Shown piece by piece: positions 1-59,960 of a stretch of 59,960 nucleotides of DNA. A model generated the notes under the pieces. The model did no database searches. It saw only the letters and a list, made by a program, of their open reading frames with translations, and had not been told where the DNA came from. The position numbers were made by a program, and so were the translations under genes. The DNA comes from Pseudorhodobacter antarcticus (GTDB lineage: Bacteria; Pseudomonadota; Alphaproteobacteria; Rhodobacterales; Rhodobacteraceae), in contig NZ_FOCO01000021.1 of NCBI RefSeq assembly GCF_900110135.1, positions 1 through 59,960 of the forward strand, given 5' to 3'. Every line of letters starts with the position of its first letter. Within the stretch, counting starts at the first letter, position 1.

Positions 1-1
1 C

Positions 2-268
2 CGCCCAATCCAAGTCGATCAGGTGCAGGAGGCTCTCGACAAACCCCGTCGTCTGCCGCAGCGCCATGCCGAACAGTACTTTCATCGTCAGACATGTCTG
101 GATCGCAGCGTCACTGTAGTCGGGCTGTCGGCCACGTTTTCCGGTCGGCGCAGCCTCCCAGGTCATGGTGGGATCGAACCAAATCGTCAGCGAGCCACGA
201 CGCTTGAGCGCTTCGTTATAGGCGGACCAGTTCCTGGTCTTGTAGGCGAGGGGTGTCGGTTTACTCAT
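2..268 (-). CDS. IS5-family transposase, N-terminal part
   Basis: The minus-strand frame opens at the ATG at 268 with MSKPTPLAYKTRN and reads about 89 residues to the window edge without a stop. It includes the stretches GSLTIWFDP, GKRGRQPDYSD and CLTMKVLFGMALRQTTGFVE, which are typical of the N-terminal DUF772-type region of IS5-family transposases. The DDE catalytic residues lie further on, outside the window. The protein would cut and rejoin the element at its inverted repeats. A plus-strand reading through this stretch that joins fliK is antisense to the transposase and is not a real N-terminus. Confidence 0.85.
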   Translation of the reverse strand, partial: MSKPTPLAYKTRNWSAYNEALKRRGSLTIWFDPTMTWEAAPTGKRGRQPDYSDAAIQTCLTMKVLFGMALRQTTGFVESLLHLIDLDWA

Positions 269-311
269 ACCACACAGCTACCATGCTGGATTCACAAGAT
301 GAATCCCTCAT

Positions 312-331
312 GGGATTTGTGCAACAGAGCC
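312..331. repeat. IS5-type terminal inverted repeat
   Basis: The bases GGGATTTGTGCAACAGAGCC, read on the minus strand as GGCTCTGTTGCACAAATCCC, match the terminal repeat familiar from IS5-group elements of alphaproteobacteria. They lie 43 bases outside the transposase start, where such a repeat is expected. They mark the boundary between the insertion sequence and the interrupted fliK. Confidence 0.75.
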
Positions 332-1951
332 ACGCAGCCCGACGGTCATAGCAGCCCAGTTGTGCCAATTGACGCTCCTCCGAAAGCAGCGACCGTATGG
401 GATCTTCGCACTACACAAACAGCTAATCTTTCCGGGCCAACCACAATGGACCCCGTCTCTCAAGACGCCTTGATGGATAATGATTTTTGGATGGCAGGAT
501 CCATTTCGGCGCAAACCCCTCAAGGGGTCCTAAACGAAAACACCATGGCCACAACCGCAGCAGCCATAGTTTCTAATCAAGCAATCAATGCCACATCTGA
601 CCCCATGCGCGCGCCCGACCTGCAAACAAACCGTGAGGCGCATTCCCCTACGAGGAAAGATCTTTCGCAGCAAAGCATTGAAATACAAAGCGCAATCAGT
701 CGGTCGGATGATGGTCCAACCGTCGCTGTTCAAATTGGTGACAATCCAAAAGCAACTGACGTTAAGGTTATCGCCTCACAAAGCGTCGCCTTCAACAATA
801 CCCAAGCAATTCAGCACAGCACCAATGCGGGTTTTGGTCCCCACACGATGCCAATTATCATTGCAGGCCTCGACCCCATTTTGATCGCCGTGCAACATTC
901 CGAAACTGGTGTGCTGGCAGATCAGAAATCCGCCCAAAACAAATTCGCATTGGGCATACATGCTGACGCAAAAATGACCATGCGACCAGACTTTCAATCG
1001 ATTGACTCATCTCAGCCAATTAATCCAACAGCACCACGCCTACAGGCGGCGGCTAGACATTGGGGGAGCGAACTCTCACCCCCACCTGCAGCTGTCAAAG
1101 TTGACTTGCCCCTCTCGACAGAATCGCTTCCTGATGGCGCCATCCCGTTGCAGTTGCCGCAGGCCACAGCACCAAATCAAATTGAGATAAAAACAGCTTC
1201 TGCAAACGTGCAATCATCTGCCCCCCCATTGGCACAAATTATTTTTGACATCAAAACGACGACACACGTTGGAAAATCAAACTCCGGGCGCAGCGATTAC
1301 ACTTCAATATTGCAAAAAGAACCTCCACTGTTCCCCCACGTTTCTCACATACAAACAAATGGACTGGCCGCATTAGCCGCCACTACGCCGCCCCAACAGG
1401 GCATCGCGGGGGCAATGCGTCCGTTGGGGGATTTGGCAAAACATATCCAGCCAGACCTCACATCATTTGATGAAAATCGCCCGATAACCTGGCTTCAATC
1501 TGCCGCAACATCTAATCCAACGCTCGCCCCGCCCGCAGGGTCGCAAAGCACGCCTCTTCCGCTGTTAGCACTCGCAACCCAACTAAAGGACCATGTTAAG
1601 TTGGGCAAACCAGGCTTGGTAGAGCTTTCCCTCACGCCCCAGGAGCTAGGCCAAATCAAACTCCTCTTAACACCAGACGGCGATAAAATTCGGATTGTGA
1701 TCCATGCAGAACGTCCTGAAACGATGGATTTGATGCGCCGAAACGCCGAAAGTTTCATAACCGATCTGCGCCAATCCGGCTTCAGCAACCCCTCCCTCAG
1801 TTTTGCAAATTGGGGTGACGCCCCAAAAGGGGATCAGCGTCAACAAAATACAGAAAACAGCCAGTCCCAAAGCGCACCCTTTGCTGCGCCCAAATCGATT
1901 ACGCCCCAGAACATCGTGCCACCACGCAATGGGTTAGACCTGCGGGTGTAA
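332..1951 (+). pseudogene. fliK: flagellar hook-length control protein FliK, 5' end removed by IS insertion
   Basis: The frame is open from the IS boundary to the stop at 1949-1951, about 540 residues. Most of it is low-complexity Ala/Thr/Gln/Pro-rich sequence, as is usual for the FliK ruler region. The last third holds the conserved C-terminal hook-control domain, recognisable in LVELSLTPQELGQIKLLL, IRIVIHAERPETMDLMRR and LRQSGFSNPSLSF (about 1617-1810). FliK is exported through the flagellar type III apparatus, measures the hook and switches export specificity. It is followed by flgD, its usual neighbour. The native start is missing from the window, so the gene is likely inactive unless a downstream start is used. 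Confidence 0.8.
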
Positions 1952-1979
1952 CCCATTGCTATTCTCAGAAAGAACAAAC

Positions 1980-2633
1980 ATGCAAATAACGACATCGCCT
2001 TTTGTCCCTGCTCCCGCGACACAGACCACCGCCCCCAGCAAGATATCTTCAGACTTTGACACATTCCTCAAAATGCTGACGGCCCAAATTCAGAATCAAG
2101 ATCCCATGAACCCAATTGATTCTGCCGATTACGCGGTCCAGTTGGCTACATTTTCCAGCGTTGAACAGCAGACTTTGACGAATCAAAAGCTCGATGCGCT
2201 TGCCGGTCTTATGAATGTTCAAGGCATGGCGCAGTTGGCCTCTTGGGTTGGACAAGAGGCGCGCAGCGCGGCCCCAGTGTTCATGGAAGGCAACGCCGTC
2301 ACGCTTTCCCCCACCCCTCAAATGGGCGCAGACCGCGCGGTCTTGGTGGTCCAAGACGCCAATGGAAACACCGTCGCGCGTGAGGATATTCCCCAAAATC
2401 GCGCGCCCTACTCTTGGACTGGCACCGATATCACGGGAACCCCCCTGCCAAAGGGCACCTACACATTAAGCTTGGAAAGCTACAATCAAGGGCTGCGAAT
2501 CGGGACAAGCGCCGTCGAAAGCTACGGCCGTATTCACGAAATTCAGACAAGACCAACGGGCCCACGCTTGATTCTCGCTGGTGGCGTATCGCTGTCCGCC
2601 GATCAGATCACTGCCCTGCGCAGCCCGATTTGA
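1980..2633 (+). CDS. flgD: flagellar hook assembly (cap) protein FlgD
   Basis: A 217-residue protein starting at ATG 1980 behind AGAAAG. An in-frame TTG further upstream is less likely. The N-terminus has the FlgD signature FLKMLTAQIQNQDPMNP followed by SADYAVQLATFSSVEQQ. The C-terminal part (about residues 85-215) has the FlgD Tudor/Ig-like pattern ending in a Tyr-rich strand region. FlgD forms the temporary cap on which hook subunits polymerise. It begins 28 bases after fliK, so the two were probably co-transcribed, and the IS upstream of fliK may silence both. Confidence 0.9.
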   Translation: MQITTSPFVPAPATQTTAPSKISSDFDTFLKMLTAQIQNQDPMNPIDSADYAVQLATFSSVEQQTLTNQKLDALAGLMNVQGMAQLASWVGQEARSAAPVFMEGNAVTLSPTPQMGADRAVLVVQDANGNTVAREDIPQNRAPYSWTGTDITGTPLPKGTYTLSLESYNQGLRIGTSAVESYGRIHEIQTRPTGPRLILAGGVSLSADQITALRSPI

Positions 2634-2684
2634 GGCGGCGCCCCCTTGCCCCAACACCGTTGCGCGATATAGCGTTACGTCGAC

Positions 2685-3524
2685 ATGATGACCTTAAATT
2701 ACACGACTTCCCCCCCACCAAAGGCCTTGATGAACGAGGTCAGCGATATAATGCCCATCACAAAAGACGCATGGCAGCCGTTGATGGGGGGGCGTGTGAA
2801 CTGCCTGTGGAAAGTAGGGCAAATTGTAGTCAAACAGTATGCCAAAAATGGCAATAGCCCCTTGTTTCCAAATGATCCTAAAGCCGAGGTAACGGCGTTG
2901 GCTCTGCTTGCACGCTCCGGCCTTTCCCCCACTCTCTTGGCCCACGGACAAGATTGGATTGCTTACAAACATTTACCCGGCCACACTTGGCAAGCGGACC
3001 CGGCAACCGTTGCGACCGCACTGAAAACATTGCACGCTATTGATCCGCTTGCCATGCCGCTGCGCGTTGCCCCGAATGGCAGCGTGCCTCTTTTGGCGCA
3101 GGCAATCGCGATTGCCAATTTGTGTTCGGGACCCCTTCCACCGCCACCACCAGACCTGTCCATTCCAGAAACGTCGGCCCGGTTGATCCATGGTGACGCG
3201 GTTCCCGGCAATATGATCCATCACAATGGCAAGATCACGTTGATTGATTGGCAATGCCCCGCCCTTGGCGACCCGACGGAAGATATTGCAACTTTCCTGT
3301 CGCCCGCGATGCAATGGCTATATCGTGGCTCCGCGCTGACCATTCAGGAAATCAGCGTTTTTCGGTCAAACATGCCCGCCAAAACAATGGCGAGGTACGA
3401 TCTTTTGGCCCCGCTTTACCATTGGCGTATGGCTGCGCATTGCCTTTGGAAATCAGAACAAGGTGCTACAGATTATGCTATGGCGCTTCAGATGGAACTG
3501 GCTGCGCTACAGGCTTTGCCCTAA
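2685..3524 (+). CDS. APH/choline-kinase-like phosphotransferase
   Basis: A protein of up to 279 residues with the aminoglycoside phosphotransferase/choline kinase fold. The Brenner motif RLIHGDAVPGNMIHH supplies catalytic Asp and Asn, and LIDWQCPALGDPTEDIA supplies the metal-binding Asp. The N-lobe WQPLMGGRVNCLWKVG resembles a nucleotide loop. The substrate cannot be told from sequence; a small alcohol or amine is likely. The start is uncertain: ATGs at 2685, 2730 and 2751 are all in frame, and 2730 has AAAGG just upstream. The 3' end overlaps the 3' end of ubiB by 18 bases in convergent orientation. Confidence 0.75.
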   Translation: MMTLNYTTSPPPKALMNEVSDIMPITKDAWQPLMGGRVNCLWKVGQIVVKQYAKNGNSPLFPNDPKAEVTALALLARSGLSPTLLAHGQDWIAYKHLPGHTWQADPATVATALKTLHAIDPLAMPLRVAPNGSVPLLAQAIAIANLCSGPLPPPPPDLSIPETSARLIHGDAVPGNMIHHNGKITLIDWQCPALGDPTEDIATFLSPAMQWLYRGSALTIQEISVFRSNMPAKTMARYDLLAPLYHWRMAAHCLWKSEQGATDYAMALQMELAALQALP

Positions 3525-5036
3525 AAATACTCCCGATAGCGCAAGCGCGGCACCCAAAATAACCCAAACCATCGGAACCCAAAATTTCGGCTTGAGGGAT
3601 ACGGGCTGAGGTTGCGATTGGCGGACCAACTGCGCCTCAACCAGCCGTGGCAATTTGGGTCCGAACCGCGCCAAAACCAGAACTGTTTTCTGCAAATCCC
3701 GCAGCAATGCCTTTGGCCCCACGTTATCCTTGATATAACTTTCGACCACAGGCCGCGCATCCAGCCAAATGTTGATCTGCGGGTTCAGACCGCGCGCCAC
3801 CCCTTCCACCACAACCATCGTGCGCTGCAAAAGGATCAGTTCAGTCCGTGTTTCCATCCCGAAACGTTCAGTAACTTCAAACAAATAGGCCAACAGTCGC
3901 GCCATTGAAATCCGTGTGGCATCCATCCCAAAAATCGGTTCACCCACCACGCGCAGCGCGCGCGCAAATTCATCAATATCACGGTCGGCAGGCACATAGC
4001 CCGCTTCAAAATGCACCTCCGCCACGCGTCGATAATCGCGGCGAATAAAACCGAACAAAATCTCGGCATAGACACGTCGGGTGTATTCGTCCAGCCGCCC
4101 CATAATCCCGAAATCAAAGGCGATAATATCGCCATTCGCCGCAACCTTCAGGTTGCCTTGATGCATATCTGCATGGAAATATCCGTCGCGCAGTGCATGC
4201 TGCAAAAATAGTTGCAGCACGCGCGTTGCAAGCTTATTTCGGTCCAGCCCAGCCGCATCAATCGCGACATTGTCCGACATGCTCATGCCCTCAGCCCAGT
4301 CCATCGTCAGAACTGTGCGCCCGGAAAAATTCCAAATCGGCTTTGGCACCTGAAAACCGGCGTCGTCAGCGGTATTGGCCGCAAACTCCCCCGCTGCTGC
4401 GGATTCCAGCCGCAGGTCCAATTCGCCCTGCACCACGCCGTCAAAATGCGTGACAACATCCATCGGCCGCAGCCGCCGCGCAGCGGGTGACAGAAATTCT
4501 ATCACCCCAGCCGCAAAATAAAACGCGTCTATATCTTTGCGAAACGCCTTTTCAATGCCCGGCCGCAGCACTTTCACTGCAACGTCAGCCCCGGTGTCTG
4601 CCAAGGTCGCACGATGCACTTGCGCGATGGATGCCGCCGCAACAGGGTCTGAAAATGCCGAAAAAACCTGATCAACTGGCATCGCCAATTCGGCGGCAAT
4701 CATGTCCTTCGCTACTTGGACCGGAAAGGGCGGCAGCTTGTCCTGCAGATATTTTAGCTGCAAGGCCAGTTCATCCCCCACAACATCGGGGCGCGTGCTC
4801 AGGATTTGGCCAAACTTGATATAGGCCGGGCCCAGCGCCGTCAGCGCACGGGTCGCGGGCGGCAGCGCCGGATCACCGCGCAGCCCCAACCATTTGAACG
4901 GCCAGCCCAGCACCCGCGCAACAAACCGCAAGCGCGGCGGGGCGTCAAACGCCTCCAACACCACACCAATCGCGCCTGTGCGTTCAAACGTGGCCAGCGT
5001 GCGCACCAGCCTAATGATGTTATGCGGGCCGCGCAC
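3507..5036 (-). CDS. ubiB: UbiB, ubiquinone biosynthesis atypical kinase/ATPase
   Basis: A 509-residue protein of the UbiB/ABC1/ADCK family, needed for ubiquinone synthesis at the inner membrane. The family marks are visible: the KxGQ-type motif in AYIKFGQILSTRPD, the Ala-rich loop ASIAQVHRATL in place of a Gly-rich loop, the catalytic-loop region DGYFHADMHQGNL and the metal-binding DFG in IIAFDFGIMGRLDE. A single hydrophobic segment at the C-terminus (VPMVWVILGAALALSGVFLG) is the probable membrane anchor. The start is a GTG at 5036, directly after the ubiE stop at 5037, so the two genes form a tight ubiE-ubiB operon. Confidence 0.93.
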   Translation of the reverse strand: MRGPHNIIRLVRTLATFERTGAIGVVLEAFDAPPRLRFVARVLGWPFKWLGLRGDPALPPATRALTALGPAYIKFGQILSTRPDVVGDELALQLKYLQDKLPPFPVQVAKDMIAAELAMPVDQVFSAFSDPVAAASIAQVHRATLADTGADVAVKVLRPGIEKAFRKDIDAFYFAAGVIEFLSPAARRLRPMDVVTHFDGVVQGELDLRLESAAAGEFAANTADDAGFQVPKPIWNFSGRTVLTMDWAEGMSMSDNVAIDAAGLDRNKLATRVLQLFLQHALRDGYFHADMHQGNLKVAANGDIIAFDFGIMGRLDEYTRRVYAEILFGFIRRDYRRVAEVHFEAGYVPADRDIDEFARALRVVGEPIFGMDATRISMARLLAYLFEVTERFGMETRTELILLQRTMVVVEGVARGLNPQINIWLDARPVVESYIKDNVGPKALLRDLQKTVLVLARFGPKLPRLVEAQLVRQSQPQPVSLKPKFWVPMVWVILGAALALSGVFLGQSL

Positions 5037-5801
5037 CTACAGCTTCCACCCGGAATGAAGGGCGGCCACACCCATGGTCAGATTGCGATATTTCACTTGG
5101 TCAAAACCCGCCTCCCGGATCATGGCCGCAAACATTTCTTGATCCGGAAACTTGCGTATACTTTCGACAAGGTACTGATAGCTGTCTCGATCATTCGCTA
5201 TCACTTGCCCCATCACCGGGATTACGTTGAACGAATACAGATCATACGCCTTTTGCATCGCAGCATTCGGCAGCTGGCTGAACTCCAGCACCATCAACCG
5301 CCCACCGTGCCGCAGCACGCGGTACGCCTCAGCCAGCGCATCGGCCACTCGCGTCACGTTTCTGATGCCAAAGGATATCGTGTATATGTCAAAACTGTTA
5401 TCGGCAAAGGGCAGCGCCATCGCATCGCCAACCACCCATTCCAGCGCATCCGCCATGCTGCCCGCTTCGGCGCGTTGGCTACCCTCTACCAACATGCTTT
5501 CGGTCATATCGCACACGGTGGCCTGCGCGCCCGGCGCGCGTTTCAAAAACCGAAACGCCACATCCCCGGTCCCGCCCGCCACATCCAAAAGCTTTTGCCC
5601 CGGACGCGGCGCCAGCCAATCCATCATCGCATCTTTCCAAATGCGGTGGATACCGAATGACATTGCATCATTCATCACATCATATTTACTGGCCACCCGC
5701 GTAAACACGCCATGCACCATGCCGGCCTTTTCGACCTCATCGACGGTTTGAAAGCCGAAATGCGTGGTTTTCTGATCAGTCTCGGTCATGGCTTTGCTCA
5801 C
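5037..5801 (-). CDS. ubiE: UbiE, demethyl(mena/ubi)quinone C-methyltransferase
   Basis: A 254-residue class I SAM methyltransferase that adds the C5 methyl group in ubiquinone synthesis. Visible motifs are the SAM loop [16 protein letters not shown], the acidic end of strand 2 at VCDMTESML, and the UbiE signature [15 protein letters not shown] followed by [17 protein letters not shown]. The ending [10 protein letters not shown] is typical of the family. The longest frame starts at GTG 5801; the ATG at 5789 (MTETDQ) is the alternative. It is the first gene of the ubiE-ubiB operon and divergent from mutM. Confidence 0.95.
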
Positions 5802-5887
5802 TGCACTCTTGCGATTGGTCGCTCACCTCTCTTTATAGGGGGATGGCGCGGCGCTGCAATGCGCCCATCTGTCCGAAAGGCGATACA

Positions 5888-6739
5888 ATGCCCGAACTGC
5901 CCGAAGTTGAAACTGTCCGCCGTGGGCTGGAACCTGCAATGACAGGCCAAACCATCACACATGCGGCGGTGAACCGCCCAGATTTGCGCTGGCCCTTTCC
6001 GCCGCGCATGGCAGAACGCCTTACGGGTGCTAAAGTGATCGCGCTGCGGCGGCGGTCCAAATACATTCTTGCCGATCTTTCGACAGGGGAATCGCTGCTG
6101 ATGCATCTTGGCATGTCTGGCCGCATCCTGATTTCTGGCGTCTTGCAGGGTGATTTTCACCACGACCACCCCGCCCCGGCGAAACACGATCATGTTGTGC
6201 TGACCATGGGCAATGGTGCGCGGATAACCTTTAACGATGCCCGCCGATTTGGCGCGATGGACCTTTTGGACACGGGGTTGGGTGACGCCCATCCGCTGCT
6301 GGCCAGCATCGGGCCAGAACCCTTTGGCAACGGCTTTAACGAGTCCTACCTAACCCAACGCCTGAAAAACCGCGCCACCCCCATCAAATCGGCATTGTTG
6401 GACCAGCAAACCGTCGCAGGTCTTGGAAATATCTATGTTTGCGAAGTGCTTTACCGCGCGGGCCTGCATCCGGCACGCAAAGTCGGCGATTTGCCCGCCA
6501 CCATTGTCGCGGGCCTTGTGCCCCTGATACGCGATGTGCTGGCCGAGGCGATTGAGGCAGGCGGTTCCTCCCTGCGCGATTACCGTCAGGCCGATGGCGA
6601 GCTGGGCTATTTCCAGCACCGCTTTCGCGTTTATGGTCGTGAAGGTGAACCCTGCACCACACCAGAATGCACCGCCGACATTCAGCGCATCGTGCAATCT
6701 GGCCGCTCCTCTTTCTTCTGCCCGCAGTGTCAGAGATGA
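5888..6739 (+). CDS. mutM: formamidopyrimidine-DNA glycosylase (MutM/Fpg)
   Basis: A 283-residue enzyme that removes 8-oxoguanine and other oxidised purines and nicks the abasic site. The N-terminus [15 protein letters not shown] gives catalytic Pro2 and Glu3. The HhH-type helices contain [20 protein letters not shown]. The C-terminal zinc finger has four Cys in the arrangement C-T-T-P-E-C ... FFCPQCQR at the very end. ATG 5888 is fixed by the requirement for Pro at position 2. It lies 87 bases from ubiE and is transcribed away from it. With mutY in this window it makes up part of the GO repair system. Confidence 0.95.
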
Positions 6740-6801
6740 CTTGAACCTGCCCGCCGCCCTGTTACAGACTCCCTCGCAAGACAAATCCAAAGGAACCTCA
6801 G

Positions 6802-7578
6802 ATGGCCTATGAAACACTGATCGTTGAGATCGAGGATTATATCGCCCTGATCAAGCTGAACCGCCCCGAGGCGCTGAATGCTCTGAATTCCAAAATGCTT
6901 GGCGAATTGGCGACTGTTTTGCAGGCCGCCGATGCCAATGACAAAGTTCGCTGCATCGTCATCACCGGGTCAGAAAAGGCATTTGCCGCGGGCGCAGACA
7001 TCAAGGAAATGGCCGAACAAAGTTTTGTGGATGCCTACACCGCCAACCTTTTTGGCGGTATTTCCGATGCGATTTTGGAAATTCGCAAACCCATCATTGC
7101 CGCCGTATCCGGCTATGCGTTGGGTGGCGGCTGCGAACTCGCCATGGCTTGCGATTTCATCATCGCCGCTGATACTGCAAAATTTGGCCAGCCTGAAATC
7201 AACCTTGGTGTGATCGCTGGCTTTGGTGGCAGCCAGCGCCTCACCCGCTTTGTTGGCAAATCAAAATCAATGGATATGCACCTGACAGGGCGCAACATGG
7301 ACGCAGCCGAGGCGGAACGCTGCGGCCTTGTGTCCCGCGTTGTGCCCGCAAAATCCTTGATCGAGGAGGCGATGAAAGCCGCAACCAAGATCACTGAAAA
7401 ATCCCTCATCACCGCAATGGCCGCAAAAGAAGCGGTAAATCGCAGCTATGAAACGACCCTGCGCGAAGGTTTGTTGTTTGAACGCCGCTTGTTCCACTCG
7501 ATGTTTGCCACCGAGGATCAAAAAGAGGGCATGGCCGCTTTCTTGGAAAAACGCACCCCGCAGTTTCGCGACCGCTGA
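6802..7578 (+). CDS. enoyl-CoA hydratase/isomerase (crotonase family)
   Basis: A 258-residue crotonase-fold protein, the usual length of the family. The first oxyanion-hole segment is [13 protein letters not shown] and the second is [16 protein letters not shown]. The catalytic Glu pair positions appear in [20 protein letters not shown], and the C-terminal helix is [21 protein letters not shown]. This pattern is that of a short-chain enoyl-CoA hydratase (EC 4.2.1.17) of beta-oxidation or a degradation pathway. A clear AAAGGAAC lies upstream of ATG 6802. It follows mutM by 62 bases with no obvious functional link. Confidence 0.9.
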
Positions 7579-7599
7579 CAAATAGCCCTTCCCAACCTG

Positions 7600-7659
7600 T
7601 GATTCTTGCCTTATACGCCGCGATTGAAATGCGCGTGGGCCCGCTTAAGGCAAGAATCA
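7600..7659. repeat. 14-bp perfect inverted repeat in the rpsT leader
   Basis: TGATTCTTGCCTTA at 7600-7613 is the exact reverse complement of TAAGGCAAGAATCA at 7646-7659, with 32 bases between. Each arm carries a GANTC site (GATTC, GAATC), the recognition sequence of CcrM, whose gene is also in this window. It lies 83 bases upstream of rpsT. It could be an mRNA hairpin between the hydratase gene and rpsT or a double-stranded protein site. It has no T-run and so is not a normal intrinsic terminator. Confidence 0.7.
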
Positions 7660-7741
7660 TTTTCGCTGATATGGGCGGAAGTCTTGGGTCTATTGTGTTT
7701 ACCGAAACAAAACTGATCCAGACGAATAGGAATTCTGTCCC

Positions 7742-8017
7742 ATGGCCAATACATCCCAATCCAAAAAACGCGCCCGCCAAGCTGACGCCCGCTATGACGT
7801 TAACAAAGCTCGCCGTTCGCGCATCCGCACCTACCTGCGCAAAGTTGAAGAGGCGATTGCGTCTGGCGACCAGACAGCCGCAGCTGCAGCCCTGCGCGCC
7901 GCACAGCCAGAATTGGCCCGTGGCGTGACCAAAGGCGTTCTGCACAAGAACACAGTGTCGCGCAAAATCTCGCGCCTCGCATCGCGCGTGAATGGTTTGG
8001 CCGCACCTGTCGTCTGA
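7742..8017 (+). CDS. rpsT: 30S ribosomal protein S20
   Basis: A 91-residue basic protein beginning [20 protein letters not shown], the canonical S20 N-terminus, with S20 helices around [15 protein letters not shown] and the ending [19 protein letters not shown]20 binds 16S rRNA early in small-subunit assembly. It has its own long leader containing a perfect inverted repeat and is followed by a strong intrinsic terminator, so it is probably monocistronic. Its place just before dnaA is common in Rhodobacterales. Confidence 0.97.
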
Positions 8018-8080
8018 CCTGTTCCCAACAGGTCATGATCGGTCCATATTTAGCCAACCAGATGAATACACATAGAAAAA

Positions 8081-8105
8081 GGCGCACTCTTGGTGCGCCT
8101 TTTTT
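8081..8105 (+). terminator. intrinsic terminator of rpsT
   Basis: The stem GGCGCAC (8081-8087) pairs with GTGCGCC (8093-8099) around a 5-base loop and is followed by six T. Five A precede it on the other side. It lies 64 bases after the rpsT stop and separates rpsT from dnaA. Confidence 0.92.
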
Positions 8106-8540
8106 CGTTTTAAGACGGCAGAAAACGCCCATGCGTGGCCAATTTGCACAGGCCACCAGATTCGCTTTGATCAAATACATGTCAACAGAGAAGATCGGTT
8201 GCTCTGCCCCCAATCGGGTTGCTACGTTCCCTAAGCGATTCACGTCGTCCTGGGGGACAAGATGTAAGCGCGTTCTGAAAGGATAAGGCAGGTTTGCCCC
8301 GCGGCTTTTTGCGGTGCTTTATTTTTTTCGGTACGGGTGCATTTGGATACACGGTCTGCCTGTTTGCGGGTCTGTGTTTTCAGGTGTTTCCCGCTACAGC
8401 GTTGCTGTGGCGGGCTTGTATTTTTTGTCGTTGGGCACATCCCGCTTTTGCGCGGTTGTGTCTAAGCCTGTCGTCGCGTGTTGCATCACATTCGTTTCGT
8501 CCACCCGGGCGAAATGTAAAGCCGATAGACAGGTAGTTGT
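8106..8540 (+). promoter_or_regulatory. 435-base region upstream of dnaA
   Basis: No convincing gene is seen here. The stretch holds two GANTC sites (GATTC at 8159-8163 and at 8237-8241), which in Caulobacter-type regulation can make dnaA transcription depend on CcrM methylation. A T-rich run lies near 8319-8332. I looked for DnaA boxes close to TTATCCACA on both strands and found none, so the sequence does not support calling this an origin. The dnaA promoter must lie here, but no single -35/-10 pair stands out. Confidence 0.45.
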
Positions 8541-9884
8541 ATGACGAATGAAGGCTGGGCTGAAATCCGGGAAACCTTGCGCGCACGGGTGGGCAAGGAC
8601 AATTACATCACTTGGATCGAACCGCTGAAATTGTCCGCCCTGTCTGGGGGCGTTGCGAACTTTTCCGTCCCAACCACGTTTTTTGGGGATTGGGTAAAAC
8701 GCAATTTTGCCGACCAAATTCTACACCAATTGCACCGCTCGGGCGCAGAGGTGGACCGCGTCGAATTTGCCCTTGAACGAAACCCAAACCCAGCGCCCAA
8801 ACCCACTGAACCTGCGCGCAAACGCGCTACAGACGAAAAAGAAGTGCCGGGCGCGCCCTTGGATACCCGCTTTACCTTTGACAGCTTTGTGGTGGGCAAG
8901 CCAAACGAGCTGGCGCATGCCGCTGCACGCCGCGTGGCCGAAGGGGGGCCTGTCACCTTTAACCCGCTGTTTTTATACGGCGGCGTTGGCCTTGGCAAAA
9001 CCCACCTGATGCATGCGATTGCCCATGAATTGCAGCAGCGCCAACCAGAATTGCGCGTGCTGTACCTGTCAGCCGAACAATTCATGTACCGGTTTGTGCA
9101 AGCCCTGCGCGAACGGCAAGTCATGGATTTCAAAGAGCTTTTCCGTTCTGTCGATGTGCTGATGGTTGATGACGTGCAATTCATCGCCGGAAAAGACAGC
9201 ACACAAGAAGAGTTTTTCCACACGTTCAATGCACTGGTCGATCAAAACAAACAGATCGTCATTTCTGCCGACCGCGCCCCCGGCGAAATCAAAGGCCTAG
9301 AGGAGCGTATCAAATCGCGCCTGCAATGTGGTTTGGTCGTTGATCTGCACCCGACCGATTACGAACTGCGCCTTGGCATCTTGCAACAAAAAGCCGAATT
9401 TTATCACACCCAGTACCGTGATCTGGTGATCGCGCCGGGCGTGCTGGAATTTTTGGCCCACCGCATTTCCACGAACGTCCGCGTTCTCGAAGGGGCGCTA
9501 ACCCGCCTTTTCGCCTTTGCCAGCCTTGTGGGCCGCGAAATCACGCTGGACCTGACCCAAGATTGCTTGGCCGACATCCTGCGCGCATCAGATCGCAAAA
9601 TCACTATTGAGGAAATTCAGCGCAAAGTGGCGGAACATTTCAACATCCGCCTGTCCGATATGATTGGCCCGAAACGCGTGCGTACCATCGCGCGCCCCCG
9701 CCAAATCGCGATGTATTTGTCCAAACAGTTGACCAGCCGCAGCTTGCCAGACATTGGCCGCCGTTTTGGCGGGCGCGATCACACGACCATCATGCACGGC
9801 GTGCGCAAGATCGAAGAGTTGATGACCGCAGACAGCCAATTATCAGATGATCTGCAAATGCTTAAACGCCTGCTGCAGGGGTAA
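8541..9884 (+). CDS. dnaA: chromosomal replication initiator protein DnaA
   Basis: A 447-residue AAA+ initiator. Domain I is residues 1-80 and a short linker rich in Pro and charged residues follows (about 80-108). Domain III has Walker A GGVGLGKTH at 147-155 and Walker B in VDVLMVDDVQFIAGK, with the arginine-containing EERIKSRLQCG. Domain IV carries the box-binding signature RRFGGRDHTTIMHGVRKIEEL. It binds DnaA boxes and melts the origin. Start ATG 8541 gives the expected N-terminus for domain I. dnaN follows after 124 bases. Confidence 0.98.
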   Translation: MTNEGWAEIRETLRARVGKDNYITWIEPLKLSALSGGVANFSVPTTFFGDWVKRNFADQILHQLHRSGAEVDRVEFALERNPNPAPKPTEPARKRATDEKEVPGAPLDTRFTFDSFVVGKPNELAHAAARRVAEGGPVTFNPLFLYGGVGLGKTHLMHAIAHELQQRQPELRVLYLSAEQFMYRFVQALRERQVMDFKELFRSVDVLMVDDVQFIAGKDSTQEEFFHTFNALVDQNKQIVISADRAPGEIKGLEERIKSRLQCGLVVDLHPTDYELRLGILQQKAEFYHTQYRDLVIAPGVLEFLAHRISTNVRVLEGALTRLFAFASLVGREITLDLTQDCLADILRASDRKITIEEIQRKVAEHFNIRLSDMIGPKRVRTIARPRQIAMYLSKQLTSRSLPDIGRRFGGRDHTTIMHGVRKIEELMTADSQLSDDLQMLKRLLQG

Positions 9885-10008
9885 TTCGAAAATAGGGGGC
9901 ATCACGCCTTTGCCCTTGTGAAAGCCCGAAAAACAGCTAAATTTGACCTCCCTATGGCGTAAGTTGTGGGGGCATGCAGCCAGCACCAAGACGACAAAGG
10001 GACGGAAC

Positions 10009-11127
10009 ATGAAGATCAGCATCGAACGCGGCACGCTTTTGAAAGCGGTCAGTCAGGCCCAGTCTGTGGTTGAGCGGCGCAATACCATTCCAATCCTTGC
10101 CAATGTGCTGATCGAGGCGGAAGGCGACAGCGTCTCCTTCCGCGCCACCGATCTTGATATCGAAGTGGTGGACCGTGCCCCCGCCGTGGTGGAACGCCCG
10201 GGTGCAACCACCGTTTCCGCCGTTATGCTGCATGAAATCGTGCGTAAATTGCCGGATGGTGCGCTGGTGAACCTGTCCGAAGATGCCGCCTCTGGCCGTC
10301 TGACGGTGACAGCGGGTCGGTCAAATTTCAACCTTGCAACATTGCCCAAGGAAGATTTTCCGGTCATGGCAAGCTCAGAATATTCCTGCAACTTCTCGGC
10401 CAAGGCCCCTTTGCTGCGCCGGTTGTTTGACAAGGCCAAATTTGCCATTTCGACCGAAGAAACGCGCTATTATCTGAACGGCGTTTATATGCATGTTGCA
10501 ACCGGGGATGATGGCCCGGCCCTGCGCTGCGTGGCAACCGATGGGCACCGCTTGGCCCGCATTGACGCCCCATTGCCCGATGGTGCAAGTGAGATGCCAG
10601 GCGTGATTGTGCCCCGCAAAACGGTGAATGAATTGCGCAAACTGCTGGATGACGATGACGCGATGATCGCGGTATCCGTTTCGGAAACCAAGGTGCGTTT
10701 TGCAACATCGGTAATTTCGCTGACCTCCAAAGTGATTGATGGTACTTTTCCGGACTATACCCGGGTGATTCCAACCGGAAACACAAAACGGCTGGAGGTG
10801 GACGCCTCTGAATTTGCCAAGGCAGTTGACCGTGTGGCAACCGTTTCATCCGAACGCTCGCGTGCTGTGAAGTTGTCACTGGATGAAGATCGTCTGGTCT
10901 TGTCCGTAAACGCGCCCGATTCCGGGGCTGCCGAGGAAGAATTGGCCGTAGCCTATTCTGACGAGCGGTTGGAAATTGGTTTCAATGCGAAATATCTGCT
11001 GGAGATCGCCAGCCAAGTGGACCGTGAAAACGCGGTGTTCATGTTCAACTCCTCCGGTGATCCGACCTTGATGCGTGAGGGGAACGACACCTCTGCCATT
11101 TATGTCGTCATGCCGATGCGCGTTTAA
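10009..11127 (+). CDS. dnaN: DNA polymerase III beta sliding clamp
   Basis: A 372-residue protein, the normal clamp length, starting MKISIERGTLLKAVSQAQSV at ATG 10009 behind AAAGGGACGG. The conserved segments VERRNTIPILANVLIEA, CVATDGHRLARIDAPLP and the C-terminal MPMRV (usually MPMRL) are present. It forms the ring-shaped dimer that tethers the polymerase. An upstream in-frame TTG at 9943 is unlikely because it adds residues foreign to the family. It is part of the dnaA-dnaN-recF order. Confidence 0.97.
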   Translation: MKISIERGTLLKAVSQAQSVVERRNTIPILANVLIEAEGDSVSFRATDLDIEVVDRAPAVVERPGATTVSAVMLHEIVRKLPDGALVNLSEDAASGRLTVTAGRSNFNLATLPKEDFPVMASSEYSCNFSAKAPLLRRLFDKAKFAISTEETRYYLNGVYMHVATGDDGPALRCVATDGHRLARIDAPLPDGASEMPGVIVPRKTVNELRKLLDDDDAMIAVSVSETKVRFATSVISLTSKVIDGTFPDYTRVIPTGNTKRLEVDASEFAKAVDRVATVSSERSRAVKLSLDEDRLVLSVNAPDSGAAEEELAVAYSDERLEIGFNAKYLLEIASQVDRENAVFMFNSSGDPTLMREGNDTSAIYVVMPMRV

Positions 11128-11153
11128 TCAGCGCCACACTTTACACCAAAGTC

Positions 11154-11192
11154 GGGGGGCCGGCCCCCCCGAGGTATTTTTACCAAGATGAA
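11154..11192 (+). repeat. dispersed intergenic repeat, copy 1 (GC palindrome plus GAGGTATTTTTACC)
   Basis: A 16-bp perfect palindrome of G and C (11154-11169) is followed at once by CC and GAGGTATTTTTACCAAGATG, then AA. The same arrangement recurs at 49247-49291. Both copies sit just after one gene and just before the next, here between dnaN and recF. The palindrome could act as a weak hairpin at the 3' end of dnaN mRNA. From memory, similar GAGGTATTT motifs are common between genes in Rhodobacteraceae. Confidence 0.7.
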
Positions 11193-11200
11193 AGGCAAGC

Positions 11201-12292
11201 ATGTCCGGTTTGTCGATCATTGATCTTTCCCTTTCGCATTTCCGCAGTCACCGCGCAGCCAGAATTGGGTTTGATGGGCGTCCTGTTGCGCTGATTGGCC
11301 CAAACGGGGCGGGAAAAACCAACATTCTTGAAGCGATTTCCCTGTTGTCACCCGGTCGCGGCTTGCGGCGTGCCGGAGCGGAGGAGTTGTCACGCAAGCC
11401 CGAAGCCTTGGGTTGGAAGATCACTGCGTGTTTGCACGGGACAAACGCCGACCATGAGGTGGAAACGGGGGCCGAAGCTGGGCAGACGCGCAGTGTGCGA
11501 ATTGATGGCAAGGCCGCGACGCAGGTGTCGCTGGCCCGCATCACCCGGGTGTTATGGTTGGTGCCCGCGATGGACCGTTTATGGATCGAAGCGGCGGAAG
11601 GGCGGCGGCGTTTTTTGGACCGCATGACCCTTAGCTTTGCGCCCGACCACGCTGAAGCGGTTTTGACCTATGAAAAAGCCATGCGCGACCGCAATCGCCT
11701 GCTGAAAGATCAGGTGCAAGACGCGCATTGGTATCGTGCCTTGGAAGCGCGGATGGTTGATGCCGCAACACAGATTGAAGGCAATCGCGCGGCCACGCTG
11801 CGCCGTCTGTCCACTGCGCAGAATGATGCAGATACCGCCTTTCCCAGTGCCGCCCTGACACTCGTCAATCCAGAACCGACGGATGATCTGGCATCTGCGC
11901 TGGTCGAAGGGCGTCGGCGGGATATGGCTGCGGGGCGAACCTTGGTTGGGCCGCACCGTGCCGATCTGTCGGGCATTTATGCCGACAAAGGTGTCGCTGC
12001 CGATCAATGTTCGACAGGCGAACAAAAAGCGCTGCTAGTCAGCCTGATCCTGGCAAATGCCCGCGCTTTGGCCCAAGATTTGGGGGCCGCCCCCATCTTG
12101 TTGCTGGATGAGGTGGCGGCCCATCTTGACGCCCCGCGCCGCGCCGCACTTTATGACGAAATCTGCGCATTGGGGGCGCAGGCCATCATGACAGGAACCG
12201 AAAGTCAATTGTTTGACACCCTTGGTTCGCGGGCGCAGGTCTTTGCACTGACAGAAACTGCCAACCAGTCCCAGATTAAGGAAATCCAATGA
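11201..12292 (+). CDS. recF: DNA replication and repair protein RecF
   Basis: A 363-residue SMC-like ATPase. Walker A LIGPNGAGKTN is at about residues 31-41, the signature region is CSTGEQKALLVSLILANA, and Walker B is PILLLDEVAAHLDAPRRAAL. RecF binds gapped DNA and helps load RecA with RecO and RecR. ATG 11201 is preceded by AAAGGCAAGC. The stop overlaps the start of the next gene by four bases (ATGA), so translation of the VOC protein is probably coupled to it. Confidence 0.95.
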   Translation: MSGLSIIDLSLSHFRSHRAARIGFDGRPVALIGPNGAGKTNILEAISLLSPGRGLRRAGAEELSRKPEALGWKITACLHGTNADHEVETGAEAGQTRSVRIDGKAATQVSLARITRVLWLVPAMDRLWIEAAEGRRRFLDRMTLSFAPDHAEAVLTYEKAMRDRNRLLKDQVQDAHWYRALEARMVDAATQIEGNRAATLRRLSTAQNDADTAFPSAALTLVNPEPTDDLASALVEGRRRDMAAGRTLVGPHRADLSGIYADKGVAADQCSTGEQKALLVSLILANARALAQDLGAAPILLLDEVAAHLDAPRRAALYDEICALGAQAIMTGTESQLFDTLGSRAQVFALTETANQSQIKEIQ

Positions 12293-12714
12293 CCCCTCAG
12301 CGCATCACCCTTATCACCCTTGGTGTCGCGGATCTGGGCCTGTCGCGTGCCTTTTATGCCCGTTTAGGCTGGCAAGAACACAGTGAAAGCAGCGAAGCGG
12401 TGGCATTTTTCCAGATGCACGGCGCGGCGTTGGGCCTGTTTCCTGTAGCAGAATTGGCAAAGGATCAAGGGCGCGCCGGGGCAGCCCTTGGCACAGGTGC
12501 GATCACAATGGCCCAAAACTTTGCGACCGATGCTGATGTGGATGCAGCCTTTGCGGCCGCGATCGCAGCCGGGGCAACGGCAATCAAATCCCCAGAAAAG
12601 GTGTTTTGGGGTGGGTATTCCGGCTATTGGGCGGACCTTGATGGCCATGTTTGGGAGGTGGCAATGAACCCGTTTTGGTCGCTGTCTGATGATGGCAGCC
12701 TTACTCTGCCATGA
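12289..12714 (+). CDS. VOC/glyoxalase-fold family protein
   Basis: A 141-residue protein of the vicinal-oxygen-chelate superfamily, seen in the start RITLITLGVADLGLSRAFYARLGW, the middle VAFFQMHGAALGLF and the C-terminal GYSGYWADLDGHVWEVAMNPFW. The final Glu-containing strand DGHVWEVA is the typical metal-ligand position. The substrate is unknown; relatives include glyoxalases and antibiotic-binding proteins. It overlaps recF upstream and the LysE-type gene downstream, each by four bases, so all three form one translationally coupled run. Confidence 0.85.
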   Translation: MTPQRITLITLGVADLGLSRAFYARLGWQEHSESSEAVAFFQMHGAALGLFPVAELAKDQGRAGAALGTGAITMAQNFATDADVDAAFAAAIAAGATAIKSPEKVFWGGYSGYWADLDGHVWEVAMNPFWSLSDDGSLTLP

Positions 12715-13330
12715 CCGTTAGCCTCCACGAACTTCTTCTTTATGCCGGGGGCATGCGCTGTTGTGGCTGGTGCCCGGCCCGGTTTGGGTGGCCCTGACCG
12801 CGCGTGCGTTGTCGGGCGGGTTTGCTGCAGCATGGCCCTTGGCGATTGGGGTGGCCCTGGGCGATCTGATCTGGCCATTGGCGGCGATCTTTGGGCTGTC
12901 GTGGGTCGTATCGGTTTATGGCGGGTTTATGGACGCGCTGGCATGGGCGGCGGTGGGTGTGTTTGTCGTAATGGGCGTGGCCTTAATCCGCAAACCCGCC
13001 CCTCCCCTTGGCACCGACAGCCGCATGACTCGCCCCGGCATGTGGGCAGGGTTTGCCGCGGGGGTCGCCGCCGTGATGGGCAACCCCAAAGCAATTTTGT
13101 TTTATATGAGCGTGCTACCCGGCTTTTTCGACCTTACCCGCCTCACTGCCACCGACATTGCCGCCATCCTTGCGATTTCTGCTATCGTGCCGGCTGTGGG
13201 GAACATAAGCCTTGCGCTGTTTTTGGACCGCGCGCGCCGCCTCCTCGCCTCCCCCCGCCGCCTGCGCCGTTTGAACATAACTTCCGGCGTTTTATTGATC
13301 TGCGTCGGGCTGGTGATCGCCCTGACCTGA
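12711..13330 (+). pseudogene. LysE/RhtB-family exporter, apparent one-base frameshift near the start
   Basis: ATG 12711 overlaps the stop of the VOC gene (ATGA) and opens MTVSLHELLLYAGGM, a normal LysE-family N-terminus. After codon 15 (ATG 12753-12755) the frame should continue ALLWLVPGPVWVALTARALS but this lies in another frame, which then runs open to 13330. Restoring one G after 12755 would join the two into a protein of about 206 residues with five or six hydrophobic segments and the family PGP motif. Either the gene is a fresh pseudogene or the base is a sequencing error. Intact relatives export amino acids. A start at TTG 12761 would lose part of the first membrane helix. Confidence 0.75.
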
Positions 13331-13383
13331 CGCTGCCAACAAACCGCTAAATCTTGTGTGTTGCGCGTGACATTCCCCCCTGA

Positions 13384-15876
<2,493 letters not shown>

Positions 15877-15885
15877 AACACAAAA

Positions 15886-15914
15886 GGCCCCGCAAATCAG
15901 CGGGGCCTTTTTTT
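15886..15914. terminator. bidirectional terminator between gyrB and efp
   Basis: GGCCCCGC (15886-15893) pairs with GCGGGGCC (15900-15907) around a six-base loop, followed by seven T on the plus strand and preceded by four A, which become T on the minus strand. It serves gyrB (plus) and, probably more weakly, efp (minus), whose stop is at 15929. Confidence 0.92.
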
Positions 15915-15928
15915 ACATACAACAGATC

Positions 15929-16495
15929 TTAATCCTTGGCGCGTTCCACATAGGAATTGTCCTCGGTGTTGATCACAATCCGTGTGCCAACCCCGATATG
16001 CGGCGGCACCATCACGCGTACTTTTTCATCGCAGGTCGCGGGCTTATAGGATGATGACGCGGTTTGTCCCTTCACCACAGGCTCCGTCTCCGTCACTTCA
16101 ACGGTCAAACGCTGCGGCAGTTCAATCGCGATGCAAACGCCGTTAAACGTTTTCAACGACACTTCCAGCCCGTCTTTCAAAAACACCGCTGTGTCACCAA
16201 TCACGTCATCTTGCACCGACAATTGGTCAAAGCTCACAGGCTCCATGAAATGGTAACCTTCGCTGTCCGCATACAGAAAGTTATACTTGCGCTCATCCAC
16301 ATGCGCGCGCTCCACCTGCTCGGTCGTGCGCCAGCGTTCGGACACTTTCACACCGTCCAAAATCCCGCGCATGTTCACCGATGTCGTCGGCGTACCCTTC
16401 CCGGGATGAAAGTTTTCTGCAGTCAAAACGACATACAGCTTGTCGTTCATCTCAACGACATTACCCTTGCGCAGCGAGGAGGCGATGACTTTCAC
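15929..16495 (-). CDS. efp: translation elongation factor P
   Basis: A 188-residue three-domain EF-P, starting [20 protein letters not shown]. The modification loop reads [11 protein letters not shown] with Lys33 at the tip, the residue that EpmA-type systems beta-lysylate. C-terminal OB domains show [19 protein letters not shown] and the ending [22 protein letters not shown] relieves stalling at consecutive prolines. The gene is divergent from epmA 104 bases away, so factor and modifying enzyme lie back to back. Confidence 0.97.
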
Positions 16496-16521
16496 GCGAA
16501 TTTCCTTGTAACTGTGGCACC

Positions 16522-16564
16522 ATACGCCTAATGCGCGGACCGATTGCGCTAGGCATTAGCGTAT
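16522..16564. promoter_or_regulatory. inverted repeat between efp and epmA
   Basis: ATACGCCTAATGC (16522-16534) and GCATTAGCGTAT (16553-16564) are reverse complements apart from one extra C. They flank 18 bases in the centre of the 103-base divergent promoter region. Such a symmetric pair between two functionally linked divergent genes could be an operator acting on both; this is inference. Confidence 0.55.
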
Positions 16565-16598
16565 CTTGGCCGAAATCTCCAGATCAAAGGCGCGAAAC

Positions 16599-17645
16599 AT
16601 GACAAATCCGGTGAACTGGTGGCACCCCACCGCACATGAAGGCCGCCGCCCCGCCCTTTTGGCCCGAAACCGCATCCAAGCGGCCCTGCGCACATGGCTT
16701 GCGGCCAACGATTTCATCGAGGTAGACCCAAGCGCTTTGGCCATAAGTCCGGGAAATGAGGCGCATCTGCATGCGTTCCAAACCACCGCAATTGGCAATG
16801 ATGGTGCGCCCCACGCAATGTTTCTGCACACCTCCCCCGAATTTGCGATGAAAAAACTGCTGGCCGCGGGCGAGGCCCGCATCCACGCGTTCGCCCATGT
16901 CTGGCGCAACCGAGAACGCGGCCCTTTGCACAGCCCGGAATTTACCATGTTGGAATGGTACCGCGTGGGTGACGATTACAGCGTGCTGATGGATGATTGC
17001 GCCACCTTCCTACAACTCGCGCTGACTGCGGCAGGCAGCGCCCAGCTTCGCTATAAATCCTACACTTGCGACCCCTCCCTGCCCTACGACCGCCTGTCGG
17101 TCGCCGATGCCTTTCAGCGCCACGCTAACATCGACCTTCTCTGCACAATCGCACCAAACGGCGACACCGATGCGCCTGCCCTTGCCGCCCAAATGAGTGC
17201 ACAAAACATCCGCCACGCGCCCGATGATACATGGTCCGACATGCTGTCGCGCATCCTGTCCGAACGGGTCGAACCCCATCTTGGCCACGGCCGCCTCACC
17301 ATGCTGGACCGCTACCCGGTCCCCGAGGCGGCGCTCGCCCGCCCCTGCCCCGCTGATCCCCGCTGCGCCGAACGGTTTGAGGTGTATGCCTGCGGCGTCG
17401 AACTCGCCAACGGCTTTGGCGAACTCACCAACGCGCCCGAACAACGCCGCAGGTTCACTGCGGAAATGGACGAAAAACAGCGCGTCTACGGCCACCGCTA
17501 TCCGCTGGATGAAGATTTCTTAACCGCCCTGCCCCATATGCCCCACGCTTCCGGCATCGCAATGGGGTTCGACCGCGTCGTGATGCTCGCCACTGCTGCA
17601 CCCTCTATCGACCATGTGATCTGGGCCCCTGTTCCAAACCCATAA
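16599..17645 (+). CDS. epmA: EF-P lysine lysyltransferase EpmA (PoxA/GenX/YjeA type)
   Basis: A 348-residue class II lysyl-tRNA-synthetase-like protein with no N-terminal anticodon-binding domain, as expected for EpmA. Motif 2 is HVWRNRERGPLHSPEFTMLEWY and motif 3 is SGIAMGFDRVVMLAT; GVELANGFGELTNAPEQRRRF carries the amino-acid pocket. EpmA activates (R)-beta-lysine and attaches it to EF-P. ATG 16599 gives MTNPVNWWHP, right for the family. The divergent neighbour is its substrate efp. No epmB (lysine 2,3-aminomutase) is in this window; it would be needed for the beta-lysine. Confidence 0.92.
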   Translation: MTNPVNWWHPTAHEGRRPALLARNRIQAALRTWLAANDFIEVDPSALAISPGNEAHLHAFQTTAIGNDGAPHAMFLHTSPEFAMKKLLAAGEARIHAFAHVWRNRERGPLHSPEFTMLEWYRVGDDYSVLMDDCATFLQLALTAAGSAQLRYKSYTCDPSLPYDRLSVADAFQRHANIDLLCTIAPNGDTDAPALAAQMSAQNIRHAPDDTWSDMLSRILSERVEPHLGHGRLTMLDRYPVPEAALARPCPADPRCAERFEVYACGVELANGFGELTNAPEQRRRFTAEMDEKQRVYGHRYPLDEDFLTALPHMPHASGIAMGFDRVVMLATAAPSIDHVIWAPVPNP

Positions 17646-17705
17646 GCCGCCCACGCACGGAAATGCCCCTTCCCCCCGCGCGCGCGCTGCGCTACCAATC
17701 AGGGT

Positions 17706-18329
17706 ATGAAGTGGACGTTGCCAAACATTCTTACCGTCCTACGCCTGCTCGCCGCCCCCGGTGTTGCGGTGATGTTTCTTTATTTCCAGCGCCCATACGC
17801 CGATTGGTTCGCGCTCACGCTGTTTGTGCTGGCCGCGATCACCGATTTCTTTGACGGTTACCTTGCCCGCCTTTGGAAACAGGAAAGCAAATTCGGCGCG
17901 ATGCTGGACCCAATCGCAGACAAGGCGATGGTGGTCATCGCGATCATGGTCATCACCGGATATTCCGGGATGAACCCGTGGCTTATCCTGCCCGCCACCG
18001 TGATTTTGTTCCGTGAGGTGTTCGTCTCCGGCCTGCGCGAATTTCTGGGGGCCAAGGCAGGCTTGCTCACCGTCACAAAACTCGCGAAATGGAAAACCAC
18101 CGCGCAAATGGTCGCAATCGCGGTCCTGTTTCTCGGCACCGGCCTTGCCTATCTTGAAGATGGCCGCCCCCCCCGCGCGGGCGAAGGCGAATTGCGCACC
18201 ATCCTGTCCCCCGCCGCAATGGCAACCCACGCCGGCATGGCACTGATCTGGATTGCAGCGCTGCTAACAGCCGTCACCGGATGGGATTATTTTCGAAAAG
18301 CATTGCCGCATCTGAAAGACGATAAATGA
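17706..18329 (+). CDS. pgsA: CDP-diacylglycerol-glycerol-3-phosphate 3-phosphatidyltransferase
   Basis: A 207-residue integral membrane enzyme with the CDP-alcohol phosphotransferase motif in DFFDGYLARLWKQESKFGAM followed by LDPIADK, containing all the conserved Asp and Arg. Several hydrophobic helices surround it. It makes phosphatidylglycerol phosphate, the committed step to phosphatidylglycerol and cardiolipin. ATG 17706 gives MKWTLPNILTVLRLLAAPGV, the usual PgsA start. Its stop overlaps the moaD start by four bases. Confidence 0.95.
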   Translation: MKWTLPNILTVLRLLAAPGVAVMFLYFQRPYADWFALTLFVLAAITDFFDGYLARLWKQESKFGAMLDPIADKAMVVIAIMVITGYSGMNPWLILPATVILFREVFVSGLREFLGAKAGLLTVTKLAKWKTTAQMVAIAVLFLGTGLAYLEDGRPPRAGEGELRTILSPAAMATHAGMALIWIAALLTAVTGWDYFRKALPHLKDDK

Positions 18330-18574
18330 TTGATATCCTTTACTTCGCATGGGTCCGCGAACGTATCGGCCTGCCGCGCGAACGTCTGGAAACCAACGCC
18401 GCAACCGTGGCCGATCTTATCGCCGAACTCAGCGCACACGAAGATCGCTACGCCGCCGCATTCGCCGATCTTTCCGCCCTGCGCGTGGCCGTTGACCAAG
18501 AGTTATCCGATTTCAACGCCCCCCTCACCGGCGTGCGCGAAATCGCAATTTTCCCCCCCATGACGGGCGGCTGA
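18326..18574 (+). CDS. moaD: molybdopterin synthase sulfur carrier subunit MoaD
   Basis: An 82-residue ubiquitin-fold protein ending in the obligatory Gly-Gly (IAIFPPMTGG), whose C-terminus is thiocarboxylated to donate sulfur to precursor Z. The start DILYFAWVRERIGLPRE is typical. It overlaps pgsA upstream and moaE downstream by four bases and one base, so pgsA-moaD-moaE is one operon. Confidence 0.95.
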   Translation: MIDILYFAWVRERIGLPRERLETNAATVADLIAELSAHEDRYAAAFADLSALRVAVDQELSDFNAPLTGVREIAIFPPMTGG

Positions 18575-19017
18575 TGCGTATCATCGTGCAACCTGACCCG
18601 TTTGACATGGGGGCAGAGGCGACAGCCTTTACCGCCACCGCAAAAGGCGCAGGTGCCATTGTCACCTTTACGGGAATCACCCGCGACAACGCGGCGGGCG
18701 ACCTTCAAGCAATGGAAATTGAACATTACCCCGGTATGACCGAACGCGCGCTAAATGACATGGCGCATCAGGCCATGACGCGTTGGCAGTTGATAGACTG
18801 CCTTGTGATCCACCGCCACGGCCGCCTTTTGCCCAACGATCCCATCATGATGGTCGCCACCGCAGCGCGCCACCGCGCCGATGCCTTTGCCGCCGCTGAA
18901 TTTCTAATGGACTACCTAAAATCCCGCGCACCGTTTTGGAAACGCGAAATCACCGCCAGTGGCACCGATTGGGTTGCCCCGCGGGATGAGGATGAGGCCG
19001 CGCTAAAGCGTTGGTAA
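18574..19017 (+). CDS. moaE: molybdopterin synthase catalytic subunit MoaE
   Basis: A 147-residue MoaE with the family segments GAIVTFTGITRDN, LQAMEIEHYPGMTERAL and VIHRHGRLLPNDPIMMVATAARHRADAF, and the active-site Lys region AEFLMDYLKSRAPFWKRE. With MoaD it converts precursor Z to molybdopterin. It directly follows moaD. Its stop is adjacent to the stop of the convergent DUF2794 gene, with no room for a terminator. Confidence 0.95.
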   Translation: MRIIVQPDPFDMGAEATAFTATAKGAGAIVTFTGITRDNAAGDLQAMEIEHYPGMTERALNDMAHQAMTRWQLIDCLVIHRHGRLLPNDPIMMVATAARHRADAFAAAEFLMDYLKSRAPFWKREITASGTDWVAPRDEDEAALKRW

Positions 19018-19359
19018 TCAGTCCACCGAATGGATTTGCTTGCGTTCCAAAACCCGCAACACCATCGCCAAATCTTGGCCGCGCCGCATCACATGCCCGT
19101 CCATCCCCACAACAGCATACATCCCTTGCCGATTGCGCAGTTTCGGGCGCTTTTCAATCCGGTACAGTGGATGTTCCGCCGTGCGCCGAAACACTGAAAA
19201 AATCGCCACTTCGCGCAGCGTTGAAATGCCGTAATCGCGCCATTCACCGCTGGCCACCATCCGGCCATACAGCGATAAAATCACCCCCAACTCGCGTCGG
19301 TCAAAACTGACCTGCTCGGGGATATTGGCGTGAAACTGGATTGGCGGCTCTGCACTCAT
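19018..19359 (-). CDS. DUF2794 family protein
   Basis: A 113-residue protein with the alphaproteobacterial DUF2794 pattern: FDRRELGVILSLYGRMVASGEW, then AIFSVFRRTAEHPLYRIEKRPKLRNRQGMYAVV and a C-terminal RVLERKQIHSV. Function unknown. The start is taken as ATG 19359 (MSAEPPIQF); an in-frame TTG at 19380 is less likely. It is convergent with moaE and lies upstream of the YnjBCD-like operon on the same physical stretch, but transcription comes from a separate start. Confidence 0.85.
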   Translation of the reverse strand: MSAEPPIQFHANIPEQVSFDRRELGVILSLYGRMVASGEWRDYGISTLREVAIFSVFRRTAEHPLYRIEKRPKLRNRQGMYAVVGMDGHVMRRGQDLAMVLRVLERKQIHSVD

Positions 19360-19395
19360 GCGGACCAGCTTACCCACCAACCCGCGCAGCGCAAG

Positions 19396-20025
19396 TCAAA
19401 GCTGTACCACCACACCGCCCGCTGCCTCGGCGTCACTGGCATCATGCGTGACCATCAATGCCGGAATCGCCCGCGCGCGCAAATGATCAAACACAAAGGC
19501 CCGAATTTCCGCCCGCAGCTCTTTATCCAACCGCGAAAAGGGCTCATCCAACAACAACGCCAACGGCTCCGCCAACAAGGCCCGCATCAACGCCGCCCGC
19601 GCCCGCTGCCCGCCCGACAATGTCGCGGGGTCACGGCCCGCAAACCCAGCAAGCCCTGCTTGCTCCAACGCTTCCTCAACCGCCGCGCGCCGCGCCGCGC
19701 CCCGCACCCCGCGCGCAAGGCCAAAGGCCAGATTATCGCCCACCGACAAATGCGGAAACAGCATCGCATCTTGAAACAACACGCCAATGCGCCGCGCCTC
19801 AGTAGGCAGGGCCAGCATATCACGGCCCGCCAATTCCACCCGCCCCGACACGGCAAACCCATACACCAAATGGCCACCAATCGCGTCGAGCAAGGTCGAT
19901 TTGCCAATCCCCGACGGGCCCATCAGCGTGGCAACCTCGCCCCCCGCCACCTGCAAACTGACAGGCAGAAACAGCGGCGCACGCCCTTTTGGCCCCACCG
20001 ATACATCAAACAACCCAAGGCTCAT
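19396..20025 (-). CDS. ABC transporter ATPase, YnjD/ThiQ-like
   Basis: A 209-residue ABC ATPase: Walker A TLMGPSGIGKSTLLDAI, Q-loop VLFQDAMLFPHLSVGDN, signature LSGGQRARAALMRALL, Walker B LALLLDEPFSRLDKEL and the switch His in ALMVTHDASDAEAAG. It starts at ATG 20025, overlapping the permease stop by four bases. A much longer reading of this frame through 20901 is an artefact inside the permease gene. The order binding protein-fused permease-ATPase-phosphotransferase neighbour matches E. coli ynjB-ynjC-ynjD-ynjF. A thiamine transporter (ThiBPQ) is the nearest named alternative. Confidence 0.88.
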   Translation of the reverse strand: MSLGLFDVSVGPKGRAPLFLPVSLQVAGGEVATLMGPSGIGKSTLLDAIGGHLVYGFAVSGRVELAGRDMLALPTEARRIGVLFQDAMLFPHLSVGDNLAFGLARGVRGAARRAAVEEALEQAGLAGFAGRDPATLSGGQRARAALMRALLAEPLALLLDEPFSRLDKELRAEIRAFVFDHLRARAIPALMVTHDASDAEAAGGVVVQL

Positions 20026-21725
20026 CGCGCCCCTCCCTGCAACCCGCGCCGATTGCGGTACACCAATGCTGGCACCAGCAGCGCAGCGCCATAGGCCAAA
20101 AACGGCAGCCCGGCCTGCAACACCGCGTACACCCCCACAATCCTGCGATCGGACCCGCTGGCCAGCGTCACCGCTTCGGTTGTCAATGTCGCCACGCGCC
20201 CCGCCCCCATGAACAAAGTCGGCAAATATTGCGCCACCGACACCGCAAACCCAACCGCCCCCGCCACCATCAACGGGCGCACCAGCATCGGCAATTTCAC
20301 CGCTACCAACCGCCGCCACGGCGATGCCCCCAGCGCCGCCGCCGCACGCAAATGCTGGCGGTCCAGCGCGCGCCACGGGTCCGACAACGCGATCATAACA
20401 TAGGGAAACACGAACAACATCTGCGCCCAGATCACGGCCAACATTCCGCCGCTGATACCCATCTGCAAAAATAGCACGTTCAATCCGTATAAAAACCCGA
20501 TTTGCGGCACCAACAGCGGCAGATAAATCATCACCTGCGCCCAGCCTGCCCGTCCCCGCCGCGCGCGGTCCTCGCCCTCCAACCACGCGATGGCCAGCGC
20601 CAGTGACGCCAGCATGGTCGCCACTCCAATCACAATTGTGGCCCGCGCCGCATCGCCCCAGCCCGCACCCGGCGTCATCCACGCCCGCATCGACCAGCTT
20701 TGCGGCAAGGCCTGCGGAAATGACCAACGCCACGCAAACGACCACACCAACAACGACAGCAGCGCCAAAATCCCCAACGCAAACAACACTGCAACCATCC
20801 CGCCAGCCACCCACAGCCCAGGCCCCGCCGAATGTCCGCGCCCACCGCGCCGCAACCACCACAGGCCAACACGCCGCGCCACGCCCTCGGCCACAATCCA
20901 CAGCCCAATCGCCCCTGCAACCACCCCCACCTGCATCAACGCCGCCGCCGATGCAGGCAAAATCAGCGCAATATCAGGCGCGGAAAACCAACGCACAATC
21001 GCAACCGAAAACGTGGGCGGGTTCGACGGCCCAAGGATGATCGCCAAATCCACCACCGACAGCGAAAACGCCAGCACGATAAAAATCGGCAGCCTTATCA
21101 ACGGGTAAACCTGCGGCAAGATCACCTTGGCCCACACCATTCCGCGTCCATACCCCAACGCGCGCCCCGCCGCCAACTGTCCGCGCACTGGCAATTGCCC
21201 CAGCGCAGACCCCATAATCAACAACAAAAACGGCACTTCCTTGATCAGCAATCCAATGATCAGCGCGACACCCCAACCATCGTTTACAGTTGCCAAATCC
21301 GGCGGACGGTCCCACCCCGTCACCCCCGGCGACAACATCCGCGCAATCCACCCCGATGGGGTCAACAAAAACGCCAAACCAATTGCCAGCGCGGCGTGGG
21401 GGGCCGCCAAAAGTGGTATTAACGCCCGCCCCATCAGCCCCGCCCAGCGCCCATACACCAGCGCCACAAATCCCGCCGCCAGCACCAGCGCCAACACGGT
21501 GGACCCAACGCCCGTCACCAAGGTCAGCCGCAAATTGGTCCCGAACCCAGGCAAATCCAGCAAGGCCCGCCACGCATCCAGCGACCAATCCACCGCACTA
21601 ATCGCAGGCAAAACCCCAAACGCTGCGCGCGCCGTCTGGGCAAATCCCGCAATGATGGGCAACACAAACCCACCCAGCAAGGCAAGGGCCACAACACCCC
21701 TCAGCGCGCGGCCATCAGCCTTCAT
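20022..21725 (-). CDS. ABC transporter permease with two fused permease units, YnjC/ThiP-like
   Basis: A protein of 567 residues with two tandem permease units, about a dozen hydrophobic segments in all. Each unit has an EAA-type loop: QLAAGRALGYGRGMVWAKVILPQ in the first and RAAAALGASPWRRLVAVKLP in the second. Fused permeases of this kind are seen in ThiP and YnjC. It starts at ATG 21725, overlapping the end of the binding-protein gene by four bases, and its own stop overlaps the ATPase start, so the three genes are translationally coupled. The substrate is not known. Confidence 0.88.
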   Translation of the reverse strand: MKADGRALRGVVALALLGGFVLPIIAGFAQTARAAFGVLPAISAVDWSLDAWRALLDLPGFGTNLRLTLVTGVGSTVLALVLAAGFVALVYGRWAGLMGRALIPLLAAPHAALAIGLAFLLTPSGWIARMLSPGVTGWDRPPDLATVNDGWGVALIIGLLIKEVPFLLLIMGSALGQLPVRGQLAAGRALGYGRGMVWAKVILPQVYPLIRLPIFIVLAFSLSVVDLAIILGPSNPPTFSVAIVRWFSAPDIALILPASAAALMQVGVVAGAIGLWIVAEGVARRVGLWWLRRGGRGHSAGPGLWVAGGMVAVLFALGILALLSLLVWSFAWRWSFPQALPQSWSMRAWMTPGAGWGDAARATIVIGVATMLASLALAIAWLEGEDRARRGRAGWAQVMIYLPLLVPQIGFLYGLNVLFLQMGISGGMLAVIWAQMLFVFPYVMIALSDPWRALDRQHLRAAAALGASPWRRLVAVKLPMLVRPLMVAGAVGFAVSVAQYLPTLFMGAGRVATLTTEAVTLASGSDRRIVGVYAVLQAGLPFLAYGAALLVPALVYRNRRGLQGGAR

Positions 21726-22906
21726 TTGATATAGCGTTCGCCCCAAGCCTCAACCAGCTTGGTCATCCAGCTTGCATGTGGCTCCAACAACGTTGGCCCC
21801 AGATCGGCCAACCTTGGCAGCGCGGGCGACGAAGGAAGGTTGGCAAACAGCGCCGCCTCCTCCGCGTTCAACTTTGTTGCGTCCAGCACCGAAAAACTGC
21901 CCAACACCTCGATGTTTTGCTGATGCGCCTGTGTCGCGGGTTCCAGCAAAAAGTTCGCCACAACCTCTGCGCCTTCACGGTTCGCCGCATTATACGGAAT
22001 CGCCACAAATGAGATATTCCCGATCGACCCATCCCGCGGCACAAAAACCCGCGCGGTGTCTGGCAACAACCCTTCGGCAATTGCCCCTGCCGCGGATGCC
22101 GGGTCAAACGACACGCCAAAATCCACCTCACCATCGTTCAGCATCTGCTGCTGCACCGATTGGTTTTCCGGGAATGTCGCGCCCTCACGCCACATCAGCG
22201 GGCGCAGCGCATCATACCACTGCCACAAAAACCCTGTGGCCTGCGCAAACGCTTCCTCCGTCACCGGGGCCTGCAACGCGGCTTTGTCTGGCGCAAATTC
22301 CACCAGCGCCTGTTTCAAAAACGTCGACCCCATGAAGTTGCTCACATCGGGGTGCGTCACCCGTCCCGGATTGGCCTGCGCATAATCCAAGAAACCCGCC
22401 ATATCCTTTGGCGGCTCTGTCACCACGGCACTGTCATAGGTGAACACAAACCGCGCCAACCGCCACGCAGATTCGTAACCTTCAACTGGCACCGTGAAAT
22501 CCACCGACGCCGCCGCATCCGGCCCAAGGTCAAGATACCGCGCATTGGGCAGGTCCGTCGCAAACGGCCCGTGCAGCAAGCCTTGTTCCTTCATCGACAG
22601 GAAATTCGGCCCGTTAATCCAAATCATATCCACCGACCCGCCGCTGTCCTTGCCCGCCGCCTTCTCCGAAATCACCTGCGTCACGGCCGTGGCGGTGTCG
22701 GTCAGCTTCACCTGCTCCACCTTCACGCCGTATTTCGCCTCCGTCTGCTCCCCCACCCAAACGATAAACGCGTTGGTCCGCGCATCCCCGCCCCAAGCGT
22801 TCCAATACACGGTCTGGCCGCGCGCCGCGTCCAGCGTTTGCTGCCAGTCGGCCAGCGCAGGGGTGCCAAGGCCGAGACTTAGGGCGGCGATAATTAGGGG
22901 GCGCAT
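21722..22906 (-). CDS. ABC transporter periplasmic binding protein, YnjB-like
   Basis: A 394-residue exported protein with a short signal peptide (RPLIIAALSLGLGTPALA, cleavage after ALA) and a type-2 periplasmic binding fold. YWNAWGGDARTNAFIVWVGE opens the mature part, and DMIWINGPNFLSMKEQGLL and GSTFLKQALVEFAP follow. This looks like E. coli YnjB rather than ThiB, which is shorter. The ligand is unknown; the adjacent CDP-alcohol phosphotransferase might hint at a phospho-compound. It is the first of the three transporter genes and follows the ynjF-like gene by 19 bases. Confidence 0.85.
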   Translation of the reverse strand: MRPLIIAALSLGLGTPALADWQQTLDAARGQTVYWNAWGGDARTNAFIVWVGEQTEAKYGVKVEQVKLTDTATAVTQVISEKAAGKDSGGSVDMIWINGPNFLSMKEQGLLHGPFATDLPNARYLDLGPDAAASVDFTVPVEGYESAWRLARFVFTYDSAVVTEPPKDMAGFLDYAQANPGRVTHPDVSNFMGSTFLKQALVEFAPDKAALQAPVTEEAFAQATGFLWQWYDALRPLMWREGATFPENQSVQQQMLNDGEVDFGVSFDPASAAGAIAEGLLPDTARVFVPRDGSIGNISFVAIPYNAANREGAEVVANFLLEPATQAHQQNIEVLGSFSVLDATKLNAEEAALFANLPSSPALPRLADLGPTLLEPHASWMTKLVEAWGERYIK

Positions 22907-22925
22907 AATGGCTCCAATCTAAGGG

Positions 22926-23534
22926 TCAAAGGTCAGAAAAACTGCGCCAGCCCGCATGCCAGCGCAAGAAAGTGGTCAACAAACACGCAGCGGCAAAGGC
23001 ATAGGCCAGCGGCACAAACCATGCCGGAAACAGACACATCACAACGAACAGCACAATGGTTTCCGTGCCTTCCGTTAGCCCGCCAAGGTAATAAATCCCC
23101 TTGGTCGGATAGACCTCCGCCGTCATCCCTCGCTTGGCCGCGATCACCGCAAAGGCCAAAAAACTGGACCCAGTGCCAACAAAGGCGCAAATCAAAACCG
23201 CCGCCGCCAGCGCATTTGCAGGGTCCGCCAACGCAAACCCAAGGGGAACGGTGGCATAGAAAAAGAAATCCAGCGCGATATCTAAAAATGCGCCCCGGTC
23301 GGTGGCCCCCGCCTTGCGCGCCATAATCCCGTCCAGCCCATCGGCCACCCGATTTGCCAAAATCAACACCAGCGCCAGCCAAAACCACCCCAGCCACAGC
23401 GCAGGCAGCGCCAACAGCCCAACCGCAAATCCCGCCAGCGTCATTTGGTCTGCGCCCACACCCCGCGCTGCAAAGGCCCGCGCAGGGACCTCCAGCGCGG
23501 CCCGCAGTGGGGGCAAAATCAGGGCATCAATCAT
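22926..23534 (-). CDS. CDP-alcohol phosphatidyltransferase family protein, YnjF-like
   Basis: A 202-residue membrane protein with the CDP-alcohol phosphotransferase motif spread over ANRVADGLDGIMARKAG and GAFLDIALDFFFY; all conserved Asp and Arg positions are present. Five or six hydrophobic helices follow. It would transfer a phospho-alcohol from a CDP-linked donor; neither donor nor acceptor can be told. It is the promoter-proximal gene of a minus-strand run with a YnjBCD-like transporter, the same company as ynjF in E. coli. Confidence 0.85.
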   Translation of the reverse strand: MIDALILPPLRAALEVPARAFAARGVGADQMTLAGFAVGLLALPALWLGWFWLALVLILANRVADGLDGIMARKAGATDRGAFLDIALDFFFYATVPLGFALADPANALAAAVLICAFVGTGSSFLAFAVIAAKRGMTAEVYPTKGIYYLGGLTEGTETIVLFVVMCLFPAWFVPLAYAFAAACLLTTFLRWHAGWRSFSDL

Positions 23535-23639
23535 TCAAAAGGCCTTTACCGGGACGCCCAAGGCATAGGACAAACTGACCCGGCCTGTCAGCCCCCAACG
23601 GTGTTACATCTGCACACAATGGCGTCAGCGCGGGCGGGC

Positions 23640-24773
23640 TTACCCTTTACCCAACACCGCATCCTGATGTTCACCCAGCTTCGGCGCGGGTCGGTCCAAC
23701 GCCAACTCCGCCCCCGAAAACGTTATGGGGGACCGCACACCCGGCAACCCATCGGGCGCAATTTGCATGCTCCGCGCAATCACTTGGGGGTCAGCAAACA
23801 CCTCGGCCAAATCATTGATCGGCCCGGCAGGCACCCCCGCCCCTTCGCATGCCGCCAACAAATCGGCCTTGCTGCGCTGCTTGGTGGCGCGGCCCAACGC
23901 CTCGGTCATGGCCACGCGGTTCACCACGCGGTCCGCGTTGGTCGCAAACTCCGCCGCCGTGCCCATCGCCCCCATACCCAACACGTCGCAAAACCGTTGG
24001 TACTGCCCATCATTGCCCACGGCAATAATGATAAAACCATCGGCGCAATCAAACACCGCATAGGGCGCAAGGTTCGGGTGCGCGTTGCCCATCATCCTTG
24101 GTGCGACCCCTGTGGTCAAATAATTCATCGACTGGTTCGCCATAATGCCAGTCGCCACATCAAACAGCGCCATATCAATTTGCTGCCCCAAGCCCGTGCT
24201 GGCCCGCTGATGCACCGCTGCCAAAACAGCCGTTGCCGCATAAACCCCGGTGAAAATATCCGTCACCGCCACGCCCACCTTTTGCGGCTGGCCATCGGGC
24301 GCACCTGTGACTGACATCAACCCAGACATGCCCTGAATGATAAAATCATACCCGGCCCGCTGCGCATATGGCCCGGTTTGCCCAAACCCCGTGATCGAAC
24401 AATAAATCAACGCCGGGTTCACGGCGGCCAAACTGGCATAATCCAACCCGTATTTCGCCAGCCCACCAACCTTGAAATTCTCAATCACCACATCCGCGTC
24501 CGCGATCAGCCGCCGCACGGCCTCCTGCCCCTCAGCCGTGCGAAAATCCACCACGACGGACCGCTTACCCCGATTGGTCGCATGGAAATAGGCGGCGGAA
24601 CGGTCGCCCTCGCGTTCAATAAAAGGGGGGCCCCAGCGGCGGGTATCATCGCCCTCCGGTGCCTCCACCTTTATCACATCGGCCCCCAAATCGGCCAAGG
24701 TTTGCCCCGCCCACGGGCCCGCCAAAATGCGGGCCAGCTCAATCACCTTCAAACCAGCAAGCGGGGCGGCCAC
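23640..24773 (-). CDS. CaiB/BaiF family (family III) CoA transferase
   Basis: A 377-residue family III CoA transferase. Conserved stretches are LKVIELARILAGPWAGQTLADLGADVIKVE, GDDTRRWGPPF, NRGKRSVVVDFRTAEGQ, the catalytic-Asp helix DVVIENFKVGGLAKYGLDY, and GFGQTGPYAQRAGYDFIIQG. Such enzymes move CoA between acyl-CoA and a free carboxylic acid; the partner acids cannot be named. The start is a GTG at 24773, three bases after the stop of the DsbA-like gene, so it is probably co-transcribed with it. Confidence 0.9.
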   Translation of the reverse strand: MAAPLAGLKVIELARILAGPWAGQTLADLGADVIKVEAPEGDDTRRWGPPFIEREGDRSAAYFHATNRGKRSVVVDFRTAEGQEAVRRLIADADVVIENFKVGGLAKYGLDYASLAAVNPALIYCSITGFGQTGPYAQRAGYDFIIQGMSGLMSVTGAPDGQPQKVGVAVTDIFTGVYAATAVLAAVHQRASTGLGQQIDMALFDVATGIMANQSMNYLTTGVAPRMMGNAHPNLAPYAVFDCADGFIIIAVGNDGQYQRFCDVLGMGAMGTAAEFATNADRVVNRVAMTEALGRATKQRSKADLLAACEGAGVPAGPINDLAEVFADPQVIARSMQIAPDGLPGVRSPITFSGAELALDRPAPKLGEHQDAVLGKG

Positions 24774-24776
24774 GGC

Positions 24777-25397
24777 TTATTTCGCCAGTTCAGCGTCAAG
24801 CAACGCTTTCAAATCGGCATAGTTCATGTTGCTGTGCTGCACCCCGTTCAACATAAACGACGGGGTCGATGTGATGTTATCCGCCTTGGTGTCCTCTTGA
24901 TATTTGTTCACCATCGCTTGCGCCATCGCAGCGTCGTTCAGACAGGCATCCAGCGCATCATTTTCCAGCCCGGCCGTCCGGCCCACGCGGCGCAGGTTTT
25001 CCACCACAGTCGCCGGATCATCCGACGCGGCCCATTCTTGTTGGGTGGAATACAAAATCTCTTGGATCCCAAAATACCGCAAATCACCCCCACAGCGCGC
25101 CACCATCGCCGCCCACAACCCATAGCGGTCGAAAAACACCTCGCGGTACACGAACTTGATCTTGCCAGTATCAATGTAATCGCGCTTCAAATCCTTGAAC
25201 ACCTGTTGGTGGAATGTCGCGCAATGCGGGCAGGTATAGGATGCATATTCGGTCAACACGACCTTCGCATCGGCCTTGCCCAAAAACATATCCGGCACCA
25301 CCGGCAACACCGGCGCCTCGGCGGTTTGCGCCCACAGGGGCATCGCGGTGCTTGCCATCGCAACAGCAAGGGCGGCGGTAAAGTCTCTGCGGTTCAT
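24777..25397 (-). CDS. DsbA-family thiol-disulfide protein (periplasmic)
   Basis: A 206-residue exported thioredoxin-fold protein. The N-terminal signal (NRRDFTAALAVAMASTAMPLWA) carries a twin-Arg, so Tat export is possible though the flanking pattern is not perfect. The active site is CPHC at residues 56-59 (SYTCPHCATFHQQV), followed by the inserted helical domain and a cis-Pro in TSTPSFMLNG. It likely oxidises or isomerises disulfides in exported proteins, closest to the DsbA/BdbD group. Start ATG 25397 overlaps the stop of dciA by four bases. Confidence 0.9.
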   Translation of the reverse strand: MNRRDFTAALAVAMASTAMPLWAQTAEAPVLPVVPDMFLGKADAKVVLTEYASYTCPHCATFHQQVFKDLKRDYIDTGKIKFVYREVFFDRYGLWAAMVARCGGDLRYFGIQEILYSTQQEWAASDDPATVVENLRRVGRTAGLENDALDACLNDAAMAQAMVNKYQEDTKADNITSTPSFMLNGVQHSNMNYADLKALLDAELAK

Positions 25398-25936
25398 AAT
25401 TTGCCTCTTTGTGATTTGGCACGAGATAAGAAGTTTTGCGTCAAAGATTCAAGGGCATCACGCAACGCATTGTCGTGAACACCCTCCGCCGCGCGCTCCG
25501 CTTCGGCCTTGATCGCCGGGTCGGGCGCTGGTTTTGGCGCAGGCGCGTGGGTGAAACTGGGTTGCCCCTCGGCAAATCCAGTCGGCGCAGTCTGCGTCAA
25601 CATAATCCGCGAAATCGCCGCATATCCGTAACAAGCGTTGACCTTTTCCTTGATCACCGGCAGTTGCATTTGCACCATCGGCGCGTTGGATGATGTGGTC
25701 AGCAGCGTCAACGCCGCCCCCATGCCCCCCTTGCCATAGCCGATTTTCACAGGCCGCGTGATGGCCGCCACCTCAACGCCCACAATCTCCGCCCATGCGG
25801 TCAAAAGCCGCGTCACCGCGAATCCCCGCGTCTCGCCCGCCGTCCGAATCCGGTCCTTCAACAGGTTCGACGTCGCCTCAAACCCTCGCAACCGCCGGAT
25901 TTTCGCCTGATATGTCCCGCCCTGCGCCTGCTTCAT
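25394..25936 (-). CDS. dciA: DUF721 protein, DciA-type helicase operator
   Basis: A 180-residue protein with the N-terminal DUF721/DciA domain: GFEATSNLLKDRIRTAGETRGF, LLTAWAEIVGVEVAAITRPVKI and INACYGYAAI-like helix NACYGYAAISRIML. DciA is the ancestral loader or operator of replicative helicase DnaB. The C-terminal third is Ala/Pro-rich and probably disordered. It is the promoter-proximal gene of a dciA-dsbA-like-CoA-transferase run and divergent from mutY; this pairing of mutY, DUF721 and a DsbA protein is frequent in Rhodobacterales. Confidence 0.85.
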   Translation of the reverse strand: MKQAQGGTYQAKIRRLRGFEATSNLLKDRIRTAGETRGFAVTRLLTAWAEIVGVEVAAITRPVKIGYGKGGMGAALTLLTTSSNAPMVQMQLPVIKEKVNACYGYAAISRIMLTQTAPTGFAEGQPSFTHAPAPKPAPDPAIKAEAERAAEGVHDNALRDALESLTQNFLSRAKSQRGKL

Positions 25937-25994
25937 CTGGTCATTCCCTCAACTCCCGCTATCTTAACGCGGGCAACGAAAGGTGCCAGCACCA

Positions 25995-27041
25995 ATGACC
26001 CTAAAAACAGGATTAAACATGCACGGTGAGGCGGCAACCCTGTTGGCATGGTACGACGTTAACGCCCGCACAATGCCGTGGCGCAGCCCCCCCCGCAGTG
26101 GCATCCGCCCCGACCCCTACCGCATTTGGTTGTCCGAGGTGATGCTGCAACAAACCACAGTGGCCGCCGTGCGCGCCTATTTTACCCGTTTCACCGCGCG
26201 TTGGCCCACAGTCAGCGATCTGGCAGCGGCGCAAGATGCCGATGTCATGGCCGAATGGGCGGGCCTCGGCTACTACGCCCGTGCGCGCAACTTGCTAAAA
26301 TGTGCGCGCGCCGTCCGTGCGCGCGGCGGGTTTCCCACCGATTACGCAACCCTCCTTACCTTGCCCGGCATCGGCCCCTACACTGCCGCCGCCGTCGCCT
26401 CCATCGCGTTTGATCAGCCCGCTACCGTGGTCGATGGCAACGTCGAACGCGTCATGTCCCGCCTGTTCAACGTCCAAACACCTCTGCCACAGGCCAAACC
26501 CGAACTCACCACCCTCGCCGCATCCCTCACCCCGCAAACCCGACCCGGCGATTACGCCCAAGCCGTCATGGACCTTGGCGCAACCATCTGCACCCCCCGC
26601 AACCCCGCCTGCGGTATCTGCCCTTTGCGCCAATTCTGCGCGGCATGGGATGTGGGCACCCAAACCACCCTGCCCCGCAAATCCCCTAAGCCCGAAAAAC
26701 CAACCCGCATCGGTGCCCTTTGGCTCGCCCGCCACCCAAACGGCGATTGGCTGGTCGAGGCACGGCCAGAAAAGGGCCTTCTGGGCGGCATGACAGGTTT
26801 TCCCGGCATGGGCTGGGACAAATCCACCGCCCATGACGCCCCCCCGATCACGGCCAACTGGGAAAATTTGGGCAAAATCCGCCACACTTTCACGCATTTC
26901 CACGCCGATCTAACCGTGCTGGCCGCAACCACCACCGCCGCGCCCAATCACGGGATGTTTCAGCCCGTTAATCCTGAAAACCTGCCCACATTGATGCGAA
27001 AGGCCTATGACCTTGCGTCTGGAACCCTTTTGAAGCGTTGA
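25995..27041 (+). CDS. mutY: A/G-specific adenine DNA glycosylase MutY
   Basis: A 348-residue glycosylase that removes A mispaired with 8-oxoG. Seen are PWR near the start, VMLQQTTVAAVRAYFTRF, WAGLGYYARARNLL, the helix-hairpin-helix LPGIGPYTAAAVASIAF with catalytic Asp in VVDGNVERVMSRLF, and the 4Fe-4S ligands in CTPRNPACGICPLRQFC. The C-terminal Nudix-like domain begins near residue 235 (IGALWLARHPNGDWLVE). ATG 25995 is used; an in-frame ATG at 26019 is possible. Partner of mutM in this window. Confidence 0.95.
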   Translation: MTLKTGLNMHGEAATLLAWYDVNARTMPWRSPPRSGIRPDPYRIWLSEVMLQQTTVAAVRAYFTRFTARWPTVSDLAAAQDADVMAEWAGLGYYARARNLLKCARAVRARGGFPTDYATLLTLPGIGPYTAAAVASIAFDQPATVVDGNVERVMSRLFNVQTPLPQAKPELTTLAASLTPQTRPGDYAQAVMDLGATICTPRNPACGICPLRQFCAAWDVGTQTTLPRKSPKPEKPTRIGALWLARHPNGDWLVEARPEKGLLGGMTGFPGMGWDKSTAHDAPPITANWENLGKIRHTFTHFHADLTVLAATTTAAPNHGMFQPVNPENLPTLMRKAYDLASGTLLKR

Positions 27042-27088
27042 CCGACCCATCCCACCCCGCCATCATGCGCAAAACCAAGGGGCCTGAT

Positions 27089-28228
27089 ATGACCGTTATT
27101 CCCGCTGCCGACGTAATCCGCCCCCACCACGCCCTGCCGTTCTGGCTGTCTCTGGGCCTAATCCCCGTTGCCATCACCTCAGCCCTCTTGGGTGGTTGGA
27201 CGGTTTTGCTCATCCCCGTCGCCTCCTGGGGCCTGTTCTCCTTGCTCGATGCGATCCTCGGCACCAATCCCGACAACTCCGACCTCGACACCCCCGAAAG
27301 CGGGCTCATGTGGTACCGCGCCATCACCATCATCTGGTTTCCAGCCCAATTTGCCCTCCTTTGCTGGCTCCTCTGGTACGTCCCCCGCGCCGACCATCTC
27401 GGCACCCTTGAATCCATCCTGATTTTCTTCGGCATGGGCGTGATTTCCGGCACTATTGGCATCAATTACAGCCACGAACTCATGCACCAAAAATCAAAAC
27501 TCGAACGCTGGCTCGCCGATCTTCTTCTCGCCTCCGTCCTTTATTCCCACTTCCGCTCCGAACATCTGCGTGTCCACCACCTTTACGTCGCCACCCCCCG
27601 CGACCCTGTAACCGCCCGTTATAATGAAGGATTTCACCGCTTTCTTCCCCGCGTTCTGCGCCAGTCCATCACCTCAGCTTGGAATGCTGAAAAGGCGATG
27701 CTCGCCCGCCGCAACCTGCCCGTAACCCACCCCAGCAACCCATTCTGGCGTTATGCGGCACTCCAAATCGGGATGCTCATTCTGGCATTGGCGTTGGGCG
27801 GTTGGATGGGGCTGGCCCTGTTTCTTTATCAGGCCGCCACCGCAATCTGGCAGTTGGAACTGGTGAATTTCATCGAACATTACGGCCTCACCCGCCGACA
27901 CCTTGGTAATGGAAAATACGAACATGTCATGCCTCGCCACTCGTGGAATGCCGATCATACCGCCTCAAACTGGCTCTTGATAAATTTGCAACGCCACTCC
28001 GACCATCACTACAAACCAGACCGCCGCTTTCCCTTGCTGCAAACCTACACTGATGCTGATGCGCCACAGCTGCCCTATGGCTATCCGGTTATGACCACCG
28101 CGGCGATGGTGCCACCGCTGTTTCGCCGCATCATGAACCCCCGCGTTCGGGCGTGGCGGCGGAAATACTATCCCGATATTACGGATTGGCACACCTATAA
28201 CAAAGCGCTCAACCCCGCGCCCCAGTAA
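27089..28228 (+). CDS. alkB: alkane 1-monooxygenase (AlkB family)
   Basis: A 379-residue integral membrane non-haem di-iron hydroxylase. The His boxes are visible: HELMH in NYSHELMHQKS, HFRSEHLRVHHLYVATP, the AlkB-specific NFIEHYGLTRR, and LQRHSDHHYKPDRR. Several hydrophobic helices precede and separate them. The family oxidises terminal methyls of medium-chain alkanes using rubredoxin and its reductase. ATG 27089 behind AAGGGGCC gives MTVIPAADVI. No rubredoxin gene is adjacent, so electron donors must be encoded elsewhere. The marine setting fits alkane use. Confidence 0.93.
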   Translation: MTVIPAADVIRPHHALPFWLSLGLIPVAITSALLGGWTVLLIPVASWGLFSLLDAILGTNPDNSDLDTPESGLMWYRAITIIWFPAQFALLCWLLWYVPRADHLGTLESILIFFGMGVISGTIGINYSHELMHQKSKLERWLADLLLASVLYSHFRSEHLRVHHLYVATPRDPVTARYNEGFHRFLPRVLRQSITSAWNAEKAMLARRNLPVTHPSNPFWRYAALQIGMLILALALGGWMGLALFLYQAATAIWQLELVNFIEHYGLTRRHLGNGKYEHVMPRHSWNADHTASNWLLINLQRHSDHHYKPDRRFPLLQTYTDADAPQLPYGYPVMTTAAMVPPLFRRIMNPRVRAWRRKYYPDITDWHTYNKALNPAPQ

Positions 28229-28229
28229 A

Positions 28230-28263
28230 CAAAAAAACCCGCCATGCAAACGCACACGGCGGG
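28230..28263 (-). terminator. intrinsic terminator of ccrM
   Basis: Read on the minus strand, CCCGCC (28263-28258) pairs with GGCGGG (28243-28238) around a 14-base loop and is followed by seven T (28237-28231). It lies about 50 bases after the ccrM stop and immediately after the stop of the convergent alkB. Confidence 0.85.
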
Positions 28264-28311
28264 AAAGTGGTGTCGGGGTAAATCCCCAACACAGGCGGTA
28301 AACTTAGGGGG

Positions 28312-29466
<1,155 letters not shown>

Positions 29467-29480
29467 TTAAGGACAAAGAT

Positions 29481-29519
29481 GAGTCATTCCTGATTCGCCG
29501 TCAAATTCTTTATTGAATC
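29481..29519. promoter_or_regulatory. cluster of three GANTC (CcrM) sites upstream of ccrM
   Basis: GAGTC (29481-29485), GATTC (29492-29496) and GAATC (29515-29519) fall in 39 bases, 51-89 bases upstream of the ccrM start; the last overlaps the rnhB stop. By chance one expects about one GANTC per 256 bases. In Caulobacter the ccrM promoter is also under GANTC control, so a methylation-dependent switch is plausible here. Confidence 0.65.
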
Positions 29520-30153
29520 AACTACTTACCGATTTATCTTGATACAAGATATTGTGTACAGGTTTGAACGAACGTCTATGATGCGCGGTGACCCCAAGAT
29601 TTAGGAGCGCAGACTGATGCTCTTTTGTCGGATATCCCGCGTTGCGCGCCCAGCCATAGCCTGGAAACTCCCGGTCCAGCGCTGTCATGATGCGGTCGCG
29701 TGTCACTTTTGCCACAATCGACGCCGCAGCGATCGAAAGGCACAGCGCGTCACCCTTAATTATCGCTTGCCCCGCGCAGGGCATGTCGCGCGGCAACAGA
29801 TTTCCATCAATCAATGCATAATCGGGCGGCACGGGCAGCCCCTGCAATGCCCGCACCATGGCCAAATGGCTGGCGCGCAAAATGTTCATCGCATCAATTT
29901 CTTGCACCGTCGCATGCGCGATGGAAACTTCCGCAGCTTCCATAATCGCATCAAACAACGCTTCACGGCGCTTGGCGGTCAAGGCTTTGCTGTCGGCCAA
30001 ACCCGCTGGCACCCGGTCCGGCAACAGCCGCACGGCGGCCGCTGTCACGGGCCCTGCCAACGGCCCCCGCCCCACCTCATCCACCCCCGCAACGCAGGCA
30101 AAGCCTTGGGCCAAGGCTGCGGTTTCAAATTTGTCATCGGCTGTGGCTTTCAT
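29518..30153 (-). CDS. rnhB: ribonuclease HII
   Basis: A 211-residue RNase HII with the first catalytic Asp-Glu in VAGVDEVGRGPLAGPVTAAA, then ADSKALTAKRREALF, the Asp in YALIDGNLLP and the final Asp in AASIVAKVTRDRIM. It removes ribonucleotides from DNA and primers. ATG 30153 (MKATADDKFE) is chosen; the frame is open further upstream but that extension is unlike the family. It is on the same strand as ccrM, 87 bases upstream of it. The plus-strand base composition changes abruptly next to its start. Confidence 0.93.
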   Translation of the reverse strand: MKATADDKFETAALAQGFACVAGVDEVGRGPLAGPVTAAAVRLLPDRVPAGLADSKALTAKRREALFDAIMEAAEVSIAHATVQEIDAMNILRASHLAMVRALQGLPVPPDYALIDGNLLPRDMPCAGQAIIKGDALCLSIAAASIVAKVTRDRIMTALDREFPGYGWARNAGYPTKEHQSALLNLGVTAHHRRSFKPVHNILYQDKSVSS

Positions 30154-30247
30154 GCGGTTAACAAATCTGAAACCGATTGGAATGAAAAGGGGCCTGATGT
30201 CGGCTGGCCGCAGCGATGAAATGCAATAACTGCCGCGACATCGGGGT

Positions 30248-30264
30248 TTGATATTGAATATCAA
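30248..30264. promoter_or_regulatory. 17-base palindrome between rnhB and the exported-protein gene
   Basis: TTGATATT and AATATCAA form a perfect inverted repeat around a single G. It lies in the centre of the divergent 163-base gap between rnhB (minus) and the gene at 30317 (plus). Its size and symmetry suit a dimeric regulator. The bound protein is not known. Confidence 0.5.
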
Positions 30265-30316
30265 CGCGGCTTGCAGGCAGATTGGTGGGGTGCTGCGGAC
30301 CGGAAAGGATCTTGCC

Positions 30317-30601
30317 ATGAAACGATATCTTTTGGCTGCCATGTTCAGCCTGATGCTGGCAGGGGCGGCGCAGGCGGAGTGTTTTGCCGATTATAAGGCC
30401 AAGCAAGACAGCCCCTTGCGGCTGCATTATGGGGTGGTTGCGGTGCCGGACGCCGCCTGTTCGGTGCGGGCGGCGGCGGGTGTGATTGCACCGCGGCTGG
30501 CGAAACGGGGGTGGACCTTGTTGAATGTTGTTTCGGTTTTCGGGCCGGACGGCCTTGCGGAAAGGAAAGCCAATGCGGGCGCTTACTTCCTCTCCTTCTG
30601 A
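30317..30601 (+). CDS. small exported protein of unknown function
   Basis: A 94-residue protein with a clear signal peptide (MKRYLLAAMFSLMLAGAAQA, cleavage after AQA) and a mature part of about 74 residues containing two Cys (ECFADYKAKQ and AACSVRAAAG), which could form a disulfide in the periplasm. The family was not recognised. ATG 30317 follows GAAAGGAT. Its last 29 bases overlap the start of the next gene, so the two are probably translated together. Confidence 0.75.
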   Translation: MKRYLLAAMFSLMLAGAAQAECFADYKAKQDSPLRLHYGVVAVPDAACSVRAAAGVIAPRLAKRGWTLLNVVSVFGPDGLAERKANAGAYFLSF

Positions 30602-31277
30602 AAGTTTACGGGCGGGCAACCGGGTCGTTGCGGGCGGCATCGCGGCGATTGTGGTGATTTTGCTGGGCACCGCGGTGTTTTTGTTTCTGAATCTGCCCGA
30701 TGCCAACGCTTTCAATGCGCGGGTGGAACGGATTTTTATGGAGAACGACGGCCTGACCACAGGGGCTGAGATTAAGCTGTTGGAAATTCTGGCCCAATCG
30801 GGGACTGCGTTTTCGGGGGTGCTGGCCAGCTACCGCGTTGTGATCTTTGTCTTGCTGGTGTTTGCGACGGCGTTGATGGTGGCGGCGCTAGTTTTTCTGG
30901 TTACGATCATCGCTTTGAACAGGCGGATTTCGGCGATTCAGCGGTCGGGGATTCAGGTTTCCAGCCTGCTGATCAGTCGGGAAACGAACGCGGTTTATAT
31001 CAATGATTTGGAGTTTAAGCTGACTGAGGCGGCGATTGAAACGCTGTCAGTGCTGGCGGAGGCGCGGATGGATGATGATGTGATGACGGGCGCCCAGATT
31101 GAAGGGGTGATTTCGGGACGAGATTCGTCGGATTGTGAGGAGGCCGCGGGGGCCACGCGGGTGAAACGGCTGCGGGACGCGCTGGGAAATCAGTTGGTTT
31201 CTGAATTGCTGGTCAAAACGATTGCCCGGCGGGGCTATGTTTTGGCGGTGGGCAAGGATGTGATCCGCATGATGTGA
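30573..31277 (+). CDS. two-TM membrane protein with a winged-helix-like C-terminal domain
   Basis: A 234-residue protein. Hydrophobic segments at about 18-41 and 89-115 bracket an external loop of about 47 residues; the C-terminal 120 residues would be cytoplasmic. That part (about 145-226) reads EFKLTEAAIETLSVLAEA ... RVKRLRDALGNQLVSELLVKTIARRGYVLAV, which resembles the OmpR-type winged helix, especially the final RGYVL hairpin. It may be a membrane-tethered DNA-binding regulator whose loop senses something outside, perhaps with the exported protein encoded in overlap. Neither role is proven. ATG 30573 follows AAAGGAAAG. Confidence 0.7.
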   Translation: MRALTSSPSESLRAGNRVVAGGIAAIVVILLGTAVFLFLNLPDANAFNARVERIFMENDGLTTGAEIKLLEILAQSGTAFSGVLASYRVVIFVLLVFATALMVAALVFLVTIIALNRRISAIQRSGIQVSSLLISRETNAVYINDLEFKLTEAAIETLSVLAEARMDDDVMTGAQIEGVISGRDSSDCEEAAGATRVKRLRDALGNQLVSELLVKTIARRGYVLAVGKDVIRMM

Positions 31278-31286
31278 GGCTGCGAA

Positions 31287-31369
31287 ATCGCGCGCGATGC
31301 GGGACGTAACCCACTGATATAAAACGGGTTCGCGATTTTCATTTACCAAATCTTAACACTCGCATCGCG
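31287..31369. promoter_or_regulatory. composite element A: palindrome, CtrA-like box, GCATCGCG
   Basis: The 12-base palindrome ATCGCGCGCGAT (31287-31298) is followed by TTACC-AAATC-TTAAC (31343-31357), a near match to the CtrA pattern TTAA-N7-TTAA with one changed base and a six-base spacer. GCATCGCG follows at 31362-31369. The same three parts in the same order and nearly the same spacing recur at 46526-46607. This copy lies upstream of nspC. Confidence 0.55.
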
Positions 31370-31447
31370 GGCATCGCAGGCCGCTGGCTTGCACCAAGGG
31401 GCCCTGTGGCCTATATCCCCCTTTCTTGCCATGAACCGGGGGCTGCC

Positions 31448-32542
31448 ATGATTCCAACGCCGTATTACTTGATTGATAAGGCACGGCTGGCGGCCAATAT
31501 GACCGCCATGGACCGCTTGCGCGAGCTGTCGGGCGCGAAATGTTTGCTGGCGCTGAAATGCTTTGCGACCTGGCCCGCGTTTGACGCGATGCGCGACCAT
31601 ATGGACGGCACCACGTCATCCAGCCTGTATGAATTGCGGTTGGGGCGGGAGCGGTTTGGCAAGGAAACTCACGCTTATTCCGTGGCTTGGGCGGCAGATG
31701 AGGTGACGGAGGCGGTGACTTACGCCGACAAGATTATCTTTAATTCCATCAGCCAATTGTTGCGGTTTGACGCGGAAACGGCGGGGATTGCACGCGGGTT
31801 GCGCTTGAACCCGCAGTTTTCGACATCGCATTTTGATTTGGCGGACCCGGCGCGGCCATTTAGCCGTTTGGGCGAATGGGATTTGGCAAAATTGGAGGCG
31901 GTGAAGGATAAAATTTCCGGCGTGATGATTCATTACAACTGCGAAAACGGCGATTTTGACCTGTTTGACCAGCAGTTGACGCGGATTGAAACCGAATTTG
32001 GCGCGTTTTTGGCAGGGCTGGAGTGGGTGAGCCTTGGCGGCGGCATCCACTTTACTGGCGATGGCTATCCGCTGGAACGGCTGGCTGCGCGGTTGGCAGC
32101 GTTTGCGCAGCGGTTTGGCGTGCAGGCGTATTTGGAACCGGGCGAGGCGGCGATCACTGGGGCGGCGAGTTTGGAAGTGTCGGTGCTGGATATTTTGAAC
32201 AACGGCAAGGACTTGGCGATTATCGACAGCTCGGTTGAGGCGCATATGCTGGATTTGCTGATCTACCGCGAACCTGCCAAGATGAACGTTTCGGGCGACC
32301 ACCCCTATATGATTTGCGGGAAATCCTGCCTTGCGGGCGATATTTTTGGCGAGTTTTCATTCCCCGCACCGCTGAAAATTGGCGATCGGTTGAGCATTGC
32401 GGACGCGGCGGGTTACACGATGGTTAAGAAAAACTGGTTCAACGGGGTGCGGATGCCCGCAATCGTTTTGCGCGAATTAGACGGGTCGCTGACCGTGGCG
32501 CGCACGTTTGATTATGCCGATTTTGAAGGCAATCTGGGCTGA
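31448..32542 (+). CDS. nspC: carboxynorspermidine decarboxylase
   Basis: A 364-residue fold-III PLP decarboxylase of the alanine-racemase type. The N-terminus TPYYLIDKARLAANM and the PLP lysine in GAKCLLALKCFATWP are characteristic. The glycine-rich phosphate site is LEWVSLGGGIHFTGDGYP, and the catalytic Cys region is YMICGKSCLAGDIFGEF. It decarboxylates carboxynorspermidine or carboxyspermidine, the last step of the alternative polyamine route. ATG 31448 is selected over an upstream in-frame start because it gives the family N-terminus. The partner synthase gene follows after 12 bases. Confidence 0.93.
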   Translation: MIPTPYYLIDKARLAANMTAMDRLRELSGAKCLLALKCFATWPAFDAMRDHMDGTTSSSLYELRLGRERFGKETHAYSVAWAADEVTEAVTYADKIIFNSISQLLRFDAETAGIARGLRLNPQFSTSHFDLADPARPFSRLGEWDLAKLEAVKDKISGVMIHYNCENGDFDLFDQQLTRIETEFGAFLAGLEWVSLGGGIHFTGDGYPLERLAARLAAFAQRFGVQAYLEPGEAAITGAASLEVSVLDILNNGKDLAIIDSSVEAHMLDLLIYREPAKMNVSGDHPYMICGKSCLAGDIFGEFSFPAPLKIGDRLSIADAAGYTMVKKNWFNGVRMPAIVLRELDGSLTVARTFDYADFEGNLG

Positions 32543-32554
32543 AGGAGGCGGGAT

Positions 32555-33793
32555 ATGAAACGCACTGTTTTGATCATTGGCGCGGGCGGCGTGGCACAGG
32601 TTGTGGCGCATAAATGCGCGCAAAATAACGATATTTTGGGCGATTTGCATATTGCCAGCCGCACGGTTGCCAAGTGCGAGGCGATTATAGATTCGGTCCG
32701 TGCCAAAGGGGCGATGAAGATTGCGGGCGATTTTGGCGTTCACACGTTGGACGCGATGGATGTTGCTGCGGTGGCGGCGTTGATTGGGCAGACGGGCGCG
32801 CAGATTGTGATCAATGTCGGCTCGCCGTTTGTGAATATGACGGTGTTGGAGGCCTGTATTCAGACGGGTGCGGCCTGTATCGACACCGCGATTCACGAGG
32901 ATCCGACGAAGGTGTGCGAGACGCCGCCGTGGTACGGCAATTATGAATGGAAGCGGCGCGAGGCCTGTAAAGCTGCGGGCGTGACGGCGATTTTGGGCGC
33001 AGGGTTCGATCCGGGTGTGGTCAACGCGTTTGCGCGCTATGCCGTGGATGCTTGCATGGATACTGTGGAAAGCATTGATATTGTTGATATTAATGCAGGC
33101 AGCCACGGGCGCTATTTTTCCACCAACTTTGACCCCGAGATCAATTTTCGCGAATTTACGGGCACGGTTTATGCGTGGCAGGGCGGCGAATGGACCGAAA
33201 ACCGCATGTTTGAGGTGATGCGTGAGGATGATTTGCCCGTGGTGGGGCGGCATAAGAGCTATCTGTCCGGGCATGATGAGGTGCATTCGCTGGCTGCGCG
33301 GTATCCCCACGCCGATGTGCGGTTTTGGATGGGGTTTAGCGACCATTATATTAACGTGTTTACCGTATTGCAGAATTTGGGCTTGTTGTCGGAGCAGCCC
33401 GTGGTGACGGCGGAGGGGCTGGAAGTGGTGCCCCTGAAGCTGGTGAAAGCGGTGTTGCCGGACCCATCGAGTTTGGCGCCGGATTATACAGGCAAGACAT
33501 GTATTGGCGATTTTGTGCGGGGCGTGAAGGACGGCAAGCCTGTCGAGGTGTTTGTGTACAACACGTCCGACCACGCGCAGGCGTTTGCGGAGGTGGGCAG
33601 CCAAGGGATTTCCTATACCGCCGGGGTGCCGCCCGTGGCCGCTGCGATGTTGATTGCGAGCGGGGTTTGGGACGTGGGCCACATGGCGAATGTGGAAGAT
33701 TTGGACCCGAAGCCGTTTTTGGCGCTGCTGAACCGCATTGGCTTGCCGACGCGGATTAAGGATGCTGATGGGGACCGCGCGCTGGTGCTATAG
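32555..33793 (+). CDS. carboxynorspermidine/carboxyspermidine synthase (saccharopine dehydrogenase-like)
   Basis: A 412-residue NAD(P)H-dependent reductase with a Rossmann start TVLIIGAGGVAQVVAHKCAQ and the middle part VINVGSPFVNMTVLEACIQTGAACIDTA followed by ILGAGFDPGVVNAFARYA. It condenses aspartate semialdehyde with a diamine to give the carboxy-polyamine used by NspC. A strong AAGGAGGCGGGAT lies before ATG 32555. The pair is an operon for spermidine or norspermidine synthesis independent of SAM decarboxylase. Its 3' end overlaps the 3' end of the reductive dehalogenase gene by six bases. Confidence 0.92.
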   Translation: MKRTVLIIGAGGVAQVVAHKCAQNNDILGDLHIASRTVAKCEAIIDSVRAKGAMKIAGDFGVHTLDAMDVAAVAALIGQTGAQIVINVGSPFVNMTVLEACIQTGAACIDTAIHEDPTKVCETPPWYGNYEWKRREACKAAGVTAILGAGFDPGVVNAFARYAVDACMDTVESIDIVDINAGSHGRYFSTNFDPEINFREFTGTVYAWQGGEWTENRMFEVMREDDLPVVGRHKSYLSGHDEVHSLAARYPHADVRFWMGFSDHYINVFTVLQNLGLLSEQPVVTAEGLEVVPLKLVKAVLPDPSSLAPDYTGKTCIGDFVRGVKDGKPVEVFVYNTSDHAQAFAEVGSQGISYTAGVPPVAAAMLIASGVWDVGHMANVEDLDPKPFLALLNRIGLPTRIKDADGDRALVL

Positions 33794-36700
33794 GTCGATG
33801 TGCAACGTGCCGTTGGGTTCGGCGGCACGCGAACAGCACAGGATGACGCGGGTTTCGCGTTCGGTTTTTGACAGGACATAATCGCGATGTTCCACCGCTT
33901 GGCCCGGTGGAATGGCAACTGCGCACACGCCGCAAATGCCATCGGCGCACTTGGTGGTGATGGGGAACCCATTGGCGGCCAGCACATCAGTGGCGGATTG
34001 ATTTGCCGGGATGTGTAGGATTTTGTTGGATTTTGTCAGATGCAGGGCGAAGGGGTGGTTGACCCAATCGGGGGTTTCGGGCGTTGCGAAAAATTCGCGG
34101 GCCAGCGCAGTTTCGGGCCAATTGTGGGCGGTGGCAGCGGCGAAAACCGCGTCCATGTAGCGGGGGGAGCCGCAGGTGTAGAGTTTGTGGCCGGGCGTGT
34201 ATTCGGGGATGATTTGGGCAAAGTTGGCGCGGGTGGTGTGGTGAATGTGGGCGTTGTTGGCCCATGGGGCGGCTTGGATTTCGGCGGTGAACCCTGCGGA
34301 GTTTGTGGAGTAATGCAGCGCAAAATCGCGGGTTAGCGCGTGCAGGCGGTGCGCCATGGTCAGCATGGGGGTGACGCCGATGCCGCCTGCCATGAGGAGT
34401 GAAAAGGGGGCGGATTCGGTTAGCGGGAAGTGGTTGTGCGGCGCGCTGATGAACAGGCGGCGGCCGGGGTGGAAGATGCGGTGCATCAGCGCGGAGCCGC
34501 CGCGGCCGTTTGGTTCACGCAAAAGGCCGAGGACGTATTTTGAGGCGTCGGCGGGGTCGCCTGCCAATGAGTATTGGCGCTGGTATTCGGGGGCCACGAC
34601 CACGTCGATATGCGCGCCGGCGGTGAAGGGGGGCAGATCGGCGCCATCGGCGCGGCGCAGCTCGAACCGGGCGGTGTCGGGGGTGAGGTCATCCCTTTTG
34701 GTGATGATGACCGGGAAAACCGGCGGCGCGGCCAGCGGTTTTGGGCCGGGGGCGAGGGTTGTGGTATCGCCGCGCGCCAGTTGCGCCTTGTAATCGGCGG
34801 GCAGCAGGAGTTGGCGGTAGCGGGCGATCCCTTCCTCTCGGTTAATCGGCTGGGTCACGGGATAGGGGTGGGGCATGACGTCGGCGGGGTAAACGGCGAG
34901 GGTTTGATCTTTGTATTGCAGGTTGATTTGCGGGCTGATGCCGCGCGTGTTGGTAGCGCGGGCGGTGATGTAGCGCCCCGCGCTTGGGTCCAGCTCAATA
35001 TCCCACCACCATTTTTTCACCGGATTGATGCCGCCGCGACCGAGCTTATCGTCGAGTGCGGCAAGCGCGGGGGCAGTTTGCGGGGCTTTCATCGCGACCC
35101 AGCGCACGGCGGATTCGGCGAACAACCCCTCAAGGTTCCACGGGCAGGTTTTCATGCAGCGACCACACATGCCGCCCGCCGCGTTGGTCAGGCGGTAGCG
35201 GGTGCATTTTTCGGCGTCGGATTTCCAAATCTCATATCCGTTGTACATCAACTTTGGCCCGGCGGTGATGGCCCCTGATGGACATTCACGCGCGCATTTG
35301 TTGCAAGAATTGCAGAAGGTTTGCAGGCCAAAGTCGATGGGCAGGTCGTGGTCCATCGGCATTGTGGTGGTGACGGTGCCCGATTTCAGGCGGGGGCCGA
35401 GATAGGGATTGAGGATAACCTCGCCAATCCGGCTCACCTCTCCCAAGCCCGAGAGCAGGAGAAGGGGCGGTTGCAGCACCTCGCCGTCAATCACGGAATG
35501 GACGCGGGCATCGAACCCCATACGGCGGATTTGTTCGCCGATCACACCGCCCAGCAGGGAAAAGCGCAGGTAAGCGCGCATGGATTGGGCCACCGAAATC
35601 CAGTCATCGCCGGACGCGCCCTCCATCGTCTCATGCCCTTGGTCGAGCAGCAGGTTGACGGCATGGGGGTGGCGGGCGTCGATTGGATCGCCGTTGGAGC
35701 CGTGCGAGTACCACGCCCATTCGGGCACGCGGCACAGGCCCACGGCATCGGCGGAGAGGTAATAGCTGGCCGCTTTCAGGTTTTGGGCGTTGGTTTTGGG
35801 GTTGGCGGCGTTGGCGGATATTGGGCCGCGCGGGCCACCGAATTGCAGCAGCAACAGCGCACCAAGGGCACGGCGGGCACAGGCGCCGATCGGGCTTTTG
35901 ACGACATAATAACCGCCCTTGGCCACGTCTTGGACGGATTTTCCCATGTCGCCAAACAGGGCGCGGGCGAAAAATTCGGCGCGTTTGGGGAAACGCGGGA
36001 TGCGGGGTTCGTCCATATAAGTGGTTGGTTTTTTGACACGTTTTAGGGTTTCAAACGGATAGGGGCCAAGGTGAAAAGGGCGGTTGGCAAAGGGGTGGGC
36101 GGTTTTGGCGGAGCGCGCGGAATGGCGACCCACCTGCCAGTCGGGGCCGTGGCTGTGCCAGCCGTTGCGGCCTGCGTTGGGGGCGAGGGGTTGGTCGGGG
36201 ACCAGTTCCATCGTGGTGGTCACGGCGGCCAGCGCAAAGCGTTTGCCGACATAGGGCGCGGTGCCGGTTTCATCCACCAGCCCCGCGCTGGCAGCAAGGC
36301 GCAGCAGGTCAACATCGGACGTGCTGGCGGAATGGGCGCGGGCGGGGTGGCCGAGAAGGCGTAGGTAGCTGGAGATCACCACTGCGGTGTTGTTGGCCAG
36401 CAGGGCAGCGCGGTGGGTTTGGGTGCCATCCAACCAATCGGTGCCGGGTTCATCCGTCTCCGGGTCGCGGGTGTATTCCACAAGGAAAACAAGAGCGTGG
36501 CTGTGGTGCGGGATGGGGGCATGGGCCATGCGGGCGGCGTCGAGGACATCGGCGTAAATCTGATCTATGCCAGCGGCGTGGGTGGCGGGTTGGCCCTGTT
36601 CGAGTTCCGCGCGCAGGGCGTTGATGCCGGGGTTGCGGTGCGGGGTTTTTAAGTGGTGATCGGGGTGCAGGGCCGCGATACCGACCATTGAGGCGTCAAA

Positions 36701-36976
36701 ATAATAGCTGGCGGATTTAAGGTGATCGGAGCGCGCGGCGGGGTTTTCGGGGATTTCGGCGGGGCCATGGGCCAGCGCGCCATCGCGGACCGTATCGAAC
36801 ATGCCCATGAAGCGCGACATGGCGTGGGTAAGGTTTTCGGGGTCTGGGTGTGTGAAATCAAGAGGTTGCGGGGTGGGCAGGTGTGTAAGGTTCACCGGGC
36901 CTGCGTGCCGCGCCAGACGTTCCAAAGGAAAGGGACCGAGATGTACGGGGCGATCCTTGATGGAAAACAGGCGCAT
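33788..36976 (-). CDS. self-sufficient cytosolic reductive dehalogenase, BhbA type
   Basis: A 1062-residue fusion. Residues 8-250 and 298-520 are two diverged copies of one half: RPVHLGPFPLERL matches RPFHLGPYPFETL, and DHLKSASYYFDASMVGI matches QNLKAASYYLSADAVGL. The second copy is the corrinoid-binding RdhA core, followed by two ferredoxin-type clusters: C555, C558, C561, C565 (CNSCNKCARECPSGAI) and C591, C604, C607, C611. From about 755 a phthalate-dioxygenase-reductase-like module follows: flavin site RQYSL (800-804), nucleotide loop LLMAGGIGVTPML (861-873), plant-type 2Fe-2S C1010, C1015, C1018 and C1047 or C1048. No Tat signal, so cytosolic and non-respiratory. By spacing, Tyr423 with Arg485 may match the Tyr-Lys or Tyr-Arg pair of characterised enzymes. 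It should remove halogen from an organohalide at NAD(P)H expense; the substrate is unknown. Confidence 0.9.
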   Translation of the reverse strand: MRLFSIKDRPVHLGPFPLERLARHAGPVNLTHLPTPQPLDFTHPDPENLTHAMSRFMGMFDTVRDGALAHGPAEIPENPAARSDHLKSASYYFDASMVGIAALHPDHHLKTPHRNPGINALRAELEQGQPATHAAGIDQIYADVLDAARMAHAPIPHHSHALVFLVEYTRDPETDEPGTDWLDGTQTHRAALLANNTAVVISSYLRLLGHPARAHSASTSDVDLLRLAASAGLVDETGTAPYVGKRFALAAVTTTMELVPDQPLAPNAGRNGWHSHGPDWQVGRHSARSAKTAHPFANRPFHLGPYPFETLKRVKKPTTYMDEPRIPRFPKRAEFFARALFGDMGKSVQDVAKGGYYVVKSPIGACARRALGALLLLQFGGPRGPISANAANPKTNAQNLKAASYYLSADAVGLCRVPEWAWYSHGSNGDPIDARHPHAVNLLLDQGHETMEGASGDDWISVAQSMRAYLRFSLLGGVIGEQIRRMGFDARVHSVIDGEVLQPPLLLLSGLGEVSRIGEVILNPYLGPRLKSGTVTTTMPMDHDLPIDFGLQTFCNSCNKCARECPSGAITAGPKLMYNGYEIWKSDAEKCTRYRLTNAAGGMCGRCMKTCPWNLEGLFAESAVRWVAMKAPQTAPALAALDDKLGRGGINPVKKWWWDIELDPSAGRYITARATNTRGISPQINLQYKDQTLAVYPADVMPHPYPVTQPINREEGIARYRQLLLPADYKAQLARGDTTTLAPGPKPLAAPPVFPVIITKRDDLTPDTARFELRRADGADLPPFTAGAHIDVVVAPEYQRQYSLAGDPADASKYVLGLLREPNGRGGSALMHRIFHPGRRLFISAPHNHFPLTESAPFSLLMAGGIGVTPMLTMAHRLHALTRDFALHYSTNSAGFTAEIQAAPWANNAHIHHTTRANFAQIIPEYTPGHKLYTCGSPRYMDAVFAAATAHNWPETALAREFFATPETPDWVNHPFALHLTKSNKILHIPANQSATDVLAANGFPITTKCADGICGVCAVAIPPGQAVEHRDYVLSKTERETRVILCCSRAAEPNGTLHIDL

Positions 36977-37044
36977 TTCGGTTCCTTGGTGACCCGTGTT
37001 GCGGAAACCTTGGGCAGACGGGGCGCAATGTCAATTGGTGGTGC

Positions 37045-37074
37045 AAAAGGGCGCCCCAAGGAACGCCCTTTTTT
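37045..37074 (-). terminator. intrinsic terminator after the sugar-type ABC operon
   Basis: AAAAGGGCG (37045-37053) and CGCCCTTTT (37064-37072) form a nine-base stem around a ten-base loop, with T-runs on both strands. It lies 17 bases after the binding-protein stop and 69 bases before the dehalogenase start, so it should partly or wholly separate the two transcripts. Confidence 0.85.
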
Positions 37075-37090
37075 CGTAGTTTGGGTGGGG

Positions 37091-38137
37091 TTATTTGCCC
37101 CAGATTGCTGAATACGCCTCACGGTAGCCGTTTTGTGGATCAAAGCTGTTGCTGTCGCCAGAGGCGGCAAGACCAGCCTCAGTCACCAGCGCGGGCGCGG
37201 TGATGTAGCCTGAACACGCCTCACCTTGCACGGCGCGGTTCATTTCATCGACCATTTGCCAGCCTTGCAGGTTCAAAGGTTCGGCCACGGTGATTGCCTG
37301 GTATTGCCCGGTGCGGATGCGTTGAAACGCCGCCTCGGACCCATCGCCAGCGGAGCCTGCAAGCGGGTTGGATTTGCCATCAATGCCAGCCGCAGCAAGC
37401 GCCGGGCCCATAAAGTCGAAATAGAGGTCGTTGATCGCCAAAGAATGGGTCCATTTGTCACCATATTTTTGCAGCAAGGACGTGGTGAGCGGACCCATGC
37501 GCGCGGACGTGTCGGCGATGGGGGTGTCGACGTATTCCAGCACGGTGCCGCCCATGGATTCGATGGTTTCTTTGATGCGGTCGGCCTTGGCAATCGCGAT
37601 TTCATAGGTGCTGTCGGTGAAGATGATGGCGCCCATGTCTGTGCCCCCCTCCATCGCCCATTTCGCGGCGGTTTCGGACACGGTCATCGCATCGGTGGAG
37701 ACGTTGGCGAAAATGCCGTTGGGGATGTCGCAGCCAATTTGCGGGCCGGAATGCCACGCGACCATCGGGATGTTGGCGGCTTTGATGCCTTCAATCGCGG
37801 CCTGTTGTTCCATCGCGTCAAAGCCGTTGATGATGATGCCTGCGGGTTGCAGGGCCATCGCCTGACCAAATGCCGCCGTGCGCCCTTGGACGGAGCCTGC
37901 GCCATCAATCACGCGGACGGTCCAGCCGATTTTGGCGGCTGCTTCCTCTACCCCAGTTGTCACACCAAGGATGCCGCCGTTTTTCAGATCGCCTGCGAGG
38001 ACGACGATGAGTTTGGCATCGGCGGCCTTTGGGCCTGTGGTGGGGCCGTCAAAAGCGGTTTGGGCAAAGGCGGGTAGGCCGAGGGTGAGGGCGGTTGTGC
38101 CTGCGAGAAGGGTGGCGATAAAGGTTCGTTTCAGCAT
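37091..38137 (-). CDS. sugar-type ABC transporter periplasmic binding protein (RbsB-like)
   Basis: A 348-residue exported protein with a signal peptide (LKRTFIATLLAGTTALTLGLPAFA) and a type-1 periplasmic binding fold of the Peripla_BP_4 class. ALQPAGIIINGFDAMEQQAAIEGIKAANIPMVAWHSG holds the usual second-strand pattern, and WTHSLAINDLYFDFMGPALAAAG the hinge region. The ligand is unknown; relatives bind ribose, xylose, autoinducer-2 or other polyols. It is the last of a three-gene ATPase-permease-binding protein operon, an unusual position for a binding protein, and the operon is divergent from a LacI regulator. Confidence 0.88.
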   Translation of the reverse strand: MLKRTFIATLLAGTTALTLGLPAFAQTAFDGPTTGPKAADAKLIVVLAGDLKNGGILGVTTGVEEAAAKIGWTVRVIDGAGSVQGRTAAFGQAMALQPAGIIINGFDAMEQQAAIEGIKAANIPMVAWHSGPQIGCDIPNGIFANVSTDAMTVSETAAKWAMEGGTDMGAIIFTDSTYEIAIAKADRIKETIESMGGTVLEYVDTPIADTSARMGPLTTSLLQKYGDKWTHSLAINDLYFDFMGPALAAAGIDGKSNPLAGSAGDGSEAAFQRIRTGQYQAITVAEPLNLQGWQMVDEMNRAVQGEACSGYITAPALVTEAGLAASGDSNSFDPQNGYREAYSAIWGK

Positions 38138-38158
38138 GTTGGATCCTCCCATTACATG

Positions 38159-39178
38159 TTATTTTTTGGCGCCTTTTTTGCGCTGTGCGTAGCCTGCGAT
38201 GCCGATTGCGATCAGCAAGGTAAGGCCGTTGAACATCGGCTCGACCCAGAACGAGCCGCCGAATTGTTGGATGCCGGAAATGCCGACGGCAAGGATGACA
38301 ACGCCGACGATGGTGCCCCAGACGTTGACGCGCCCCGGTTTGATGGTGGTGGAGCCGAGGAACGCACCAACAAGGGCGGGCAGCAGGAATTCAAGGCCGA
38401 CGCTGGCCTGCCCGATGCGCAGTTTTGAGGCGAGCAGAACGCCTGCGAGAGCGGTGAGGGTGCCCGAGGTGATGAAAGCCCCCATGACGAATTTGCGGGT
38501 GGGAATGCCGTTCAGCGCCGCCGCTTTTGGGTTCGCGCCGATGGCGTAAAGGTAGCGACCGATAGGGGTGTATTCAAGAATAAGCCAGAGTGCGACCGTG
38601 ATGATGAGGACGTAAAACCCGGTGATGGGCAGGCCCAGAACAAAGGTGCCATTGAGGGCATAAAACCCGTCTGGCAGTTGGCCGACAACTTGGCGACCGC
38701 CCGTGTGCCACAGGGCGAGGGCGTATAAAACGGTGCCAGTGCCAAGGGTGGCGATGAAGGCATCGATCTTTGCCACCTCCACCAGCAGCCCGTTGAGGGC
38801 ACCCGTGAACGCGCCGAGGGCGAGGACGACAAGCACGGCGATGGGCCAAGGAAAGCCGTAGAGGGTTTGTAGGCTGATCGCCAAAATGTGCCACAAAACA
38901 ATGCCATAACCGACGGTCAGGTCGATGCGGCCTGCGACCATGGGGATCATCGCGGCGAGCGACAACAGGGCGATGATGGATTTATCGGAGACAATCGCGC
39001 GCAGGTTCAGTTTGGTGGGAAAGGTGTTTGGCAGCAGGATGGAGAAGAGGATGATGAGGCCGAACATGAGGATCACCAGCCCGTAAACCGGGGCCAGCCG
39101 CCAGAGCTTCGCACCAAAGGACAGATGCGCAATCTCATCCTTGGTGGGTTCCAGCGCGGCAGATTCGATCGAATTCAT
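38159..39178 (-). CDS. sugar-type ABC transporter permease (RbsC/XylH-like)
   Basis: A 339-residue membrane protein with eight or more hydrophobic helices and the family signatures IALLSLAAMIPMVAGRIDLTVG, GAFTGALNGLLVEVAKIDAFIATLGTG and GANPKAAALNGIPTRKFVMGAF. One permease gene implies a homodimer in the membrane, as in the ribose-type systems. ATG 39178 (MNSIESAALEP) is used, eight bases after the ATPase stop. The ligand is unknown. Confidence 0.9.
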   Translation of the reverse strand: MNSIESAALEPTKDEIAHLSFGAKLWRLAPVYGLVILMFGLIILFSILLPNTFPTKLNLRAIVSDKSIIALLSLAAMIPMVAGRIDLTVGYGIVLWHILAISLQTLYGFPWPIAVLVVLALGAFTGALNGLLVEVAKIDAFIATLGTGTVLYALALWHTGGRQVVGQLPDGFYALNGTFVLGLPITGFYVLIITVALWLILEYTPIGRYLYAIGANPKAAALNGIPTRKFVMGAFITSGTLTALAGVLLASKLRIGQASVGLEFLLPALVGAFLGSTTIKPGRVNVWGTIVGVVILAVGISGIQQFGGSFWVEPMFNGLTLLIAIGIAGYAQRKKGAKK

Positions 39179-39185
39179 AAGGCCC

Positions 39186-40679
39186 TCATGCAACTTCTGA
39201 GGCGGAAGCCGCCTGAATTAATGATTCTGTGGACAGGCCCACGCCGGACAGTTCCGCCACCACTTGGCCGCGCGAAAACACGATGGCGCGGTGGCAAATA
39301 TTGGCGATTTCTTCAAAATCTGTGGACACCACAAGCACACCCATACCGGAGGCGAGGGCATTGAAGAGGAGGTGGTAAATCTCGGCCTTGGCACCGACAT
39401 CGACGCCTGCAGTGGGATCCTCGGCGATCAGGAAACGGCGGTTTGTGTCCAGCCAACGGCCCACAACGATCTTTTGTTGGTTGCCGCCCGACAGCGCCTC
39501 AATCGCCAAAGTGGGGTCGTTTGGCGACAGGCCCACGCGCGTGCCAAGCGCGCGGGTGGCGATGTTTTCCGCCTTTGCCCCAAGGAAATTTAACAGACCG
39601 CGACCCGTGGCGGCGGGGTTCAGGAAGGCGTTTTCGCGAATGGTCAGGGAGGGGGCGATGCTTTCCACCACGCGGTCGCGGGCAACGAATCCGATGCCCG
39701 ACAGCATGGCGGCGCGGGGGGTGGCAAGGTTGGGTGCGTGGCCTTCAAGGCTGATTTGACCATCATGGGGGCACAGGCCAAAAAGGCTGCGACCGACATC
39801 TTCGTGCCCGGCACCGCGCAGACCGACGAGGCCGACGAGTTCGCCACATTTCACGTCGAAACTGACGGGGCCAACGTTCGGGGTTTTCAGGTTTTGGACG
39901 GTCAGAATGGCGTCGCCCGCCTGCACATCGGGGCGGTTGATTTCGCGGGCTTTGCGGCCCACGATTAGGCCCACCAATTCTTCGGCGGTGGTGTGTTGAA
40001 TGTCGCGCATGCCGACCATTTGCCCGTCGCGCAGCACGGCAACGCGGTCTGCGATTTGAAAAATCTCATCAAGGCGATGGCTGACATAGATCATGCCAAC
40101 ACCTTTGGCCTTGAGCGGGCGCAGGGCGGAAAACAGACGATCCACCTCATCCGCGGGGAGGCTGGCGGTGGGTTCATCAAGCACAAGGAAATCACATTCC
40201 ACGGCAAGGGCACGGGCGATGGCGACCAGCGATTTTTCGGTGCGCGACAGGTTCGACACGCGGGTGGTTGGGGCGAAATCGGCATCAACCAAGGCCAGTG
40301 CGCGGCGCGCCACATCTTCGGTGCCGCGCCAGTTTATGCGGCCGCCTTTGCGGGCGTAACCAATGGCGAGGGCGATGTTTTCGGCAACCGACATCCATTC
40401 GATCAAACCCAAATCTTGATGGATGAAAGCCACGGCTTGTTTCTGGCTGACCTTGCCTGCGACATGATCATAGCGTTTTCCATCAACGCTGACGGTGCCC
40501 GTGTCGGGGGCGTGGATGCCGCCCAACACCTTGATTAAAGTGGATTTTCCAGCCCCATTTTCACCCAGAAGGGCCACGATTTCACCGCGTTCGACGCGCA
40601 AGGACACGCCACGCAACGCCTGCGTTCCCCCAAAGCTTTTTACGATGCGGTCAAAGAACAGGCCGTCGGTTGTGGTCAT
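39186..40679 (-). CDS. sugar-type ABC transporter ATPase with two ABC domains (RbsA/XylG-like)
   Basis: A 497-residue tandem ABC ATPase. The first domain has Walker A ALLGENGAGKSTLIKVLGG and a weak signature LSRTEKSLVAIARAL. Walker B is CDFLVLDEPTASLPADEVD. The second has the usual degenerate Walker A VGLRGAGHEDVGRSLFGL, a good signature LSGGNQQKIVVGRWL and LIAEDPTAGVDVGAKAEIY. This layout is that of RbsA/XylG/MglA. ATG 40679 is chosen over an upstream GTG. It is the first gene of the operon; LacI-type operator sequences lie just upstream. Confidence 0.92.
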   Translation of the reverse strand: MTTTDGLFFDRIVKSFGGTQALRGVSLRVERGEIVALLGENGAGKSTLIKVLGGIHAPDTGTVSVDGKRYDHVAGKVSQKQAVAFIHQDLGLIEWMSVAENIALAIGYARKGGRINWRGTEDVARRALALVDADFAPTTRVSNLSRTEKSLVAIARALAVECDFLVLDEPTASLPADEVDRLFSALRPLKAKGVGMIYVSHRLDEIFQIADRVAVLRDGQMVGMRDIQHTTAEELVGLIVGRKAREINRPDVQAGDAILTVQNLKTPNVGPVSFDVKCGELVGLVGLRGAGHEDVGRSLFGLCPHDGQISLEGHAPNLATPRAAMLSGIGFVARDRVVESIAPSLTIRENAFLNPAATGRGLLNFLGAKAENIATRALGTRVGLSPNDPTLAIEALSGGNQQKIVVGRWLDTNRRFLIAEDPTAGVDVGAKAEIYHLLFNALASGMGVLVVSTDFEEIANICHRAIVFSRGQVVAELSGVGLSTESLIQAASASEVA

Positions 40680-40692
40680 GGATCCCCCCAAG

Positions 40693-40717
40693 GTTACCGA
40701 TTTGCGTTATCGGTAAC
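40693..40717. promoter_or_regulatory. LacI-type operator O1 upstream of the ABC operon
   Basis: GTTACCGAT (40693-40701) and ATCGGTAAC (40709-40717) form a perfect nine-base inverted repeat with a seven-base spacer. The right part also forms the 12-mer GTTATCGGTAAC (40706-40717). It fits GTTAnCGnTAAC, a LacI-family style site with a central CG. It begins 14 bases upstream of the ATPase start, so repressor bound there would block the operon. Confidence 0.8.
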
Positions 40718-40759
40718 GTGATGATATTTCTTGCATCACAGGATTTTGTCAAGCACTAA

Positions 40760-40771
40760 GTTACCGATAAC
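40760..40771. promoter_or_regulatory. LacI-type operator O2 near the regulator start
   Basis: GTTACCGATAAC matches the same GTTAnCGnTAAC pattern and is the exact reverse complement of the 12-mer in O1. The two 12-mers are 54 bases apart start to start, about five helical turns, which would allow looping. It ends 16 bases before the regulator ATG, so autoregulation is likely. Confidence 0.8.
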
Positions 40772-40787
40772 CCAAATGGGGGCGCGC

Positions 40788-41795
40788 ATGGCAAAGACGG
40801 ACAAGACCGGGCTGGAAGGGATCGCCCGCGCGGCGGGAGTTTCCAAAATGACCGTCAGCCGGGTGCTGCGCGGATCGGGCGGATTTTCGAATGAGACCCG
40901 TGACCGGGTGCTGGCCGAGGTGAAGCGGACAGGGTATTTGCCCAACCGATTGGCGGCGGCATTTGGGCCTGCGCAATCATCAACGCTGGTGGGCGTGTGC
41001 GTGCCCCGGTTCACATCGTCGCTGTTTGGTGCGGTGCTGGAAGCGACGAACACGGCGTTCGCGCGGTTGGGATACCAGACCATGATCGGCAGCCACGACC
41101 AGTTGCCGGAGGAGGAGGAGGCGTGGCTGCGCGGGCTGGCATCGTGGCGGCCAGCGGGGGTGATTTTGGCAGGGCGCCACCATTCACCCGGCACACGTGA
41201 TTTGCTGCGCGCGATGACAGTGCCCGTGGTGGAAATCTGGGATTTGACCACCACGCCGATTGATATTTCGATTGGGTTTTCGCATTACGATACCGGGTTT
41301 GAAATGGCGCAGTTTTTGGCCAGTCGCGGGCGTAGGCGCATTGGATATGTGGGCGCGCTGGCGGGGGTAAAGTCGATGGGCCGCGCGCGGTTTGACGGGT
41401 TTCGGGCGGGGCTGGCGGCGGCCGGGCAAACGGTGCAGGACATGGAGGTTTTGCACGACCGGCCGGGGTTTTATGCGGGATTTTATGGGGCGGAGGTGCT
41501 GCTGGGGCGCAGCCCGCGCCTCGATGCGATCTATTTTCATGATGATGAAATGGCGATTGGGGGCATGGCCTATTGCGCGGCAAAAGGCGTGCAGGTGCCC
41601 GAAGATATTGGGATTGCAGGCTGGGGCGGGATGGAGGCGGCGTCAATTTTGCCCAAGCGATTGACCACCACGATTGTTCCGACCGCCAAGCTGGGAAAGG
41701 CGGCGGCGGAAGCGTTGGTGAGCCGGTTGCGCGGTGACGCGGTGCCCGATGTGACGCTGATTGCGACGAAATTGGTACCGGGCGGGACCGCTTAA
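40788..41795 (+). CDS. LacI-family transcriptional regulator
   Basis: A 335-residue regulator. The N-terminal helix-turn-helix reads LEGIARAAGVSKMTVSRVLRGSGGF with the hinge NRLAAAFGPAQSSTLVGV, and the ligand-binding core follows (SRGRRRIGYVGALAG, AIYFHDDEMAIGGMAYC). ATG 40788 behind a G-rich leader is supported by the position of the DNA-binding helix. It is divergent from the ABC operon with two copies of a matching operator between, so it most likely represses the transporter until its sugar or sugar-like effector binds. Its stop overlaps the xthA stop by four bases. Confidence 0.92.
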   Translation: MAKTDKTGLEGIARAAGVSKMTVSRVLRGSGGFSNETRDRVLAEVKRTGYLPNRLAAAFGPAQSSTLVGVCVPRFTSSLFGAVLEATNTAFARLGYQTMIGSHDQLPEEEEAWLRGLASWRPAGVILAGRHHSPGTRDLLRAMTVPVVEIWDLTTTPIDISIGFSHYDTGFEMAQFLASRGRRRIGYVGALAGVKSMGRARFDGFRAGLAAAGQTVQDMEVLHDRPGFYAGFYGAEVLLGRSPRLDAIYFHDDEMAIGGMAYCAAKGVQVPEDIGIAGWGGMEAASILPKRLTTTIVPTAKLGKAAAEALVSRLRGDAVPDVTLIATKLVPGGTA

Positions 41796-42580
41796 AGGTC
41801 AAACGTGGCGAAGACCGGAACGTGGTCGCTGGGCTGTTCCCAACCGCGCACATCGCGCAGGATGCGACTGGAATGGGCGGATTTGGCGATGTCGGATGTG
41901 GCCCAGATATGGTCCAAACGGCGGCCTTTATCGGCTGCGTCCCAATCCTTGGCGCGGTAGGACCACCAGCTGTACAAAAGCCCGGTGGGAATGTCGGCGC
42001 GGGTGATATCGGCCCAATCGCCCGCATCCATCACTTGGGTTAGATGGTCGACTTCAACGGGGGTGTGGCTGACGATTTTCAGAAGTTGCTTGTGGCCCCA
42101 CACATCATCTTCGCGCGGGGCGATGTTCAGATCGCCAACAAGGATGGAACGGGCAGGTTTTTCCCAGCGAAACAGGTCACGCATTTCGGTCAAAAAATCC
42201 AGCTTTTGGCCGAATTTTTCGTTCAGATCGCGGTCGGGGATATCGCCGCCAGCGGGAACGTAACAATTGTGGATGGTGACGCCGTTTTCAAGGCGGGCGG
42301 CAACGTGGCGGGCGTGGCCAAGGTTGGCAAAATCGCGGCTGCCCGCATCCATCAACGGCAGTTTCGACAGGATCGCCACGCCGTTATACCCTTTTTGCCC
42401 ACGCGCAACCATGTGGCGGTACCCGAGGTCCTGAAACTGCGCCATTGCGATGTTTTCCACCGGGCTTTTACATTCTTGCAGGCACAAAATATCGGGGGAT
42501 TGTTCGGTCATAAGCCGCGCCACAAGGGATTCGCGCAAACGGACCGAGTTGATATTCCAGGTGGCGAGGGTAAAGGGCAT
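41792..42580 (-). CDS. xthA: exodeoxyribonuclease III
   Basis: A 262-residue endonuclease/exonuclease/phosphatase-fold enzyme: LATWNINSVRLRE (Asn), LCLQECKS (metal-binding Glu), GYNGVAILSK, SILVGDLNIAPREDDVW (Asp, Asn), RRLDHIWAT and SDHVPVFATFD (catalytic His). It is the major AP endonuclease and 3'-5' exonuclease of base-excision repair, in keeping with mutM and mutY elsewhere in the window. It is convergent with the LacI gene. Confidence 0.93.
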   Translation of the reverse strand: MPFTLATWNINSVRLRESLVARLMTEQSPDILCLQECKSPVENIAMAQFQDLGYRHMVARGQKGYNGVAILSKLPLMDAGSRDFANLGHARHVAARLENGVTIHNCYVPAGGDIPDRDLNEKFGQKLDFLTEMRDLFRWEKPARSILVGDLNIAPREDDVWGHKQLLKIVSHTPVEVDHLTQVMDAGDWADITRADIPTGLLYSWWSYRAKDWDAADKGRRLDHIWATSDIAKSAHSSRILRDVRGWEQPSDHVPVFATFDL

Positions 42581-42649
42581 GGCGGCCTCCGTTCAGGGTT
42601 GGCGGCACCTTAGGGGATAATGCGGGGCAGCATAAGCCCTGGTGCGGGC

Positions 42650-42676
42650 AAAAAAAGACCGGGCACAAAGGCCCGG
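42650..42676 (-). terminator. intrinsic terminator downstream of the response regulator
   Basis: On the minus strand CCGGGC (42676-42671) pairs with GCCCGG (42664-42659) over a six-base loop, then TC and a run of seven T. It lies about 130 bases after the response-regulator stop. The 223-base gap 42581-42803 holds no convincing gene; a 31-codon frame (MARTSLLDLGR) that overlaps the hairpin is not supported. The gap may be a long 3' UTR or a small RNA. Confidence 0.75.
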
Positions 42677-42803
42677 CCAAGGTCCAACAGGGAGGTGCGC
42701 GCCATAACCCCGACGCGACAAGGGGAACTGTCATGCGACCTGCATACCACAGGATGCCGGAATAATCTTGGTGTATCTGACGATTCCGGCAGTAGTATGG
42801 CAG

Positions 42804-43490
42804 TCAAGCAACAAGTCGGTAGCCACCTGATTCCGTGACCAGCAAACGCGCGTTGGATGGATCGGGTTCGATCTTTTGGCGCAGGCGGTAAATGTGGGTT
42901 TCCAGCGTGTGAGTTGTGACGCCGGCGTTATACCCCCACACCTCATGCAGCAGCACATCGCGGGCCACCACGCTGGACGACGCGCGGTAAAGGTATTTCA
43001 GGATATTGGTTTCTTTTTCGGTCAGGCGGATTTTCTTTTCTTTGTCATCCAGCAACATCTTTTGCGCGGGCTTGAAGGTATAGGGGCCAAGCTGGAACAC
43101 TGCATCTTCGGACTGTTCATGCTGGCGCAATTGCGCGCGGATGCGGGCCAAAAGTACCGGAAATTTGAACGGTTTTGTGATGTAGTCATTGGCACCTGCA
43201 TCAAGGCCAAGAATGGTATCGGCGTCGGTGTCATGGCCGGTCAGCATCAAAATTGGGCTTTTGACGCCGACTTTGCGCATCCGGCGGCACAGTTCGCGAC
43301 CGTCGGTATCCGGCAGCCCCACGTCAAGGATGACAAGGTCATAGAGCTGGGCCTTGGCCTTTTCCATGCCGTCCGCGCCGTTTGCCGCCTCGAACACGTC
43401 GAAATCTTCGGTCATGACGAGTTGTTCGCTTAACGCCTCGCGCAGGTCGTCGTCATCGTCTACCAATAGGATCTTGCGCAATTGTGCCAT
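42804..43490 (-). CDS. OmpR/PhoB-type response regulator
   Basis: A 228-residue two-domain regulator. The receiver has the acidic cluster in KILLVDDDDDLREAL, the phospho-acceptor Asp in YDLVILDVGLPDTDG, the Thr in MLTGHDTDADT and the Lys in DYITKPFKFPVLLARIRA. The C-terminal winged helix ends LETHIYRLRQKIEPDPSNARLLVTESGGYRLV. No histidine kinase is adjacent, so it is an orphan in this window. The helix order and lone position are common for a conserved alphaproteobacterial regulator but the named orthologue cannot be fixed by eye. ATG 43490 is chosen. It is divergent from ribA. Confidence 0.92.
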   Translation of the reverse strand: MAQLRKILLVDDDDDLREALSEQLVMTEDFDVFEAANGADGMEKAKAQLYDLVILDVGLPDTDGRELCRRMRKVGVKSPILMLTGHDTDADTILGLDAGANDYITKPFKFPVLLARIRAQLRQHEQSEDAVFQLGPYTFKPAQKMLLDDKEKKIRLTEKETNILKYLYRASSSVVARDVLLHEVWGYNAGVTTHTLETHIYRLRQKIEPDPSNARLLVTESGGYRLVA

Positions 43491-43645
43491 TGTGGGTCTC
43501 CTTTGTGTTGGTACTGAAATGCGCTTGGCGCACGGTTTCGGCAAGATATGCGTCAAACTTCTCACGGTGACGTGTCGGAAATGGGGGGTATGTTTCAATT
43601 GCCGCGGGGTTTGGGTACAGGTGGGGGCGTAATTTGGGGGCGGAT

Positions 43646-44719
43646 ATGACGCTGGGCCTGTCGATCATTGAACAACTGACCCGCGCGCGGGGCGATTTGC
43701 GCATGGGGGTTCCGGTGATGCTGGCGGGCGACGGGGCGCTGTTGGTGGTCGCGGTAGAGGCGTTGAGCGCGCAGCGGTTGGCGGATTTACGCGGATTTGG
43801 GCCGTTGGAGGTGGCGCTGACCGCGCGGCGGGCGCAGACGTTGAAGGTGGCCGCCTATGACGGGGATTTGGTGCGGCTGGCGGTGCCAGAGGATGCGGGC
43901 ATGGACTGGTTGCGCGCGCTGGCGGACCCGGCGGATGATCTGCGCTATCCGATGAAAGGGCCGTTTGTTAGCCTGCGGGACGGGGCGGCGGATTTGCACC
44001 GCGCGGCGTTGTTGCTGGCGAAATCTGCGCCGTTGCTGCCTGCAATTTTGGCCGTGCGGGTGCCGGATGTGGCGCTGGCGGGTATCACGCGGCTGTCGGT
44101 GTCCGCGATTTTGCCTGAACTGGGGCGTGCTTCGCCGCTGCATGCGGTCAGTGCGGCGCGCTTGCCCATGGCGGTGGCGGGCATGGGACGTGTGCATGTT
44201 TTGCGCCCCGAAGATGGCGGGCCAGAGCATTATGCGATTGAGGTGGGCCGCCCGGACCGCAGCGCGCCTGTGCTGGCGCGGCTTCATTCGGCGTGTTTTA
44301 CGGGCGATGTTTTGGGCAGTTTGAAATGCGATTGCGGGCCGCAATTGCAGGCGGCATTGGCGAAAATGGGGGCGGAGGGTGCGGGGATTTTGCTGTACCT
44401 GAACCAAGAGGGGCGCGGGATTGGGCTTGCCAATAAAATGCGCGCCTATTCGCTGCAAGACCAAGGGTTTGACACGGTGGAGGCGAACCACCGACTGGGG
44501 TTTGAAGATGATGAGCGCGATTTTCGCCTTGGCGCGGATATTTTGCGCGGTCTTGGGTTTGGCGCGGTGCGATTGCTGACCAACAATCCGGCCAAGATCG
44601 CGATGATGCAAGCGATGGGGGTTGAGGTGGTGGAGCGCGTGCCGCTGCGGGTGGGGCAAACGGCGCAAAATGCTGCGTATTTGGCCACCAAAGTTGCAAA
44701 ATCGGGGCATTTGGAATGA
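43646..44719 (+). CDS. ribA: GTP cyclohydrolase II (RibA) with a diverged N-terminal domain
   Basis: A 357-residue protein. The C-terminal half is GTP cyclohydrolase II: the zinc Cys cluster in HSACFTGDVLGSLKCDCG, catalytic residues in LLYLNQEGRGIGLANKMRAY, and LLTNNPAKIAMMQAMGVEV. The N-terminal 150 residues do not show the DHBP-synthase metal motifs and look like the diverged RibB-like region seen in alphaproteobacterial RibA proteins. It opens the GTP ring in the first step of riboflavin synthesis. ATG 43646 has a weak ribosome site. Its stop overlaps the L,D-transpeptidase start by four bases. Confidence 0.88.
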   Translation: MTLGLSIIEQLTRARGDLRMGVPVMLAGDGALLVVAVEALSAQRLADLRGFGPLEVALTARRAQTLKVAAYDGDLVRLAVPEDAGMDWLRALADPADDLRYPMKGPFVSLRDGAADLHRAALLLAKSAPLLPAILAVRVPDVALAGITRLSVSAILPELGRASPLHAVSAARLPMAVAGMGRVHVLRPEDGGPEHYAIEVGRPDRSAPVLARLHSACFTGDVLGSLKCDCGPQLQAALAKMGAEGAGILLYLNQEGRGIGLANKMRAYSLQDQGFDTVEANHRLGFEDDERDFRLGADILRGLGFGAVRLLTNNPAKIAMMQAMGVEVVERVPLRVGQTAQNAAYLATKVAKSGHLE

Positions 44720-45216
44720 GCGCGCGGGATTTGGTTTTAACGCCTTCGGGCCTGCGGTTTGGCGGGCGGCGGTTTGCCTGCACGATTGGGCGCGGCGGCG
44801 TGGTTGCGGATAAGCGGGAGGGGGATGGCGGCACACCTGCGGGCGTTCACCCGATTGTGGGGATGTTTTACCGACCCGACCGTTTGCGCGGGCTGGCCCT
44901 GCCGCCTTGGGCGCAGCCGATTTTGCCGGGCGATCTGTGGTCTGATGATGGGACCGACCCCGAGTATAACCAGTTGGTGCGCGCCCCGCATGAGTTTGGG
45001 CATGAAATGATGCGCCGCGCGGACCCGCTGTATGATCTGGTGATGATCACGGATTGGAACTGGCCCGATGCAGTGGCGGGGCGCGGGTCGGCGATTTTTC
45101 TGCATCAATGGCGGCGGGTGGGGTTTCCCACGGCGGGGTGCGTGGCGGTGTCGCGCGCCGATTTGCACTGGATTGCGGCGCAGGTGGACCTTGGGGCGCG
45201 ACTGATCGTGCGTTAG
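44716..45216 (+). CDS. YkuD-type L,D-transpeptidase domain protein
   Basis: A 166-residue protein with the YkuD catalytic pattern: His in SAIFLHQWRRVGFPTAGCVAVS and the nucleophile Cys in TAGCVAVSRADL. The N-terminal RRFACTIGRGGVVADKREGDGGTPAGVHP is typical of the short DUF of this family. No clear signal peptide is present, unlike most L,D-transpeptidases that cross-link peptidoglycan in the periplasm, so the location and substrate are uncertain. It is coupled to ribA by a four-base overlap. Confidence 0.85.
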   Translation: MSARDLVLTPSGLRFGGRRFACTIGRGGVVADKREGDGGTPAGVHPIVGMFYRPDRLRGLALPPWAQPILPGDLWSDDGTDPEYNQLVRAPHEFGHEMMRRADPLYDLVMITDWNWPDAVAGRGSAIFLHQWRRVGFPTAGCVAVSRADLHWIAAQVDLGARLIVR

Positions 45217-45854
45217 TCGCGGCGAAATTCAACCGCGAACAGGCCGGAGCGCAGCGTGAGAAGGCTGGGGCCGGTGGCGAATAATGTGGTGTCGAAGGTC
45301 AGTTTTAGCGTGATATTTTTGATGTAGAGGGGCGAGAGGTGCCCCTGCCCCTGCACGACTTTGTAATCGAACGCGCAGGTGGTGACGGGGCCGTTGATTT
45401 CCGTGCCCGTTGGGGTGATTTCGATCACGCGGCGACCGTCATAAATTTTGAACGCATCGGGGCAGGTGTTTTGGCCCAACAAGCGGTGAAAGCCTGCGAC
45501 GGGGTTGAGGGTGTTTGCGGGCACGCTTGCCGGGTTTGACAAAGCGGTGCGTTCGCTTTCCGGCGAGATATCGACATCGGTGACGCGGGTATCGGGGGAT
45601 TGGCGGATTTCGATTTGGCGGCTTTTGCGGCTGGATTGGCTGTCGCTACGGTACTGCGTGCCGCTGGCGGTGGTGCGGGATTCGCCGTTAAAACTGCCGT
45701 TGAACACGCCAAGGGGGGTGTTGGTGAACGCAGAGGTGAGGCGGGATTCGGATTGGGTGAGGGTGCCCAAAACTTGGCCCCCGGTGGTGACGATGTACCT
45801 GGTTTCGGCCTGTGCAGGAAGGGTTAGCATAAGGAAGGCCGCGATTTTAAGCAT
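45213..45854 (-). CDS. exported protein, DUF3108-like
   Basis: A 213-residue protein with a signal peptide (LKIAAFLMLTLPAQA, cleavage after AQA). The mature part opens ETRYIVTTGGQVLGTLTQSE and later has CPDAFKIYDGRRVIEITPTG followed by CAFDYKVVQGQGHLSPLY, which resembles the DUF3108 pattern with two Cys that could pair. Function unknown, probably periplasmic. ATG 45854 is used; it overlaps the end of the YggS gene by eight bases, and its stop overlaps the L,D-transpeptidase stop by four. Confidence 0.7.
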   Translation of the reverse strand: MLKIAAFLMLTLPAQAETRYIVTTGGQVLGTLTQSESRLTSAFTNTPLGVFNGSFNGESRTTASGTQYRSDSQSSRKSRQIEIRQSPDTRVTDVDISPESERTALSNPASVPANTLNPVAGFHRLLGQNTCPDAFKIYDGRRVIEITPTGTEINGPVTTCAFDYKVVQGQGHLSPLYIKNITLKLTFDTTLFATGPSLLTLRSGLFAVEFRRD

Positions 45855-46500
45855 AGACGCGCGCGCCGAAAATGGCGGAACCGACGCGAATATGGGTGGC
45901 GCCTGCGGTAATGGCCGATTCAAAATCGCTGCTCATGCCCATGGACAGGCCAGATAGGTCGTTGCGGGCGGCGATTTGGGCGAGGGTTTCGAAATGGGGG
46001 GTGGCGATTTCATCTTCGGGGGGAATGCACATAAGGCCGCGGATGGGCAGATCAAGGGCGCGGGCGGTGGCGATGAAATCGTCGGCACCCTGGGGCAGGA
46101 CGCCTGCCTTTTGCGGCTCGCTGCCCGTGTTGATTTGGATGAACAGGTCCGGGCATTGGCCGCGACTTTGGGCAAGGGTGGCGAGTTTGGTGGCAAGGCT
46201 GGCGCGATCAAGCGTGTGGATGGCATCAAAAAGATCCATCGCTTGTTTTGCCTTGTTGGATTGCAGGGGGCCGATCATGTGGACTTGGACGGGGCCGAAT
46301 TCGGCGCGCAGATCGGGCCATTTCTGGGCGGTTTCCTGAACATAGTTTTCGCCATAAATTTTGTGGCCACCGCTGAGGACGGCGCGGAGGCGGTCAATCG
46401 GTTGGATTTTGGACACGGCGATGAGAGTGACGGTTTGGGGGTCGCGATTGGCGGCGGTGCAGGCGGCGTGGAGGCGGGTTTGGATGATTTCAAGCGTCAT
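45847..46500 (-). CDS. YggS/PLPBP family pyridoxal-phosphate homeostasis protein
   Basis: A 217-residue fold-III PLP protein. The PLP lysine lies in TLIAVSKIQPIDRLRAV; the conserved segments IYGENYVQE, VHMIGPLQSNKAKQAM, LFIQINTGSEPQKAGV and LSMGMSSDFESAITAGATHIRVGSAIFG follow. The family buffers PLP rather than catalysing a known reaction. ATG 46500 (MTLEIIQTRLH) is chosen. Upstream lies the composite element with the perfect CtrA box. Confidence 0.93.
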   Translation of the reverse strand: MTLEIIQTRLHAACTAANRDPQTVTLIAVSKIQPIDRLRAVLSGGHKIYGENYVQETAQKWPDLRAEFGPVQVHMIGPLQSNKAKQAMDLFDAIHTLDRASLATKLATLAQSRGQCPDLFIQINTGSEPQKAGVLPQGADDFIATARALDLPIRGLMCIPPEDEIATPHFETLAQIAARNDLSGLSMGMSSDFESAITAGATHIRVGSAIFGARVYA

Positions 46501-46525
46501 GCGGGGCCTTTGATGCGGGTGCGGT

Positions 46526-46607
46526 ATCGCGCGCGATGCGGCGCGCAAGCTGTTGATATCATTTGAATCTGTATTTTTTGTTAACCGAATTTTAACCCGG
46601 CATCGCG
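46526..46607. promoter_or_regulatory. composite element B: palindrome, perfect CtrA box, GCATCGCG
   Basis: ATCGCGCGCGAT (46526-46537), then TTAA-CCGAATT-TTAA (46581-46595), an exact TTAA-N7-TTAA CtrA site, then GCATCGCG (46600-46607). A GANTC (GAATC) also lies between palindrome and box. The arrangement repeats element A at 31287-31369 with the box starting 44-45 bases after the palindrome in both. It lies between the YggS gene and the small porin-like gene. Confidence 0.6.
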
Positions 46608-46641
46608 ATAAATTGCGCGATGGATCGCGGTGGATCGCGGG

Positions 46642-46929
46642 TTAGTTGTTGCCCCCTTGGATGAAGAAATATCCAGAGGCGGGGCGGGTGCCGGGGCCTG
46701 CGTTGGCGTTCATTTCCAGCACGGCGCCAAATTCCACACCGCCATCGGTGACGCGCGACGCTTGGATTTTGACATCCAGATCTGTGGCCACTTGGGGGGA
46801 GGTGGTGGTGGTGCTGGAGGTGAGGCCCATCGCCGCATCACCGCTGAGGCGGATTTCGGCGGTTGCGGGCGTGGGGATGGCGGGCGTGGCGGCCAGCAAA
46901 ACCAAGAGAGGGAGCAAAGTGGGGCGCAT
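46642..46929 (-). CDS. small exported porin-like protein
   Basis: A 95-residue protein with a signal peptide (RPTLLPLLVLLAATPAIPTPATA). The mature 70 residues begin EIRLSGDAAMGL and include DLDVKIQASRVTDGGVEFGAVLEM, a pattern like the first strands of Rhodobacteraceae porins (compare VTFSGYGRFG and VNIDGSTETDSGVKFGARVRI in the porin upstream). It ends after the equivalent of the third or fourth strand, so it cannot form a barrel alone. It may be a remnant of a duplicated porin or a small envelope protein. ATG 46929 is used; an ATG at 46941 is also in frame. Confidence 0.6.
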   Translation of the reverse strand: MRPTLLPLLVLLAATPAIPTPATAEIRLSGDAAMGLTSSTTTTSPQVATDLDVKIQASRVTDGGVEFGAVLEMNANAGPGTRPASGYFFIQGGNN

Positions 46930-47083
46930 CGGTTTTCCCATGTGTCACTGGTTCCCATAGGGTTTTATGCCCGGATGGGTTTTGGTGATGATGCCGCAAA
47001 AGGGCGTGAGAAACAAGATGGGGGTGTTTTGGGTGCGGGACCGACCGAGGAGCGATTACGGGCGCGCGGGAGGTGGGGTGCAT

Positions 47084-47110
47084 AAAAAAAGAGCGGGCTT
47101 GCGCCCGCTC
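47084..47110 (-). terminator. intrinsic terminator of the porin gene
   Basis: On the minus strand GAGCGGGC (47110-47103) pairs with GCCCGCTC (47098-47091) over a four-base loop and is followed by seven T. It lies about 30 bases after the porin stop. A perfect stem like this fits a highly expressed mRNA. Confidence 0.93.
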
Positions 47111-47139
47111 CCTTCTATGCTTGGCTTTTGATCCTTGGA

Positions 47140-48261
47140 TCAGAAGTTGAAGCGTACGCCAACACCAGCAACGGTGTCTTTTGCATAGTTGCGGTGAATG
47201 TCAGCAGCCAAACGTGTGCCGCCGCCCATTGCATAGTCCAGACCCAAGCCGAACGATGTGTCGGTCAGGTTTGCAACGGCATCGTCTGTCGCGACATAGC
47301 CTTTGAAGGTGTACGCGTCCATGGTGTAGTTACCATAGATTGTTGTACGCTTCTGGGTCGACTTTGCAACTGTGCCAAGCGCTGCTGTTTTGTCTTGGAA
47401 GTGCAGCAAACCAATGTTTGCATTTGGCATTACAGCGTATTCAGCGCCCAAGAACAGCGAAGTGTTGCCGTCTACGGTACCAGCGTTGTCAGCATATGCT
47501 GCTGCAACGGTGAACTGACCGAAAACGTAGTCAGCGGAGATCGAGACTTCGGTCTTTGCTGTGCGGGAAGATGCATCAACAGTCTGGTTCGGGTTGATCA
47601 TGGACACGCGGACGTTGCCGGTGCCGAATGCATACGAACCAAACACGCCCATGCGGTTTCCTGCAGCGTAAGGTGTCGACGCGTATGCGGAGAAGCCACC
47701 GATCGGATCGCCGAAGCCACGGTCAGTGTAACCGATTTCCGAGTTGTACATCAACTTTACGGAGTCGATTGCAGTGTTGGTGTTGCCAACTTCCATACGA
47801 GCGCCAGCGAACGAAGCGTAGAACTGTGCTGCGTTCATGGTTGCCGAGGCAGAATTAGTGCTCTGCTGGATGCGGACACGAGCACCAAACTTGACGCCGG
47901 AATCGGTTTCTGTGGAACCGTCAATGTTAACGCGCATGCGAGCGTTGACCTGTGTGTCGGTTGCGTTGGCGGCAGCGGCGGCAGCGGCGGCGTCACCACC
48001 AGCGCCATCAGCAGCTGTTTTGGCCGCAGTTTTAGCAGCAGCATCAGCCACAGCGCTAGTATCGCCATTAGCAATTGAAACGGCGCGAGCGTTAGCTCCA
48101 GCATCAGCGCCAAAAGCTGCGCGCGCAGCTTTGCCTGCAGCAGCACCATTGCCTTGGTTGTAGTCAGCACCAAAACGACCGTAGCCGGAAAATGTGACGT
48201 CTGCAGCAGCAACGCCTGCGGTTGCGATAAGTGCGGTAGTCGCGATCAGAATATTTTTCAT
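47140..48261 (-). CDS. outer-membrane porin, Rhodobacteraceae type
   Basis: A 373-residue outer-membrane porin with a signal peptide (KNILIATTALIATAGVAAA) and mature start DVTFSGYGRFGADYNQG. The body shows alternating strand patterns (FYASFAGARMEVGNTNTAID, GVFGSYAFGTGNVRVS) and the C-terminus ends in aromatic Phe (GVGVRFNF), as outer-membrane proteins do for BAM recognition. Between the first strand and VNARMRVNID sits an unusual stretch of about 70 residues, over half Ala, that probably forms a loop or periplasmic turn. Its mRNA leader can fold into a nine-base stem at 48294-48319. It is likely the major general porin. Confidence 0.9.
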   Translation of the reverse strand: MKNILIATTALIATAGVAAADVTFSGYGRFGADYNQGNGAAAGKAARAAFGADAGANARAVSIANGDTSAVADAAAKTAAKTAADGAGGDAAAAAAAANATDTQVNARMRVNIDGSTETDSGVKFGARVRIQQSTNSASATMNAAQFYASFAGARMEVGNTNTAIDSVKLMYNSEIGYTDRGFGDPIGGFSAYASTPYAAGNRMGVFGSYAFGTGNVRVSMINPNQTVDASSRTAKTEVSISADYVFGQFTVAAAYADNAGTVDGNTSLFLGAEYAVMPNANIGLLHFQDKTAALGTVAKSTQKRTTIYGNYTMDAYTFKGYVATDDAVANLTDTSFGLGLDYAMGGGTRLAADIHRNYAKDTVAGVGVRFNF

Positions 48262-48705
48262 CGTTTCCCTCGTGTGTTTTGTCAAATGTGATGCCCAATT
48301 CGAGGAAATCCGAATTGGGTATGACGCTGTATTCAACCCAAACGGCTTTCATTGCAACGACGAGCGCGGGTTGGCGTGCAAACACGTGCTGTGTGGTGCG
48401 ACAATGCCACAGTAAGCGCCCTGCCCCGGGGGGTAAGGGGCGTAAATACCGCCAAATGCGCCAAAGTGCAGAGATTATGGCGCGGCCTGCACCGTGGCGC
48501 AGGGCTGTGGTGGCCGTGCGGCGCAGGTGGGGCGGGGGTGCGGCGATTCTGGTGTATTGGTGTGATGTGGGGGATTTGGGGGGGCGTGATTGTGGGGGCT
48601 GCCTATAAGAGGGGTGTATAGAGGGGTGTATAGGGGTGTTCAAAAGCCCTTGTTCCGAAGGGGGCGCTAAGTTAGACAAACGGGAACAGTTCCGGGAGTT
48701 CCCTA
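48262..48705. other. 444-base intergenic region between porin and DUF3576 genes
   Basis: No gene is seen. A perfect inverted repeat CCCAATTCG/CGAATTGGG (48294-48302 and 48311-48319) lies 33 bases upstream of the porin ATG and would fold as a hairpin in its leader. From about 48527 to 48600 the plus strand is very G-rich, with G-runs at 48569-48573, 48578-48584 and 48594-48598. Three tandem copies of ATA(A)GAGGGGTGT follow. Promoters for both flanking genes must lie here. Confidence 0.6.
48605..48640 (+). repeat. three short tandem repeats, ATAGAGGGGTGT unit
   Basis: Units at 48605-48617, 48618-48629 and 48630-48640 read ATAAGAGGGGTGT, ATAGAGGGGTGT and ATAGGGGTGTT. They end 66 bases upstream of the DUF3576 gene. 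The unit count may vary by slippage. Confidence 0.75.
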
Positions 48706-49227
48706 ATGAGCCTTTTTCTTCTTCGTGCCGCCGCTATGGGTGCTGCCTTATCTTTTGTCGCTGGTTGTGGTGGCTTGCGCGGGATTGGCAGCGGGGATTC
48801 CGGGTTCTTTGGGGGTGGCGCGGACCCAGCCGCCAGCGCGCAATCGCCGGGGCCAAACGAGTCGCGCGAAACGGATGCGGGCAACACGATCTGGAGCCTG
48901 TTCAGCAATTCCGCCGATCCGAACACGACCGTTGAGGTGAACAAGTACATCTGGAACGCGAGTTTGGACATTTTGAACTTTTTGCCGATTGAAACGGTTG
49001 ACCCGTTTACGGGTGTGATTGTGACCGGGTTTGGTACGCCGCCCGGTGGGGGCCGCGCGTACCGCGCCACCGTTTATGTGCAAGACCCAGCGCTGGATGC
49101 GCGGTCGCTGCGCCTGTCGTTGCAAACGCGCGGGGGTGGTGCGGTGAGCCGTGAGACGCATCGCGCGGTTGAGGATGCAATTTTGACACGGGCGCGTCAG
49201 TTGCGGGTGCGCGACAGCAAGCTGTAA
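48706..49227 (+). CDS. DUF3576 family lipoprotein
   Basis: A 173-residue protein with a lipoprotein signal (SLFLLRAAAMGAALSFVAGC, lipobox VAGC). After a Gly/Ser/Pro linker it carries the DUF3576 domain: VEVNKYIWNASLDILNFLPIETVDPFTGVIVTGFGTPP and the C-terminal EDAILTRARQLRVRD. The family is conserved in alphaproteobacteria next to leuS; its job at the envelope is unknown. It precedes leuS-lptE-holA on the same strand, with an intergenic repeat between. Confidence 0.88.
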   Translation: MSLFLLRAAAMGAALSFVAGCGGLRGIGSGDSGFFGGGADPAASAQSPGPNESRETDAGNTIWSLFSNSADPNTTVEVNKYIWNASLDILNFLPIETVDPFTGVIVTGFGTPPGGGRAYRATVYVQDPALDARSLRLSLQTRGGGAVSRETHRAVEDAILTRARQLRVRDSKL

Positions 49228-49246
49228 GGGTTAGTGGGTTGGCAAG

Positions 49247-49291
49247 CGGGGGCCAGCCCCCGCACCCCCGAGGTATTTTTACCAAGATGAA
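49247..49291 (+). repeat. dispersed intergenic repeat, copy 2 (GC palindrome plus GAGGTATTTTTACC)
   Basis: The hairpin CGGGGGC (49247-49253) with GCCCCCG (49256-49262) is followed by CACCCCC and GAGGTATTTTTACCAAGATG (49270-49289), then AA. The shared 3' part is identical to that of the copy at 11154-11192, while the palindrome arms differ in detail. It lies between the DUF3576 gene and leuS. Confidence 0.7.
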
Positions 49292-49372
49292 TTGGCAGGG
49301 TCTCTGGACCTTTCGCGGGCTTGTGGGTTAACTGCAGTTGATTTTTGACCCTGTGTAAGAAGGCCAGCCCCC

Positions 49373-51925
49373 ATGCCCTATGAACCATCCGTAATTGAGC
49401 AGCATTGGCAGGGCGTTTGGGACGCGGCTGGGGTGTTTACGGCGCGGCGCGATGCGGCAAAGCCCAAGTATTATGTGTTGGAGATGTTCCCCTATCCATC
49501 GGGACGCATCCACATGGGGCATGTGCGCAACTATACTATGGGCGATGTGGTGGCGCGGTATAAGGCGGCGGCGGGGTTTTCGGTGCTCCATCCGATGGGG
49601 TGGGATGCGTTTGGGATGCCAGCCGAGAACGCGGCGATGGAGCGCGGCGGGCACCCGAAGGATTGGACCTATAGCAATATCGCGGACATGCGCGGGCAGA
49701 TGAAGCCGCTGGGATTGTCGATTGATTGGAGCCGCGAATTTGCGACCTGTGATGTCGAATATTACGGGCAGCAGCAGGCGATGTTTATCGACATGATGGA
49801 AAAGGGGTTGGTGTACCGCAAGAACGCGGTGGTGAACTGGGACCCGGTGGATATGACCGTTTTGGCCAATGAGCAGGTGATTGACGGCAAAGGTTGGCGG
49901 TCGGGCGCTGTGGTCGAGCGGCGCGAGTTGACGCAGTGGTTTTTCCGTATTTCTGAATATTCGGGGGAGTTGTTGGCGGCCTTGGATGGGTTGACCGATT
50001 GGCCCGAAAAGGTGCGCTTGATGCAAGCGAACTGGATTGGGAAATCGCGGGGGTTGCAGTTTGCATTTTCCACCGCTGGCGCGCCGGAGGGGTTTGACCG
50101 GCTGGAGGTTTACACGACGCGGCCGGATACGTTGTTGGGGGCGTCGTTTGCGGCGATTTCCCCGGACCATCCGTTGGCGCGGCATTTGGAGCGACATGAC
50201 GAAGGTGTGGCGGCGTTTGTGGCGGAGTGTCGCAAGATTGGCACGTCCGAGGAGGCGCTGGAGAAGGCGGAAAAGCGCGGTTTGGATACCGGGGTTCGCG
50301 TGCGTCATCCGTTTGATACCGCGGTGGAATTGCCGGTGTATATCGCGAATTTCGTGTTGATGGAGTATGGCACAGGCGCGATTTTTGGCTGCCCGGCGCA
50401 TGATCAGCGCGATTTTGATTTTGCGACCAAGTATGGGTTGGCGATTCCGCCTGTGTTTGTGGGCGTAGATGCCGAGGAAGCGCCCTTGGCGGAGGCGTTT
50501 GTGCCGCTGAAATCGGAACCCGTGCGCTATATCCGGGGGTTTGCGGGGGCGGAGGTGCAGACGGGGGCGGAGGCCGTAGATCTGGCGATTGCGTTTTGTG
50601 AGGAGCGCGGGGTGGGGCGTGGCGTCACCAATTACCGCCTGCGCGATTGGGGCGTTAGCCGCCAGCGGTATTGGGGCTGCCCTATCCCTGTGGTGCATTG
50701 TGAGGCGTGCGGTGTGGTGCCGGAGGCGAAGGCGAATTTGCCGGTAGAGCTGCCTTATGATGTGACGTTTGACATTCCGGGCAATCCGCTGGACCGGCAC
50801 CCAACTTGGCGCGATTGCACTTGCCCCAAATGCGGGGCAGCGGCGCGGCGTGAGACGGATACGATGGACACGTTTGTGGATTCCAGCTGGTATTATGCGC
50901 GGTTCACCAGCCCCCATGCTGCCACGCCGACTGACTTGGCCGAGGCGGAGTATTGGATGAACGTTGACCAATATATCGGCGGGGTGGAACATGCGATTTT
51001 GCACCTTTTGTATTCGCGGTTCTTTGCCCGCGCGATGCAGAAAACCGGGCATTTGCCTGCAAAGGCGATTGAGCCGTTCAACGCGCTGTTCACGCAAGGG
51101 ATGGTGACGCATGAAACCTATGCGACACGCGGCGCAGATGGGCGTGAAGTGTGGCAGATGCCCGAAGATGTGGTGAAAACCGATGCGGGGGCGGCGTTGC
51201 GCGATGGCACCCCTGTGACGGTGGGGCCGATTATCAAAATGTCAAAATCGAAGAAAAACGTCGTGGATCCGATGAGCATTATTGCGACTTACGGTGCCGA
51301 TACGGCGCGGTGGTTTGTAATGTCGGACAGCCCGCCCGAGCGGGATGTGGAATGGACGGCGAGCGGGGCGGAGGCCACGGCGAAATTCCTTGGCCGGGTT
51401 TGGACGTTGAGCGAACGGGTGGCGGCGATGCCGGACGCTGCGGGCACGGGCGATGATGATTTGCTGCGCGCCATGCACCGGGCCACGCAGGATGTGACAC
51501 GCGGGATTGAAGGGTTTGCGTTCAACAAGGCCATTGCCAAGCTGTATGAATTTACCAACACCCTGTCGAAATCCAGCGCGGGCAAAGTGGCGATGGCGCA
51601 GGCGATGCGCACCTTGGCGCAGTTGATGCAGCCGATGGTGCCGCATTTGGCCGAAGGTGTTTGGGCCATGCAGGGGGGTGCTGGTTTGGTGACGCAAGCG
51701 CCGTGGCCTGTGGCCGATCCGGCCATGTTGGTGCAAGACAGTGTGACCCTGCCCATCCAGATCAACGGCAAGCGGCGGGCGGAAATTACGGTTCCCGCCG
51801 ATATGCCTGCATCAGAGGTTGAAAAGCTGGTGCTGGCAGAGGATGCTGTGGTGAAGTTCCTTGCAGGCCAACCTGTGAAGAAATTGATCGTGGTTCCGGG
51901 GCGGATTGTGAATGTGGTTATCTAA
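49373..51925 (+). CDS. leuS: leucyl-tRNA synthetase
   Basis: An 850-residue class I synthetase. The HIGH-type motif is [20 protein letters not shown] near residue 42, and KMSKS is [13 protein letters not shown] near residue 622. The CP1 editing domain lies between about 220 and 410 ([42 protein letters not shown] with the editing Asp), and the anticodon-binding helices follow KMSKS. It charges tRNA-Leu. Its end overlaps the lptE start by 14 bases, so leuS-lptE-holA are coupled. Confidence 0.97.
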
Positions 51926-52394
51926 AGCACTGACTGTGGGGCTTTTGGCGCTGGCGGGCTGCGGGTTTACGCCCGCCTATGGCCCGCAAGGCGGCGGCAG
52001 CGTGCTGCAAAATTCAATTCTGGCGGAGGAACCGCGCGACAAACCCGCGTTTGATTTTGTCGAACGGATTGAAGAACGGCTGGGCCCATCGGATGCGCCG
52101 CGTTTCGCGCTGAACTATTCCATCGCGGTGGCGGCGGTGAATATGGGGATTACAGCGGCGAACGCGACCACGCGCATCAACCTGACGGGCTCGGTGACGT
52201 GGCAGTTGATGGATGTGGCCACGGGCGCGCAATTGACGGCGGGGCGGGCACAAAACTTTACCTCTTATTCCGTGGTCGGCTCCACTGTGGCCAGTCTGTC
52301 AGCGCAGGAAGATGCGGCGGTGCGGTTGGTGCGGATATTGGCCGACCAGATTGTGAGCCAGTTGTTGGCCACATCCGGGCAATGGGTGCCATGA
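51912..52394 (+). CDS. lptE: LPS-assembly lipoprotein LptE
   Basis: A 160-residue lipoprotein (signal [15 protein letters not shown] with lipobox LAGC, then GFTPAYGP, the conserved LptE start). LptE plugs the LptD barrel in the outer membrane during lipopolysaccharide insertion. It overlaps leuS by 14 bases and holA by four, the usual leuS-lptE-holA order of proteobacteria. Sequence identity in the family is low; the order supports the name. Confidence 0.88.
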
Positions 52395-53404
52395 ACCTGA
52401 AAGGGCAACAGGCCGCCAAATATCTGGCAGCGCCGGATGCAGGGCGCGCGGGGTTGCTGATTTTTGGGGCCGATGCGATGCGCGTGGCGTTGAAGCGGCA
52501 AGAGGCAATCCTGGCCCTGATTGGCCCGCAGGGTGAGGGCGAAATGCGCCTTGTGCGGTTGCCTGCGGGGGATTTGCGGCGGGACGGGGCCGCGCTGTCG
52601 GATGCGATGCGGTCGGTTGGGTTTTTTCCGGGGCCGCGCGTGGTGTTTGTGGAGGATGCCACGGATGGGTTGGCCGAGGTTATGGCCGATGCGCTGCGCG
52701 AATGGCGGCCCGGTGATGCCAATTTGGTCGTCGCGGCGGGCAATTTGACCGCCAAATCACCATTAAAAAAGGTGTTTGACGATTCGGGCGCGGGGGTTTG
52801 CATAGGGCTTTATGACGAGCCGCCAACCCGTGAGGAGATTGAGGCCGAGCTGAAACGGGCCGGCCTGCGCGCGATTGCGCCCGAGGCGATGGCCGATCTG
52901 GGGATTTTAGCGCGGGCGCTGGACCCCGGCGATTTTCGCCAGACGTTGGAAAAGATTGCGCTGTATCATTGGGGTGTGGATGCGCCGCTGATGCCTGCCG
53001 ATGTCGCCGCCTGTGCCCCCGCCACGATTGAGGCGGAGGTTGATGATGTAATCCATGCCGTTGCCGAGCGTGACCAGCGCCAAGTGGGTGCCTTGATGCG
53101 GCGGCTGGAGGGGCAAGGCGTTAGCCCCGTCACGCTGTGCATCGGCGCAATGCGACATTTTAAGGCGCTGCATGGGGCGGCCATTGATGGGGGCGGCGCG
53201 CAGAACGGGTTGCAGCGGATGCGGGTTTTTGGCCCGCGCCGCGACCGGATGCTGCGCCAATTGCAAGGCTGGCGTGTGCCCGTGCTGGAATGGGCGCTGG
53301 CGGAGTTGTTGGAAACGGACCTAACCCTGCGGTCCACCAGCCGCGCACCTGCGATGGCGGTGATGGAACGCGCGTTGATCCGGTTGGCGATGGCGCCCAA
53401 GTGA
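52391..53404 (+). CDS. holA: DNA polymerase III delta subunit
   Basis: A 337-residue protein of the delta-subunit fold: LLIFGADAMRVALKRQEAIL near the start, FFPGPRVVFVEDATDG, LVVAAGNLTAKSPLKKVF, and a helical C-terminal domain with HFKALHGAAIDGG. Delta opens the beta clamp in the clamp loader. ATG 52391 overlaps the lptE stop as ATGA; longer upstream readings lie within lptE and are not real. Its stop overlaps the start of the HPP-CBS gene. Confidence 0.92.
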   Translation: MNLKGQQAAKYLAAPDAGRAGLLIFGADAMRVALKRQEAILALIGPQGEGEMRLVRLPAGDLRRDGAALSDAMRSVGFFPGPRVVFVEDATDGLAEVMADALREWRPGDANLVVAAGNLTAKSPLKKVFDDSGAGVCIGLYDEPPTREEIEAELKRAGLRAIAPEAMADLGILARALDPGDFRQTLEKIALYHWGVDAPLMPADVAACAPATIEAEVDDVIHAVAERDQRQVGALMRRLEGQGVSPVTLCIGAMRHFKALHGAAIDGGGAQNGLQRMRVFGPRRDRMLRQLQGWRVPVLEWALAELLETDLTLRSTSRAPAMAVMERALIRLAMAPK

Positions 53405-54564
53405 CGCGCCTGCGCCGGATTGTCCGCGCGCTGGGGCCTGCAGTTGGGCCTGTGCATCTGCGCGAGATGCTGCGGGCCTGCATTGGCGCGGGAATTGGCC
53501 TGACGCTGTGTACGTTTTTGGTGCGCTGGACCACGATCCCTGCATCTGCGATCGGGCTGGACCCCACCCTTTTGCTGATAGCCCCGCTGGGGGCGACGGC
53601 GATGCTGGCCTTTGCCGTGCCAAGCAGCCCTTTGGCGCAGCCTTGGCCGGCTTTGGTGGGCAATACGGTGTCGGCGCTGGTCGGTGTGGCGGTGGTGGTG
53701 TTGGTGGCCGAGCCGTGGTTGGCCATGGGCCTGTCGGTGACGCTGGCGATGATGGCAATGATGGTTTTGCGCGCCACGCATCCGCCCGCCGCCGGGGTCG
53801 CCTTGGGGGTTGTGTTGACCGCTGAAACGGTGCGCGAGGTGGGATTTTCCTATGCGTTCAGCCCGGTCATGTTGGACACGGGGCTGCTGTTGATCGTGGC
53901 CATGCTATACAACCGCTTGACCGGGCGCATGTATCCATTCCGCCAACCGGTGGAGCATGTGCCCCGCGCGGTTGCCACAAAAGGGCTGCGCCCGGGGGTG
54001 GAGGGTGCGGAACTAACGGCGATTTTGCAAAACCTGCGGTTGGATGCCAACATCGGCGCGGGCGATCTGGCGCGGTTGATCGAGGCCGCGCATGGGATTG
54101 CGGCGCAGCATTTGTTTGATGGGGTGGCCGCGGGGCAGTTGATGGCGCGCGGCGTGATCAGCGCGCATCCGCAAATGCCCGTCAGCCAAATCGCCGCGCT
54201 GTTTCGCCAGCACAAGGTCCGCACCCTGCCCGTGGTGGGGTTTGATGGCGTGTTTCAGGGTTTGGTGAGCGAGGCGGATTTGGTCCGCACTTGGCATGAC
54301 GCGGAAGGGCACGCGGCAACGGGCGTGGTGTCGCGCTTGCTGCGGGCCAGCCGCGAAGGGGTAGAGCCGGTGGCCGCTGAAATGATGACGCGCGAGGTTG
54401 CAACAGCGCAGGAAGCAACACCGCTGGGAACGCTGATTGATTTGTTGGCCGATGGGGCGCAACAGGCGGTGCCTGTGTTGGATGCGGGGCGGCTGATCGG
54501 GTTGGTGACGCGGGCGGATTTGATCGCGGCGCTGGCGCGGGCGCATCATCCGGAGGGGGCGTGA
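53401..54564 (+). CDS. HPP-family membrane protein with a CBS domain pair
   Basis: A 387-residue protein. Residues 20-170 form four or five hydrophobic helices with the HPP motif in MMVLRATHPPAAGVALGVVL. A CBS pair fills the rest (VAAGQLMARGVISAHPQMPVSQIAALFRQHKVRTLPVVG and AAEMMTREVATAQEATPLGTLIDLLADGAQQAVPVLD). HPP proteins have been linked to nitrite transport in plants and cyanobacteria; CBS pairs usually sense adenine nucleotides. The substrate here is unknown. The start is GTG 53401, overlapping the holA stop (GTGA), so translation is coupled. Confidence 0.85.
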   Translation: MTRLRRIVRALGPAVGPVHLREMLRACIGAGIGLTLCTFLVRWTTIPASAIGLDPTLLLIAPLGATAMLAFAVPSSPLAQPWPALVGNTVSALVGVAVVVLVAEPWLAMGLSVTLAMMAMMVLRATHPPAAGVALGVVLTAETVREVGFSYAFSPVMLDTGLLLIVAMLYNRLTGRMYPFRQPVEHVPRAVATKGLRPGVEGAELTAILQNLRLDANIGAGDLARLIEAAHGIAAQHLFDGVAAGQLMARGVISAHPQMPVSQIAALFRQHKVRTLPVVGFDGVFQGLVSEADLVRTWHDAEGHAATGVVSRLLRASREGVEPVAAEMMTREVATAQEATPLGTLIDLLADGAQQAVPVLDAGRLIGLVTRADLIAALARAHHPEGA

Positions 54565-54627
54565 CCCTTGTGGCGGGCTGCGTTTGTTGGCAAGGGTTAA
54601 GGGATTGCCCGAAAGGATAAGTGCGCG

Positions 54628-55980
54628 ATGGACCTGAGCAACCTGCCCGAATTTCTGCAAAACCTGCTGCGCGTGATTGCCCCGGTCACCGAAACCGCGA
54701 TGGAATGGCTGGTTAGCCCCGCCGCGTGGTCGCAGTTTGCGCTGTTGGCGGTGGCGTTTGTGCTGGCGGTTTTGCTGGCGCGGCGGTTGCGGCCGCTGAT
54801 TGCAAAGGTGCTGACCCCGGCAGAGGGCGCGCGGGGGGCGCAGGCGCGGCTGTTTTTGCTGGGCATGATGCCGTTGGTGATGCCGCTGCTGGCATATGCC
54901 CTAACGGCTGTGGGTGAGGAGTTGACGCGGTCGCTGTTTGGGTCTGGCGCTGTGATTGCGTTCGGCAAGCGGGTGTTTTTGTTCATCGCGGTGCGCGCCT
55001 TTGTGCGCGAGGTGTTGAAAGACACGTTTTTGCGCGCGCTGGGGCGCTATGTGCTGATTCCGGTCGCGGCGCTTTATGCGTTGGGCGCGCTGGACCCGAT
55101 TATGCTGCGCCTGTCGGAAACCATGATCGAATTGGGCAATATTCGGTTTTCGGTGCTGTCGCTGATACGCGGCGCGATTGCGGGCAGTTTGCTGTTTTGG
55201 CTGGGCGGTTGGTCGAACCGGCAAAGCGCGGAATATATCCAGCGCCAACAGGAATTGCGGCCTGCGACGCGGCAATTGGCGGTTAAAGCGGCGGAAATCG
55301 CGATCTTTGGCGCGGCATTTTTGCTGTTGATGTCGATCATGGGGATTGATCTGACGGCGATTGCGGTGCTGGGCGGTGCGCTGGGTGTGGGCATTGGTTT
55401 GGGCTTGCAACAAATCGCGGCGAATTTTGTGTCGGGTGTGATTTTGCTGGTCGAAGGGCAAACCACCGTTGGCGATTATGTGAAACTGGACGGCGGCGAG
55501 GCGGGCACGATTGTGAAAATGACCGCGCGCGCCTGCGTTTTGGAGACGTTTGACGGCAAGTGGATTGTAGTACCAAACGACCATTTCATCACCACGCGGG
55601 TGGTGAATTATTCCGACCAAGGGTCCGCCAATCGGTATGAAGCGCTGTTTTCGGTCAGCTATGACACCGACATCAACCGGGTGCCCGCGATGATTGAAGC
55701 GGCGGTCGGCGCGCTGCCGTTCGTGTTGACCAAGCCCGATGGGGCCGATTGCGAATTGCGCGGATTTGGCGACAGCGGCATTGATTTTGCGGTGGAATAT
55801 TGGGTGTCTGGCATTGATGACGGCCGCAACAAATACCAAAGCAAGGTGCTGTTCGCGATTTGGAACGCGCTGAAGGATAACGGGGTGGAAATCCCCTATC
55901 CGCACCGCGTGGTGGAGATTAGGGGCCAAATGCCGGGTCAGGTGCCGGGCCAAGTATCGGGCCAGGTATCGCGGTTGTGA
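54628..55980 (+). CDS. MscS-family mechanosensitive channel protein
   Basis: A 450-residue membrane protein with five or so hydrophobic helices before the MscS domain. The pore helix and the start of the beta domain are IAVLGGALGVGIGLGLQQIAANFVSGVILLVEGQTTVGDYVKL, then GTIVKMTARACVLETFDGKWIVVPNDHFITTRVVNYS. It would open under membrane tension to release solutes after osmotic downshock. The C-terminus ends in a short tetrapeptide repeat (GQMPGQVPGQVSGQVS). The stop overlaps the start of the flavoprotein (GTGA). Confidence 0.92.
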   Translation: MDLSNLPEFLQNLLRVIAPVTETAMEWLVSPAAWSQFALLAVAFVLAVLLARRLRPLIAKVLTPAEGARGAQARLFLLGMMPLVMPLLAYALTAVGEELTRSLFGSGAVIAFGKRVFLFIAVRAFVREVLKDTFLRALGRYVLIPVAALYALGALDPIMLRLSETMIELGNIRFSVLSLIRGAIAGSLLFWLGGWSNRQSAEYIQRQQELRPATRQLAVKAAEIAIFGAAFLLLMSIMGIDLTAIAVLGGALGVGIGLGLQQIAANFVSGVILLVEGQTTVGDYVKLDGGEAGTIVKMTARACVLETFDGKWIVVPNDHFITTRVVNYSDQGSANRYEALFSVSYDTDINRVPAMIEAAVGALPFVLTKPDGADCELRGFGDSGIDFAVEYWVSGIDDGRNKYQSKVLFAIWNALKDNGVEIPYPHRVVEIRGQMPGQVPGQVSGQVSRL

Positions 55981-57122
55981 CAGATGCACTCGTGATTGGG
56001 GCCGGGCCTGCGGGGTTGATGGCTGCCGAGGCGTTGGCGGCGGCAGGGCGGCGGGTTTTGGTGGTGGAGGGCAAGCCAAGCCCCGCGCGCAAATTCCTGA
56101 TGGCGGGCAAATCGGGGTTGAACATTACCCATGCGGGGCCGCGGTTTATGGGCGCCTATCCGCAAGGGTGGCTGGCCCCCGTTTTGGCAGGGTTTGGACC
56201 GGAGGCGGTGCAAGATTGGTGCCGCGTTTTGGGGCAAGAGGTGTTTACGGGCACATCGGGGCGGGTGTTTCCGGTGGCGATGAAAGCGTCGCCTTTGTTG
56301 CGCGCGTGGTTGGCGCGGTTGGCGGGCGCGGGGGTGGAATTGCGGACCCGCTGGCGCTGGGTGGGGTTTGAAGGGGATGGTTTCGCCTTTGACACGGGCG
56401 ACGGGCGGCAAGTGTTGCAGCCCGCCGTGACCGTGCTGGCATTGGGCGGGGCGAGTTGGGCACGGCTGGGGTCCGATGCGGCGTGGGTGCCGTATTTGAC
56501 TGAGCGGGGCGTGGCGATTGCGCCGTTTCAACCTGCAAATATGGGGTTTTGCGTGGATTGGTCGCCGCATATGGCTGTGCATTTTGGGGCGCCTGTGAAA
56601 GGTGCCGCCTTGTGTATTTCAGGGCGGCGCGAGCGGGGGGAGTTTGTGATTTCCGCACGCGGGATAGAGGGTGGCGGGATTTATGCGATCAGCCGCGATT
56701 TGCGCGATGGGGCGCAGGCCACGCTAGATTTGATGCCGGATGTGGGTTTGGACGCGCTGCGGGTGCGCTTGGCGCAAGCGCGCAAAGGCGACAGCGTGAC
56801 GGGGCGGTTGCGCAAGCTGGGGCTGCCTGCGGTTGCGGTGGCGCTGGTGCAGGAATGGGGGCGACCGTTTGGCGATGATTTGGCGGCCGTGATCAAGGCG
56901 CTGCCACTGCGCCACGCGGGCCCGCGCCCGATGGATGAGGCGATTTCGACCGCTGGCGGCATTGCGCGCGCAAGCCTGACCGATGGGTTGGAACTGCGCG
57001 CCCTGCCCCGCGTGTTTGCCTGCGGCGAAATGCTGGATTGGGAAGCGCCAACGGGCGGGTATTTGCTGACTGCCTGCTGGGCAAGCGGTTTGCATGCGGG
57101 GCGCGCGGCGGCGCTGGTTTAA
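55977..57122 (+). CDS. HI0933-like NAD(P)/FAD-dependent flavoprotein (TIGR03862 type)
   Basis: A 381-residue flavoprotein. The dinucleotide fold starts VIGAGPAGLMAAEALAAAGRRVLVVEGK, followed by FLMAGKSGLNITHAGP, the marker of HI0933-like proteins, and the C-terminal FAD segment VFACGEMLDWEAPTGGYLLTACWASGLHAG. The reaction is unknown; these proteins are often annotated as BaiN/HI0933-type reductases. The start is GTG 55977 overlapping the mscS stop. Confidence 0.9.
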   Translation: MTDALVIGAGPAGLMAAEALAAAGRRVLVVEGKPSPARKFLMAGKSGLNITHAGPRFMGAYPQGWLAPVLAGFGPEAVQDWCRVLGQEVFTGTSGRVFPVAMKASPLLRAWLARLAGAGVELRTRWRWVGFEGDGFAFDTGDGRQVLQPAVTVLALGGASWARLGSDAAWVPYLTERGVAIAPFQPANMGFCVDWSPHMAVHFGAPVKGAALCISGRRERGEFVISARGIEGGGIYAISRDLRDGAQATLDLMPDVGLDALRVRLAQARKGDSVTGRLRKLGLPAVAVALVQEWGRPFGDDLAAVIKALPLRHAGPRPMDEAISTAGGIARASLTDGLELRALPRVFACGEMLDWEAPTGGYLLTACWASGLHAGRAAALV

Positions 57123-57151
57123 GGGGGGTCTTTGGGGTCTGCGCGCCTGAT

Positions 57152-57697
57152 TTACGCCGCCGTTTTCCAATTTACCGGGGTCATGTACACAATGACATCG
57201 CCCACGCTGACCATCACATCGCCTTCTTGAATATTGACCTGCATTTTCATCGCGCGGCTGGCGAGTTGCGCCAACGCCTCGGTCTCTTTGGCAGAAAAGC
57301 TGACGACTTGCAGGTTGTCAAAACGGGTGGTGCTGCCTTTGATCTTGTCCCACCACACCTCGGCCGTGCGGCCGCCGTAGGGATAGACGACAACCCGGTC
57401 GGCCTTGCTGCACGATTGGCGCATCACTTTTTCGCTGGGCAAGCCCAAGGCGACCCACACATGCAAATCGCCGCTCAGGCTTTTTTGCCAAATGTCGGGT
57501 TCATCGTCGGTGGACAGGCCCTTGGCCATTTCCAACTGTTCGTGGGCGTTCAGGGCAAAGGCGATGATGCGCACCATCAACCGTTCGTCGGTTTCAGAGG
57601 GGTGTTTGGCGATGGTCAGTTTGTGGGTGTCGTAATAATGGCGATCCATGTCCGAGATCGACAGTTCAACTTTATAGATGGTGGCATTTTGCGCCAT
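57152..57697 (-). CDS. YaeQ family protein
   Basis: A 181-residue protein, the same length as E. coli YaeQ. It starts MAQNATIYKVELSISDMDRHYYDTHKL and has DEPDIWQKSLSGDLHVWVALGLPSEKVMRQSCSKA with the ending GDVIVYMTPVNWK. The fold is PD-(D/E)XK nuclease-like in the family, but no activity is established. ATG 57697 is chosen over an upstream start. It is convergent with the flavoprotein and is the last housekeeping gene before the mobile region. Confidence 0.93.
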   Translation of the reverse strand: MAQNATIYKVELSISDMDRHYYDTHKLTIAKHPSETDERLMVRIIAFALNAHEQLEMAKGLSTDDEPDIWQKSLSGDLHVWVALGLPSEKVMRQSCSKADRVVVYPYGGRTAEVWWDKIKGSTTRFDNLQVVSFSAKETEALAQLASRAMKMQVNIQEGDVMVSVGDVIVYMTPVNWKTAA

Positions 57698-57856
57698 GAC
57701 GATTCCCAACCCTGCAAGGATGAGGACGCCTACTGCGTCTGGCATCCGGGTGAAAGCGAATTAAAGGGTGGGGGGTGCGGGGGGAGGAGAGTGCAGGCAC
57801 AACCTACTGTAATCTGGACATGTCCCGATGATATGCGCCACCAGAATGGTATCAAG

Positions 57857-58069
57857 ATGCAACAGAAACTGACTGACGTGGCGCTGCGTGCATTGAAAGC
57901 GCCAACGGTGCCACGGATTGGCATCAGCGATACTAATCGGGTTAGGCGTTGCTTTCGGCTGACATCAAGCAACAAAGCGACGTGGCTTCATCAAAAGCAG
58001 ATCAAGGGCGGGGTCCGGCGCGGATTTACGCTTGGCGGTTATCCGGCCATGTTAAACGTCATGTCCTAA
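57857..58069 (+). pseudogene. tyrosine integrase N-terminal stub
   Basis: A 70-codon frame, MQQKLTDVALRALKAPTV ... SNKATWLHQKQIKGGVRRGFTLGGYPAM, matches the Arm-DNA-binding N-terminal domain (DUF4102) of P4-type integrases. It stops after about 70 residues instead of about 400; the catalytic domain is absent downstream. It is the trace of an integrated island whose integrase has been cut off. No tRNA gene lies beside it in this window. Confidence 0.75.
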
Positions 58070-58112
58070 GCGGCGCGCATCGCGGCATATCTGACAGCCA
58101 CACAGGCCTCAT

Positions 58113-58139
58113 GGGCCGCTTGGGCCGCTTGGGTCGCTT
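58113..58139 (+). repeat. 9-base tandem repeat, GGGCCGCTT x3
   Basis: Three units: GGGCCGCTT at 58113-58121 and 58122-58130, and GGGTCGCTT at 58131-58139. It lies just beyond the truncated Fic gene, in the mobile remnant region. Confidence 0.8.
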
Positions 58140-58214
58140 GGGTTTGAGGCGTAACCGGCAACCTCCCGCCCCTCATCAATGAAACGCTCCATACCGCTGA
58201 GCCCGCGCAGATTA

Positions 58215-58415
58215 TTAAGCGTCTTTGAATAGGCCGCATGCGGAACTCGGCCCATAGTCGATAACCTTGCGCGTGCGCAGCATTTCAATGGCGTCATCCA
58301 AATTCGTCGGAAACAAGGCATGTTCGACGTGTTTTATAGATGCTGGATCGCTCAACCCTTGGGTGTTGCGCAGGTAGCCTGCGGTCTTGAAATCGCCAAA
58401 CGGATCGGAGGCCAA
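58215..58415 (-). pseudogene. Fic-family protein, N-terminal fragment
   Basis: A 66-codon frame read from about 58415 (TTG): ASDPFGDFKTAGYLRNTQGLSD and IKHVEHALFPTNLDDAIEMLRTRKVIDYG resemble the N-terminal region of Fic-domain proteins. The frame ends at 58215, well before where the catalytic HPFxxGNG would lie, and I cannot find that motif nearby. The fragment follows the antitoxin-like frame below, with only four bases between the antitoxin stop and its start codon. Intact Fic proteins AMPylate targets such as gyrase. The family call is by eye and moderate. Confidence 0.5.
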
Positions 58416-58419
58416 GAGA

Positions 58420-58688
58420 TCAGCCCCGAATTTCGCGCTGGTATTGACCGAGGAGATCGACCAAGCGGCGACCGCTGATGACCTTGCGGCGCTTGAGGGC
58501 GATCAGCACCTCCTCAGTCGTGTCGAGTTCGACACTGTCGCCGGCCAGCTCCCTCACTTTTGCCGCATAGAGATGGCCGCAGGTCTTTTCGGGCAGGAAT
58601 TTTTTTGCCTGCTAAAGCGCGCGACCACGTCGGCCATCTTGAGGAAGCGCTTGGTGATATTTTCTGTTGAGGCGACATGCTTGAACAC
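58420..58688 (-). pseudogene. putative antitoxin partner of Fic, one-base frameshift
   Basis: A GTG at 58688 follows AAGGAGAT. The frame reads FKHVASTENITKRFLKMADVVARFSRQK, then a run of seven A shifts it. After adding one A it continues KFLPEKTCGHLYAAKVREL, DSVELDTTEEVLIALKRRKV and LVDLLGQYQREIRG to the stop at 58420. The repaired protein is 89 residues, small and charged, and lies directly upstream of the Fic-like fragment on the same strand, as antitoxins of Fic modules do. The antitoxin role is inferred from size and position. Confidence 0.5.
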
Positions 58689-59004
58689 TGAGATCTCCTT
58701 GGGAAAAAGATAGCATCTCGGATACAGTTCGGCCACTCCATTTTGTGGTTGAAGCCCGCTGAAGCGGGGTTACGGCGCCTGCCTGATAACATAGTTTTCA
58801 CAAGGAAATGTGGGCCTTGCACCCTGCCAGCCGTTCAAGTGAAACGGACCACCCTAAAGTCAAAAATGGCGAGGCTTGAGACGGCGAAAGTCGCGGCCAT
58901 GTCTGCGAAGATGCTTGCCTGCTTCTCTGCCACTCGGCAGGTGGTCTTATCACGGTTTGGTACCGCCCCTTTGATAGCGTAATGTGCAGCAAAGGAGATG
59001 ATCT
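58689..59004. other. 316-base spacer in the mobile remnant region
   Basis: No gene is recognised. Short frames on both strands show no family pattern. The right part (from about 58940) is probably the left end of the IS3-type element whose orfA starts at 59005; a ribosome site AAAGGAGATG precedes that ATG. The inverted repeat of the element could not be fixed. Confidence 0.4.
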
Positions 59005-59250
59005 ATGGGCACAGTCAGGCCGGATGAATTTCGCAAGGATGCGGTGCGGATCGCGCTGACCAGCGGGCTTTCACGCAAACAGATTGCGGATGATCTCGGG
59101 GTTGGGATGTCGACGCTGAACAAATGGATCACGGCGCACCGCGACACGGATGTGGTGACGCAGGAAGATCGCGAGCTTGCGCTTGAGAACGAACGGCTTC
59201 GGCGCGAGAACCGCATACTTCGCGAGGAGCGGGGCATCCTAAAAAAGGCG
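59005..59250 (+). pseudogene. IS3-family transposase OrfA, 3' part cut by an IS30-type element
   Basis: 82 codons: MGTVRPDEFRKDAVRIAL, SRKQIADDLGVGMSTLNKW (helix-turn-helix) and the leucine-zipper stretch ALENERLRRENRILREERGIL, the typical IS3 OrfA. The reading breaks off after KKA at the A-run (AAAAAA) where IS3 elements shift frame into OrfB. The next bases belong to the IS30-type element, and OrfB is not in the window. The IS3 element was therefore interrupted by the later insertion. Confidence 0.85.
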
Positions 59251-59451
59251 CCGGTGGGTTCAACCGGTCAGCGCAACTGCTCGATCAAAGGTATCAGCCG
59301 GGGTCTGGAAGCCAAGCGTTTTTCTCGGCCTTGTATTGAGGCGTAAGGCAACCTGATCGAGGTCATACTGCGTGTAGACAGACAGGTCCGTCCCTTTCGG
59401 GAAGTATCGGCGTAGTAGACCATTGGTGTTCTCGTTGCTGCCACGTTGCCA

Positions 59452-59530
59452 AGCATTGCCCCCTCTCACGCATGCTGGCATGCGTTGCCGGGCAACGGGC
59501 AGGCGATTTGCAAAGCAAATCTGCCGGGTG
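59452..59530. repeat. small modular palindromic insertion 1 (about 79 bases)
   Basis: The transposase reading FCDPRSP | WQRGSNEN is split by this sequence. It contains CCCCTCTC, then three perfect hairpins in a row: CGCATGC-TG-GCATGCG, GTTGCC-G-GGCAAC and GATTTGC-AAA-GCAAATC, then TGCCGGG. It shares parts and order with the insertion at 59789-59834. It has no coding capacity. Edges are known to within a few bases. Confidence 0.75.
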
Positions 59531-59788
59531 GGGGCTTCGGGGGTCGCAGAAATAGACGCTGACATCCGTCGCAACGGTGAACTTTCTATGATACGCAAGT
59601 TCGGTTCCGCGATCCCAGGTCAGCGATGCCATCAATCCCTGCGGCAGATTCTGAACCTGTCGGATCAGGGCACCGACAACGCTCTCGCTGTCCTTGCCGC
59701 CGACCTTGACCAGCACCACGAAGCGCGAGGTGCGCTCTACCAGCGTTGCGATATGGCTGTTTTTGGCACCGATCAGAAGGTCCCCTTC

Positions 59789-59834
59789 CCCCTCTCGTGA
59801 CATTTTGCTTTGCAAATGCACTGCCGGGCAATGA
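59789..59834. repeat. small modular palindromic insertion 2 (about 46 bases)
   Basis: It replaces the Trp codon between GH and EGDLLIG of the IS30 transposase. It begins CCCCTCTC, then the hairpin CATTTTGC-TTT-GCAAATG (one bulged T) and ACTGCCGGGCAAT, the counterpart of GTTGCCGGGCAAC in insertion 1. It is a shorter member of the same family of elements. Confidence 0.75.
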
Positions 59835-59960
59835 GTGGCCAGGGATGGCACGATCTTCAATCACTGCCGGCCTGTCGCGGATCGACACGGCATCGATGAT
59901 CTGCCCCCTCGTCTGCCCATCTGTCGTTGAAGTCCTGCCGCGACGCATGATCCTTCGGCT

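Follow-up and report, generated by a model that had tools for sequence, protein, structure and literature searches.

The window analysed here, a 59,960-nucleotide stretch of Pseudorhodobacter antarcticus DNA, carries a gene, rdhA (33788-36976, minus strand), whose product is very probably a cytosolic, single-chain, corrinoid-dependent reductive dehalogenase that uses NAD(P)H to act on ortho-bromo- and ortho-iodophenols and that has a vestigial N-terminal half. We establish the gene, the order and fold of its domains, the catalytic residues, the cluster cysteines, the internal duplication and the purifying selection acting on the gene. The protein is a further, clear-cut representative of a family that is of use for debromination in air, and it comes from a clade with no assayed member, and no activity report, in the literature searched.

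Domain organization of the rdhA product

We annotate rdhA as a self-sufficient catabolic reductive dehalogenase. The original prediction placed a single 1062-residue frame at this locus, and the gene indeed starts with ATG, continues for 1062 codons with no internal stop, and ends with a TAG that lies within its coordinates. All parts of the protein are encoded on the minus strand. Residues 1-297 (36086-36976) form a vestigial RdhA-like half that lacks cysteine, assigned by hhalign alignment to the core and by a model of this half alone. Within it lies an insert (residues 108-155; 36512-36655) that is missing from NpRdhA, as seen in the NpRdhA alignment and in the comparison of fused proteins. 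Residues 298-552 (35321-36085) make up the predicted corrinoid-binding RdhA core with S465, M466, Y469 and K531, as judged by alignment and Foldseek. This core had been proposed to span residues 298-520; the start is correct, but the core continues to about residue 552. Two 4Fe-4S motifs follow, together with R595, in residues 555-611 (35144-35314; Pfam Fer4_7 and Fer4_16), and the chain closes with a flavin, NAD(P)H and plant-type 2Fe-2S module of the phthalate-dioxygenase-reductase type (residues 753-1062; 33791-34720; 2pia, Fer2 and Foldseek).

The 1062-aa protein scores 181.7 bits with the NCBIfam reductive dehalogenase model TIGR02486, against a cut-off of 160.35. In searches against solved structures, residues 1-107 plus 156-734 match NpRdhA (4ras) at E 8e-168, and the respiratory RdhA PceA (4uqu) matches the 1062-aa protein at E 2e-27. 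Residues 758-1053 match phthalate dioxygenase reductase (2pia; E 1.6e-51), in agreement with the flavin-NAD-2Fe-2S reductase that had been predicted at about 755-1062; the same module is recognized by Fer2 in Pfam (2.3e-5) and by Foldseek against 2pia (E 1.7e-28). An AlphaFold model of the full protein, with 46 aligned sequences as input, has a mean pLDDT of 84.7 and a pTM of 0.84, and Foldseek aligns it with NpRdhA at E 5e-73, a target-normalised TM-score (TMt) of 0.91-0.93 and ~40% identity.

The same product could also be read as a respiratory reductive dehalogenase or as a QueG-like tRNA enzyme, since the fold is common to these proteins and the QueG model TIGR00276 gives a weak match. We regard this as extremely improbable: the TIGR00276 score of 26.2 bits is far below the 200-bit cut-off, NpRdhA is the top structure match, and a reductase is fused into the chain. 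Both a Tat signal and a membrane anchor gene had been predicted to be absent, and no twin-arginine motif was seen by eye in the first 35 residues. At the locus itself, the upstream gene is 114 bp away and the stop-codon end of rdhA shares 6 bases with the end of the convergent downstream gene, so there is no room for an rdhB on either side.

A half-duplication at the N-terminus

The half-duplication is genuine. The original prediction had proposed a diverged half-copy at residues 8-250, and had suggested a profile comparison of the two halves, structure prediction and a search for close homologues. Aligning profiles of residues 1-297 and 298-552 with hhalign paired residues 8-265 with 298-548 over 222 columns (99.7% probability, E 3e-25), whereas E stayed at 0.075-0.83 for 10 column-shuffled controls and for two further domains taken from this protein. 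The motifs ascribed to this half, HLGPFPLERL at 12-21 and ASYYFDASMVGI at 88-99, are present. Residues 1-297 contain zero cysteines, which bears out the predicted lack of cluster cysteines, and the counterparts of Y469 and K531 are A191 and A248. When modelled alone, residues 1-296 (pLDDT 83.6) adopt an RdhA/QueG fold; a fold search with this model returned NpRdhA first and then respiratory RdhA (E about 5e-9 to 5e-7), and QueG also matched (E 2e-6 to 3e-5). Because the TM-scores against respiratory RdhA and QueG are modest (0.35-0.47 by query length), we describe the result as a shared fold, not as a close superposition.

We propose that the N-terminal half derives from a copy of the core that has decayed, and that it would stand in for the partner subunit of the respiratory dimer, with no active site of its own. 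Were this half not vestigial, it might be a binding site for another corrinoid, for the substrate or for the reductase module. Such a role would fit the conservation of the region, in which 28 columns are invariant in 37/37 sequences and the 108-155 insert is filled (35 or more residues) in 87/87 fused proteins compared. We nevertheless consider it very unlikely, given that the catalytic Tyr and Lys are replaced by Ala, that cysteines are lacking, and that the equivalent domain of NpRdhA is described as binding no cobalamin and making a dimer-like interface (PMC10463259). The vestigial reading is the one we retain. The insert is probably the fusion-specific insert described for the JtRdhA model in the same paper.

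Neither the duplication nor the reductase fusion is new, because the report on JtRdhA (PMC10463259; JBC 2023) describes both; the architecture, including the pseudo-domain, is already in print. The proposed assignment to BhbA-type self-sufficient RdhA with an N-terminal pseudo-domain is supported by these results, the architecture being the same as that of BhbA and that given for JtRdhA. A literature search on gene duplication plus CblC found no paper, and the two and three papers found for Pseudorhodobacter or Limnohabitans together with reductive dehalogenase concern, as judged from titles and opening abstract lines, other subjects.

Catalytic residues, electron path and substrate pocket

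In the alignment with 4ras, residues F336, S465, M466, Y469, K531 and R595 correspond to NpRdhA F291, S422, M423, Y426, K488 and R552. The functional roles of these and of the pocket residues are taken from the descriptions in PMC7565698 and PMC10463259. These residues are invariant in 46/46 aligned proteins and in 87/87 fused proteins, the latter comprising the window protein, 80 genome loci (the best 80 of 450), one further genus-mate and five plasmid loci. The 4Fe-4S cysteines named in the original prediction (C555/558/561/565 and C591/604/607/611) are all present, as are the 2Fe-2S cysteines 1010/1015/1018/1047, and both sets are invariant in 46/46 aligned proteins.

From NpRdhA and JtRdhA we infer which cofactors the enzyme uses, how electrons travel, how the reaction proceeds and which halogens and substrates it accepts. 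By analogy with JtRdhA, the enzyme most likely removes bromine or iodine from the ortho position of phenols at the expense of NAD(P)H. In the C-terminal reductase module, NAD(P)H would reduce the flavin, and single electrons would then reach the base-off cobalamin of the core by way of the 2Fe-2S cluster and both 4Fe-4S clusters. An ortho-bromo- or ortho-iodophenol, positioned by S465, K531 and R595, would have its halogen abstracted by the reduced cobalt, with Y469 (together with K531) as the putative proton donor, and the products would be halide and a less halogenated phenol. JtRdhA is reported to use NADPH one to one with product and to work in air (PMC10463259); it was produced in E. coli alongside the BtuCEDFB uptake genes. 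The link to cobalamin is supported by a CobT-type ORF cluster near rdhA in 6/85 loci, labelled from one member, and by the CobT gene that the host carries.

The outer pocket differs from that of NpRdhA at several positions (A419 is V462 here, N452 is V495, K307 is A352, F310 is Y357 and P311 is V358), so the substrate range of NpRdhA is not transferable in detail. These differences might mean that the clade acts on other substrates, such as chlorinated phenols or carboxylate-free halophenols. Changing A419 of NpRdhA to Met is reported to move its preference towards monohalogenated substrates, and K307 is described as forming a carboxylate salt bridge in one NpRdhA complex (PMC7565698); these residues are Val462 and Ala352 in the window protein. 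The pocket is also unlike that of BhbA, from which the window clade stands apart in the tree. However, the inner residues are identical, and the pocket string of the window protein recurs in 4/4 printed Roseobacter-type rows (L093, L095, L065 and L085), barring position 335 and, in L085, additionally position 358. Moreover, JtRdhA, the only fused enzyme with a detailed study, is described as a debrominase and deiodinase of phenols, with 3,5-dibromo-4-hydroxybenzoate as its best substrate, that does not convert chlorinated phenols, which are inhibitory (PMC10463259). On balance we find a different substrate range unlikely, and ortho-bromo- and ortho-iodophenols remain the most likely substrates in our reading.

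Distribution, phylogeny and selection

The genome scan returned 450 encoding stretches, the best 80 of which were used further. Within the genus, a full-length copy occurs in 5/9 genomes and any match in 7/9, the other two of these having short matches only. At E <= 1e-100, a match is found in 186/390 sampled genomes of the order and in 58/139 of its genera. Among plasmids, 8/72,556 records cover at least 80% of the length, including that encoding BhbA of Comamonas sp. 7D-2.

We placed the window protein in a tree of 87 proteins, built by a quick method with SH-aLRT support only and midpoint-rooted for drawing; JtRdhA is not included. The window protein groups with those of Pseudorhodobacter ferrugineus, P. 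wandonensis and Pseudorhodobacter sp. E13 (SH-aLRT 100). The cultured strains P. ferrugineus DSM 5888 and P. wandonensis KCTC 23672 have the gene next to exoIII. This subgroup of the tree is nested in 23 rows labelled alphaproteobacterial or unspecific (support 100), and the sister of the 23-row group consists of 31 rows, almost all with a betaproteobacterial label (the joint 54 have support 100). Roseobacter-type proteins and the copy of the genus-mate G004 fall elsewhere in the tree, and BhbA lies across the root on a separate deep branch.

rdhA is under purifying selection. Its dN/dS is 0.10-0.13 against three sister species, ratios that are rough because dS (0.75-1.3) is near saturation, and five neighbouring genes, compared with relatives of this kind, give 0.02-0.14. 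Response-regulator comparisons with L110 (8-10% identity, evidently misread) were set aside as an artefact. With 0.18, the terminal branch of the window protein exceeds those of its sisters (0.05-0.07), but we reject a decaying gene: the dN/dS of rdhA is low, the window row is the more divergent one for exoIII and carboxynorspermidine synthase too, and L680I is the one change in the window protein at a site conserved throughout the other 45 rows.

Genomic site and neighbours of rdhA

In the window, rdhA lies between exoIII and the carboxynorspermidine genes (nspC and carboxynorspermidine synthase, both labelled from scores below those models' strict cut-offs). In two genus-mates without rdhA (G001 and G007), exoIII and the synthase gene are ~0.55 kb apart with one 149-aa ORF between them. 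G002 and G008 carry rdhA between exoIII and the synthase gene, as in the window; the small ORF is retained between exoIII and rdhA in G008 and is missing in G002 and the window. G003 has exoIII, the small ORF and then rdhA; in the 10 kb that follow, the synthase gene was not detected, leaving one shared flank. The distant rdhA copy of G004 (56%) is on a different contig from its exoIII. Within the genus, rdhA behaves as a single unit beside exoIII that a genome either has or lacks.

Between exoIII and rdhA, the window also holds a cassette (37094-41792) that was not seen there in three sister species. Profile matches identify a LacI regulator (40731-41792, plus strand) and sugar-type ABC transporter genes (39189-40691, 38162-39193 and 37094-38152, minus strand). 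The exoIII-rdhA gaps in the sister species (21, 596 and 1092 bp) are too small to hold this cassette, which is probably unrelated to rdhA. We considered the transporter as a conserved partner of rdhA and rejected it: with a threshold of E <= 1e-10 and half of the query aligned, the binding protein matches the window's own locus only among 91 loci, and the permease and ATPase give only 27-36% matches, in 2 and 5 of the 91 loci.

Between the ABC binding-protein gene and rdhA, we noted by eye a hairpin, GGGCG(N10)CGCCC followed by TTTT (37045-37068, minus strand), as a possible terminator separating the two genes; it is absent from the terminator scan, whose limit its 10-nt loop exceeds. TTGACA at 37029-37034 (minus strand), 58 nt before the rdhA ATG, is a candidate promoter element because the 12-mer around it, CAATTGACATTG, is equally placed before rdhA in the sister species G008 (locus L113). 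The 12-mer is not found within 150 bp upstream of rdhA in L112 and L114, and the promoter scan called no sigma-70-type promoter at 37029-37034. Judging from these upstream sequences, some species may have retained a separate promoter for rdhA.

A census of neighbouring genes covered 85 loci (80 from genomes, the best of 450, and 5 from plasmids) with up to 7 kb per side, many contigs being shorter. It comprised 3658 mechanically called ORFs, antisense ones included, in single-linkage clusters labelled from one representative each, of which ten were printed. The top clusters are short-chain dehydrogenase (22/85), TctC (17/85), MarR, LysR and enoyl-CoA hydratase (13/85 each) and DctP (10/85), and no neighbour is universal among the 85 loci.

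Detoxification or carbon catabolism

The same chemistry could serve detoxification, or recovery of a halogen-free phenol that goes unused, and not the feeding of ring cleavage; we see this as nearly evenly balanced, leaning slightly against it. The host genome (99.99% complete) has no match at E <= 1e-3 to HpaB, intradiol dioxygenase or LigB. The PobA model gives three partial matches there, all below cut-off, and PobA of Nitratireductor OM-1 as protein query has a sole host match, spanning 48 residues. The LigB-type subunit of pBHB, a query without a positive control, has no host match. With no host match to HpaB, LigB or intradiol dioxygenase and none above cut-off to PobA, detoxification may fit better than carbon catabolism. 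Intradiol dioxygenase occurs in 4/9 genomes of the genus, and among those with rdhA beside exoIII (G000, G002, G003 and G008) it is found solely in G008 (1/4). In addition, a same-strand MarR-type gene lies upstream of rdhA in 13/85 loci, at a median distance of 42 bp. No aromatic-catabolism operon is present among the identified window neighbours.

Other observations weigh against the detoxification reading. The absence of the three Pfam families (HpaB, intradiol dioxygenase and LigB) is common anyway, because each was found in just 4/14 control genomes; PobA was above cut-off in 1/14. The searches covered these four families, and a route through homogentisate, gentisate, phenylacetyl-CoA, a single-component phenol hydroxylase or a vicinal-oxygen-chelate extradiol enzyme may serve instead. 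Near the relatives of rdhA there are TctC- or TRAP-type uptake genes (17/85 and 10/85 loci), and ring-cleavage dioxygenase genes adjoin rdhA in Nitratireductor OM-1 and on pBHB.

As a tentative and somewhat doubtful proposal, the enzyme of this lineage might be non-catabolic: in bacteria without the usual ring-cleavage genes, it would carry out NADPH-driven detoxification or halide recycling of natural bromo- and iodophenols, come or go as one gene next to exoIII, and have a substrate range of its own. With rdhA present or absent as a unit, and with no host match to three of these ring-pathway families and none above cut-off to the fourth, detoxification versus carbon gain is directly testable.

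Comparison with known systems

The C-terminal module corresponds to phthalate dioxygenase reductase (2pia), a free-standing electron-transfer protein with the module order flavin, NAD and plant-type 2Fe-2S. NpRdhA of Nitratireductor pacificus (4ras, 6zxu and 6zy1) has the fold of the window protein and, by the description in PMC10463259, the same duplication, but its solved chain is without a fused reductase and lacks the 108-155 insert. Respiratory RdhA, represented by PceA (4uqu), share the corrinoid core and the two 4Fe-4S clusters and have no reductase module; they are further described as being anchored to the membrane via RdhB, as Tat-exported (PMC13101508) and as having no duplication (PMC10463259). 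The Roseobacter debrominase Ros_A3X954 is an unsuitable model for the window enzyme, because, judged from the motif positions given in PMC13101508, its chain is shorter and belongs to a different type, and because it is reported there to be oxygen-sensitive and to have been assayed with titanium citrate and methyl viologen.

The homologue search found BhbA of Comamonas sp. 7D-2 (plasmid pBHB, WP_015585978) to be 48.6% identical end to end, over window residues 1-1062. BhbA is of the same length class and domain order, and its inner catalytic residues are identical to those of the window protein. It differs in the outer pocket, with S, S, S and A at window positions A352, Y357, V462 and V495, and it belongs to a separate deep branch. 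Its gene is on an IncP plasmid, among ring-cleavage dioxygenase and TctC-type genes, whereas the window gene lies between exoIII and the carboxynorspermidine genes. JtRdhA of Jhaorihella thermophila (WP_104007082), by its description in PMC10463259, shares with the window protein the lack of a Tat signal, the duplicated cobalamin-binding domain, the two 4Fe-4S motifs, the PDOR fusion, the insert relative to NpRdhA and the Y/K/R set.

Genomic setting of rdhA

We compared the exoIII site, next to which the dehalogenase gene, rdhA, lies in several members, across the genus. In the genomes G001 (locus L110) and G007 (locus L109, 8552-9105), the corresponding site lacks rdhA and carries a small ORF, which encodes 149 aa with an N-terminus resembling that of a secreted protein. 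This ORF is retained next to exoIII in G003 and G008 and is missing at the rdhA site in the window and in G002. Between exoIII and rdhA, the window contains a cassette of a LacI regulator and a sugar-type ABC transporter (37094-41792). Four genomes of the genus carry rdhA next to exoIII, and of these the window genome alone has the cassette at this position. On the other side, rdhA adjoins carboxynorspermidine decarboxylase-like and synthase-like genes (31406-33793), and its tail-to-tail overlap with the synthase-like gene is 6 bases.

Upstream of rdhA, a TTGACA motif (37029-37034) lies within CAATTGACATTG. This element is present in two species (the window and L113, the G008 locus) with equal spacing, 58 nt from TTGACA to the rdhA ATG, and is absent from the 150 bp upstream of rdhA in the sister-species loci L112 and L114.

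Although the dehalogenase is of the "catabolic" type, the host genome shows zero matches for HpaB, LigB and intradiol dioxygenase, and none above the cut-off for PobA.

Neighbors of rdhA in other genomes

In 13 of 85 loci (L028/L112 and 12 others), rdhA is preceded, in the same orientation, by a gene of a MarR-type regulator cluster, a candidate halophenol sensor. Genes of a CobT-type (DMB phosphoribosyltransferase) cluster occur near rdhA in L004, L023, L031, L032, L041 and L069, at a median distance of ~2.3 kb. In the tree, rdhA from three MAGs labelled Flavobacteriales (L074), Bordetella parapertussis (L033) and Fonsibacter (L048) groups with Rhodobacteraceae or Burkholderiales, indicating that these MAGs are probably mislabelled or mixed bins.
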